NCBI GenBank assembly: GCA_016929015.1
Contig: JAFGJQ010000467.1
Location: 1-43,952, forward strand
Source: Phycisphaerae bacterium
GTDB taxonomy: Bacteria; Planctomycetota; Phycisphaerae; UBA1845
DNA length: 43,952 bases
Direction of reading: 5' to 3'
The notes under the pieces are model-generated. The model worked only from the letters and a program-made list of their open reading frames with translations, searched no databases and was not told the origin of the DNA. This document shows, piece by piece, positions 1 through 43,952 of the stretch; within the stretch, counting starts at the first letter, position 1, and each line of letters starts with the position of its first letter. Made by a program: the position numbers and the translations under genes.

Positions 1-284
1 GCGAGCAGTTTGCCGTTCTTGAGGTGGACCCGGCCGCGCAGACCGTATTGAAGAGCGAGTACCTGGTCCCGCCCGCACACGAGCCGGGCGTGCTGCCCCG
101 CTGGCTCCACGGGCAGGGCGTCAATGTGATCATCGCCGGGGGAATGGGCCAGCGAGCCGTGCAGCTTTTCACGCAGAACGGCGTCAAGGTTGTCGTCGGC
201 GCGTCGGGAGGGACCCCGGACGAGATTGCCACCGCCTATCTGGCCGGAACGCTGGAAGCAGGCGACAATGTCTGTGACCACTGA
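1..284 (+). CDS. NifX/NifB-type iron-molybdenum cofactor-binding family protein (5' truncated)
   Basis: The reading frame is open from the left edge and ends at the TGA at 282-284, so the N-terminus lies outside the window. The visible part carries the signature of the dinitrogenase iron-molybdenum cofactor biosynthesis family (COG1433): GVLPRWLHGQGVNVIIAGGM, then GQRAVQLF, a GASGGTPDE segment, and the typical C-terminal NVCDH. Members without nitrogenase are thought to bind or carry iron-sulfur or metal clusters. No nif genes are visible here, so nitrogen fixation should not be inferred. The gene overlaps the next one by 17 bp, which suggests translational coupling with the thioesterase and the metallo-hydrolase downstream. 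The family call is firm; the function is open. Confidence 0.85.
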   Translation, partial: EQFAVLEVDPAAQTVLKSEYLVPPAHEPGVLPRWLHGQGVNVIIAGGMGQRAVQLFTQNGVKVVVGASGGTPDEIATAYLAGTLEAGDNVCDH

Positions 285-750
285 GCGCGGGCCGGACGCC
301 CGACCCGTTGCGCGAAACCCCGGACACGGGCGTTGCGTGGTTTGCGGGTCGGACAATCAGCGAGGCCTGAACCTCGCGTTCCGGCAGACGGAGGACGGCT
401 GGGTCGAAGCGGCGCTGAACGGCGATGATTCCCTGCAGGGGTACGCGCGCCTGATGCATGGGGGCATCATCTCGTTGCTGCTCGATGCGGCCATGACGAA
501 CTGTCTCTTTGCCCACGGCTACGTCGGCGTGACGGCGACGATGGAGGTCAAGTTCCGCCACCCGGTCGCGGTGGACGTCCCGGTACGGGTGCGGGCCCGG
601 TTGGTTCGATCGGCGTCATCCGCCCACCAACTCCGGGCGGAACTGCTGCAGAACGACGAGGTTCGAGCGACAGCCAACGCCCTGTTCGTCCATCGACCCG
701 CGCTGGTCAGTCAGGATGACGGCTCATGCCTCGAGCATCCACGCGAATAA
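268..750 (+). CDS. PaaI/4HBT-type hotdog-fold thioesterase family protein
   Basis: The 160-residue product starts at the ATG at 268, inside the end of the previous gene; the frame is open further upstream, but that start gives an Arg/Pro-rich, unconvincing N-terminus. Features typical of PaaI-like hotdog thioesterases are a small CVVCGSDN motif near the N-terminus, GYARLMHGGIISLLLDAAM (the HGG loop followed by the central helix with its acidic residue), and the strand MEVKFRHPV. Such enzymes hydrolyse acyl-CoA or acyl-carrier thioesters in the cytoplasm; the substrate cannot be read from the sequence. The Cys pair near the N-terminus is common in an uncharacterised subgroup. The gene overlaps its neighbours on both sides, so it is probably part of one transcript with them. 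Confidence 0.82.
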   Translation: MSVTTERGPDARPVARNPGHGRCVVCGSDNQRGLNLAFRQTEDGWVEAALNGDDSLQGYARLMHGGIISLLLDAAMTNCLFAHGYVGVTATMEVKFRHPVAVDVPVRVRARLVRSASSAHQLRAELLQNDEVRATANALFVHRPALVSQDDGSCLEHPRE

Positions 751-1571
751 CCGTTCTGGTCGAGAACACCGCCGGCCAGAGAGACCTGATCGGCGAGCAC
801 GGTCTGGCCTTCTGGGTGGAGAGGAACGGACGGCGCATCCTCTTCGACACGGGTCAGGGGCCGGCCCTGGTTCACAACGCCGCCGCGCTGAACATCGACC
901 TGTCTGCTGCCGAAACCGTGGCCCTGAGCCACGGCCACTACGATCATACGGGCGGCCTGGCACATGCTTTGCCGCAGTTTGCACGGGCCGCGGTGTATGC
1001 CCACGCCGGCGTGTTTCGCGATCGGTTCATCCAAAGGCCCAACGGGCGCATCCAGACCGTTCGCTCTCCAATCGAGTCCGCCGAGTGGCTGCGGCCGCAG
1101 GTGGGTGAGCTGGTGCTGACCAACCAGGGGCCTGTGGATTTGGGCGGCGGCGTGTGGCTCAGTGGCGAAGTCCCCCGGCGGAACGATTTCGAGGATGTCG
1201 GCGGGGCGTTCTACCTCGACCGGGCGTGCAGCGAACCGGACACCCTTCCGGATGACCAGGCGATGTTCATTGAAACGGAACAGGGGCTGGTGGTGCTGGC
1301 CGGCTGCGCTCACAGTGGGATCGTGAACACGCTGGAGCACATCCAGGCCCTGACCGGAGGGGCCCACATCCACGCCGTGCTCGGCGGGATGCACCTGATG
1401 TCCGCGACGGACTGCCGATTGGATGCCACGGTCCGCACGCTGACGGACGCAAACGTGGAGAAGATCGGCCTGGCCCATTGCACGGGGCTCCGCGCCATGG
1501 CCACGCTCTACCACGCGCTTCCCGATCGCTGCTTCCACTGCTCGGCGGGCACCCGGCTGGATTTTCCGTAA
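726..1571 (+). CDS. Metallo-beta-lactamase-fold hydrolase (COG1237 type)
   Basis: The 281-residue cytoplasmic protein carries the metal-binding HxHxDH motif as SHGHYDHTGG (His69, His71, Asp73, His74). Further metal-ligand segments are GCAHSGIVNT and LAHCTG. The order LVENTAG... FDTGQGPALVHNA... LSHGHYDHTGGL matches the COG1237 group, which includes archaeal dihydropterin synthase-like enzymes of methanopterin synthesis and many uncharacterised bacterial hydrolases. The start ATG lies 25 bp inside the thioesterase gene, another overlap in this block. The specific substrate is unknown. COG1237 proteins are often found near NifX-like and iron-sulfur genes, which agrees with the gene order here. 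Confidence 0.85.
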   Translation: MPRASTRITVLVENTAGQRDLIGEHGLAFWVERNGRRILFDTGQGPALVHNAAALNIDLSAAETVALSHGHYDHTGGLAHALPQFARAAVYAHAGVFRDRFIQRPNGRIQTVRSPIESAEWLRPQVGELVLTNQGPVDLGGGVWLSGEVPRRNDFEDVGGAFYLDRACSEPDTLPDDQAMFIETEQGLVVLAGCAHSGIVNTLEHIQALTGGAHIHAVLGGMHLMSATDCRLDATVRTLTDANVEKIGLAHCTGLRAMATLYHALPDRCFHCSAGTRLDFP

Positions 1572-1593
1572 CCGATTATCAAGGAGATCAAAC

Positions 1594-2268
1594 ATGACGT
1601 GCGAAAACCGACTGCCGCTCATCGGAGAGAAGGCACCGTCCTTCGCGGCGGAAACGACCCAGGGACCGATTCGCTTTCCAGATGACTTCAAGGGCAAATG
1701 GGTGGTCTTCTTCTCCCATCCGGCCGATTTCACACCGGTCTGCACCACCGAGTTCATGACGTTTGCCGCCATGCAGGGCGATTTCGAGAAGCTCAACTGC
1801 CGGCTGCTGGGGCTGTCCATTGACAGCACCTACAGCCATATCGCGTGGCTGCGGACGATCCGGGAACGGATTGAATACAAGGGAATGAAGGGGATCGAGG
1901 TGACCTTCCCGGTCATCAGCGATCTGACCATGGACGTGTCCCGGGCGTTCGGCATGCTCCAGCCGGCGGCGAGCACGACCCAGGCCGTGCGGGCCGTGTT
2001 CATCATCGACCCCGACGCGGTGGTCCGGGCCATCCTCTACTACCCGCTGAGTAACGGGCGGAACATGGAGGAGGTCAAGCGGCTGCTGATGGCCATGCAG
2101 ATGTCCGACCAGCACAAGGTGGCCACGCCGGCCAACTGGCAGCCGGGCGATGAGGTGATCGTCCCGCCGCCAGGCTCCTGCGGCACCGCCAAGGAACGCG
2201 TGGAAAAGCCCACGACCGACACCCGGGTACTGGACTGGTTTATGACCCTGAAGAAATGTCCCCGGTAA
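1594..2268 (+). CDS. Peroxiredoxin, Prx6 (1-Cys/archaeal AhpC-like) subfamily
   Basis: The 224-residue thiol peroxidase reduces peroxides in the cytoplasm. The active site HPADFTPVCTTEF contains the conserved Pro, Thr and peroxidatic Cys50. The length and the long C-terminal extension with ANWQPGDEVIVPPPGSCG are typical of Prx6-family proteins of archaea and anaerobic bacteria. Two C-terminal cysteines (in GSCG and in KKCPR at the end) could act as resolving residues, as in archaeal members with C-terminal cysteine pairs. A good ribosome binding site, AAGGAG at about 1580-1585, precedes the ATG. The gap to the preceding hydrolase gene is only 22 bp, so the two are likely cotranscribed. Confidence 0.93.
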   Translation: MTCENRLPLIGEKAPSFAAETTQGPIRFPDDFKGKWVVFFSHPADFTPVCTTEFMTFAAMQGDFEKLNCRLLGLSIDSTYSHIAWLRTIRERIEYKGMKGIEVTFPVISDLTMDVSRAFGMLQPAASTTQAVRAVFIIDPDAVVRAILYYPLSNGRNMEEVKRLLMAMQMSDQHKVATPANWQPGDEVIVPPPGSCGTAKERVEKPTTDTRVLDWFMTLKKCPR

Positions 2269-2362
2269 GGACCGCGTAGGGTATCGTCTCGGAACGATCG
2301 CTGAGAAGTGGGCCGCTTCTGCGGTCGGAGCGCGCCGGATTCTGAGGCGCAGAGGTGCGGGC

Positions 2363-3286
2363 ATGAATCATGTCTTCGGGCCGGTGCCGTCGCGCCGTCT
2401 GGGTCGCTCGCTGGGCGTGGACCTGGTGCCCTTCAAAACCTGCACCTATGACTGCATCTACTGCCAGTTGGGCCCCACCACCGTCAAGACCGCCGAGCGG
2501 CAACAATTCCTGAGCCGGGACGCCGTGCTGGAGGAAATCCGGCGGAAGCTGGAACCCAGGCCGGACTACATCACGTTCAGCGGCTCCGGCGAGCCGACGC
2601 TCCATACGGGGCTCGACGAGTGGATCGAGGCGATTCGATCCATCACGGACGTTCCCATCGCGGTGCTCACGAACGGCTCGCTGCTCTGGCAACCCCAGGT
2701 CCGCCGGGAGCTTCTCCAGGCCGACCTGGTCGTTCCCTCGCTGGACGCCGGTGATGCGGAGACCTTCCGGGGCGTCAACCGGCCGTGCGATGCGATCTCG
2801 TTCGAGCAGATGGTGGACGGCCTGATCGCCTTTCGCGAGGAGTTCACCGGCCGGTACTGGCTGGAGGTCCTTTTGCTGTCCGGCTACACGTCCGACGAGC
2901 CCGCGGTCGAGAAGATTGCCGCGCACGCCAAACGCATCCGGCCCGAGCGGATCCAGTTGAACACGGCCACTCGTCCGCCGGCCGACTCACTGGTGGAGCC
3001 GGTGCCGCACGAGCAACTGGTGGAACTGGCCGGTCTGTTTGAGCCCGCCGCCGAGGTCATCGCGGATTTCGACCATCCCGCTCCCGATGCGGGCCTGGGC
3101 GTAAACAACGAAGACATCCTGACGCTGCTGCGTCGGCGCCCCTGCACGCATCCGGATGTTGCGGCCGCCCTGGGCCTGCACCGCAACGAGGTGCTGAAGT
3201 GCCTTGATACATTGATCGACCGCGGCCTGGTCACCCGAACACCCCGCAGCACAGCCATCTACTACCGCGCAGCGCAGCCGGAGTGA
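2363..3286 (+). CDS. Radical SAM protein of the COG0731 (TYW1-like) group with C-terminal winged helix
   Basis: The 307-residue protein opens with FGPVPSRRLGRSLGVDLVPF, followed by the radical SAM cluster motif CTYDCIYC (CxxxCxxC) and the SAM-binding GSGEPTLH segment. This N-terminal signature is diagnostic of the COG0731 group, related to wyosine tRNA synthetase TYW1 but without an assigned function in most bacteria. The last ~60 residues (LLRRRPCTHPDVAAALGLH... LIDRGLVTR) look like a winged-helix DNA- or RNA-binding domain. It follows the NifX-like, metallo-hydrolase and peroxiredoxin genes and could share their metal or redox theme, but the 94-bp gap leaves operon membership unproven. Confidence 0.88.
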   Translation: MNHVFGPVPSRRLGRSLGVDLVPFKTCTYDCIYCQLGPTTVKTAERQQFLSRDAVLEEIRRKLEPRPDYITFSGSGEPTLHTGLDEWIEAIRSITDVPIAVLTNGSLLWQPQVRRELLQADLVVPSLDAGDAETFRGVNRPCDAISFEQMVDGLIAFREEFTGRYWLEVLLLSGYTSDEPAVEKIAAHAKRIRPERIQLNTATRPPADSLVEPVPHEQLVELAGLFEPAAEVIADFDHPAPDAGLGVNNEDILTLLRRRPCTHPDVAAALGLHRNEVLKCLDTLIDRGLVTRTPRSTAIYYRAAQPE

Positions 3287-3886
3287 AAACGACGCCGCCC
3301 CATCCAGTCCGGTCGGAGCACAAACGGCCACACCGTATTCTGACTGCGGTGGCTCGGAAGAAAGGCAACCGCACGTACCACACTGGCGCTGACATCCAGC
3401 GGCACTTTAGGGCGATGTGCGTATGATGACATCACGGTATCCTCAGGGGGAAACTGCGTTCTGACGAGTAGATTGGTGATGAAGGAACCTTGACAGTCTG
3501 TGGGCATCCCGGTACCCTGCATCCGCTGTTCGGTGTGCGTTGCATCAGAATCGCGGTCGTTCTGAAGTAGCGTGTTTCGTCATCGCAAGAACAAGGCAGA
3601 GCGGTGGCGTAGTGTTCGCATAACCTATCGAATGACAGTTTGCTCTCAGACACCGCTTCGCCAACGAGCCAGAACGGTAAGTCGAGTTGGCTTCGCCGAT
3701 GTGAGGCTGGTCCGGATGCCAGAAGCCTCACGAAGTGTTCGTCTGAGAGCACCCGATCGGGGCATAATGACAGTGCTCGGCGTAGGATTGGCCCGGAGTG
3801 GCCAGTCTCGGGGCAACCGCCTTGATCGCGTACTCAATGCGCGTTTGTGGTAGCGTCTGACGAGCGCCAGCAGTGAGGGAAGCATC
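3287..3886 (+). other. 600-bp non-coding stretch at the left border of the accessory island
   Basis: No convincing gene is present. Open frames on both strands lack ribosome binding sites and plausible protein sequence. Base composition drops from about 70% GC in the radical SAM gene toward 50-55% here. The right half contains a compact set of nested inverted repeats, listed separately (3641-3751), and a direct repeat of the form GCATAA...ATGACAG..TGCTC at about 3618 and 3762. The stretch probably holds the promoter of the three-gene operon starting at 3887, but I could not pick a convincing -35/-10 pair. Confidence 0.5.
3641..3751 (+). ncRNA. Candidate structured RNA or cruciform: three-way junction of nested inverted repeats
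   Basis: An 11-bp perfect inverted repeat, TGCTCTCAGAC (3641-3651) and GTCTGAGAGCA (3741-3751), encloses a second short pairing CTTCG/CGAAG (3656-3660 with 3731-3735). It also encloses two hairpins: GCCAAC/GTTGGC (3660-3665 with 3686-3691) and GTGAGGCT/AGCCTCAC (3701-3708 with 3724-3731). Together they fold on paper as a three-way junction of about 111 nt. It could be a small RNA, a 5' regulatory leader of the operon at 3887, or a recombination or transposition end. The strand is not determined by the structure. It does not fit the integron attC consensus. Confidence 0.35.
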
Positions 3887-4780
3887 ATGTCTATGTGCAT
3901 GATTGTGGCCGATGGGGAGTCGAAGAGGGGAGAGGGGATCGAGCTTCTACAGGTCATCGAATCGCTTGCATACCACAAAAGCAACGAGAAGGTAGCCATA
4001 CTTTTCGACTTCATGGTGAAGAACAACCGAGACTGCGCTTCGAGTCTACTGCTTGTTCATCGTGGTCTCGCCCGCATGTGTGTTGCGAAGGGGAATCTCC
4101 TTCATGATGGCGTGATGCGGGCGCAGCCCCTCTCCGGCCGCGAAATGGTTTCGAGGGAGCAGGTGCTGTGCGAGCTTTACCGCGATCACATCACAGCGCA
4201 GAACGGCTCCCATGAACGGAGGATGGGGTTTCGCAAGCGTCGGGACTGCTACAGGCTGGACGACGAGTTTCATTGGGTTGACGTTGCTGCGCCCGGAAAC
4301 GTTTCTGCAAGAACGTGCATTGAGGAAAACGAGACGGTGGGGTTCCCACCGTTTTCGGCGTTTGAGACCAGCGGATTGCCCGCGCATGCCACATCCTGGT
4401 TTCGTGTGGAGCTCGACATCGAAGGCCTTACGTACGACTATCTGGTGAAGCGGCATCTGCATTTCTGGGTTGACGGTCCTGATCGCGTGTTGAAACAGAT
4501 TGTCGAGGAGGATCTTCCTTTGAGGGGCTATCTCCGGCCTGGGGCCAACGACTTCCTGCGCACGCGTGTGCATGGGCAGATTCTGCGACCGCTCGCATAT
4601 GATGTGGTCATCTTTCGACCGGGCGTGCCCGAAGTGGATGTAGATACGGTGTGTGCGCCGGTAACCGGAGACGTGTACTCTGCGACCATCGAGAATACGT
4701 TGCTTGACAACAGAGTTCACTTCTACGTAACGCGTTCACCGGAGTTCTGGATCGACGTGGCTTACGCAATGGGACTCTAA
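3887..4780 (+). CDS. Unknown protein, first gene of the three-gene accessory operon
   Basis: I do not recognise this 297-residue protein. The ATG at 3887 is preceded by a GAGGGAAG-type ribosome binding site. The N-terminal third is helical in character (GIELLQVIESLAYHKSNEKV, then VLCELYRDHI). The C-terminal half looks like beta-rich cytoplasmic sequence with many aromatic and acidic residues (LTYDYLVKRHLHFWVDGPD, VHFYVTRSPEFWIDVAY). There is no signal peptide and no membrane segment. Codon and base use differ from neighbours: a sampled 60-base line has about 45% GC, against about 70% outside the island. It is followed after 69 bp by the second unknown gene. Co-occurrence with a pore protein suggests a sensor or regulator role, but nothing in the sequence proves it. 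Confidence 0.8.
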   Translation: MSMCMIVADGESKRGEGIELLQVIESLAYHKSNEKVAILFDFMVKNNRDCASSLLLVHRGLARMCVAKGNLLHDGVMRAQPLSGREMVSREQVLCELYRDHITAQNGSHERRMGFRKRRDCYRLDDEFHWVDVAAPGNVSARTCIEENETVGFPPFSAFETSGLPAHATSWFRVELDIEGLTYDYLVKRHLHFWVDGPDRVLKQIVEEDLPLRGYLRPGANDFLRTRVHGQILRPLAYDVVIFRPGVPEVDVDTVCAPVTGDVYSATIENTLLDNRVHFYVTRSPEFWIDVAYAMGL

Positions 4781-4849
4781 GCCTGTTGGCGCGCGTGGAT
4801 CGATGATGATTCGAATCGAGCCGGGTGCGCTCGGAAGGAGTGGTTAACT

Positions 4850-6232
4850 ATGGTGGTGCCGAGAGACAGGGACAACGCCTGCCATACGCGACACTTCGCC
4901 GCCGCACGACTCCTGCATTTCAAGGAACGGAAGATCACGCGTAACGCATCGAATGAGTTCGCCACGATCATAGCTGCTACGAACTGGCATTCGATACGCT
5001 GTGGACACTTCGCTGCATGGTGGTCTTCAGAGGTCTTCAGCCTCCTTCGCTGGGCGCCGTCAGAGGGACACCAAGCACTCCTTGAGACTTTGGTAGCTCA
5101 CTGGTTTGACGTCATGAGCGACATGCTCAATCAAGCAAGTCTGTATTGCAACGCCGCCGAGAGTCATCCGAGCAGCGGAGGCATTGAGGATCACCATGCC
5201 GGCTGTGCGAAGGCTCGCACCCTCACGCACGACCAGGTGACTTCGTGCATCAAGAAGGGTCTCGATCTGCCTGAGCATGTTCGCCGGACACTTGCGAGAC
5301 ACCTCGCATCGGATCGCGGCCTTCTTGTGCAAAGAGTCAACTCACAACTGGATTGCGCCCTAGCGTTGGCCAAGCACGCGATGGACGATGAGGGTCTTCG
5401 GCTGCCATTCCTCGCCTTCGCGCAGAAGCTGGGCTCAGAGCATCCCGATCACGCGATTCGACTTCTCGACGACGTCGTGCGCGTGACGGACCGAGCACGC
5501 ATTGAACTGCTGGACTATCTTGGCGGGTTTGTTCGCACCATAGGTCGACCCGGGAACGAAGAAAAATTCGACGAGGTTCACCGCAAGGTCGACGGGTGGG
5601 TCGCTGAGGAAATAGAGAACGGAAACAGTGAGAACGTTGTCTTCATGCGTAATGCGCAGGAGGCGTTCGTTCCACATCTGCTCGGATACTCCAGACGCTT
5701 GCGTCATCTGGCAGGCAGCGATCACATCACAGCGAGGGTGCGCGCCAAACACAAGGGCGAGGACCTGTACATACAAGGATCAGTAATTGACGTCTCCCAA
5801 GGACCGCCAGAGGTGAGCGGACACGGGATACAGTTCATGACTCCAGAGTGGCGTTTCGAGACCGGGATATCCAAGGGAACCGCGCAGCGTGGTGGGAGAA
5901 CTCTGCACCTTCACACGATTCAGGCTACACGGCTTGGCGACGGATTTGTCGCCGAAGTGGACGACCCGAGTGTCGAACTGAAATGGCCTGGGGGCACGCT
6001 CGAGGATCGTGCCTTGAGTCTCAGGGGGTTTGCATACGACCCGAAGTACAACATTCCTGGGGGCGGCGCGGTCCTCTTTCTGGACGGCGTCTGTAACGAC
6101 AACATGTCGCTTTGGCAGAGCTACGTGACTCTGCATCTGAGCGAGGTGGATTACGGACGAACCGGACATGCGATGCAGAACCCAATCAGGACTGGCCAGA
6201 CAATCACCAAGGAATCGCATGATGAAAACTGA
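4850..6232 (+). CDS. Unknown 460-residue protein, second gene of the accessory operon
   Basis: I do not recognise this protein. The ATG at 4850 follows GGAAGGAG with suitable spacing. Residues ~1-270 look alpha-helical (LVAHWFDVMSDMLNQASLYC, HVRRTLARHLASDRGLLVQR, IELLDYLGGFVRTIG), compatible with a helical-repeat scaffold. Residues ~285-450 look beta-rich (ARVRAKHKGEDLYIQGSVID, FVAEVDDPSVELKWPGG). There is no signal peptide or clear membrane helix. The end overlaps the start of the pentapeptide/channel gene by 14 bp, so the two are translationally coupled. GC is intermediate between the island flanks and the core genome. The function is unknown; partnership with the channel protein is the strongest contextual clue. 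Confidence 0.8.
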   Translation: MVVPRDRDNACHTRHFAAARLLHFKERKITRNASNEFATIIAATNWHSIRCGHFAAWWSSEVFSLLRWAPSEGHQALLETLVAHWFDVMSDMLNQASLYCNAAESHPSSGGIEDHHAGCAKARTLTHDQVTSCIKKGLDLPEHVRRTLARHLASDRGLLVQRVNSQLDCALALAKHAMDDEGLRLPFLAFAQKLGSEHPDHAIRLLDDVVRVTDRARIELLDYLGGFVRTIGRPGNEEKFDEVHRKVDGWVAEEIENGNSENVVFMRNAQEAFVPHLLGYSRRLRHLAGSDHITARVRAKHKGEDLYIQGSVIDVSQGPPEVSGHGIQFMTPEWRFETGISKGTAQRGGRTLHLHTIQATRLGDGFVAEVDDPSVELKWPGGTLEDRALSLRGFAYDPKYNIPGGGAVLFLDGVCNDNMSLWQSYVTLHLSEVDYGRTGHAMQNPIRTGQTITKESHDEN

Positions 6233-6959
6233 GGGTGTTGGCAACGAGCAGTGGCAGTCGGGTGGTGACTACAGCGGAAGGGAGTTGTCAGGCAACGCGC
6301 GTGGTGCCTGCCTTGATAACGCTTCATTCCGTGACGGGCATTTCGTCGACTTCGATCTTCGTGGTGCAAGCTTGAAGAATGTCGACTTGTTTGAGCTTAC
6401 GATTGTGCGGGCTGATCTGCGTGGAGCCGATCTGTCTGGTGCGCGGAATATGGATAAGGCAATTGCACTTGGCAACGCCCGATTCAGTGACGATACGATT
6501 GTAGATGATATCGACCTGGATCGCGTAGCGATCCGGTTTCCGCTTGTCGCGCAGCGATTGAAGCAATCGCGTTATGCTGGCGCGCTCAAGCGGAGACATG
6601 CAACCCTGTACTGGTTGTGGCAAGTATCCTGTGGTTGTGGGCGATCCTGGTCCCGTCTACTGACATGTGGTGCCCTGCTCACGTTGGTTTTCGCGTGTGC
6701 ATATTGGTTGGGCACGACGCATCCTCAGTCTGCATGGCTTCCGAATCCAGCGTTCGATCCGGAGTGCGGCGACACATGGAATGAAGCTGTCCGCAGCGTC
6801 CAGTTCAGCGCCATGACGTTCGTGGGCTTCAATGCGCCTGGAGCCACCTGGGCCGATGCCAAGACGGGTACGTGGGTCGCGCTGGAGTGTTGGATTGGCT
6901 TGGCCTTCCTGGGCATATTCATCTCGGTTGTTGCCACCCAAATGGCCGCCAAGGTCTGA
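6219..6959 (+). CDS. Pentapeptide-repeat protein with C-terminal two-helix pore-channel domain
   Basis: The start is the ATG at 6219 (or 6222), with AAGGA just upstream; it overlaps the previous gene by 14 bp. Residues ~15-100 contain pentapeptide repeats of the A(D/N)LXX type (FDLRGASLKNVDL, VRADLRGADLSGA), which form a right-handed quadrilateral beta helix. A basic linker follows, then a first hydrophobic helix (LLTCGALLTLVFACAYWLG), a re-entrant pore-like segment (VQFSAMTFVGFNAPG) and a second helix (LECWIGLAFLGIFISVVATQ). This is the layout of Ion_trans_2 (KcsA-like) channel subunits. The expected filter TVGYG is altered to VGFNA, so potassium selectivity is doubtful. The protein is probably an inner-membrane pore, possibly the effector of the operon. 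Pentapeptide plus channel fusions are known; this genomic partnership is not one I recognise. Confidence 0.8.
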   Translation: MMKTEGVGNEQWQSGGDYSGRELSGNARGACLDNASFRDGHFVDFDLRGASLKNVDLFELTIVRADLRGADLSGARNMDKAIALGNARFSDDTIVDDIDLDRVAIRFPLVAQRLKQSRYAGALKRRHATLYWLWQVSCGCGRSWSRLLTCGALLTLVFACAYWLGTTHPQSAWLPNPAFDPECGDTWNEAVRSVQFSAMTFVGFNAPGATWADAKTGTWVALECWIGLAFLGIFISVVATQMAAKV

Positions 6960-7481
6960 GTACGGGTAGTTGCCGAAGGCAAACGGAGCGCTGGCAACCG
7001 GGAAGGCGGCACGGTGACTCGGTGCTTGCTCAACCGGAATTGGAGAATGCCGCTTCCGCGAACGTCGTGGGCGTCGTCTCCTCGTATGGTTCTGTCGGGC
7101 CCGGACTCGGTTGCTAACGTGCATGGGCGCTGCGTGTCCTTTCTGCAGGCACACGGTTGCGGCGCCGCCGGTTTGCGGACCGGCCGGCACGGTCAAGCCG
7201 CCGGCGTGCCCGGGGCGCGGAGCGTTGGAGCCGGGCGATGGCCGGTCGAGCGGTCAAGATCGGCCCGTTCCGGCACGGACCCAACCCCTCGCGGCAGCAG
7301 AAAATATGCGGGCGTTGGCCGTGTGAACCGCGCGCGGCCCGCACCACGGCAAGCAGGGAAGACGCCGCGATGAGGAGATTGGTAAAAAAAGTGAAACCAA
7401 TTTGACACATCCCGGGTACGAATTGGAAGTTTATGTCGTGGGGCAAGAGTCACAACCTCAACGCATGGGCGGACTTCAATC
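6960..7481 (+). other. 522-bp stretch without a convincing gene at the right border of the island
   Basis: Short open frames on both strands are rich in Arg, Pro and Ala in all frames, as expected for non-coding high-GC DNA, and none has a ribosome binding site with a sensible protein. GC rises back to core levels from about 7100. A TTGACA (7402-7407) lies 80 bp before the next gene, in a more AT-rich segment beginning with GGTAAAAAAAGTG, and could belong to a promoter, but no good -10 lies at 16-18 bp. I found no direct or inverted repeat shared with the left border that would mark an integration site. Confidence 0.45.
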
Positions 7482-7718
7482 ATGGTACTGCTGACGGGCG
7501 ATAACGTGCACGAACGGGCTTCCGAGTTTCTGACCATGGTTCGCACTCGTTTTTTTCGGGCCGTTCACTGCGATCGCTGTGATGAGCAGATCTGGTTCCA
7601 CCCGTCCACCGACAATGAGACCATGGCCGTCACCCTCGCCCAGGAAGGCTGGGTTCCCGGCTACGACGTCAGCGACGGCCACCTGATCCTCTGCCCCAAG
7701 TGTCGCAACGCCACCTGA
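7482..7718 (+). CDS. Small zinc-ribbon protein (hypothetical)
   Basis: The 78-residue protein has two CxxC pairs, CDRC near residue 30 and CPKC near the C-terminus (LILCPKCRNAT), spaced as in a zinc ribbon or rubredoxin-like knuckle. Between them lies EGWVPGYDVSDGHLI, resembling the small planctomycete or Myxococcus-type proteins that read a cysteine pair, a Gly-Trp turn and a second pair. No good ribosome binding site precedes the ATG at 7482; an internal ATG at about 7536 would still keep both cysteine pairs, so the start is uncertain. It is probably cytoplasmic. The function is unknown. Confidence 0.6.
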   Translation: MVLLTGDNVHERASEFLTMVRTRFFRAVHCDRCDEQIWFHPSTDNETMAVTLAQEGWVPGYDVSDGHLILCPKCRNAT

Positions 7719-7840
7719 GAGCGGCGCCCCGCGGCGCCCCCAACACCCCCCTGATTCTTTCCCCGGCTCGTGGTATAAGCTTATCCGGACGGTACAGGAC
7801 GCCGGCTCGCGGCCCACGCCGCGCGACGGAACGCACACGC

Positions 7841-9565
7841 ATGGTTAACGCCGAACTGACCCGGGCCTTCGAACGCATCGCCGACCTGCTGGAGATCATC
7901 GGCGGCGACCGGTTCCGCATCAACTCGTACCGGCGCGTGGCTCGCACGCTCGACGGCCTGGCCGAAGACATCGCCGACCTGGCCGCCCGCGGCGAGCTGA
8001 CCACGCTCCAGGGTGTAGGCAAGGGCACCGCGGAACGCATCGAGCAATTCCTGAAGACCGGCACCATCGACGTGCTGACAGACCTGGAATCCAACCTTCC
8101 GCCCGGGCTGCCCGATCTGCTCTCCATCCCCGGCATGGGTCCCAAGAAGGTGGCCGCCGTCCACCGCGAACTGGGCGTGGGCAACCTCGACGACCTCAAG
8201 AGGGTCATCGCGTCGGGCGAACTGGCGCAACTGGCCGGCTTCGGCGAGACCAGTGTGAAGAAGATCGCCGACGGCATCACGTTCCTGGAGACGTCGAGCG
8301 AGCGCACGCCGCTGGGCATCGCCCGGCCGGTGGCCGACCGCCTGGCCGACGAGGTGAAGAAGATCAAGGGCGTCAAGCGAGTGGCCCTGGCGGGGTCGCT
8401 GCGCCGCGGCGCGGAGACCATCGGCGACGTGGACATTCTCTGCGAGGCGAAGGACGGCCCGGCCGTGATCGAGACTTTCACCCAGGCCAAGGGCGTCAAG
8501 CGGGTGCTGGCCGCCGGCGAGACCAAGGGGTCGGTGACCATCGAGTTGCCCGACCGGCGGGAGCTGCAGGTGGACCTGCGCGTCGTGCCGGCGGAGTCGT
8601 TCGGCGCGGCCCTGCAGTACTTCACGGGCTCCAAGCAGCACAACGTGCGCCTGCGGGAGATGGCCGTCCGGAAAAAGTGGCGGTTGAATGAGTACGGGCT
8701 GTTTGACGGCGACAAGCCCCTCGCCGGCGCAAACGAAGGCGAGATCTACGAGCGGCTGGGGCTGCCTTTCTTCCCGCCGGAGGTGCGCGAGGACCGCGGC
8801 GAGTTCGAGGACCCGTCGTGCGTGGAAAGCCTGGTGTGCCTGGACGACATCCGCGGCGATCTGCACGCACACACGACAGCCAGCGACGGCATCGCCACCA
8901 TCCGGGAAATGGCCGAGGCGGCGAAGGCGTTGGGGTATGAGTACCTGGCCATCACCGATCACTCCAAGAGCAGCGCAATCGCCAACGGGCTGTCCATCCA
9001 GCGGATGGAACAGCACATCGAGGAGATCCGGGCGGCCGGCAAAAAGATCAAGGGCTTTGCGCTGCTGGTCGGCTGCGAGGTGGACATTTTGGCGGACGGC
9101 TCGCTAGACTATCCGGATTCGATCCTGAAGGAATGCGACCTGGTGGTGGCCAGCGTGCATTCCGGGATGCAGGGTGGCAAGAGTTCACCCACCCGGCGCA
9201 CGCTGGCGGCCATGGAGAGCCCATACGTGAACGTCATTGGTCACCCCACCGGCCGGCTGCTGGGCCAGCGCCGGCCCATGGAAATCGACATGGCCGCCGT
9301 GGTGAAGGCCGCGGCCGAGAGCGGGACGGCCCTGGAAGTGAACGCCTCCTGGCAGCGGCTGGACCTGAAGGACGTACACATCCGGCAGGCGATCGACGCG
9401 GGGGCCATGCTGGCCATCTGCACCGACGCGCACAGCACGGGCGGTTTGAGCACGGTGCATTATGGCGTCACCACCGCCCGCCGTGGGCGGGCCGCCCAAA
9501 GCACCATCGTCAACACCCGGTCACTTCAAGACTTGCGCAAATGGCTGGCGGCCAAACGGGCATAG
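7841..9565 (+). CDS. polX: DNA polymerase X family protein with PHP domain
   Basis: The 574-residue enzyme matches the usual bacterial PolX length. N-terminal helix-hairpin-helix motifs (LQGVGKGTAERI, IPGMGPKKVAAV, LAGFGETSVKKI) bind DNA. The polymerase palm has GSLRRGAETIGDVDIL with Asp197 and Asp199, and the third carboxylate Asp245 in LQVDLRV. The PHP domain from about residue 345 has DLHAHTTASDG, ITDHS, GCEVDI, ASVHSGM, IGHPTGR and TDAHS, the full metal-ligand set for 3'-5' exonuclease or phosphoesterase activity. It likely acts in base excision and gap-filling repair. The ATG at 7841 is chosen because the family starts here; the frame is open further upstream but without family sequence. 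It ends 26 bp from the convergent lipoprotein gene. Confidence 0.95.
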   Translation: MVNAELTRAFERIADLLEIIGGDRFRINSYRRVARTLDGLAEDIADLAARGELTTLQGVGKGTAERIEQFLKTGTIDVLTDLESNLPPGLPDLLSIPGMGPKKVAAVHRELGVGNLDDLKRVIASGELAQLAGFGETSVKKIADGITFLETSSERTPLGIARPVADRLADEVKKIKGVKRVALAGSLRRGAETIGDVDILCEAKDGPAVIETFTQAKGVKRVLAAGETKGSVTIELPDRRELQVDLRVVPAESFGAALQYFTGSKQHNVRLREMAVRKKWRLNEYGLFDGDKPLAGANEGEIYERLGLPFFPPEVREDRGEFEDPSCVESLVCLDDIRGDLHAHTTASDGIATIREMAEAAKALGYEYLAITDHSKSSAIANGLSIQRMEQHIEEIRAAGKKIKGFALLVGCEVDILADGSLDYPDSILKECDLVVASVHSGMQGGKSSPTRRTLAAMESPYVNVIGHPTGRLLGQRRPMEIDMAAVVKAAAESGTALEVNASWQRLDLKDVHIRQAIDAGAMLAICTDAHSTGGLSTVHYGVTTARRGRAAQSTIVNTRSLQDLRKWLAAKRA

Positions 9566-9591
9566 GCCGTCCGCGCCGGCACCGCTGACGC

Positions 9592-10158
9592 CTACTCCGT
9601 CTTGGGCTTGGTGTAGTAGTCAGAGGCCCACTTGATCAGCGCCTTGGCCAGGCCCTCGGCCTTGGCTCCGGTGCCCATGCCGACGGTCTTGCCCGTCCGC
9701 CCCAGGGCGTTGCCGGATGCGATCACGTTGCCCGTGTCCTTGTCCACGAGCTGCACCTTCGCGATTACCTGCTCGAGCGGACCGAGCACGTGGTCCGTCA
9801 GGTCCGCCGCTTCGTAGTGCAGGATGGTCACGTGGAACACGGCCGTCTTGCCGGAATCGGCCTTGGGCAGCTCCGACTTGTCCAACTGCTCCTTAAACTT
9901 GACGGGGAACTCGCTCAGGAACGCCGGCGGCACGTGCCGGCCGAAGTCATTCTTCACCTCACCAAGCTCAAAACGCTGGTACGCCTCGAGCCCCTTGCCT
10001 TCCTTTGCGGCGGCTACGGGTTTCTCCTCAAAATACACCCCTTTGGGCCCCATCGCACCCTCGGCGCCTTCGCCGATCAGTCGCCCCATGCAGCCCCCCG
10101 ATGCCAGGGCAGCCCCAAGCAGAACCATCACCCCCACAACCGGTACGGATCGATACAT
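9592..10158 (-). CDS. Outer-membrane-type lipoprotein of unknown function (DUF4410-like)
   Basis: The 188-residue product starts at an ATG (10156-10158 on the complement) with a strong GGGAGGAG ribosome binding site. The N-terminus is a lipoprotein signal (MYRSVPVVGVMVLLGAALAS, then GGC with the lipidated Cys). The mature part (GRHVPPAFLSEFPVKFKEQL... VIAKVQLVDKDTGNVIASGNALG... KAEGLAKALIKWASDYY) resembles periplasmic DUF4410-type or CsgG-adjacent lipoproteins, which share a VQLVDKDTGKVI strand. It is divergent from ilvE and convergent with polX. The family call is tentative; the lipoprotein nature is well supported. Confidence 0.75.
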   Translation of the reverse strand: MYRSVPVVGVMVLLGAALASGGCMGRLIGEGAEGAMGPKGVYFEEKPVAAAKEGKGLEAYQRFELGEVKNDFGRHVPPAFLSEFPVKFKEQLDKSELPKADSGKTAVFHVTILHYEAADLTDHVLGPLEQVIAKVQLVDKDTGNVIASGNALGRTGKTVGMGTGAKAEGLAKALIKWASDYYTKPKTE

Positions 10159-10317
10159 GATTCGCTCCTCCCTTTCTGATGACTTGTGACGGAAGCGGAC
10201 GGCCCGCGCCTCGTCCTCGCCCCCGTCGAGCACCCCGTTTGATGAGTTCAGACCCTGGATTCCACAGTGTACCCACAGCCCGCGGCCGGGCAACCCGCCG
10301 GAGCGGAACCTGCCGTC

Positions 10318-10346
10318 TTGGGCCGCTCCCGCCCGGCCGGTATACT
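10318..10346 (+). promoter_or_regulatory. Candidate sigma-70 promoter of the aminotransferase gene
   Basis: TTGGGC (10318-10323) and TATACT (10341-10346) are separated by 17 bp. The -10 box lies 36 bp before the ATG at 10383, leaving room for the AAAGGAG ribosome binding site. Good spacing and a near-consensus -10 support it; no experimental evidence. Confidence 0.5.
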
Positions 10347-10382
10347 CTGTGGTTTGCGGACCGTGCGAAAGGAGACCTCCGA

Positions 10383-11420
10383 ATGGCAACAGCCAAGGCA
10401 GACCTGGATTGGAAGAACCTCGGGTTCGGCTGGCGCAAGACTGACGCCAACATCCGCTTCACGTTTGGCGACGGGAAGTGGGACGAGGGCGTGCTGGTTT
10501 CAGACGATGTCATCCCGCTGCACATCGGCGCCACGTGCCTGCACTACGGGCAGGAGTGTTTCGAGGGGCTCAAGGCCTACGAGACCAAGTCGGGCGACGT
10601 GGTCGTCTTCCGCATCGAGGAGAACGCCCGCCGCCTGATCCGCTCGTGCGAGCGGATCATGATGGAGCCCGTGCCGGAAGAGATGTTCATCCATGCCGTG
10701 TTCCGCGTGGTGGATGCGAATCGCCGGTTTGTACCGCCGTACGGCACCGGCGGCACGCTCTACATCCGCCCGTTGCTGCTGGGCACCACCGGCGCCATGG
10801 CCCTGCGTCCGTCCGTCGACTACCTCTTCGTGGTTTTCGTGACGCCGGTCGGGCCGTATTTCAAGACGGGGTTTACCCCCGTGGATCTGATTGTCGAGGA
10901 CGACCTGGACCGGGCGGCGCCCCGGGGCGTCGGTCACGTCAAGGTCGGCGGCAACTACGCGGCGGGCATGAAGGCCAGCACGCGGGCCAAGGCAAAGGGC
11001 TACGCGGACGCGCTCTATCTCGACCCGCGAGCCAAACGGTTCATCGACGAGGCCGGCCCCGCCAACTTCTTTGCCATTACGCGGGACCGGCAGTACGTCA
11101 CGCCCGACAGCGAGTCGATTCTGCCGTCCATCACCAACAATTCGCTGATCACCCTGGCCGAGGACATGGGGCTGCGCCCGGTCCGCCGGCCCGTGGATGT
11201 CGAGGAGATCTTCGAGTTTGCCGAAGCGGGCTGCTGCGGAACGGCCGCGGTGATTACACCCGTCAAGTCCATCACGTACCGCGATCGCGTCGTGGTTTAC
11301 TGTCAGGACGGCCGGCCGGGTCCGGTTTGCACGGACCTCTACCAGCGCCTGACCGCGATCCAGTGCGGCGACGCCCCGGACCCCTACGGCTGGGTGCGCC
11401 GCGTGCCGGAGTGCGGCTGA
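10383..11420 (+). CDS. ilvE: Branched-chain amino acid aminotransferase (class IV)
   Basis: The 345-residue PLP enzyme catalyses the last step of Leu, Ile and Val synthesis (and the first of their breakdown), transferring the amino group between branched 2-oxo acids and glutamate. Type II BCAT features are LHYGQECFEGLKAYE, the arginine-rich RIEENARRLIRSCERI segment, the PLP lysine in GHVKVGGNYAAGM, and the phosphate-binding EAGCCGTAAVITPV. Start at the ATG at 10383 with AAAGGAG at 10368-10374; the frame upstream gives no family sequence. It is monocistronic by spacing: the next gene has its own promoter. Confidence 0.95.
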   Translation: MATAKADLDWKNLGFGWRKTDANIRFTFGDGKWDEGVLVSDDVIPLHIGATCLHYGQECFEGLKAYETKSGDVVVFRIEENARRLIRSCERIMMEPVPEEMFIHAVFRVVDANRRFVPPYGTGGTLYIRPLLLGTTGAMALRPSVDYLFVVFVTPVGPYFKTGFTPVDLIVEDDLDRAAPRGVGHVKVGGNYAAGMKASTRAKAKGYADALYLDPRAKRFIDEAGPANFFAITRDRQYVTPDSESILPSITNNSLITLAEDMGLRPVRRPVDVEEIFEFAEAGCCGTAAVITPVKSITYRDRVVVYCQDGRPGPVCTDLYQRLTAIQCGDAPDPYGWVRRVPECG

Positions 11421-11537
11421 GCGCACCTGACTTGCGTGTCGGATACGGGCCGAACCCCCGTGCGCCGCACGTGGGCATCTTTGCCCGCATCCGGCGCATC
11501 ATGCCTTCCTTTTGGGCGTTTTTGGGCTTCTGCGTTT

Positions 11538-11567
11538 TTGCGTTTTTGCGTTTCTCTCCGCTATAAT
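11538..11567 (+). promoter_or_regulatory. Candidate promoter giving a near-leaderless cmk transcript
   Basis: TTGCGT (11538-11543) and a perfect TATAAT (11562-11567) are 18 bp apart. The cmk ATG begins only 12 bp after the -10 box (11579), so transcription would start about 4-6 nt before the start codon. There is no ribosome binding site in that interval. The promoter sits in a low-complexity run of GCGTTTTT units at 11508-11555. Confidence 0.6.
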
Positions 11568-11578
11568 CCGCCCCCGAC

Positions 11579-12247
11579 ATGATCATCACCATCGACGGCA
11601 ACGCCGGCTCGGGAAAATCGACGGCGGCTCGCAAGCTGGCGGGCCGGCTGAACATCGCCTATCTGGACACCGGGGCCATGTACCGGGCCATCGCCTGGGC
11701 GGCCCTGGAGCACGGCGTGGACTTCGACGATCCGGAGGCGCTTGCGGCGATCGCCCGCGAGGTGAGCCTGGAGGTGGATTGCGGCCCCACGCACACCCGT
11801 GTGAAGATCGACGGCCGCGACGTGACGGAAGCGATCCGCACGATGGAGGTCAACCGGCACACGTCTGCCGTGGCGCGGAACCAGCCCATCCGCGACCTGC
11901 TGGTGGAGAAGCAGCGTCAGATCGGCCGGCACCTGGGCGCGCTGGTCACGGAAGGCCGGGACCAGGGGTCCGTGGTCTTTCCGGACGCCGACGTGAAGTT
12001 CGTGATGGAGGCCTCGCTGGACAAGCGGACGGAACGCCGTCACGCGGAGCTGGTGGCCGACGGCGAGGAGGTGGACATCGCGGAAGTGCGCCGCAACCTG
12101 GATTCCCGCGACGCCACCGACGCGCGGCAGTGGGCGGCTCTCTACGCGCCCGGCGCCGCGATTCGCATCGATACCAGCCACATGAGCATTGCCCAGGTGG
12201 TGGACCGGCTGCTCGCGCATATCCGGCAATTGAAGCACGGCATGTAG
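11579..12247 (+). CDS. cmk: Cytidylate kinase
   Basis: The 222-residue enzyme phosphorylates CMP and dCMP to the diphosphates in the cytoplasm. The P-loop is IDGNAGSGKST near residue 5, followed by LDTGAMYRAIAW, the classical CMK signature. DVTEAIRT and TEGRDQGSVVFPDADVKFVM carry the substrate-binding and lid regions. Length fits the family. The start is fixed by the family N-terminus MIITIDG. It lacks a Shine-Dalgarno sequence and lies directly behind a TATAAT box, so translation may start on a near-leaderless message. Confidence 0.95.
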   Translation: MIITIDGNAGSGKSTAARKLAGRLNIAYLDTGAMYRAIAWAALEHGVDFDDPEALAAIAREVSLEVDCGPTHTRVKIDGRDVTEAIRTMEVNRHTSAVARNQPIRDLLVEKQRQIGRHLGALVTEGRDQGSVVFPDADVKFVMEASLDKRTERRHAELVADGEEVDIAEVRRNLDSRDATDARQWAALYAPGAAIRIDTSHMSIAQVVDRLLAHIRQLKHGM

Positions 12248-12445
12248 GCATGGCGCGGGCCGCACCCGCAATCCAAGGGACCCGCCGCGGCGGGCAGGCT
12301 CCGGGAGAGAGAGCTTGCGCCGGTGGCTTCGTGGGAATCTGCGTGGGGCCGGTCCGGAGCCGCCTTCTGACGCGCGTCCTTTACCTCCGCCTCGGCTATG
12401 TGTACTCTTGTTTCAGTATCTTCTGAAACCGTCGGAGATCACGCC

Positions 12446-12991
12446 ATGTCGCCGTCGGGCTATCGGGAATCGCGGGAGCTGTTCGTCCGCCGCTGGGGGG
12501 AAATGGGCGCCACATGGGGGATCAGCCGGACCATGGCGGAGATCCACGCCCTTCTGTTTACGGCCACGGAGCCGCTGTGCACGGACGACATCATGGCCGC
12601 CCTGAACATTTCGCGGGGCAACGCCAGCATGAACGTACGGGAGTTGCTGAACTGGGGTCTGATCCACCGCGTGCACACGCGGGAAGACCGCAGGATCTAC
12701 TTTCAGGCCGAGTGCGACGTCTGGGAGATGTTTCGGACCATCAGTCGCGAGCGGCAGCGGCGTGAGGTGGAGCCGATCATCGAGACCATTGAGCGCTGCC
12801 GGTTGATGGTGGACGCGCAGCCCCGAACGCACGACGCCGACGAGCGCCGACGAGCCCAGATCTATACGAAGCGACTGGAGGAGATGCGCGATTTTCTGCA
12901 TATGACCAACAGCGCCTCCGCCCTGTTGGCCAGGGCCGGCAAGGGAAACCTCCGCCGCGCCCTCAAGCTGCTGAGCAAGGCGATCCGGTAG
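12446..12991 (+). CDS. GbsR/MarR-family transcriptional regulator
   Basis: The 181-residue cytoplasmic protein has a winged-helix domain of the COG1510 (GbsR) type: WGISRTMAEIHALLF, DDIMAALNISRGNASMNVRE with the recognition helix, and RVHTREDRRIYFQAECDVWE for the wing. A helical C-terminus (MFRTISRERQRREVEPIIET) probably mediates dimerisation. Relatives control osmoprotectant or envelope genes, but no target is apparent here. The ATG at 12446 follows GGAG at 12434-12437. A TGTACT box at 12401 with TTTACC upstream may be its promoter, though the 15-bp spacing is short. Confidence 0.87.
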   Translation: MSPSGYRESRELFVRRWGEMGATWGISRTMAEIHALLFTATEPLCTDDIMAALNISRGNASMNVRELLNWGLIHRVHTREDRRIYFQAECDVWEMFRTISRERQRREVEPIIETIERCRLMVDAQPRTHDADERRRAQIYTKRLEEMRDFLHMTNSASALLARAGKGNLRRALKLLSKAIR

Positions 12992-13143
12992 GGAGGAGCG
13001 CGTGGTGCGGACGGTGGCCGCGACCGACGTGGCCTGGCGATTCCGGCGGGGAGTTCGTCGTCTGAATCAGGTTGCCGTACCGGTGGCGGGAATGACGGCG
13101 GTACAGAAGAGGTGACGGTGCGGCGGTTGTGGGAGGGCGGCCG

Positions 13144-14043
13144 ATGTCAACCGATAGGCCATTTCGGATCGTTCATCTGTCGGATCTGCATCTGACGCGC
13201 GATGACGGCTCGGCACGCAGTGAGCCGAAGTTGTTCGGGGCGCTGCGGGGAATGAATGAAGCGTTCCGGACGATCGTGCGGTCACGGGCGGTGCAGAGCG
13301 CGAACTACGTCATCGTTACGGGGGATGTGACGGACCGGGGGGACCTGGCGTCGTGGGAGGTGTTCTGGGAGGCCGTTCGCGGGGCCGGGCTTATGGATCG
13401 AATGGCTGTCCTGCCGGGGAACCATGATGTGTGCCACCTGGGGCTGGCACGGCTGCCCGATCGGGACTTCCGGAAGATCGACCTGCAGCGGGCGGTGGCG
13501 GGGCTGAAGCTGGGGTGCCGACTGACAAAGCTTCCTTGGGTGGTGAGGCCCGATCCGCGGGTGGCGGTGTTCGGGCTCAATTCGAACAACCTGGGAAATC
13601 TCAGCGTGGCGACCAACGCCCTGGGCGAGGTGCGGTACTACCAGCTCAAGAGCCTGGCCAGCCGGCTCTATCAGAACCGGGACGTGCCGGTGAAGATCGT
13701 GGCGCTGCATCACAGTCCGAACATTCCGATGGTCGAGACGGCCCGGCGTCGGCGGCAGCGGCCGTTCGGTCCGCTCGAACGACTGGCGTTCCAGATTCCC
13801 GAGGATCAGCGGCACGGGTTGATGTTGTTGTGCGTGGCCCATCGGGTGCGACTGGTGCTGCACGGCCACTTGCACATGAGAGAAGATCGGCGGATCAGCG
13901 GCGTTCGGATCGTAGGCGCTCCGGCTTCCACGGAGCCGCTGCGCCAAAGCGGAGAAGCGAAGGAGCATGGGTTCTACGTGTACACAGTGCAGAGGGAAGG
14001 GCAGCGTGTGAGTTGCCGGTTCGAGACGGTGAGGGTGGGCTGA
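13144..14043 (+). CDS. Calcineurin-like metallophosphoesterase
   Basis: The 299-residue protein contains all blocks of the metallophosphoesterase fold in order: HLSDLHLT (D-X-H), VIVTGDVTDRGD (GD), VLPGNHDVC (GNHD), IVALHHSPN (H) and VLHGHLHMRED (GHxH). These bind two metals and hydrolyse phosphomono- or diesters. There is no signal peptide, so it acts in the cytoplasm. The ATG at 13144 follows GGGAGGG at 13131-13137. It resembles the 3',5'-cyclic-nucleotide phosphodiesterase CpdA/Icc group in layout, but the substrate is not determined. It converges on the hydrogenase operon, 178 bp away. Confidence 0.9.
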   Translation: MSTDRPFRIVHLSDLHLTRDDGSARSEPKLFGALRGMNEAFRTIVRSRAVQSANYVIVTGDVTDRGDLASWEVFWEAVRGAGLMDRMAVLPGNHDVCHLGLARLPDRDFRKIDLQRAVAGLKLGCRLTKLPWVVRPDPRVAVFGLNSNNLGNLSVATNALGEVRYYQLKSLASRLYQNRDVPVKIVALHHSPNIPMVETARRRRQRPFGPLERLAFQIPEDQRHGLMLLCVAHRVRLVLHGHLHMREDRRISGVRIVGAPASTEPLRQSGEAKEHGFYVYTVQREGQRVSCRFETVRVG

Positions 14044-14221
14044 ACCGGCCGGCGGCAAGCGAATCCGGGCGGCCGAAGCCGACGCGACGGTTGAAACGTC
14101 GCTTGTTGATACGGGGACGCAGCCGGTCTTTTTCTCCAGTGGGTCATTGCGGTCGGGGGGGGTGTGACGCGCGCGGGCTGCCTCCGGCCAGGTCCCATCG
14201 CCCCTTGGCGAAGCGGAGGAA

Positions 14222-15028
14222 TCACGAGCCGGTGAAGGCGGCCTGGAAGGCGGCAAAATCGGCGAGGTCCACGTCCTCGTCTTCGTCCAGGTCTGCCCGA
14301 CGGAATGCGTCGGGCGTGCAGTACATCGGCGGGGTGGAAACGCCGGGGCCCGAAAGACATTCCTGAAATGACAGGTAATCGGACAGGTCCACGGCCCCGT
14401 CGTCGTTCAGGTCGCCGTGGATGCCCACCCGCACGTAAACATGCTCGTCCGCGTAAAACAGGCTGCGGTCGCTTGCTCTTCGACCCGCGACGGCGAACAC
14501 CAGGTCGTAATAGTCAATCGCGGCGGTCGGCCCGACCTCCAGGTGGAAGACAAAGAGCGTCGGCCCCAGGCCCCATGTGTACGCAATGACGGGGTCGGTG
14601 TAGTAGTACGCCTGCTCGCCCCATTCCGGCCAATCGCAGTCGCCCGTGTATTCCAGGACTCCGCCGTTCTCCACGCCGGCGAACCGAAGGCGGCGCAGCT
14701 CAACCGCATATGTGTCGTCCGGCGCCAGATTGGTCAACTCGATAACCAGCGTCCGGGTCCGGTCCGGCGAGGTGCGGAATGTCGGTAGAGGCCCGCGATC
14801 CGGCGCGCCGGTGGCGGATTCATCCGGATCCAGCAAGCCGTCCGCATCGATGACGGCCAGCGAGTCGGTCTGCCATTGGCCGTGGCAGCTCAGGCAGTTC
14901 GCCCCCCAGGCGGGTTCGGCCATCGCGGGGGTGGTGACGGCGACCAGAACGATCATCGAGAGCATCGGCAAGGTGCCGCCGACGCGCGTCGTCCGAAGGC
15001 CCTGCCATGCCGAAGGTCTGCGGCTCAT
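14222..15028 (-). CDS. Secreted single-haem CXXCH protein with C-terminal dockerin-like repeats
   Basis: The last gene of the hydrogenase operon overlaps the large-subunit stop codon by ATGA (15025-15028). The product of 268 residues has an export signal (LPMLSMIVLVAVTTPAMA) followed at once by ANCLSCHGQW, a single c-type haem site. The middle is beta-rich (LVIELTNLAPDDTYAVELRR, TLFVFHLEVG). The C-terminus carries two calcium-binding dockerin-like loops, GDLNDDGAVDLSDYLSFQEC and ADLDEDEDVDLADFAAFQAA, the style frequent in Phycisphaerae. It probably sits outside the inner membrane and may transfer electrons to or from the hydrogenase or anchor it to other secreted proteins. No characterised homologue is recognised. 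Confidence 0.8.
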   Translation of the reverse strand: MSRRPSAWQGLRTTRVGGTLPMLSMIVLVAVTTPAMAEPAWGANCLSCHGQWQTDSLAVIDADGLLDPDESATGAPDRGPLPTFRTSPDRTRTLVIELTNLAPDDTYAVELRRLRFAGVENGGVLEYTGDCDWPEWGEQAYYYTDPVIAYTWGLGPTLFVFHLEVGPTAAIDYYDLVFAVAGRRASDRSLFYADEHVYVRVGIHGDLNDDGAVDLSDYLSFQECLSGPGVSTPPMYCTPDAFRRADLDEDEDVDLADFAAFQAAFTGS

Positions 15029-16443
15029 CGGCTCACCTGCCTTCCCGGGCGGACGGCGTGGACGGCACAGGCCAGGCACGGGTCGAACGAGTGGACCACG
15101 CGAAGCACCTCGCTGGGTTGCGAAAGATCGTCGAGCGGCACGCCGACGAGGGCCGCCTCAATCGGCCCGGGCACGCCCGCATCGTCACGGGGCGAGGCGT
15201 TCCAGTTGGTGGGCGTGATGACTTGGTAGCGGCTGATCACGCCGTCCTCGATGCTCAGCCAGTGGCCCAGGCCGCCGCGTGGGGCCTCGGTCAGCCCGAC
15301 GCCCGCGGTGGTTTGCGGAACGCTGCCCGGCTGGACCACCGGGGCGCCCGGCACAAGTTCGTCCAGCCAGCCATTCATGGCATTGGCGAGTTTCATCGCC
15401 TCCTGCGCCCGGGCCAGAATGCGGTCCATGGCGGAAATGCCGCGGGTGTACTCGCCGTTGACGGTCATGCGGGCGAGCGGGCCGAGCTCGTACGGCGTGG
15501 TTCCGTAACGAGGGGCCTTCAGCCACGAGTATCCGTCGGGTCTGTCGCGGTCCGGCTCCGTCAGGCCGACGGACGGGTGTCGGTTGCCGCTGGCCGGCGT
15601 GTACCACGAGCGCGCCACCTGCTCCGTAATCTGCTGTGGGTCCGTCGCGGCCGGTGTGCCGTTGACGCGCCGCCCGCGGGCGAAAAGCTTGCTTGTTCCC
15701 CCGGCGTTCAGGTCAAACGCGCCGAACGTCAGCAGGTTTCCGCCGCCCTGGCCGAGTTGGGAATACGCGGGGAACGCGGTTGCCAGCAGATTGGCGTCCG
15801 GCAGGTAGACGTTCTGGATGAACGCGCGCAGCTCGTTCAGCAGCGTGCGGAAGGCCGCGACGTTCTCCGCGCTGACCTGCTGCGTACACCCGCCCGCCAC
15901 GAACGACCCGACACACGGCAGTTTTCCCGCGAAGATCGCGCCCATCTGGTGGGCCTTGCGGCGCGCGGTGAAGGCCGAAACGTAGTGCTGCACGAGCGTG
16001 GCCGCCGCGGCCCCGCCGATGAGGTCCGGGCGAACGTAGCGAGGCGTCCAGGGTGACGCGTCGAGCAGCCCCGTCGTATCGATGAAGTCCGGCAGCGACA
16101 GGTGATAAAAGTGCAGTACGTGCGACTGGATGTAGTTCGCGCCCAGCACGAGGTTCCGCAGATTTCGCCCGTTGTCCGGGGCGACAATCCCAAACGCATC
16201 CTCCAGGGCCAGGCAGGCGGCCAACGCGTGCGAGACCGGGCAAACGCCGCAGATGCGCTGGGTGTACAGGGCGGCGTCGCGCGGGTCGCGCCCGGCCAGC
16301 ACGATCTCAAATCCGCGGAACATGGTGCCCGCACAGCGGGCCTCCGTCACCTGCTGCTGCCCCCCCACGGTGTCGACGGTCACCTGGATCTCCAGGTGCC
16401 CTTCGATGCGGGTGACGGGATCGATGGTCAGGGTCGTGGGCAT
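15025..16443 (-). CDS. [NiFe] hydrogenase large (catalytic) subunit
   Basis: The 472-residue subunit binds the Ni-Fe centre. The N-terminal L1 motif is RICGVCPVSH (Cys65, Cys68) and the C-terminal L2 motif is DPCLACAVH (Cys456, Cys459, His462); all four nickel ligands are cysteine, so it is not itself a NiFeSe enzyme. RIEGHLEIQV and MFRGFE agree with the uptake-type group 1 enzymes. Ten residues (AVRPGRQVSR) follow His462 and are expected to be cut off by a maturation protease, which is not encoded in this window, nor are hyp genes. It follows the small-subunit gene by 3 nt and is exported with it. Confidence 0.95.
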   Translation of the reverse strand: MPTTLTIDPVTRIEGHLEIQVTVDTVGGQQQVTEARCAGTMFRGFEIVLAGRDPRDAALYTQRICGVCPVSHALAACLALEDAFGIVAPDNGRNLRNLVLGANYIQSHVLHFYHLSLPDFIDTTGLLDASPWTPRYVRPDLIGGAAAATLVQHYVSAFTARRKAHQMGAIFAGKLPCVGSFVAGGCTQQVSAENVAAFRTLLNELRAFIQNVYLPDANLLATAFPAYSQLGQGGGNLLTFGAFDLNAGGTSKLFARGRRVNGTPAATDPQQITEQVARSWYTPASGNRHPSVGLTEPDRDRPDGYSWLKAPRYGTTPYELGPLARMTVNGEYTRGISAMDRILARAQEAMKLANAMNGWLDELVPGAPVVQPGSVPQTTAGVGLTEAPRGGLGHWLSIEDGVISRYQVITPTNWNASPRDDAGVPGPIEAALVGVPLDDLSQPSEVLRVVHSFDPCLACAVHAVRPGRQVSR

Positions 16444-16446
16444 GGC

Positions 16447-17379
16447 TCAGTCCTTCGCCTCCGGCCTCGCTGAATACACGAAGAACGGCGACATGCCGTC
16501 CGGGAAGGTCGGCTGCACGCAGCCCAGGCAGGGGCCGCCCGAGCCCACGCACCAGTTCACGCCGTATTCACCCGGTCCGCGGCTGTTCCACTTGCGCATC
16601 GGGCAGTCTGAGTAGGTCTTCTTGCCCTTGCAGCCGAGGTGCTCCAGGCAGCCGTCACTGCCCAGCTCCGTGGCGAACGTCGGCTGGCCGCACTGCTGGT
16701 GCCGGCGGTAGCAGCGGTCGTGGACGCGTACGCCAAAGTACGAAAGCGGGCGGCGGTGCGCGTCCAGCGGCGGCACGCGGTTGTTGGTCAGCAGGTACGT
16801 GACCGTGCCCACAAGCCAGTCCGGATGACAGGGGCAGCCGGGCAGGTTCACCAGCCGCGCATCGGCCCCGAGCAGTTGGCCCACGCCTTGGGCCTGAGTC
16901 GGGTTGGGCGCGCCGGCCGTCACGCCGCCGTAGGCCGCGCAGGAGCCGACGGCCAGAATGAAGGCCGCGTTCGGGGCGGTTGTCTGCACGGCCGCTTCCA
17001 TCGTCGTGTTTGACCAGGCCATGCAGTACCGGCCGGCCGACCCGGTCGGAATGGCGCCTTCGATGATCAGGATGTATCCTGGCTGGGCCGCCGCCGCCTG
17101 GGCGGCAGAAACGGCCAGATCACCGGCGGCGGCCATCAGGTTGCTCTGAAACTCCACATCCAGCGTGTTCACCAGCAGATCATCCACCGTGGCAAAGTGT
17201 ACGCTGTTCAGGAATGAGACGGCACAGCCGTCGCAGCCGGCCCCCTGCAGCCAGATGACACGCGGATGGCCTTCGCCGCGAAGCGTCCGGCCCAGAGCGG
17301 CCAGAGCCGACGGGGTCAGTCGTCCGGCCACCGCCGCCGCCGCCGCGGCCTTGAGAAAATCACGCCGGGTGATCCTCAT
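16447..17379 (-). CDS. [NiFe] hydrogenase small (electron-transfer) subunit, Tat-exported
   Basis: The 310-residue subunit carries iron-sulfur clusters that pass electrons between the Ni-Fe site and an external partner. A twin-arginine signal TRRDFLK followed by an Ala-rich stretch directs folded export. Proximal cluster ligands lie in QGAGCDGCAVSFLN, GSCAAYGG and LPGCPCHPDW. Medial and distal cluster ligands lie in HDRCYRRHQQC, DGCLEHLGCKG, DCPMRKWN, NWCVGSGGPCLGCVQPTFPD. There is no C-terminal membrane helix, so a membrane cytochrome b partner is not required. The ATG overlaps the stop of the upstream cytochrome gene (ATGA), indicating coupled translation with that protein as a likely redox partner. 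Confidence 0.95.
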   Translation of the reverse strand: MRITRRDFLKAAAAAAVAGRLTPSALAALGRTLRGEGHPRVIWLQGAGCDGCAVSFLNSVHFATVDDLLVNTLDVEFQSNLMAAAGDLAVSAAQAAAAQPGYILIIEGAIPTGSAGRYCMAWSNTTMEAAVQTTAPNAAFILAVGSCAAYGGVTAGAPNPTQAQGVGQLLGADARLVNLPGCPCHPDWLVGTVTYLLTNNRVPPLDAHRRPLSYFGVRVHDRCYRRHQQCGQPTFATELGSDGCLEHLGCKGKKTYSDCPMRKWNSRGPGEYGVNWCVGSGGPCLGCVQPTFPDGMSPFFVYSARPEAKD

Positions 17380-19781
17380 GGGTTCGTCCCTCCGTCCATG
17401 TCGGGCCCGGCCGATCGCCAGGGCGGAATGCCGAAGAAGATCTCCGTTTCGTCGAGCAGTACCCGGGCGTACGGCGAATTGTGGGCGCCGAGCGACCGGT
17501 CGGCCTGGACGAAACGGTAGTTGAACGTGGCCGCCTGGTACGCGGGCAGATCCGGCGGAGGGATGAGAGCCGGATCGACGTACAGCGGATCGGCCGGATC
17601 GTATCGCTGTGCGATCGCCGCAAGCCGGGTCTCGATCTCCTCTCGCGTCATCTCAATCAGGATGGTGGCGGTGGCTTCGCTGTGGCAGGGCAGGCACGCT
17701 CGGCGATTGGCCTCGAACGTGTGGCCGCTGTTGACCGGCTGTTGCGGGCCGCCGTAGGGCTCTTCGTGTACGTGGCAGGCGGCGCACTCCTTGGGGATGT
17801 CCCACCAGTGCCGAGCATAGGGTCCGTTCATCGGCTCGCTCTGCAGCGTGTAGCCGCCGGTGCTGTGCAGCATTTCCGCCTGGGGCTGTTGAGGCACCTC
17901 GCCGGAGCCGGGAGTGCCCATGCTATGGCACTCGGCACAAAGCTCGTGAGCGGCCCGGCGGAGTTGACCCTCGTGCGGTCCGCCGTGCGGGTTGTGGCAG
18001 GCCGCGCACTCCAGATTCAGAGACACGTCAAACACGCCCGGCAGGTTGTCCGGCGGGGCCAGGCGGTACTCGGTGGAATGACAGGCGAGGCACGCCTGTT
18101 CCACGTTCGGCTCAAACTGGATGTTCGACAGGGCAAACGCATGTTGCGACGTGGACCACTGCTCGAATTGCGGGTGATGGTTCTCGCCACAGAGCCCGTG
18201 GCACGACTGGTGGCACGCCCCGCACAAAGTGGAGGCCAGGTCCCGCGTCAGGCGCACGTTTGCCGGGTCCGCCACATGGTTGCTGCCCGGGCCGTGGCAG
18301 TTCTCGCACTGGATGCCCGCCAAATGAGGGGTCGTCTCCAGGTCGACGAACCCGCTGGCCTTGCCGTAACCGACGGAATGGCAGGGGAAGCACAGGGCGT
18401 TGTTCCCCTCTCCGCCGGCCACCAGGGTGTCAAATGCGGTGGCGTGGATGGTGCTGATCCACTGGCCGTGTTGCGACGCGTGGCACTGCGTGCAGGTCGT
18501 TGCACCGACAAAAAGGGGCGGGCTGACCAGCGGACCGGTGAAATTCATCGTCTGGAGGGCGTAGTCCGCCAGGTCCACGTCGCCGTCATTATCCACGTCG
18601 GCGTTGGTGAAGGCATCGGGATCACAGGTGCCCGTGGGATTCGGCATGCCCGGGCCGCCGAGGCAGTCGGCCAGAAGCACGTAATCCGCGACGTCGACGT
18701 CGCAGTCGAGGTCCATCGTGCCGAGCGATCGGCCGAAGCGGTCCGCGCCGGCCGGGGCCGGCACCTGTGGGCAGGAGTCGCACACGTCGCCCACGCCGTC
18801 GAGATCCTCGTCGGCGGTGTTCACGTGGTGGAGCCACGGGCAATTATCGCAGATGTCGCCGATGCCGTCTTCGTCGGCGTCGGCCTGATCGGCGTTCGGC
18901 GCGGCGGGGCAGTTGTCGCAGATGTCGCCGACGCCGTCTTCGTCGGCGTCCTCCTGGAGCGGATTGTGGCGGTGCGGGCACAGGTCGGAGGCGTCGGGCA
19001 AACCGTCGCCGTCCTCGTCGCCGGGCAGCGAGAGCAGCGGCCAGCACTTCACCGCGGCCTGGTAGACGGCGGCCGGTCCGGTATCCGCCGGTTCGGCGGC
19101 CCAGGCAATGAGCTTGATGTTGCCGGGGTCAGCCCAGCTCACAGCGTCAAAGGTCAGCACGCTCTCGACGGTGTGGGAGCTGCCGGGCGTCAACACGACG
19201 TCCTGCTCCGGGACCGCCTGCTTGAAGCCGTTGCGGTGATAGGGCTTGGTGGCGGGCCAGTGATCCAACACCTGCGCCGTGAACACGCGCACGGTTTTGG
19301 CGGTGCCCGTGGGTTCCAGGCCGACCGTCGTGAATACGTTGTAGGTGGCTCCGCCGGCCGGTTCTGCCCGGACGCTCAGGGTGACGTCGGTCGGGATGGC
19401 GCGGGCGGGCAGGAAGTGGTTGGCTCGATAGATGGTGTATTGCTGATCCTGGTCATGAACGGAGCCGGTCACTTTGTCCATGCCGTCGAAGAAGGCTGTC
19501 GGCGTGTACTGGCCCCCGAGAAAGGCCCACCGCGCATTACCCCAGGGCGTACTAACGCTGTCGTACAGTTGGTATTGTACGAAGGCGAAGGACTCCGCGT
19601 AGACATCCACCAATCGTTCGAGCGCAGGACCTGCGTCAGCGCAGGAGCCTCAGTACCGATTGGTGAACTCCTCGCAAAGCACCACGCGCGTTGCGGCCGG
19701 CGCCGGCGACACCGCCAGGGCGCACGCCGCGACGACACCGAGACGCGCCACGGCGCCCAATGCTTCCAGAAGCTGCTTCAT
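17376..19781 (-). CDS. Selenoprotein candidate: Omp28/thioredoxin-like domain fused to calcium repeats and a nine-haem cytochrome c
   Basis: Read from the ATG at 19779-19781, the frame runs 801 codons with one in-frame TGA at codon 44 (19650-19652). Residues 1-30 are a signal peptide (MKQLLEALGAVARLGVVAAC, ending APAA). Then TRVVLCEEFTNRY-[TGA]-GSC aligns the TGA with the first Cys of the EEFT..C..C redox motif of Omp28-like thioredoxin folds, giving UxxC; YTPTAFFDG later supplies the cis-Pro. Residues ~255-340 are thrombospondin type 3 calcium repeats (DADEDGVGDICDNCP) and ~350-415 two dockerin-like loops. Residues ~425-700 hold nine CXXCH haem sites plus one CHQSCH. It heads the hydrogenase operon. 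An annotation that ignores recoding would start at the TTG at 19613 and lose the signal peptide. The selenocysteine reading is inference, strongly supported by the SECIS-like loop. Confidence 0.85.
19615..19652 (-). promoter_or_regulatory. Bacterial SECIS-like element adjoining the in-frame TGA
   Basis: After the TGA (19650-19652) the message can form a short stem CGC/GCG with apical loop AGGUCCU, extendable by a G-C pair around a bulged A. The sequence GCAGGUC occupies positions +16 to +22 after the stop (19634-19628). From memory, E. coli fdhF has the same GCAGGUC at the same distance from its UGA. The loop GGU contacts SelB in known bacterial SECIS elements. A competing hairpin (CCUGCG-CUGA-CGCAGG) is also possible, so a fold calculation is needed. 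Confidence 0.75.
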
Positions 19782-19852
19782 TCCTCTGTGCCTCTCACCG
19801 TTCCACGGAGTGGACCCATCCCAGACCCGGCTGCACCGGTGCCCACACGTCC

Positions 19853-19882
19853 ACCGTACCCGAAAAGGCCGAGCTGGTTCAA
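19853..19882 (-). promoter_or_regulatory. Candidate promoter of the hydrogenase-cytochrome operon
   Basis: On the complement, TTGAAC (19882-19877) and TACGGT (19858-19853) are separated by 18 bp. The -10 box lies about 70 bp before the ATG at 19781. A GAGAGG ribosome binding site lies 9 nt before that ATG. The match is moderate. Confidence 0.4.
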
Positions 19883-20049
19883 GGAGTCGTTCGGACATTC
19901 ACTGAAGACCGGATCCGGACGGCGCGCCGGCTTCATGGGGACATCAGAAACGTGGCGCGGCGCTTCGCCGCCAATCCGACTCACGAAATGTGCTGTATGC
20001 GACGGGCGACACTTCGCGATCCAGTTGACCGGGCGGACGAGCCGACGGG

Positions 20050-20931
20050 TTACCTGTGAGCATCCACGGCGGCCCGGATGCCCGCGATGTGGTCCGGCGT
20101 CGTACCGCAGCAACCGCCGATAATGTCGGCCCCCGCCTCCAGCAGGGCGGGAACCTGCTCGGCCATGTCCTGCGGCGTCTCCCGGAACTCCGTCCGGCCG
20201 TCCACCAGTTCCGGCATGCCGGCGTTCGAGTGGATGAGGATTGGACGATCGGTGAACCGGCGGAACTCACGGGCAATATCCACCATGTTGCGGACGCCGT
20301 GGCCGCAGTTGGAACCGACGACGTCCGCGCCGGCTTCGACCAGGGCGGAGGCCGCCTGCTCCGGGCCGATCCCCATCATCGTGCGGTAGCCGCCGGGGGT
20401 CTTGTCAAACGTCATGGTCGCGATGACCTCGATGGCGCGGTCCAGCCGCTTGGCGGCCCGGATGGCGCAGGCGGCTTCCTCCAGCGCGGTCATGGTCTCG
20501 ATGCAGATGACGCGCAGGCCGGCACCGAGCATGGCGGCGATCTGCTCGGCGAACACCGCCTCCATGTCCGACTCGGACAGCATCCCCAGCGGCTCGACGA
20601 ACTCGCCCGTCGGTCCGACGGAACCGGCGATGATGGCCCCGGGTGCTCCTTCCAGGCTCAGCCGGGCGCCGGCCGCGTTCAGCTCGGCCACGCGGCCGCC
20701 CAGCCCGCGTTTTTCCAGCTTCACCCGGGAACCGCCGAACGTGTTGGTCAGCACCAGATCGCTGCCGACGGCCGCGTAGGCGGCGGCCACCGCCCGCACC
20801 TCGTCCGGGTGGGTCACGTTCCATTCTTCCGGGCATTCGCGGGTGGTCAGGCCCCTGGCCTGCAGCATGGTGCCCCACGCGCCATCGGAAACGAGTACCT
20901 TCTTTTCCGCCAATTGCTGCAACAGGCTCAT
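20050..20931 (-). CDS. Homocysteine S-methyltransferase family protein (BHMT/MetH N-terminal type)
   Basis: The 293-residue protein is a stand-alone pfam S-methyl_trans barrel. It has DGAWGTMLQARG at the N-terminus, LTNTFGGSR, IAGSVGPTGE, and the zinc-ligand cysteines in VGSNCGHG and GGCCGTTPDHI. Such enzymes move a methyl group to homocysteine to make methionine; donors can be betaine, S-methylmethionine or, when paired with other modules, methyl-cobalamin. No cobalamin-binding or activation domain follows, so it could be a betaine-type enzyme or one part of a split MetH. The ATG at 20931 has GGAGGA 7 nt upstream; the open frame further upstream lacks family sequence. Confidence 0.9.
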   Translation of the reverse strand: MSLLQQLAEKKVLVSDGAWGTMLQARGLTTRECPEEWNVTHPDEVRAVAAAYAAVGSDLVLTNTFGGSRVKLEKRGLGGRVAELNAAGARLSLEGAPGAIIAGSVGPTGEFVEPLGMLSESDMEAVFAEQIAAMLGAGLRVICIETMTALEEAACAIRAAKRLDRAIEVIATMTFDKTPGGYRTMMGIGPEQAASALVEAGADVVGSNCGHGVRNMVDIAREFRRFTDRPILIHSNAGMPELVDGRTEFRETPQDMAEQVPALLEAGADIIGGCCGTTPDHIAGIRAAVDAHR

Positions 20932-21143
20932 GCGGCATCCTCCGTGATCAAACGAGCCCGACGGGCTGCGCGGCCTCCATCTTAGCGAAGCCGCGGCGGA
21001 TTCCCACCGGACGGCGGGTCCAGGTTCACCCTCGTGCATGTTACAATCGGGCCCTTGCCGCGGACGGAACCGCCGGGTAGGAAACCACGCAGAATCGTAC
21101 TGCGGCCCGGGAGCCCGGGCCCTGCCGGAAGGATGCAAAGACG

Positions 21144-21638
21144 ATGGCCGAAACCGTTGACGTCGGGATTCTGATGGGCAGCCGCAACGACTGGGAGGCC
21201 ATGAAGGCGGCGGCGGACGTGCTGGCCGAGTTCGGCGTGCCGCACGAGGTGCGGGTGATTTCCGCACATCGGACGCCGGATGCGGCCATCGCCTATGCGG
21301 AGTCGGCGGAATCCCGCGGGCTTAAGGCGATCATCGCGGGGGCCGGCATGGCCGCCCATCTGGCCGGCGTGCTGGCAGCCAAGACGCCGGTGCCGGTGCT
21401 CGGCGTGCCGATGCAGTCCAAAGCGTTGCAGGGGCTGGACTCGCTGCTGTCCACCGTGCAGATGCCCAAGGGGGTGCCGGTGGCCACGTTCGCCATCGGC
21501 TCGGCCGGGGCCGCCAACGCCGCCCTGTTCGCAGTGGCCATGCTGGCCAACGACCGCCCGGAGCTGCGAAAGAGGCTCATCGCGTTTCGCCAGCGCCAGA
21601 CGCAGGAAGCGCTGGACAACCCCGATCCGCGGGTTTGA
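21144..21638 (+). CDS. purE: N5-carboxyaminoimidazole ribonucleotide mutase
   Basis: The 164-residue class I PurE converts N5-CAIR to CAIR in purine synthesis. Signature segments are [36 protein letters not shown] and [22 protein letters not shown], close to the family consensus GSDSDW... SAHRTP... AGGAAHLPG... GVP. Start at the ATG at 21144 with GGAAGG about 11 nt upstream. A TACAAT box at 21042-21047 lies about 96 bp upstream, but the -35 is poor. There is no purK next door, so purE is isolated from its usual partner. It ends in a strong hairpin terminator shared with the convergent flotillin gene. Confidence 0.96.
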
Positions 21639-21670
21639 GCGATCCGTATCATGCAATGAGAAATGAGAAA

Positions 21671-21697
21671 CGGCGCCGGGCATCACACCCGGCGCCG
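21671..21697. terminator. Bidirectional intrinsic terminator between purE and the flotillin gene
   Basis: A perfect 10-bp stem CGGCGCCGGG/CCCGGCGCCG (21671-21680 and 21688-21697) has a 7-nt loop. On the + strand it is followed by CTTTCATT; on the complement by TTTCTCATTTC. It lies between convergent genes. Confidence 0.85.
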
Positions 21698-21722
21698 CTT
21701 TCATTATGTCCTTGCGTCGAGG

Positions 21723-23738
21723 TCAGACGTCCTTGCCCGGTTTGGAGTCGGGCGAGGGCCGGCCGGTCGACGAGTCCTTGCCGGAGGGCGTCTTGCCCCG
21801 CGCCACCGCGGGCTTGACGGTCTCGGCCTTGACCTCGGTCGCCTCGGCCAGCTTCTGCTCGATGACCCGGCGGACCGTGTTCTCAATCAGCTCCGGATCG
21901 ACTCGCTGGCCGGTGAGGCGTTCCAGGAGGCCGGACAGCGCCTCGCCGGTTCCGCTAAGGAACCGGGCGGCGGTTTCTTGGGCTTCTACGGGCAAGGACG
22001 CCCGGAAGCCGTTGAACGACTGGCCCCAACCGGCGGCGGTCATGAACCGCGAGGTCATGTTGGACAGCGTGGTCGGGTCACCGAAGATCTGCATGTTCGC
22101 CTGGGACAGCATCTGTCCGACGGCCTGGGCGAATGCCTTCTGGACCTCCGCGCCGGCGTGGATTTCGAGCTTCTGCACCTCGAACTTCAGGGCCGCCTCG
22201 CTGAACTCCTGCTTGTTCTGGAGGGCCTGCCGCTCCACCTCCACCCGGGCGCCTTCCACGTCCACACGCTCGCGGTCGACGGTGACCGGCACCATCTGCT
22301 CGGCCTGGGCGCCTTCCGCCCGTTTCTTGGCGGCTTCGGCCTCGGCGGTGGCGAGCACCATCTTGGCCTCTTTCTGCATTTGGGCCGCGTCCAGCTCGCC
22401 CTTGGCGATCTTGGCCAGTTCGTAGGCCTTGATGTCGGCGTTGGTCTGGTCCAGATACTTCTGGATCTCGACTTCCTGCTTCTCCTTGATCATCTTCTGG
22501 GCCGCCGCGCGCTCGGCCGCGGTGGTCACCTTGATGGTCTCGATTCGCTGGGTTTCCTCCTCGCGTTTGGCTTCGGCGGCCCGGGTCTGGGCCTCGGCCA
22601 CCGCCCGCTCGGTTTCGCGCTTGGCGACCTCGATTTCCTTGAGCCGCTGGGCGACTTCGACGGCCTGGCTCTTGCGCACCTCCGATTCCTGGACCGTCCG
22701 ATCCGCCTCGACCGCGGCGTTCTGCACCTCGCGCTGCCGCACCACGTCGGCGACCTGGACGGTCTGTTCCTTGGCGATTTCGGCCTTCTTGACCGCTTCG
22801 TCCTTCAGCACCGCCGCCAGCTCGACCTCCTGCCGCTGCTGGATCCGGAATTCCTCACACTCACGCAGCTTGGCGGCCTGGATGTTGGCCACTTCTGTCG
22901 ACTGCTCCGCCTCCGCCTGCGCCTGGTCCTTTTCCAGGTTGAGCACTTCCTTGCGGGTCTGGACGTTCTTGGCCTTGATGGCCCGTTCCGCGTCCCGGTC
23001 GATGCGGTTGCGCTCCACGTTCTGGGATTGCGTGATCTCGGTGATCTTGCGCAGGCCCTGGGCGTCGAACACGTTGTGCGGGTTGAGGTTCTCCGACGGC
23101 GTCTGGTCCAACATGCTGATGGTGACGGTTTCCAGCGTCAGACCGTTCTGCCGCAGGTCGGCGGCGAGGTTCTCCTGGACCGCCGATGCGAACTCGTCAC
23201 GCTTGAGCTGCAGTTCCATCAAGTCCTTGGTGGCGGCCACCGCCCGCAGGGCGGAAATCAGCTTCTCGCCCACCAGCTCCTTCACCGCCTCGGCCCGGAC
23301 GCTTCGTTCGCCCAGCGATCGGGCGGCGGCGAGGATGTCCTCCGCGTTCGGCTGGACGCGGATGTAGAACTCGCTGTTGATGTCCACCCGCAGGTTGTCC
23401 TTGGTGATCAGGGCGTCCGCGCCGACGCGCTTGACGTCCAACCGCATCGTCTCCAGGGCAACCTCCACCAGCTTGTGCAGCACGGGCACGACGAACCCGC
23501 CCTTGTCCAGGATGACCCGCGCGCCCGATCCGCCCGTGCGGACGAATGCCTGATTGGCCGAGGTCCGGCGGTAGAGCTTGGTGATGGCGGCGATCAACCC
23601 GATCAGGAACAGGATGATCAGCCCGGTCAGGATGGAGACGCCCATCTGGACCTGCGTCAAGTTGAGCTGCTCGCCCACGACCAGCGGGCCGATGACCAGG
23701 GCCAGGCCGAGTAGTAACGCGCCGATGAGCAATACCAT
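21723..23738 (-). CDS. Flotillin-like SPFH protein (YqiK/FloA-FloT type)
   Basis: The 671-residue protein has two hydrophobic segments at residues ~1-22 (LIGALLLGLALVIGPLVV) and ~33-52 (GVSILTGLIILFLIGLIAAI). An SPFH/band 7 domain follows (RTGGSGARVILDKGGFVVP, EFYIRVQPNAEDILAAARSL). Next is a long coiled coil rich in Ala, Glu, Lys and Arg (residues ~240-520) with EAEAAKKRAEGAQAEQMV, the Glu-Ala repeat region typical of flotillins. The C-terminus is a charged Lys/Ser/Pro tail. Flotillins scaffold membrane microdomains in the inner membrane. It lies 39 bp after the YqiJ-like gene; the yqiJ-yqiK pairing is known in other bacteria and supports the call. Confidence 0.92.
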   Translation of the reverse strand: MVLLIGALLLGLALVIGPLVVGEQLNLTQVQMGVSILTGLIILFLIGLIAAITKLYRRTSANQAFVRTGGSGARVILDKGGFVVPVLHKLVEVALETMRLDVKRVGADALITKDNLRVDINSEFYIRVQPNAEDILAAARSLGERSVRAEAVKELVGEKLISALRAVAATKDLMELQLKRDEFASAVQENLAADLRQNGLTLETVTISMLDQTPSENLNPHNVFDAQGLRKITEITQSQNVERNRIDRDAERAIKAKNVQTRKEVLNLEKDQAQAEAEQSTEVANIQAAKLRECEEFRIQQRQEVELAAVLKDEAVKKAEIAKEQTVQVADVVRQREVQNAAVEADRTVQESEVRKSQAVEVAQRLKEIEVAKRETERAVAEAQTRAAEAKREEETQRIETIKVTTAAERAAAQKMIKEKQEVEIQKYLDQTNADIKAYELAKIAKGELDAAQMQKEAKMVLATAEAEAAKKRAEGAQAEQMVPVTVDRERVDVEGARVEVERQALQNKQEFSEAALKFEVQKLEIHAGAEVQKAFAQAVGQMLSQANMQIFGDPTTLSNMTSRFMTAAGWGQSFNGFRASLPVEAQETAARFLSGTGEALSGLLERLTGQRVDPELIENTVRRVIEQKLAEATEVKAETVKPAVARGKTPSGKDSSTGRPSPDSKPGKDV

Positions 23739-23777
23739 TGGAGTTTTCCCCCTTTCTTTCCGGAGTTAGCGCGTATG

Positions 23778-24548
23778 TCATTCGCCCTTGCCGACCGCGG
23801 CGCGGTCGGCGGCGACATAGTACAACCGGTCTTTCGCGACGTACTTTACAACGATGACGTTTTTGCCATTGGGCACCGGTCGAGTCCCGGGCTTCACGCG
23901 GCAGCGAATCACGTGGCGTGTGCCTGCGCGGTCCGTGATCTGGGCCCGGCCGCCGGTCTCCGTCACCGGCAGCCCGGCCACACCCCGCAGCCCCACAAGC
24001 TGCTGCGGCGCGGTGCCGGAGACGTTCCGGGTCGGCATGATGCGGGCCAGGAGGCTGCTCACCAGCCGCATCGAGGTCAGGCCGGCCACGAACCCGCCCG
24101 GCAGGCTGGCCGCCAGCCACGATTCGGCCCCGGCGCTTCCACGAGTCAGCCAGAGATTCAGGAGCCAACCGATACCGCCGAAGGCATAGAAGAACGACAG
24201 CATCAGGATGGAGAGCGGCACCTTGCCGATGCCGAAAAAGTACAGGACGGCGCTCAGCGAGATGTCCGGCGCGCCCTCGACGTGGGGTCCCTGATCCGCG
24301 TTCACCTCGGCGTCATGATCGATGTCGTGATCCACGTCGACGTCGTGATCCACATCGATGTCGTGGTCTACGTCGACGTCGTGATCGGCGTCCAGACCCG
24401 CATCCGCGTCGGCGTCGCCGTCGGAACCTCCCAGGCCGAGGACGCTCAGGACCGTGAACAACACGGCCAGAAACAGTGCGGCCAGGAACGGCAGATTGGT
24501 TCCACTGACCAGGGCCGATACCGAACTGACCAGAAGCATCGCGGGCAT
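23778..24548 (-). CDS. YqiJ/NfeD-like membrane protein with an Asp-His repeat
   Basis: The 256-residue partner of the flotillin has hydrophobic segments (TNLPFLAALFLAVLFTVLSV; LYFFGIGKVPLSILMLSFFY; GGFVAGLTSMRLVSSLLARI) and a C-terminal OB-fold-like domain (GLRGVAGLPVTETGGRAQIT, KNVIVVKYVAKDRLYYV). This is the YqiJ/NfeD-type layout found beside flotillins. Between the first and second helix is an unusual acidic and histidine-rich stretch, DADHDVDVDHDIDVDHDVDV, encoded by an 18-bp tandem repeat. It should lie on one face of the membrane and could bind divalent metal, but that is inference. The ATG at 24548 has GAGGGA 7 nt upstream. Alternative GTG just before it changes one residue. Confidence 0.85.
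   Translation of the reverse strand: MPAMLLVSSVSALVSGTNLPFLAALFLAVLFTVLSVLGLGGSDGDADADAGLDADHDVDVDHDIDVDHDVDVDHDIDHDAEVNADQGPHVEGAPDISLSAVLYFFGIGKVPLSILMLSFFYAFGGIGWLLNLWLTRGSAGAESWLAASLPGGFVAGLTSMRLVSSLLARIMPTRNVSGTAPQQLVGLRGVAGLPVTETGGRAQITDRAGTRHVIRCRVKPGTRPVPNGKNVIVVKYVAKDRLYYVAADRAAVGKGE
24321..24392 (-). repeat. Four 18-bp tandem repeats encoding [V/I]DVDHD hexapeptides
   Basis: Units start at 24321, 24339, 24357 and 24375, each of the form GA(T/C)GTCGTG(A/G)TC(C/T)AC(G/A)TC on the + strand with the last unit diverged. They lie inside the YqiJ-like gene and keep its frame, so copy number can vary without frameshift. Confidence 0.9.
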
Positions 24549-24781
24549 CACCAGTCCCTCACTGGCGCCCGCGCGACCCGCCTGTCCCTCGCGGTCCGGT
24601 CCGGCTGCCGACCTCACCAGGGCGAAGCGTGTTCGCGCCGGCGCGTTCAACTTCCGGAATAAACGTACCGCAGGGCCGCCGCAGCGGCAATTATCGCAAA
24701 TTCGGGGGTTTATAACCCGGTGGGCCGGCCCCCCTGCCCGCACGGGATCGCGTCCGGGCCGCGTCTGCCGCAGCCTATCGC

Positions 24782-24822
24782 TTGACACGGCCGCCGGGCG
24801 AGGTTACTGTACATAATATCAG
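24782..24822 (+). promoter_or_regulatory. Promoter with overlapping LexA-like operator upstream of the LexA-transposase fusion gene
   Basis: TTGACA (24782-24787) and TACTGT (24805-24810) are 17 bp apart. Overlapping the -10 and the predicted start is CTGTACATAATATCAG (24807-24822), a CTG-N10-CAG site as bound by E. coli LexA. Its position would allow the gene product to repress its own promoter. A GGAG ribosome binding site at 24829-24832 precedes the ATG at 24839. Confidence 0.75.
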
Positions 24823-24838
24823 TGATCTGGAGTACACA

Positions 24839-25483
24839 ATGACGGCCAAACCCCTGACCCGTCAACAGCAGAACGTACTGACCTTTGTCAGCACGTTTCA
24901 GCAGGAACACGGCTACCCGCCCACCCTCCGGGAGATTGGCGACGCGATTGGGCTGGCCAACATCAACGCCGTCCGCGGCCACCTCGATGCCCTGGAGAAG
25001 AAGGGCTACATCATACGGACGCCCGACAAGGCCCGCTCGATTCAGGTCATCCAGTCCGCTTCCCGTCTGAGCCGTGTAAAACGCACGCTCCACCGGATTC
25101 TGCGAACGGACGAGGGGGTGTTGTACCGAATCGTCTACGGCCTGGCGTGGGCCACACAGGGGCGGGCGCCGCTGCTGGTCGGGCCGGCGATAGACGGTTT
25201 GCGAAGGGCACTGGAGCGTGAGGCCACCGAGCACGGATGGAAGATCCGCCAGATGCAGATCGAGCCCGATCACGTCATTGTCATTGTTGAGACCTGGCCG
25301 AATCACTCCGCCCAACGCACGGCGCATCGCCTCCGGACCGCCGGCGGCACGGTCCGGCGGCACGTCCCGGGCCATTCGTCGGGAAAGGCGCTGTGGGAAA
25401 AAGGGTACGTCGTGACGACGGAACTGGAGTTGTTGGAAGAGCTTGTCTCGGAGCTTCTGCATGACGGCGGACGGGCCGAGTGA
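24839..25483 (+). CDS. LexA-type winged-helix domain fused to an IS200/Y1-transposase-like domain (no S24 peptidase)
   Basis: The 214-residue product starts with a clear LexA DNA-binding domain (KPLTRQQQNVLTFVSTFQQE, GYPPTLREIGDAIGLANINA, HLDALEKKGYII). Aligned to E. coli LexA from memory, the recognition-helix Asn41 and Ala42 are kept, in agreement with the CTG-N10-CAG site upstream. After a short linker, instead of the S24 autocleavage domain with Ser/Lys, residues ~85-210 follow the IS200/IS605 TnpA (RAYT) pattern: YRIVYGLAWATQGR, GPAIDGLRRALEREATEHGW, IEPDHVIVIVE, a Leu-Arg region and LWEKGYVVTT. The HUH motif is DHVI, with the second His lost, so nicking activity is doubtful. The family calls are by eye. 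The fold would suit binding of hairpin or single-stranded DNA. Confidence 0.82.
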   Translation: MTAKPLTRQQQNVLTFVSTFQQEHGYPPTLREIGDAIGLANINAVRGHLDALEKKGYIIRTPDKARSIQVIQSASRLSRVKRTLHRILRTDEGVLYRIVYGLAWATQGRAPLLVGPAIDGLRRALEREATEHGWKIRQMQIEPDHVIVIVETWPNHSAQRTAHRLRTAGGTVRRHVPGHSSGKALWEKGYVVTTELELLEELVSELLHDGGRAE

Positions 25484-25550
25484 CGGCGCGAGACATGACG
25501 CGGGCACGGCAGCGGATTACCGTCCTGCAGGTCGAAAGAAGGAGTGAGTG

Positions 25551-28500
25551 ATGGAGATCATCCTGATCCTGCTCTTCGTCCTTGCGGCGATCGTCCTGGT
25601 CGGACACGGCATCTGGGCCGGCGTGGCCTGGTTGGTGCGTGGTGGTCGGAGCCGGCATTCGCCTGCCCGCTACGAGCCGACCCTGAGCGATGACCGTGCC
25701 GCCACGGCCCGGCTTCTCCGGCACCTGCGATCTCGCGGAGCGATCGACGATGAGACGTACGAGCAGGTCATGCGGGCCGTCACGCAAGACATATACGGGG
25801 GCGAGCACTCGGTGGAAACGTGCTTGCTGCGAAGGCGCGAGCGCGAAGTCTGGCCCGACATCGCGCCGCCGATGCCGGCGCCAACGCCGCGAACCGCCGA
25901 GCCACCCCTTGCGACCATTCCAACCATCGAGCCGCCTGCCCCGCAGCCGGTCCGCGCCGAATCGTCACCCACGCGACCACCGACGCAGCCCTCATGGCTC
26001 CAGCGGGAACTCGAAGCGCCGCGCTGCGAGCCCCCACCTCCACCCCGCCGGCCGTTCAGCGAAATCCTGGCCGGCTTCATGGCGGAGAAGAACATCCGCT
26101 GGGGGGAACTGATCGGCGGGTTGCTCATCGTGTGCTGCTCGGCTGCCCTGGTGATCAGCCTCTGGTCGCGGATTGAGGCCATCCCGGTCCTGAAGTTCGT
26201 GATCTTCACGGCCATGACCGCGGCGCTTTTCGGAGCCGGGCTGTTCGTATACTACCGCTGGAAGATCCCCATGACCGGCCAGGTCGTGCTGTTCATCGCC
26301 ACGTTCCTGGTGCCGCTCAACCTGCTTGCCTTTGCGGCTTTCTCTCTTCACGGGCCGGTCCCTGGGGCCTGGACCACACCGATCGAACTCGGAGCCCTCG
26401 TGCTTTTTGGATGGCTCTTGTTTCTGGCGGCCCGCGTTGTCATGCCGGCCGGACCGCGGCTTTTTGCCGGCGCCGTCGTGGGCATCTCGGCGTGCTCGCT
26501 TGCGGTTCGATTCACGACGCCGCTGGTGGGCTGGGTGCTCTGGGCCGTGGCCCTGCTGCCCGTGGTGCCGTATGTGGCAGTGACGGCCGCTTCCTGTCGA
26601 GGGCTGTTCCGGGATCGGCCGATCGGGGAGGAGGTCGCCAGGCGGCTCTTTCTGCAACTCGGCGTGTACACATTCTCCTGCCTCGTGCCATTCGGGCTGA
26701 TCATCTGCGAATCCGGGCTTGGGGGAGGAGCGCTGCGCCTGCTTTCGCCCCTGGTGAGCGCGCTGGCCATCCCGGCGCTGTTCACCGGCGTGCTCCTCTG
26801 GCTGCGGCTTGCGCAGGAAGCGTCCCCGCAGACTCGAACCGCTGCGGCAAGCGTGGCGATCGTGGCGGCATCCGTGGCCGTGCTGGGGGTCGGTCTGGGC
26901 TGGCCGGTGCCGGCACGGCTCATCCCCGCAACGCTGGTCGTCAGCCTGGCGATGGCGGCGGTGAGTCTCGTGACTCGGCACCCGGCCGCGCATGCGTCAG
27001 CCGCTTCGGGGTCCACGGTTGCGTGGGTGTTGGGCGTGCACGTTTTTTACGGTCTCGATTGGTCGACCCCCACGGCGAGTGGCGTGCTCAGTGCCCTGCT
27101 TTCGGCTCGAACGGGCCAGGCGCTGGTTGTCGCGGCGGCGGTGTGTGCGTTGTCCGCGGCGTGGCTGGCCCGGCAAGGTCGGGGCGTTCTTGCCCGGTCA
27201 TACGCGGGGACGGCTCTGGGTATCGCGACGATCAGCCTGACACTGGTGACCGTGTACGGCTTCGGCCGAGCCGGAGACCCCTCGCACGTGACGTGGATAT
27301 ACCTGGTGTACGCCGTGGCTGCGTTCGTGGCGGGCGGTCGGGTGAACTCACCGCTTGGCGTGTGGTGCGGCGGCATTCTCGGCCAGATGGCGATCGTCCA
27401 GCTCTTGGTCTATCTGTGGCCGGTCGGCGAGTACGCCTGGCCGACCGCGCTGCTGGTCGGGGCGAGCGCTTGCGCGGCGGGTGTCATCGTACTGAGGCTT
27501 GCCAGGGTCGGTGATCGCGCCATCCGGTTGTACACAAGACCCCTGGCCCAGGTGTGTGTAACAGTATCCCTGGTCGCCGCGATCCGGCTGGGCAACCTGC
27601 TGCCGACGGAAACGCTGAATGGATTCGCGATCCGAACCGCATGGCTGTCTGCCCTGTGGCTGGGGCTGGGGCTCGCGATGCGGTGGTCGGTGTTGCTCGC
27701 CGGAGCGCAGATCGCCATGGCCGGTGCCGGTTGTGCGGGCATGCACGCCCATTTGCAGAGCCGATCGTGGTATGCGGAACTCACATCGCCGTTGGGCGAG
27801 CCCTGGGTCTGGCAAGCCCACGCGGTGGCGGTTGGCGCGGTGTGCCTGGTGTGGGCCATTGTCCGGGCGGCAATCCGATGGAAGATATCCGGAAATGACC
27901 GTAACCGGGATGGCGAGAGCGGCAACCGCCGGCCGTGGACGTGTGCTGTGCAGAGACTCTTGAATCCGGAGGTCCCGCTTGCGGATCGCTGGATGATCCT
28001 CCTCGTGGTGGCGGCGCTGGTCATGCTTTCCGTCTGGAGCGTGGGGCCTGGCATTGTCGCGGAGCACGCGTGGGGGCGCGTACCGGCCACCGCAGGCCAC
28101 TACGTCCACGCGAGCGGTGCGGGATCCTGGGTGCTGCTCGGCGTGCTGGCGGCGGTGTTGCTGCTCGCATTGGCGGAGGGTCTTCGAATTCCTCCGGTTC
28201 TCGGGCTCGTGACGGCGGCGGCCTGCGGCGTGGGGTTGTCGGCGGCGCGATTCGAGAGTCAGCATCAGGTCGTGACGGTGCTACGCTGGTTGGATGCGTC
28301 GTTCTTCCTGGGGCTTTCTGGCGCAGTCTGGCTGGGCAGGCAGTGGAGCGGGCGGATTCGGGCCTGGCTGCGTTCGGACATCGGGGAATCGGCGCTTGCT
28401 GACTACGCATCGACGCTTCTGTGTGTTCTTTTCGCGCTGCCGGCTGCGGCGCTGACGCTCACTTTTGCTCACGCGGCCGCGGTGGGCCGTGCGCTCTCGC

Positions 28501-31500
28501 TGACGGACATCACGGAGGTCGGCCTTCACGTGCTGCTTCTCGGGCCTCCGTTTCTGGTAGCCGTCGGACTGATGGGCTATGGACGCGCAACGCGACGACC
28601 GGAGTGGGCCGTCGCCACGACGGTGCTCGCCGGCGTGGTTGTGACGGTCACGGAATTGTGCGTGGTTCACCGAGCCCGTGTCGGCGTCTCGTACTCAACC
28701 CTGATCTGGCTCGTCCAGTTGAACGTGATCGTGGCAGCGGCGATTGCCGTGGTCTGGCGCGCCCTTCTGGGCCGGCGGAACGCTCCGGCGGGGTCTTTGG
28801 CGTATCCTTCCTGGATTCTGCTATTCGGGCGCGCCGCATCGGGACTCGTATTGTCCGTGGCGGCGGCAGACCTGTGGATTCGCCCCGGGGCGGTATCGGC
28901 CGGCGTTGCCGCTGCCGGAACGGCGTGGGGCTTCTTTGCGGTGATGCTGGTGGAGGGTGCACTGTGGAGTGGTGCCCGTCGAGCGGGAGCAGGGCAGGGA
29001 GAGCACACGGCCAACGTGTGGGTGCTGTTCGGCGCCGTGCTTCTGGCTTGCGGGCTGGCCCGCTATGACACCGGCAACTGGCTGTGCTTCCATATGCTGA
29101 TGGCAGGTCTTGCGGCGGCCGGGTGGCTTCGGATGTACCTGGGGGCCCGAGAGGCGCGCCGCCTCCTCGGCTCGGGTTGGCGGGAGACGTTCGAAACGGC
29201 CACCGCACGTGCAGCCGGAACAATGGACACGATCCATCACGACGTAACCTGCCGGTCCTGTGGTTACAACCTCCACGGCCTGTCACCGGCAGGGCGGTGT
29301 CCGGAATGTCACGCGACGATCGCGAGTTCGCTGGAGGCCGTCGTGGACCGCCTGACCCCTCGTTGGGCCGGACGAATGCTCCGCGTCCGAACCAACGCCG
29401 CGATGGCCGTTCTTGCGTGTGCGGCGCTGGCAACGGCCTTCGCCGTGCGCGCCGCCATCAACGATCCGCAGGGTCCCTGGTGGTCCGTCGCGGTGCTGGC
29501 CGGGTCCGGCGCGCTTTGCATGGTCCTGGCCGGCTGGGCCCCGCGCCGCGCCATTGCCTATGCCGGAGGCGTGGAGATTTGTGCTGCCGCGAGTATCTGG
29601 TGGATCACGGAGTTCGCGAGTGGACCGGTCTGGCGTTTTGCCGGCGGTCTGGCCGAGTTGGTCAACGTCAACGTCATTGCGTTGGCAGCGGGGGGCCTGG
29701 TGTGGCTTGGCGTGGAGCGAGGGATTCTCCGCGGGCAACTGACTGCCGACAAAGCCGGAGCCTGGCCCGCGTTTCATCGCATCGCCGCCTGGGCGGCGGC
29801 TGCAGCCGTTCTGCTGCTGGCCGGTGCTGCTCTTTGCGATGTTGTGATGGGCCAGTCGTTCGCGGGCTGGACGACCATGCGGTGGTTTGCGTGGGGAGCC
29901 GCGGTCGTCTTGATGGTGTCGTGCCGGCTCGACACGACGTTTCGACACCAGGGAGCGGGCCTGCACGTGCTGGGTTTTTCGGCTGTGGTATTGGCCTTGG
30001 TCCAGGCCGGCCTGCCCTCACGCACGCTGGTTTTGGCGATGTCGCTGGCATTGGCCGGGTATGTGCTCTTCACAATGCTGGTGTGGCGATGCTGGGCCAT
30101 CGTCGAGCGCGATTCATGCCGGGAGCATAAAGACCCCGCGTGGCTGGTCGTCGCCAACGGACTGCTCGTGGGCCTGGCCGTGCTGCTCGGCCTGTACGTG
30201 AGTTTCACCCATCCGGGGGCAACGGCCCGGCTGGCAATAGTGGCATCGCCGATTCTCTGTGCCGCATCGGCCGCGATTGGTGTCAAGGGCCGTCGCAGCG
30301 GCCCAATGCGGACGGTCGTCGCCGGCCTGATGACCACCGCAGTCGTTCTGCTGGCCTGGTCCTGGGTGTCGCCGGGCGTGCCGGCTTTCCTGCTTCAGCG
30401 GGCGATCGGCGTGGTGGCGGCCGTCGCGTTCGTAGCTGTGGCGTCGAGCCTGACGAGGCGGATTGACCGGCCTGGTCACTGGGCGGCGGCTGCGGCACGC
30501 AGTCTGGCGGGCTCTTACGTGCTGGCGGGCGCCGCGCTGCTGTTGACCATCGGCGTTGAAGCCCAGTCGCTCTGGCTCCGGCAGCCGGTTCACCTGTCGG
30601 CGGAGGCCACGGCCTCCCTGATTGGGGCGCTGGCGTTGCTGATCGTTTGCTGTGTAGTCTTCGCGGTGCGCGACTATCTCGACCCGCTGCGTTTGCGCCC
30701 GAGTTGGAGAGGGGCCTACGTCTACCTCGCGGAAGGCCTCGCCGGAGCGCTCGTCCTGCACGTGCGGGCGACGATGCCGTGGCTTTTCTCCGGCGTGATC
30801 ACCCAATACTGGCCGTTGCTCATCATGGCTTTGGCGTTCGCGGCCGTTGCGGCGGGGGAAATCTGTGCTCGACAGGGGTTGCACGTTCTGGCGCGCCCGC
30901 TCGGCCGCTCGGGCATGTTCCTGCCCGCGCTCAGCACGCTTGAACTGTTCCTCGCCTCGTCGCAGGTGCACTTCTCGATTGTGCTGGTAACGACGGGCGT
31001 GCTGTACACGGTGCTGGCCGGGCTGCGAAAGTCACTCCGATTGGGCCTGCTCGCCGGGCTGGCGCTCAACGGAAGTCTGTGGTACCTGCTGGCTCACAGT
31101 CCGGGCCTGGGCCTCACTCAGCATCCCCAGTTGTGGTTCATTCCGCCGGCGCTGGCGGTACTGGTTGCGGGGCATCTGAATCGAGCCCGCTTGAACGCCG
31201 ACCAACGGACGGCCGTGCACTATGTCTGCGTCTTCGTCATTTATCTTTCTTCGGCAGCCGACGTGTTTCTCGTCGGCGTCGCGCGGGCTCCATGGCTGCC
31301 GCTCGTGCTGGCGGGGCTGTCACTGGCGGGGATCTTCGTCGGTTTCGTCTCCCGTATCCGGTCGTTCCTCTTTTTGGGAACCGGCTTCCTGTGCCTTTCG
31401 CTGTTGACGATGATCTGGCACGCCGCCGCCAACCTCGGCTGGACGTGGCTGTGGTACGTCTCCGGGATCGCACTGGGCGTCGGGATCATTACGGTCTTCG

Positions 31501-31568
31501 CGCTGTTTGAGAAGAAACGAGAGGAACTGAATGCCTGGATCGACGATATCCGGCAGTGGAACGGCTGA
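25551..31568 (+). CDS. Giant polytopic membrane protein with an internal zinc ribbon (2005 residues)
   Basis: The ATG at 25551 follows AGAAGGAG with 6-nt spacing. After one N-terminal helix (IILILLFVLAAIVLVGHGIW), residues ~45-185 are soluble, with a short-C-terminal-domain-like helix (RLLRHLRSRGAIDDETYEQV) and a Pro-rich linker. Then AEKNIRWGELIGGLLIVCCS begins dozens of hydrophobic segments running to the end. In the middle (about residue 1230) is a soluble zinc ribbon CRSCGYNLHGLSPAGRCPEC of a type common in planctomycetes. Giant proteins with this start occur in planctomycetes and resemble DUF2339/DUF2157-type membrane proteins in layout; the role is unknown. It lies 67 bp after the LexA-fusion gene and may share its transcript. 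Confidence 0.85.
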   Translation: MEIILILLFVLAAIVLVGHGIWAGVAWLVRGGRSRHSPARYEPTLSDDRAATARLLRHLRSRGAIDDETYEQVMRAVTQDIYGGEHSVETCLLRRREREVWPDIAPPMPAPTPRTAEPPLATIPTIEPPAPQPVRAESSPTRPPTQPSWLQRELEAPRCEPPPPPRRPFSEILAGFMAEKNIRWGELIGGLLIVCCSAALVISLWSRIEAIPVLKFVIFTAMTAALFGAGLFVYYRWKIPMTGQVVLFIATFLVPLNLLAFAAFSLHGPVPGAWTTPIELGALVLFGWLLFLAARVVMPAGPRLFAGAVVGISACSLAVRFTTPLVGWVLWAVALLPVVPYVAVTAASCRGLFRDRPIGEEVARRLFLQLGVYTFSCLVPFGLIICESGLGGGALRLLSPLVSALAIPALFTGVLLWLRLAQEASPQTRTAAASVAIVAASVAVLGVGLGWPVPARLIPATLVVSLAMAAVSLVTRHPAAHASAASGSTVAWVLGVHVFYGLDWSTPTASGVLSALLSARTGQALVVAAAVCALSAAWLARQGRGVLARSYAGTALGIATISLTLVTVYGFGRAGDPSHVTWIYLVYAVAAFVAGGRVNSPLGVWCGGILGQMAIVQLLVYLWPVGEYAWPTALLVGASACAAGVIVLRLARVGDRAIRLYTRPLAQVCVTVSLVAAIRLGNLLPTETLNGFAIRTAWLSALWLGLGLAMRWSVLLAGAQIAMAGAGCAGMHAHLQSRSWYAELTSPLGEPWVWQAHAVAVGAVCLVWAIVRAAIRWKISGNDRNRDGESGNRRPWTCAVQRLLNPEVPLADRWMILLVVAALVMLSVWSVGPGIVAEHAWGRVPATAGHYVHASGAGSWVLLGVLAAVLLLALAEGLRIPPVLGLVTAAACGVGLSAARFESQHQVVTVLRWLDASFFLGLSGAVWLGRQWSGRIRAWLRSDIGESALADYASTLLCVLFALPAAALTLTFAHAAAVGRALSLTDITEVGLHVLLLGPPFLVAVGLMGYGRATRRPEWAVATTVLAGVVVTVTELCVVHRARVGVSYSTLIWLVQLNVIVAAAIAVVWRALLGRRNAPAGSLAYPSWILLFGRAASGLVLSVAAADLWIRPGAVSAGVAAAGTAWGFFAVMLVEGALWSGARRAGAGQGEHTANVWVLFGAVLLACGLARYDTGNWLCFHMLMAGLAAAGWLRMYLGAREARRLLGSGWRETFETATARAAGTMDTIHHDVTCRSCGYNLHGLSPAGRCPECHATIASSLEAVVDRLTPRWAGRMLRVRTNAAMAVLACAALATAFAVRAAINDPQGPWWSVAVLAGSGALCMVLAGWAPRRAIAYAGGVEICAAASIWWITEFASGPVWRFAGGLAELVNVNVIALAAGGLVWLGVERGILRGQLTADKAGAWPAFHRIAAWAAAAAVLLLAGAALCDVVMGQSFAGWTTMRWFAWGAAVVLMVSCRLDTTFRHQGAGLHVLGFSAVVLALVQAGLPSRTLVLAMSLALAGYVLFTMLVWRCWAIVERDSCREHKDPAWLVVANGLLVGLAVLLGLYVSFTHPGATARLAIVASPILCAASAAIGVKGRRSGPMRTVVAGLMTTAVVLLAWSWVSPGVPAFLLQRAIGVVAAVAFVAVASSLTRRIDRPGHWAAAAARSLAGSYVLAGAALLLTIGVEAQSLWLRQPVHLSAEATASLIGALALLIVCCVVFAVRDYLDPLRLRPSWRGAYVYLAEGLAGALVLHVRATMPWLFSGVITQYWPLLIMALAFAAVAAGEICARQGLHVLARPLGRSGMFLPALSTLELFLASSQVHFSIVLVTTGVLYTVLAGLRKSLRLGLLAGLALNGSLWYLLAHSPGLGLTQHPQLWFIPPALAVLVAGHLNRARLNADQRTAVHYVCVFVIYLSSAADVFLVGVARAPWLPLVLAGLSLAGIFVGFVSRIRSFLFLGTGFLCLSLLTMIWHAAANLGWTWLWYVSGIALGVGIITVFALFEKKREELNAWIDDIRQWNG

Positions 31569-31594
31569 CCTGCTGCGTACGCCGGCCGGTTTTC

Positions 31595-32041
31595 TCAATC
31601 CTCGGTGCCGCCGCGGGGGCGATCGGCGTACGCCTCACGGCCGAACTGCGGCTCCGGCTTGGTGCGGAAACCGGTGATGGCCGGCATGTCGTCAGGCTTC
31701 TCCGTCGGGTGGACCGCGAAGACTTCAACGCGGGCGATGTCCTCAAAGGGCACGGCGACGACGAAGGCGCCCACCTTGTACTGGTCGTCCACCGGCTCGC
31801 ATTCAAAGGTGAAATGCGCTTTGCTTTCCACCTCGACGACGTTTTTGAGCTCGTAGCTGAAACCGTCCCGAAGATAAATCAGTCGCCGAAGCTCCAATTC
31901 CTCGAAGAACTTGCAGGCCGCCTCGTTCGATTCGATCTTCTCCGGCTCCAGGTCGGGGAAATGAGTCAAAACACACCGCAGCCGGGCTTCAAACTGCTGC
32001 TGCTCAAAGGCTGAACCGTGGAACCAGTCGTAGTCGAACAT
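31595..32041 (-). CDS. Conserved hypothetical cytoplasmic protein, 148 residues
   Basis: The ATG at 32041 has AGGA about 9 nt upstream. The product (FDYDWFHGSAFEQQQFEARL, then PDLEPEKIESNEAACKFFEE, FTFECEPVDDQYKVGAFVVA) has no signal peptide or membrane helix and looks like an alpha/beta soluble protein rich in acidic and aromatic residues. I recognise no family. It ends 26 bp from the convergent giant membrane-protein gene and is divergent from queG. Good codon use and a plausible protein composition support it as a real gene. Confidence 0.7.
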   Translation of the reverse strand: MFDYDWFHGSAFEQQQFEARLRCVLTHFPDLEPEKIESNEAACKFFEELELRRLIYLRDGFSYELKNVVEVESKAHFTFECEPVDDQYKVGAFVVAVPFEDIARVEVFAVHPTEKPDDMPAITGFRTKPEPQFGREAYADRPRGGTED

Positions 32042-32184
32042 GCGGGATATCCTGCGATTCTGCGGCTTACACGTCTGCCCGGCACCATGAGGGCAGAACC
32101 GCCACCCTAGGGATGACGACCTGCACTGTCAACACAGCCACCGGGCCTTTCTATCGGCAACTCCCGGCCCTACCATTGCTTAGG

Positions 32185-33135
32185 ATGAACCCGGCGGACA
32201 AATCCCCTTGGATCAAGAACCTGGCGGCACAGGTCGGCTTCGACCGTGCCGGGATCGCGCCGGCCAACCCGGTCGGCCGGGCGGAGCATTATCGGTGCTG
32301 GCTCGCCGCGGGCCGGGCCGGCCGCATGGACTATCTGCACCGATACGTCGAGACCCGGCTGGATCCGCGGCAACTGCTGCCCGGGGCCCGCAGCGTGGTC
32401 GTGGTGGCTCATTCGTATTACCAGCCGTGCCCAGGCCGGCCAGAAGACGACCTGCCGCGAGGACGGGTGGCCATGTACGCCTGGGGCCGCGACTACCACC
32501 GCGTGATGCGCAGAAAACTGCACGCCCTGGTGGATCGGATGCGGGAAGAACTGGCGGAATCGTTCGAGGCTCGTGTCTGTGTGGATACGGCCCCGCTGCT
32601 GGAGCGGGAGTGGGCGGCGTCGGCGGGCATTGGATGGATCGGGAAGAACACGCTGGTGCTGGATACGGCATTGGGCAGCTACTTCTTCCTGGGCGCCGTG
32701 GTGACCACGCTCGAGCTGGAGCCCGACGCGCCCATCACCGATCACTGCGGCCGATGCACGCGATGCCTGGAGGCCTGTCCGACCGGTGCGCTGGATCGGC
32801 CCTACGAAATGGACGCCAGCAAGTGCATTTCGTACCTGACTATCGAGCACCGGGAGGACGTGCCCGAAGCACTGCGCCCGTTGATGGGGGACTGGGTCTA
32901 CGGCTGCGATCTCTGCCAGCAGGTCTGCCCCCACAACCAACGCGTGCCGACAACCCGCGAACCGGACTATGCCGTCCGGCCGCCCGCTCCGTACCCCTCG
33001 CTGACGGAACTGATGCATTGGCTGCCCGACGACTACGACAGGGCCCTCTGCGGCAGCGCCATGCGCCGGGCCACGCTGCCCATGCTGCAACGAAACGCCC
33101 GGATCGCCCTGGCCAACTCCGCTACAACTGGCTGA
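32185..33135 (+). CDS. queG: Epoxyqueuosine reductase
   Basis: The 316-residue enzyme carries out the last step of queuosine synthesis in tRNA, reducing epoxyqueuosine with cobalamin and two [4Fe-4S] clusters. Family marks are AAQVGFDRAGIAPANP near the N-terminus, YAWGRDYH, RVCVDTAPLLEREWA (with the catalytic Asp), GIGWIGKNTLVL, and ferredoxin-like cysteines in HCGRCTRCLEACPTGAL and YGCDLCQQVCPHN. Length is slightly short of the longest QueG forms, which carry a C-terminal HEAT-like tail. The ATG at 32185 has only a weak AGG immediately upstream, and a TACCAT box 8 nt before it, so the leader may be very short. Its end overlaps the convergent arsC by 14 bp. Confidence 0.93.
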   Translation: MNPADKSPWIKNLAAQVGFDRAGIAPANPVGRAEHYRCWLAAGRAGRMDYLHRYVETRLDPRQLLPGARSVVVVAHSYYQPCPGRPEDDLPRGRVAMYAWGRDYHRVMRRKLHALVDRMREELAESFEARVCVDTAPLLEREWAASAGIGWIGKNTLVLDTALGSYFFLGAVVTTLELEPDAPITDHCGRCTRCLEACPTGALDRPYEMDASKCISYLTIEHREDVPEALRPLMGDWVYGCDLCQQVCPHNQRVPTTREPDYAVRPPAPYPSLTELMHWLPDDYDRALCGSAMRRATLPMLQRNARIALANSATTG

Positions 33136-33604
33136 TCTCGTTCAGCCGGGCCTGAAGGGTGGCCTCATCCAGCCGATCGAAATCCAGGGCGACGAGGCGC
33201 TCGATTTTCAGGACAAGGCGTTCGGCCACACGCATGGCGGCCACCAGGCGGTCCTCGTCGGTCCCCGGCGCGAAAGACGGGTCGGGGGTTGACCAATGGG
33301 TGACTGGGCAGCGGTACATCGAGTCGGGAACCTCCCGGGCCGCCGAGTCACACAGCGTGATGACCCAATCGATTGGCCGATTCTCGAACTCGTCCCAACT
33401 CTTGGACCGGGCATCGTCCAGCACGGGTATGCCCAGGGGGACCAGGGCGGCCTCGACCAGCGGGTGGACCCAGCCGGCCGGGTTGGAGCCGGCGGAATGG
33501 GCCACGAAGCGGTCCGCGCCCAATCGGGCCAGGATGGCCTCGGCCATCTGTGACCGACAGCAATTGCCGGTACAGACAAAGAGAATGTGACGCTTGCGCT
33601 TCAT
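33122..33604 (-). CDS. arsC: Arsenate reductase / low-molecular-weight tyrosine phosphatase-type protein
   Basis: The 160-residue cytoplasmic protein has the phosphate loop VCTGNCCRSQ (Cys11, Arg17) and the general-acid loop STPDPSFA. Cysteines in ITLCDSAA and MYRCPV sit where thioredoxin-coupled ArsC proteins have their redox pair, which favours arsenate reductase over plain phosphatase. No arsR, arsB or acr3 gene lies nearby, so the detoxification role is not supported by context. The ATG at 33604 follows GGGAGG with 8-nt spacing. The 3' end overlaps queG by 14 bp on the opposite strand. Confidence 0.87.
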   Translation of the reverse strand: MKRKRHILFVCTGNCCRSQMAEAILARLGADRFVAHSAGSNPAGWVHPLVEAALVPLGIPVLDDARSKSWDEFENRPIDWVITLCDSAAREVPDSMYRCPVTHWSTPDPSFAPGTDEDRLVAAMRVAERLVLKIERLVALDFDRLDEATLQARLNEISQL

Positions 33605-33790
33605 GCTGGATGCCTCCCGATCGTCGGCATCGTATGCGAAGGCGTAATCAACTGGAAATCCCATCGCTCGATCGGCCGCCCCCCTCGGGTGCGTGACATC
33701 TCCGGCGGAAAGTCAACTCGCCCCTGCCGGGGCTGAAACGCTGCGCCGGAAGTGTCACGGACCCGGCCGCCCCCCCAAGGCGGTGTTCCC

Positions 33791-33819
33791 TTGATTCGGC
33801 CCGACCTCGGGTCTACCTT
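33791..33819 (+). promoter_or_regulatory. Candidate promoter of the ispF-cysS operon
   Basis: TTGATT (33791-33796) and TACCTT (33814-33819) are 17 bp apart. The -10 ends 27 bp before the GTG start of ispF, with GAGGAGG in between. Confidence 0.5.
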
Positions 33820-33846
33820 GGGCGGTTCGGGTCGAGGAGGTAGCAC

Positions 33847-34338
33847 GTGGCCGCAGAGTGTCCCTGGCGAGTCGGGGTCGGGTACGATGTCCACCGGCTG
33901 GTGGCGGGCCGGCGGCTGGTGCTGGGCGGAGTGGAGATTCCGCATCCGCGCGGTCTCCTGGGCCACAGCGACGCGGACGTGGTGCTGCACGCGATCATCG
34001 ACGCGGTGATGGGGGCGGCCGGCCTGCCGGACATCGGCGAGTTGTTCCCGGACACCGACGCATCGTGGAAGGATGCGGACAGCCGGGACTTGCTGTCGGC
34101 CGTCATGAAAAGGGTGCAGGCCGCCGGGTTCGAGCCGGTGAACGTGGATTGCGTGGTCCACGCGGAGGAGCCGCGGCTTTCGCCCCACAAGAGGCGAATG
34201 GCGGACGTGATCGCCGAGCGAATGGGGCTGACCTCCGACCGCGTCAGCGTGAAGGCTACCAGCCACGAGAAACTCGGGGCGATCGGCGCGGGAGAAGGCA
34301 TTGCATGCACGGCCGTCGTGCTGGTGCAACGAGTGTAG
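33847..34338 (+). CDS. ispF: 2-C-methyl-D-erythritol 2,4-cyclodiphosphate synthase
   Basis: The 163-residue enzyme makes the cyclic diphosphate of the non-mevalonate isoprenoid pathway. Signature segments are VGVGYDVHRLVAGRRLVLGG (with the metal-binding Asp and His), LLGHSDADVVLHAIIDAVMG (metal His, and the IspF signature SDADV), GELFPDTD and KATSHEKLGAIGAGEGIAC. A GTG start at 33847 is chosen because GAGGAGG lies at 33835-33841 with 5-nt spacing and the family N-terminus follows. It is followed after 50 bp by cysS, an arrangement (ispF-cysS) seen in many bacteria, so both are likely cotranscribed. Confidence 0.95.
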   Translation: MAAECPWRVGVGYDVHRLVAGRRLVLGGVEIPHPRGLLGHSDADVVLHAIIDAVMGAAGLPDIGELFPDTDASWKDADSRDLLSAVMKRVQAAGFEPVNVDCVVHAEEPRLSPHKRRMADVIAERMGLTSDRVSVKATSHEKLGAIGAGEGIACTAVVLVQRV

Positions 34339-34388
34339 GGTCCGCCCTGGCGGACCGGAACGAAACGAGACGGAAGCAGGAACGGGTC

Positions 34389-35882
34389 ATGACCATCCGG
34401 GTGTACAACACGCTCAGCGGAGAGAAGGAAGAGTTCGTACCGGTCCAGCCCGGCAAGGTGGGCATCTACCTGTGCGGGCCGACGGTGTACAAGCCGAGCC
34501 ACATCGGCCACGCCGTGGGGCCGGTCATATTTGACGCGATCAAACGGTACCTGACCTTCCGCGGCTACCAGGTGACGTGGGTGGTGAACATCACCGACGT
34601 GGAGGACAAGCTGATCGCGGAAGCGGCGGCCCAGAACCTCCCCGTGTTCACCCTGGCCGAGCGGATCACGGAAAACTACAACGACGCCATGCGGCGCCTG
34701 GGCGTGACAGGCATCGACCACATGCCCAAGGCGTCGGAGTACATCCCGGACATCATCGCGTACGTGCAGCGGCTGATCGACAAGGGGGCGGCCTATCCGT
34801 CCGGCGGGGACGTGTATTTCGACGTGACCGCCGACCGCGATTACGGAAAACTCTCGAACCGGTCGCCCGACGAGCAGTTCGGCCAGCGCGAGCTCCAGAG
34901 CGGCCAGAAGCGCCACCCGGGCGACTTCGCCCTCTGGAAGGAATCCAAGCCGGACGAGCCTAACGAGGTGAAGTTTGCGTCGCCCTGGGGCCAAGGTCGG
35001 CCGGGCTGGCACATCGAGTGCTCCGTCATGAGCATGAAGCTGCTGGGCGAGACGTTTGACATCCACGGCGGCGGTATGGACCTGATCTTCCCGCACCATG
35101 AGAACGAGATCGCCCAGTCAGAGACGGCCACGGACCGGCCGTTCGCAAAGTACTGGCTGCACAACGGCCTGACGCGGTTCAACACGAAGAAGATCGCCAA
35201 GTCCGACCCGGAGATGGCGAAGTTCATGGAGAAGATGGTGCTCACGCGGCTGCTGGATGAGTACGGCGGCGAGTTGCTGCGCTACCTGATCCTGAGTACG
35301 CACTACCGCAGCCCCATCGACTTCTCCGACGCCGAGATGGCGGCCAAGAGCAAGGCACTATCCACGTTCCATCGGCTGTTCGAGCGCATCGAACGCGTCA
35401 CCGGCCGCAGTCCGTACGCCGACCTGCTGACGCTGGAGCAGGCCCCGGTGGCGGGGCTGGATGCGTTTGTGGCGGAGGTCGGCGGCTTCCGCGAGCGTTT
35501 CGTGCAGGTGATGGACGACGACTTCAACACGGCGGCTGCCATCGCCGTGCTGTTTGAACTGGCGGCCCGGGTCAATCGGTTCATCGACGAAAACAAGGTC
35601 GAATCAGCCCCGCAGGACACGACGCGCATGGCCACGCTGGGGGCGGGGCGCGTGCTGGTGGAGCTGGGCCGGCTGCTGGGTCTGTTCCTGGAGCCGCCGG
35701 TCCGCCGAAGCGGAGGCAGTGAGAAGCTGGACGCGGTAATGCGGGTGCTCATCGACATCCGCCAGCATTGCCGGAAGAACAAGGATTTTGCCACCGCCGA
35801 CCTCATCCGCGACAAGCTGGTCGAGGAAGGCATCACCCTGGTCGACCGCCCCGGCGGAACGGAGTGGCAGATGTCGCAGTAG
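34389..35882 (+). CDS. cysS: Cysteinyl-tRNA synthetase with diverged KMSKS signature
   Basis: The 497-residue class I synthetase has YLCGPTVYKPSHIGHA with the HIGH motif and a zinc Cys, WHIECSVMSM with another zinc Cys, and IFPHHENEIAQSE with the zinc His/Glu. The catalytic KMSKS loop is KKIAKSDPEM: both lysines and the Ser remain, but Met and the first Ser are replaced by Ile and Ala, and the usual LGN tail is absent. The anticodon-binding DALR-like helical domain follows with RPGG near the end (ITLVDRPGG). The ATG at 34389 has AGGA 8 nt upstream. The enzyme is probably active but atypical. Confidence 0.94.
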   Translation: MTIRVYNTLSGEKEEFVPVQPGKVGIYLCGPTVYKPSHIGHAVGPVIFDAIKRYLTFRGYQVTWVVNITDVEDKLIAEAAAQNLPVFTLAERITENYNDAMRRLGVTGIDHMPKASEYIPDIIAYVQRLIDKGAAYPSGGDVYFDVTADRDYGKLSNRSPDEQFGQRELQSGQKRHPGDFALWKESKPDEPNEVKFASPWGQGRPGWHIECSVMSMKLLGETFDIHGGGMDLIFPHHENEIAQSETATDRPFAKYWLHNGLTRFNTKKIAKSDPEMAKFMEKMVLTRLLDEYGGELLRYLILSTHYRSPIDFSDAEMAAKSKALSTFHRLFERIERVTGRSPYADLLTLEQAPVAGLDAFVAEVGGFRERFVQVMDDDFNTAAAIAVLFELAARVNRFIDENKVESAPQDTTRMATLGAGRVLVELGRLLGLFLEPPVRRSGGSEKLDAVMRVLIDIRQHCRKNKDFATADLIRDKLVEEGITLVDRPGGTEWQMSQ

Positions 35883-35931
35883 TGCCGGAAGGCGGGGGTG
35901 CCGCCGATTCCGCCGGAGCAGGTCTGACGAC

Positions 35932-38157
35932 GTGACGCGGGCTCACACCATTTCTCTCGAACGCAACTCCGGTCCGTGTTCAGCGTCCGGCTTCTTTGAC
36001 GAGGCCCCGGTGGAACGGTGGTGGTGCGGCTGGCACGTGGTCGAGCTGCTGGGGGTCTTCCTGCTGGGCGTGGTCATTGTGGCCTTCCTGTACACGCAGC
36101 CGGGGCAGCCGCGGGAGGAGTGGGGCATCCCGGGAAACGACTCGTTCTATCACGTGAAGATGGCCGTCCTCATGCCCGAAATCGGTCTGCCGGACCGGTT
36201 CCCGTGGTTGCAGGCCACCATCTTCTGGAAGGACCAATTCGTCAGCCACCACTGGGGATTTCATGCCTTTCTGGTGCCGTTCGTACACGCGGCGCACGCC
36301 CTGGGATACGAATACTACGTCGGTGCGACATGGGCCATGATGGTCTGCTTCGGCGGTGTCCTGGCGCTCTTCACGCTGCTGCTGATGATCGAGCGCATGC
36401 CGTTCCGCTGGCTGTGGATCGGGCTGTTCCTGGCGATGCCGGACCAATTCTTCGCTCGGCACTGCATGATCCGGGCGATTGATCCGTCGCTGTTCTGCAT
36501 GTTGCTGCTAATTCTCTTCATGTTCCGCCGGCGGTACGTGGCCGCCGGGCTGACGGTGGCCGCGTTCATCCACGTCTACCTGGGCGGCCTGATCTACGCG
36601 CCCATCCTCGTGGGCACGTATTTCCTGGGCGGCCTGCTTTCCCCGCGCGGGGATCGCGTGTCGTGGAAGCTGCCGCTGTGGACGTTCGCAGGCTGGCTGG
36701 TCGGTCTGCTCACGCACCCCTACGCCGGCGGTGCGATCGCGTTTCTGCACGTCCAGATTCTCGGCACCGGTCTGACGCCGGACATCCGCGTCGGCAATGA
36801 ATGGAACCCCTATGAAGGCAATCTGTGGTGGTTCGCGAAGTTCACCGGCGTCATGTGGCTGACGATGGCCGCGGCCTTGTGTCTGCGCCTTCGCTCCGGA
36901 CGCCGGATCGGCCCCAAGGAATGGTCATTGCTGCTGGTGAGCTTTGCCTTCCTAATCTTGATGTGCAAGGCCCGACGGTTCGTGGAGTATTGGCCCATCT
37001 TCTGCCTGCTGGCCTCGGCCCACCTGGCGGCCCCGCTGCTGCGGACGGCCCTGCCGGATCTGTGGACGTCGGAGGCGGACCGCAAGGACCCGGGTCTGCG
37101 CGTGACGGTTGGCGTTGCCACCGTTCTTCTGGCGATCGGGTTGGGCGTGATCGGCGGGTACATCCTGGGCCACCTGGGCATCGAAACGACCATCGCGGAG
37201 TGGCAGGTCTGGTTGCTGGTGGGCGCCGTGTACTTCCTGGCGCCGGTCGGTCGATGGCTGACGCTCACGCATCCGCCTCGCTCCGGCCCGGCGGCCCGGC
37301 TCGCGACCGCGGGCATCCCGCTGCTGCTGGGGGCCTTGTTCGTGGGTCTGTCCTATGTCGTTTTGCGGGTGGCGTGCCGGGGCCGGGGGCTGGGCTTATC
37401 GCTGCTGTCGATGCCGGCATGGCTGTGGGTGGGCGTGGGCGCCTTATACGTTGTCGCCATGACCATCGCCCTACGCCGGCACAACCCGGCGGCGGAACGA
37501 CCCCCGGGGCGGGGCGTCATGGCGACGTCCATACTGGCCTGCGGCGTCAGCTACGTCACGCTTCTCTTTCTGACGTGCGCGGCCCAGTTGACGGAGCTGC
37601 AGAAGTCCGTTCGTTGCGGCTACGACCTGCCGGCCACTCGGCGAGCGATGACGTGGCTGAAGGCCAACTCGGCCCAGGGGTCGGTGGTCTTTACGGATGA
37701 CTGGGACATCTTTCCCCTGCACTTCTACCACAACCACCACAACTACTACATCGTCGGCCTGGACCCCAAGTTCACCGACAAGGTGGACCCGGAGCTGTGG
37801 AAACGGTACGTGAAGCTGTCCCGCGGCGAGTTCCCGTCCGAGATCGTCGTCAAGCGGCCGGACGACCGGGGCCGTGTGCGAGAGATTGTCGACATGGTGA
37901 CGATCGATGACTTCACTCGCGTGTTCGGCTGCCGCTACGTCATCACGGATCGCGACCACGACCACCTGGCCCGCAAGCTGGAACGGTCCCCGTCCCACGC
38001 CCGCCGTGTCTGGCCGGTCGAAGGGTCGATTGACGACTCGGGTTCGCCCCCGTACAAAATCTTCCAACTTCTGGAGCCGGGGGGTGTCTCCCTGGAGGGG
38101 TCGACCCGTACCCGGGTTGCCCGATCCGTTTCACGACCGAGCCAGGAAAGTCCATGA
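35932..38157 (+). CDS. GT-C-like polytopic membrane protein (glycosyltransferase or oligosaccharyl-transferase-like)
   Basis: About 741 residues from a GTG at 35932 (start uncertain; the frame is open upstream). A first helix (VVELLGVFLLGVVIVAFLYT) is followed by a loop with the acidic GNDSFYHVKMAVLMPE, then some 12 hydrophobic segments. A C-terminal soluble domain follows (TWLKANSAQGSVVFTDDWDI, FHYNH-type aromatic loop, YYIVGLDPKFTDKVDPELW). This layout, with an acidic residue in the first extracytoplasmic loop and a C-terminal globular domain, resembles GT-C glycosyltransferases such as STT3/PglB-like proteins. WWDYG/WWD-type catalytic markers are not clearly seen, so transferase activity is inference. 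The stop overlaps the next start (ATGA). Confidence 0.78.
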   Translation: MTRAHTISLERNSGPCSASGFFDEAPVERWWCGWHVVELLGVFLLGVVIVAFLYTQPGQPREEWGIPGNDSFYHVKMAVLMPEIGLPDRFPWLQATIFWKDQFVSHHWGFHAFLVPFVHAAHALGYEYYVGATWAMMVCFGGVLALFTLLLMIERMPFRWLWIGLFLAMPDQFFARHCMIRAIDPSLFCMLLLILFMFRRRYVAAGLTVAAFIHVYLGGLIYAPILVGTYFLGGLLSPRGDRVSWKLPLWTFAGWLVGLLTHPYAGGAIAFLHVQILGTGLTPDIRVGNEWNPYEGNLWWFAKFTGVMWLTMAAALCLRLRSGRRIGPKEWSLLLVSFAFLILMCKARRFVEYWPIFCLLASAHLAAPLLRTALPDLWTSEADRKDPGLRVTVGVATVLLAIGLGVIGGYILGHLGIETTIAEWQVWLLVGAVYFLAPVGRWLTLTHPPRSGPAARLATAGIPLLLGALFVGLSYVVLRVACRGRGLGLSLLSMPAWLWVGVGALYVVAMTIALRRHNPAAERPPGRGVMATSILACGVSYVTLLFLTCAAQLTELQKSVRCGYDLPATRRAMTWLKANSAQGSVVFTDDWDIFPLHFYHNHHNYYIVGLDPKFTDKVDPELWKRYVKLSRGEFPSEIVVKRPDDRGRVREIVDMVTIDDFTRVFGCRYVITDRDHDHLARKLERSPSHARRVWPVEGSIDDSGSPPYKIFQLLEPGGVSLEGSTRTRVARSVSRPSQESP

Positions 38158-39797
38158 CCCGACCGGCATCCCTCACTCGTCGACCCCTCTGGCTGTGTGC
38201 AGCGTTTGCCGTCGCGGTGGCGGCCGGTCCGGCCGGCTGCAGCCACGACCACTCTCCGCGAACCCACCTGCAATCGCACGTGCAACGACCGGAATCCGCC
38301 GTCGTGCTCATCAGCGTGGACGGGCTGAACGTGACCACGCTGGACGACATGCTGGCCGCCGGCGAGCTTCCGGCCATCCGGCGTTTGATCGACGAGGGTG
38401 TGCGCGTGGAGACCGCGGTGAGCGGTTACCCCACAATCACGTATGCCCAGTTCACCAGCATCCAGACGGGCCTCTACGCGGGTCACCATGGAATCCTCGG
38501 CAACAAGTGGTTCGACCGGCACCAGTTGCGTTTCCGCGGCTACAACACGATGTACACCTACCGCGACGTGGACGGGGATTTCCTGGCCCCCACGCTGTAC
38601 GAGCGGTTGCCGGACCAGGTGACGGTCAGCATCCAGAACGCGATTCGCCGCGGCGTGACGCGCACCATTGACAACTGGGCCAGTTCGGGGATTCGCTGGT
38701 TCTTCGGCCTGTTTCTGGACGTGGACCGGCTGATGCCCACCCGGTTTGAGGTGGTGCGCGATGTGGCGAACGAAACGGGGCAGTGGCCCGCGCTGATCCA
38801 CGCCTATCATCCGGCAGTCGACGAGGTGGGTCACCGACACGGGCCGCGGTCGGCGCCGTATCGCCGGGCCGTCCGCAACGCGGACCGACAAGTGGCCCGC
38901 ATTCGGGGAGCGCTCGATGCGGCGGAAATGGCCGACCGGACCTACCTGGTTCTGCTGAGTGACCACGGCTTTGAGTCGGTCGACAACCATTTTCACGTTC
39001 CCGACTGGCTGCGGCGCGAGCGCGGGCTGAGGGTTGCCGACCGGCCCTACGACAACGAATGGTTCGAGCAGCGGCATCGACACCTCTCCCGGTTTGACGC
39101 CGTCGTGATCAACGGCGGAAATCGCCGCGCGGTGATCCACCTGCCGGGTCCGGCCGGATGGTTCGAGCGACCGACCCCGGACGCCGTCCGCAACCTGCTG
39201 CAGACCGATCCGACCACCGGCCGGCCCGGGTTGATCGATCATCCCGGCGTGGAGCTGGTCGCACGGCCGATCGACGCGGACGGGGATGAGCGTGTGATTG
39301 AACTGCTCTCCCGAACCGGACGATCCCAGATTCGACGGCGCTGGCACGAAGGAGCCAAGCTCTATCACTTCGAGCGAATCGAGGGCGATGCCCTCGGGGA
39401 TTGGACGAACCCGGCGTTGGAGCGGGTGATCGCCGAGGGCTGGCATGACGGCGATATGTGGCTGACGGCCACCATCGACTCGCTCTACCCGGACCTGGTC
39501 GTCCAGATGGTCGAGATGTTCGACACGCCGCGAGCCGGCGACATCGTCCTTTTTGCCGAAGACGGCTGGGACTTCGGCTCCCGCACCCGGGGCGGGCACG
39601 GCAGCATCACCCGTTCCGACATGGTGGTTCCGATGGTCTTTGTGGGGCCCGGCATCCCCGCGGGCCGGACCATCCCGTGCGCCCGCCTGGTGGACGTGGC
39701 CCCGACGCTGCTGCATTTGGTGCGGGGTCGTCCCCTCAGTCCGGGCGAGCCGCCCTTTGATGGAACCGACCGGACCCCGGAATTGCGGCAGCCGTAA
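38154..39797 (+). CDS. Lipoprotein type I phosphodiesterase / nucleotide pyrophosphatase-like protein
   Basis: The 547-residue protein starts at an ATG overlapping the previous stop. A lipoprotein signal (LWLCAAFAVAVAAGPAGC) is followed by the alkaline-phosphatase-superfamily blocks: VLISVDGLN (metal Asp), GYPTITYAQFTSIQTGLYAG with the catalytic Thr, HPAVDEVGHRHG (metal ligands), LVLLSDHGFES (metal Asp-His) and GGHGSITRSD (metal His). Such enzymes cleave phosphodiester or pyrophosphate bonds outside the inner membrane. Coupling to the GT-C-like gene suggests a shared role with lipid-linked or envelope phosphodiesters. The exact substrate is unknown. Confidence 0.88.
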   Translation: MTRPASLTRRPLWLCAAFAVAVAAGPAGCSHDHSPRTHLQSHVQRPESAVVLISVDGLNVTTLDDMLAAGELPAIRRLIDEGVRVETAVSGYPTITYAQFTSIQTGLYAGHHGILGNKWFDRHQLRFRGYNTMYTYRDVDGDFLAPTLYERLPDQVTVSIQNAIRRGVTRTIDNWASSGIRWFFGLFLDVDRLMPTRFEVVRDVANETGQWPALIHAYHPAVDEVGHRHGPRSAPYRRAVRNADRQVARIRGALDAAEMADRTYLVLLSDHGFESVDNHFHVPDWLRRERGLRVADRPYDNEWFEQRHRHLSRFDAVVINGGNRRAVIHLPGPAGWFERPTPDAVRNLLQTDPTTGRPGLIDHPGVELVARPIDADGDERVIELLSRTGRSQIRRRWHEGAKLYHFERIEGDALGDWTNPALERVIAEGWHDGDMWLTATIDSLYPDLVVQMVEMFDTPRAGDIVLFAEDGWDFGSRTRGGHGSITRSDMVVPMVFVGPGIPAGRTIPCARLVDVAPTLLHLVRGRPLSPGEPPFDGTDRTPELRQP

Positions 39798-39808
39798 AGG
39801 GAGCGGGA

Positions 39809-39832
39809 ACGCCCGCCGCAAACGGCGGGCGT
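39809..39832 (+). terminator. GC-rich hairpin after the phosphodiesterase gene
   Basis: A perfect 10-bp stem ACGCCCGCCG/CGGCGGGCGT has a CAAA loop, 12 bp after the stop. There is no following T tract, so this may be an RNA-stabilising 3' hairpin or a terminator of a weak type. Confidence 0.55.
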
Positions 39833-39860
39833 CCATCGCGAAGGTGCCCGTCACGGCACG

Positions 39861-39888
39861 ATGACTCCCCCGAAACGGACGATACAAT
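39861..39888 (+). promoter_or_regulatory. Candidate promoter giving a near-leaderless glycosidase transcript
   Basis: ATGACT (39861-39866) and TACAAT (39883-39888) are 16 bp apart. The ATG at 39898 lies 9 nt after the -10 box, so the message would begin within a few bases of the start codon, without room for a ribosome binding site. Confidence 0.5.
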
Positions 39889-39897
39889 GCTCAGGCC

Positions 39898-41058
39898 ATG
39901 AACGGTGCCCGTATCATCGCGTTTCTGGTAGCGGCCGGTGTCGGCGTTGCCGTATGGCGGGCGGATCGGGAGTTGCCCGCGGCGGACGCAGTCGACTCCG
40001 GCGTGGTTTCTGCTCGACCCGACCATGCGGTCGCGAAGCCGCCCGTCACCACCCGCCCGCGCGAAACCACCCGCCCGCTGCTGCGCGGGTTGCCCTCACC
40101 CGATCCACCCTACCATGGCGTGGCCATCCAGGTGTACTTGGCGGACAATGCCGTCGCCCGCCACGGGCAGATGATCCGTGAAATCGCGGCGCTGGGCGCC
40201 GACACCGTCATGTTCAGCCTGGACGGCTTCCAGCAGCACGTGGAATCCACCGAGATCCGGACCGACCCCAAGCGTACGCCGACCGACGACGAGTGGCTCG
40301 AGTTGTTTGACCTGGCCCACGAGCAGGGGCTGCGCATCGTGTTGATGCCCAAAATCCTGCTGTCCGACCCGCGAGGGAACGAATGGCGGGGAAAAATCCA
40401 GCCGACCAGTTGGGACGCCTGGTTTGACGCCTACCGCGACTTCGTCGTCCACTACGCGACGCTGGCCGAACGCGGACACGTGGAAGTGTTCATCGTCGGC
40501 TCCGAGTTGGTCAGCACGGAGAAGATGACGGACGGGTGGAGACGCGTGATTGCGGCGGTGCGCGACGTCTACCACGGCCGAATGAGCTACTCGGCCAACT
40601 GGGACCACTATCGTGGGATCCAGTACTGGGGCGACCTCGATCTGATTGGCATGACCACGTACCACCAGCTTTCGGACGACCCGGGCCCGCGACTGGAGGA
40701 CTTGCGGGAAAACTGGGTGCCGATCAAGCGGCGCATCCTGGAGTGGCAGGCGGACGTGGGCAAGCCGCTCCTGTTCACCGAGGCCGGCTGGTGCAGTCAG
40801 GAGGGCTGCTCGGTGGAGGCCTGGAACTACTACCACCACGAAAAAGCCACGCCGGCCGGCATGCGCGAGCAGGCCGACTGCTACCAGGCATTCATCGACA
40901 CCTGGTCGGATGAACCGGCCGTCGGCGGAATTCTGTGGTGGGAATGGTCGTACGAATCGCGGGGCGAAAAGGACTACGGGTACACCCCCAAAGGCAAACC
41001 CGCCGAACGCCTGCTTCGCGACTTCTTCCGTACGCGAGATCAGATGGCCGACCGCTGA
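39898..41058 (+). CDS. GH113-like TIM-barrel glycoside hydrolase, exported or membrane-anchored
   Basis: The 386-residue protein has a short N-terminal hydrophobic segment (IIAFLVAAGVGVAVW) that may be an uncleaved anchor or signal, and a Thr/Pro-rich linker. The barrel begins at PYHGVAIQVYLADN. Acid/base Glu203 lies in FIVGSELVST and the nucleophile Glu295 in LLFTEAGWCS, the spacing and contexts seen in GH113 and other clan A families. Repeated loops with Trp and Tyr (SYSANWDHYRGIQYWGDLDL, GILWWEWSYES) suit a sugar-binding cleft. GH113 members act on beta-mannans; the substrate here is inference. It follows the GT-C-like and phosphodiesterase genes with its own promoter. Confidence 0.85.
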   Translation: MNGARIIAFLVAAGVGVAVWRADRELPAADAVDSGVVSARPDHAVAKPPVTTRPRETTRPLLRGLPSPDPPYHGVAIQVYLADNAVARHGQMIREIAALGADTVMFSLDGFQQHVESTEIRTDPKRTPTDDEWLELFDLAHEQGLRIVLMPKILLSDPRGNEWRGKIQPTSWDAWFDAYRDFVVHYATLAERGHVEVFIVGSELVSTEKMTDGWRRVIAAVRDVYHGRMSYSANWDHYRGIQYWGDLDLIGMTTYHQLSDDPGPRLEDLRENWVPIKRRILEWQADVGKPLLFTEAGWCSQEGCSVEAWNYYHHEKATPAGMREQADCYQAFIDTWSDEPAVGGILWWEWSYESRGEKDYGYTPKGKPAERLLRDFFRTRDQMADR

Positions 41059-41199
41059 TCCGCCCCGGATTCAATTCTTGCATTTTCATTGACATGAGCG
41101 ACAATTTGACCTGCGTATCAGGCGGGGACGCGGATGGTACGCCTCCCTTCTGATTGCCACGATGCGCTCGGTTTCAGGTCATGTCTAGAAAGGGAACAA

Positions 41200-42396
41200 A
41201 TGCAGAACCACACATGCACTGGCAGGGCGGGCGTGTTGCTGCTGTGTTTGGCAGCGCCCGCATTCGCCACAGGGTTTGAGAACCATCGAATTGTCGCTCG
41301 CGAAGCGATGACGTGTTTGCCGGAACCCATCGCGCCGCTGTTTGCCGCGGAACGCCTGGCGTTTCTGGAACGCTCGCTGGAGCCGGTGACGGTGTGGCCG
41401 CGAGACTCCGAGTTGCGCCGTCGCGAATGCTGGCACAACGTTCCGCTTGACCTGACGGCGTCCGCACAGACTCGATCGGCTCGCCTGGAAGCGGCGGCCC
41501 GCTTTCCACGCACGCCGGCCGGGGCTCGTGCTCTCTACAGCGAACACCACTTGCGTCAGGGCGGCACCCTGCCCTGGGCCATCGAGGAGCTGTACCAGAA
41601 TCTGGCGGAGGCCTTCCGCAAGGGCAGTGAGGAGGACGTGATCCGCGCGGCCGGATACCTCACGCACTTCGCGGGCGAGTGTGCGTCGCCGTTCAGTGCA
41701 ACGTCCAATGCGGGCGGGCAGTTGACGGGCAATCTGCAGTTCGGCTCGCGTCCGCTCGGGGACGAACTGTTCTCTCACCAGAGTGTGCAGTACCGGTTCG
41801 ATCTGGAGTTGGTCAACCGGAACGGGAGTCGTTACCGCGAACGGATCCGGCTGGCCGCGAGCGATCCGGAGGTGATGAGGGCCCCTGTGGATCGGTCATT
41901 TGCGGTGCTTCTGGATTCGCTGGGGTGTCTGGACGAGCTGCTGACGGCAGATCGGGAGATTCTGGCGCAGTTGGGCGTAACCGATGCGACTGGATTCGTT
42001 CGGCGTGCAAATGAGTATTACGTGTTGCTCGACGAGCGTTGCGGTGACGTGTATGTGGACCGGCTGCGGGCGGCGGCCCGGCTGGCCGGCGGGCTCATCA
42101 GTGGTGCGTGGGAGGAGGCGGGCCGGCCAAGCCTTGAGTCTATCCGGTCGCACGGTCTGAGTGGAGTGTCCGCGGTCGCCGTGGGACAGCCCGCAGCGGA
42201 CGATCCGGCGAGTCCGCCTGCGACGGCGGACTCGGGTATCACGTTCGTGGGGGCCAAGGGTTCGAAAGTGTTTCATCGAAGCGACTGTCCCCATGCGGCA
42301 CGCATCCGGGAGGGCAATCGGGTCGAGTTTCGGACGGCGGAGGAGGCCAGGCGGCAAGGACGACGTCCCTGTCGAACCTGTATGCCGGAAGGCTGA
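41200..42396 (+). CDS. Secreted zinc-dependent phospholipase C/S1-P1-like protein with C-terminal Ada-type zinc-binding domain
   Basis: The ATG at 41200 follows GAAAGGGAA and begins a signal peptide (AGVLLLCLAAPAFATG). The mature N-terminal domain resembles the helical zinc-dependent phospholipase C/S1-P1 nuclease fold: ENHRIVAREAMTCLP, CWHNVPLDL, TLPWAIEELYQNLAEAFRKG and AAGYLTHFAGECASPFSAT, which supplies the helix with metal His and Glu. The last ~55 residues (FVGAKGSKVFHRSDCPHAAR, then EARRQGRRPCRTCMPEG) match the Ada metal-binding domain (His and three Cys), a module usually cytoplasmic. A TTGACA at 41089-41094 may be part of its promoter. The enzyme activity is inferred from fold resemblance. 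Confidence 0.78.
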   Translation: MQNHTCTGRAGVLLLCLAAPAFATGFENHRIVAREAMTCLPEPIAPLFAAERLAFLERSLEPVTVWPRDSELRRRECWHNVPLDLTASAQTRSARLEAAARFPRTPAGARALYSEHHLRQGGTLPWAIEELYQNLAEAFRKGSEEDVIRAAGYLTHFAGECASPFSATSNAGGQLTGNLQFGSRPLGDELFSHQSVQYRFDLELVNRNGSRYRERIRLAASDPEVMRAPVDRSFAVLLDSLGCLDELLTADREILAQLGVTDATGFVRRANEYYVLLDERCGDVYVDRLRAAARLAGGLISGAWEEAGRPSLESIRSHGLSGVSAVAVGQPAADDPASPPATADSGITFVGAKGSKVFHRSDCPHAARIREGNRVEFRTAEEARRQGRRPCRTCMPEG

Positions 42397-42522
42397 CGAG
42401 TCTGGCTTTGGCCGAGGGCGTCGCCCTTTCGCCGCAGGGAGGGTGTGTGGCCGACATCATGCCGCGGCTCGAGGTGAAGTGTCTTGAAGCCCGGACGAAT
42501 TCCGCGGGCGGCCGGCGAGCGC

Positions 42523-42574
42523 AAAAAAATGAGATGGAAGATCGCCGTGGCGCTACGGTTCTTCCATCTCATTT
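42523..42574 (-). terminator. Strong intrinsic terminator of the Lys/Ala-rich peptide gene
   Basis: A perfect 14-bp stem AAATGAGATGGAAG/CTTCCATCTCATTT (42527-42540 and 42561-42574) encloses a 20-nt loop with an inner CCGT/ACGG pairing. On the complement it is followed by seven T (42529-42523). On the + strand it has no T tail, so it serves the minus-strand transcript. Confidence 0.85.
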
Positions 42575-42580
42575 CGTGTG

Positions 42581-42600
42581 CAGTCTTGCGAACAAGACTG
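42581..42600 (-). other. Perfect 8-bp hairpin in the 3' untranslated region of the peptide gene
   Basis: CAGTCTTG (42581-42588) and CAAGACTG (42593-42600) pair perfectly around a CGAA (+) or TTCG (complement) tetraloop; UUCG in the minus-strand RNA is an exceptionally stable loop. It lies between the short coding sequence and the terminator. Confidence 0.7.
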
Positions 42601-42680
42601 ATCGGAGGTAACCCCCGTCTCCACTTACCGTGGCGCGTACCAGAGACCGGGTTCACCTCGCCGCAAGTCGGGTACGCCCG

Positions 42681-42770
42681 TTACTTCGCGGCTTTCTTTT
42701 TGCGTTTCTTCGCGGCCTTCTTTGCCTTCTTGGCGCCTTTCTTCTTGGCAGCCTTGCGCTTTTTCGCCAT
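42681..42770 (-). CDS. 29-residue Lys/Ala-rich basic peptide (histone H1-tail-like)
   Basis: The peptide is made almost only of Lys, Ala and Arg (MAKKRKAAKKKGAKKAKKAA, then KKRKKKAAK). It resembles the AAKK tails of histone H1-like and Hc1/Hc2 proteins and could bind DNA or RNA. The ATG at 42770 has AAAGGAGGT with 8-nt spacing, close to a perfect anti-16S match; an ATG six bases earlier is too near the ribosome site. It has its own promoter (42797-42824) and terminator (42523-42574), giving a transcript of about 260-270 nt, far longer than the coding part. No family with known function is recognised. Confidence 0.75.
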   Translation of the reverse strand: MAKKRKAAKKKGAKKAKKAAKKRKKKAAK

Positions 42771-42796
42771 GGACATCACCTCCTTTCTGATCGCAA

Positions 42797-42824
42797 ATGG
42801 TAGCAGGCCAAAAAAAACTGTCAA
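42797..42824 (-). promoter_or_regulatory. Promoter of the Lys/Ala-rich peptide gene
   Basis: On the complement, TTGACA (42824-42819) and TACCAT (42802-42797) are 16 bp apart, with T-rich flanks on both sides of the -35 box. A consensus -35 and the strong ribosome binding site just downstream suggest high expression. Confidence 0.65.
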
Positions 42825-43520
42825 AAAAAATCCTGCAAATTGTCTCCAGTTTTGTATCGGCCGCTTCCCGCCGATTTCTTCAGTTTTCGCGCCGCGCGGC
42901 GGTGTTGGCGTTCCGCGCGACCCGGGAAACCGCATCCTGCGAGCATGCGATTTCGTTCACGAGAAGGTGTCAACATATGGCGTTGCGCGCATCGTTTGCC
43001 TGATTCCCGCATGCGGCCGGAAGCACACCGCCGGTAACGCTGCGGGATGTGCGACGCCCGCCTCGGCGCCTTCGTAAGTGCCTCTGCACGGCACTACGGA
43101 TTTCGAGGAAACGCCAATTTGCCGCACGAATTTCTTACTTTCTGCCGGATGCGGGGTCCGAACAGCGCGGCCCCATGCCGCGGTCCGGATGCCGATCGGC
43201 GTTCGTCGGCGCGTTGCGGAAAAAGACAACCGTTGCCGTGGTTCAGCGGATTGCACGCGCCGCCCGCGGATGGACGAACCTGCAATCGGAGGGGTTCGCC
43301 GGCACGCCGTTCGGCCCGTTGCACCAACACCCGGAACGGACCCGCGAATTCGCCGCGAAGGCGGTCCTCTCCGGCGAACGGCCTCGGTGAAAAATTTTTC
43401 GGAATTTCTCTTGGCGCGGGCTGCGCGAGGGCCGGAATCCGGCGCAACGGGGTGCCGCGGCGACGCGCGGTGATCCGCGCCGCCCGCGCTGGAAGTGCCG
43501 TTTGTGTGATCCCGCCGCGC
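42825..43520. other. About 700 bp without a convincing gene upstream of the peptide gene
   Basis: Open frames on both strands are Arg/Pro/Ala-rich without ribosome binding sites or family sequence. The part next to the peptide promoter is AT-rich with short A and T runs. A 12-bp palindrome GAAAAATTTTTC lies at about 43389-43400. Base composition is otherwise high GC. I see no tRNA, repeat array or recombination site. Confidence 0.45.
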
Positions 43521-43548
43521 AAAGAAACGGCCGCGCCAATGGCGGCCG
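43521..43548 (-). terminator. Intrinsic terminator after efp
   Basis: On the complement, CGGCCGC...GCGGCCG pairs over 7 bp around a short ATT-containing loop (43548-43528), followed by TTTCTTTG. It lies about 30 bp after the efp stop codon. Confidence 0.65.
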
Positions 43549-43576
43549 GCCGCTTGTTGTGGGTGCGAGCGGACGG

Positions 43577-43952
43577 CTACTTGGCCCGTTCCACGTATTC
43601 GCCGGAGCGCGTGTCCACTCGGATGCGCTCGCCGGGCTCGATGAACGCGGGCACGCGAACCCGGGCGCCGGTCTCCAGAACGGCGTCCTTCGGCTGATTC
43701 GTCACCGTGGACCCCTTCACCACCGGCGGGGTGTCCACGATCTCCAACTCAACCACGTGGGGCAGCTCGAGGGAGATGATCTGCCCGTCCAGCAGTTGGG
43801 TGGTGACTTTCTCGTTGGGCTTCAGGAACTTCACCGCCTCGCCCACGACCTCCTTGCCGACGTGAATCTGGTCAAAGTTCGTGGTGTCCATCAGGATGAA
43901 GTCTTCGCCGTCCTGGTACAGGTATTGCATCGTGCGCTTGTCGACGGTCGCC
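43577..43952 (-). CDS. efp: Elongation factor P, C-terminal two domains (5' truncated by window edge)
   Basis: The frame runs from the right edge (TVDKRTMQYLYQDGEDFILM) to the stop at 43577. It covers OB domains II and III of EF-P: TTNFDQIHVGKEVVGEAVKF, LPHVVELEIVDTPPVVKGST and the C-terminal GARVRVPAFIEPGERIRVDT, ending GEYVERAK. EF-P relieves ribosome stalling at proline runs. The N-terminal domain with the modified lysine lies outside the window, so the modification type cannot be judged. An internal ATG at 43930 is not the true start because family sequence continues upstream. Confidence 0.95.
   Translation of the reverse strand, partial: ATVDKRTMQYLYQDGEDFILMDTTNFDQIHVGKEVVGEAVKFLKPNEKVTTQLLDGQIISLELPHVVELEIVDTPPVVKGSTVTNQPKDAVLETGARVRVPAFIEPGERIRVDTRSGEYVERAK

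Follow-up and report, generated by a model that had tools for sequence, protein, structure and literature searches.

Selenoproteins that carry a UxxC redox motif in an Omp28-related domain were predicted in 2008 as the family GOS_C (PMC2398784), which a 2026 review lists with the NCBIfam model NF045500, 'Omp28-related selenoprotein'; an octaheme selenoprotein cytochrome family is tabulated there alongside ExtKL (PMC13188914). HBP35 of P. gingivalis has thioredoxin activity, in that it reduces insulin and needs both active-site Cys residues to do so (PMC2907840). Here, we report a gene in which a domain of this kind, with a proposed selenocysteine (Sec), is fused to a nonaheme c-type cytochrome within a hydrogenase operon. 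It lies in a 43,952-nucleotide contig of a Phycisphaerae bacterium (JAFGJQ010000467.1), referred to as the window. Sec decoding of an in-frame TGA, export of the resulting UxxC/nonaheme protein and hydrogenase-linked redox chemistry are together very likely the best explanation of the locus. A previous inspection of the letters alone (the sequence-only reading) knew of no described selenoprotein joining this fold to a multiheme cytochrome. This stands for the fusion and its operon, in that the open-access literature, exclusive of subscription papers and preprints, gave no account of a UxxC-multiheme fusion or of a link to hydrogenase; it needs amending for the Omp28-related UxxC selenoproteins, already predicted as GOS_C/NF045500. 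The component parts are known, and the domain architecture and operon context appear to be undescribed.

The window protein resembles GOS_C/NF045500 in the UxxC site, the thioredoxin-like fold and the Omp28-type region. NF045500 aligns to residues 23-292 (E 5e-25) and scores 88.7 bits, where curation sets the cut-off at 200; of 25 domain copies, 24 have a match to this model. That cut-off was reached in none of 392 sampled genomes of the phylum, and in the phylum-wide search with this profile most matches were confined to the repeat region after position 270. The N-terminal half is, as judged by profile alignment, a distant relative of the GOS_C/NF045500 family, from which the fused group differs in carrying nine hemes within a hydrogenase operon. 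The likeness to ExtKL lies in the combination of a selenoprotein with a multiheme cytochrome. The ExtKL model NF040886 covers part of the heme region only and scores 12.1 bits where 250 is the cut-off, and on this comparison the window protein is not ExtKL.

The selenoprotein coding sequence (17376..19781, - strand) comprises 801 codons when read through a TGA at codon 44 (19652-19650), giving 801 amino acids. The ATG start at 19781 is preceded by an AGAGGA-like ribosome site, and a signal peptide (residues ~1-29; 19695..19781) is found at the same position in homologues. VVLCEEFTNRY precedes the TGA and GSC follows it, so that residues 44-47 would form the redox motif UGSC (19641..19652), and 757 sense codons continue in phase to the terminal TGA at 17378-17376. 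The signal peptide, EEFTNRY, the TGA, GSC and the uninterrupted frame are thus all present as first described. Mechanical calling of open reading frames yields 17376-19613 with a TTG start, which would fit a TGA that is a true stop, a sequencing error or the mark of a decaying pseudogene, with translation starting downstream, for example at TTG 19613, to give a leaderless protein of 745 amino acids. A downstream start would, however, remove the signal peptide and truncate the thioredoxin domain, and nine c-type hemes need export. The window copy also aligns end to end with 11 other full-length copies, and the sequence is conserved in homologues both upstream and downstream of codon 44.

Homologues came from public genomes (21 loci, nearly all in Phycisphaerae or Planctomycetota) and from whole genomes of relatives. 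Strong matches to the domain in the order numbered 85 (E below 1e-50, stops counted by eye); 59 of them contained a single in-frame TGA and 26 were free of stops, while neither TAA nor TAG occurred in any. The codon itself was read in 58 distinct copies: 39 had TGA, 17 TGC or TGT (one TGC row, L121, is poorly aligned), one GGC (Gly) and one TAT (Tyr), and the stop fell in the same alignment column in all copies whose codon was read. The Gly and Tyr copies (L022, at 2579-3241 on the - strand, and L059) are possibly catalytically dead paralogues. The second Cys of the motif, three residues on, is retained by 38 of the 39 TGA forms and by 16 of the 17 Cys forms. When Sec and Cys labels were placed on the tree of the heme-bearing group and its relatives, four changes were obtained, of which at least two are forced by well-supported branches. 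The two states can also be neighbours, as in the adjoining paralogues of the domain at G000:C361:17075-20067 (L056, L065), whose active-site codons are TGA in one and TGT (Cys) in the other. Neither true stops nor sequencing errors nor decay would be expected to leave a pattern of one TGA or none in which the alternative is almost always Cys. We regard a stop, error or pseudogene with an alternative start as highly improbable and as contradicted by the recurrence of the TGA in many independent genomes, by Cys homologues that are open without a break from signal peptide through domain, and by conservation on both sides of the codon.

The source genome (Phycisphaerae-like, 5.8 Mb in 530 contigs, 92% complete) encodes the machinery for Sec insertion, and all of selA, selB, selC and selD, for which a search had been proposed, were present. 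selA (559 bits) and selB (324 bits, or 366 with a second piece) adjoin, the tRNA-Sec with anticodon TCA scores 69 bits and was called independently by ARAGORN, and selD occurs in two copies of 405 and 368 bits. The 368-bit copy (L018; G000:C318:17117-18037) has an in-frame TGA and the other (C94) has none; by virtue of this TGA, selenophosphate synthetase in its L018 form is probably itself a selenoprotein here. selA scored above its cut-off in 43 of the 50 genomes of the order tested, with or without the family, and is so common across the order that its presence does not discriminate carriers of the family. Four selA-negative genomes hold TGA copies, and these are 62-88% complete.

Downstream of the TGA lies a SECIS-like apical hairpin, CGCAGGUCCUGCG (19623..19635, - strand), with GGU at 19631-19629. 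The sequence GCAGGTC occupies nucleotides 19-25 counted from the T of the TGA, and E. coli K-12 fdhF has the same seven letters at the same place; direct comparison upheld the likeness to fdhF noted in the sequence-only reading. Unlike the fdhF SECIS, the window sequence is without a long lower stem and a competing fold is predicted: the lowest-energy structure pairs CCUGCG (nt 8-13) with CGCAGG (nt 18-23) instead of forming the GGU hairpin. We assume that the upstream bases of this competing pairing would be hidden under a ribosome halted at the UGA, and the segment from nt 15 onward does fold into the GGU hairpin. The folding energy of the window's own SECIS stretch (41-56 nt) did not differ significantly from that of shuffled sequences (z -1.0 to +0.1). 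Rfam model RF00031 had no match anywhere scanned, control genomes included, and so carries no weight here, and in an Rfam scan of the gene all matches stayed well below gathering scores.

The family as a whole was compared in a test in which amino acids were held fixed and codons reshuffled 5000 times, for 32 TGA forms and 11 Cys forms. In TGA forms the mean stem was 5.28 pairs against 1.92 +/- 0.32 in shuffles, and GGT was found at the fdhF spacing in 94% against 21%, neither value being attained in any shuffle (0/5000 for each). In Cys forms the stem (2.36 against 1.78 pairs) and GGT (36% against 18%) lay nearer to the shuffled values, and the two forms differed from each other with P = 0.0003 for GGT and 5e-6 for the stem. 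The loop-closing pair varies as GC, CG, TA or AT across TGA forms and is unpaired in 5 of 12 Cys forms. It is this family comparison, and not the single fold of the window, that decisively carries the argument for a putative SECIS; the SECIS-like loop proposed at the outset is thus supported across the family, while the energy of the window's own fold is unremarkable.

An open read-through frame is by itself silent on which residue is inserted, and the TGA could in principle be read as Trp or by near-cognate suppression. This has a negligible probability in our judgement, since the genome encodes Sec machinery including tRNA-Sec(UCA), since homologues have Cys rather than Trp at the codon, and since the GGU hairpin is selected specifically in the TGA forms. 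Codon 44 is almost certainly decoded as Sec, judging from these comparisons of sequence, and Sec is presumably present in the protein itself. The original assignment of this codon is thereby supported by the sel genes, by the hairpin test and by homologues with TGC or TGT, the Gly and Tyr copies being the only exceptions.

Residues 30-250 (19032..19694, - strand) are predicted to form a thioredoxin-like domain and an Ig-like domain of the Omp28/HBP35 type. The AlphaFold2 model of residues 28-250, built from 25 sequences, had a mean pLDDT of 96.1, while a full-length model (mean pLDDT 44) was set aside. The best match among solved structures was HBP35 of P. gingivalis (5y1a), which superposes over 212 residues with Z 22.3 and rmsd 2.6; next came 2axo (Z 19.2), and the second half of the modelled region matched the Omp28 domain 2r2c (Z 12.7). 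The two-domain fold shared with HBP35 and Omp28 is thus found in the predicted model; identity over the alignment is ~12%, and these proteins have Cys where the window protein would have Sec. To our knowledge, neither HBP35 nor Omp28 has c-type heme motifs. In the window protein the fold is followed by thrombospondin type 3 (TSP3) repeats (Pfam PF02412; residues ~255-340, 18762..19019), by a dockerin-like pair of EF-hands with a weak match (PF00404, E 0.023; residues 359-409, 18555..18707) and by a multiheme cytochrome region in which CxxCH occurs nine times (residues 430-700, 17682..18494), all on the - strand. The last of these was recognised from its motifs and from profile matches, and matches by sequence the solved structures 6i5b and 6qvm. 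The features named in the sequence-only reading, an Omp28/thioredoxin fold, a multiheme cytochrome and a hydrogenase operon, were all confirmed.

Twelve full-length fused copies were aligned, in which the others are 54-64% identical to that of the window and all nine CxxCH motifs are invariant; on this alignment the copies of the nonaheme fusion form one conserved group of orthologues. The selenoprotein stop overlaps, as ATGA, the start of a NiFe hydrogenase small subunit with a Tat signal (16447..17379, - strand), and the gene for a nickel-dependent large subunit follows (15025..16443, - strand), both recognised by profile matches. A small subunit gene lies directly 3' of the cytochrome gene in 10 of 10 relatives with enough flank, overlapping or nearly touching it and mostly by the same overlap, and in nine of the ten the genes of the large subunit and of a single-heme protein then follow; in the tenth, L027, the match covered no more than part of the small subunit. 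The single-heme gene in the window (14222..15079, - strand) has a product that its sequence predicts to be secreted, bearing one CxxCH motif and ending in a dockerin-like part; the true start of the gene is probably downstream of 15079, and it belongs to the conserved hydrogenase block, being found at the same place in relatives. In L026 a gene for a HycI-type maturation protease (10930-11469) is inserted between the large subunit and the single-heme gene, where the window operon has no room for one. The models closest to the operon subunits are those of NiFeSe hydrogenase (HysAB; NF033181, NF045518 and NF045520, with 566, 489 and 252 bits), but all scores are below the NiFeSe cut-offs (large subunit 566 against 600) and Cys takes the place of Sec. 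The hydrogenase was accordingly rejected as a second selenoprotein, the Sec position, at the first Cys of the C-terminal DPCxxCxxH (DPCLACAVH in the window), being Cys in the window and nine relatives. None of the upstream window genes tested was found in the fetched flanks of these relatives, so the conserved block seems to begin with the selenoprotein gene. Elsewhere in the window, an open frame of 2006 amino acids (25548-31568, + strand) had no Pfam match at E 1e-4, and a plasmid search gave no match.

We propose that SelB and tRNA-Sec would decode the TGA at 19652-19650 as Sec, guided by the GGU-loop hairpin downstream. The product would be exported with its UxxC thioredoxin-like domain packed on the Ig-like domain, as in Omp28 and HBP35, and followed by calcium-binding-type repeats and then the nonaheme cytochrome. 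Outside the cytoplasm, H2 would most likely be oxidised by the Tat-exported NiFe hydrogenase; electrons would travel along the nine hemes, and the UxxC domain may perform selenol/thiol redox chemistry on a partner, be it a disulfide, a peroxide or a metal(loid). That the protein is a thiol/selenol oxidoreductase is probable. Other paralogues have TGA in the same domain and no heme motifs, often with dockerin-like ends, which indicates that the basic job of the domain needs neither cytochrome nor hydrogenase; from its wide heme-free use, this job would be thiol/selenol chemistry and the hydrogenase link a specialisation. Electron flow from H2 to Sec, in this direction and by this route, is put forward tentatively, at somewhat less than even odds, and the opposite direction, a switch role or a maturation role are possible. 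A more specific version is rather unlikely, namely that electrons from H2 pass through the hydrogenase and nine hemes and, with no need for thioredoxin reductase or DsbD, directly reduce the Sec-Cys selenenylsulfide of the same chain and then disulfides, peroxides or metal(loid)s outside the cell.

The maturation role can be pictured from CcmG and ResA, thioredoxin-like reductants of apocytochrome c: with a UxxC domain and nine CxxCH motifs in one chain, the former might keep the Cys residues of the latter reduced for heme attachment. Most paralogues sharing the domain and its TGA have no heme motif, however, and we hold this role to be improbable. The protein could also be mainly a surface conduit of electrons from H2 to an external acceptor, in which UxxC would act as a disulfide switch in regulation, take part in adhesion or sense oxidative stress. 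A surface position is suggested by the TSP3 and dockerin-like modules, and 6i5b and 6qvm, matched by the cytochrome region, are presumably surface electron-transfer cytochromes. Yet every copy read in the fused group has Sec or Cys in spite of several changes between them, a retention that suggests catalysis over a passive part, and the conduit appears somewhat unlikely as the main function.

The locus adds a conserved architecture to the selenoproteins, in which a UxxC Omp28 domain is joined by a TSP3/dockerin-like linker to a nonaheme cytochrome. Genomes of this lineage hold up to several TGA-bearing copies of the domain, which plain calling of open reading frames would truncate. With natural Sec and Cys versions in a conserved hydrogenase operon, and a putative SECIS that is lost together with Sec, the group makes a good system for the study of Sec/Cys exchange, and also one suited to asking whether H2 can drive thiol/selenol chemistry via hemes.
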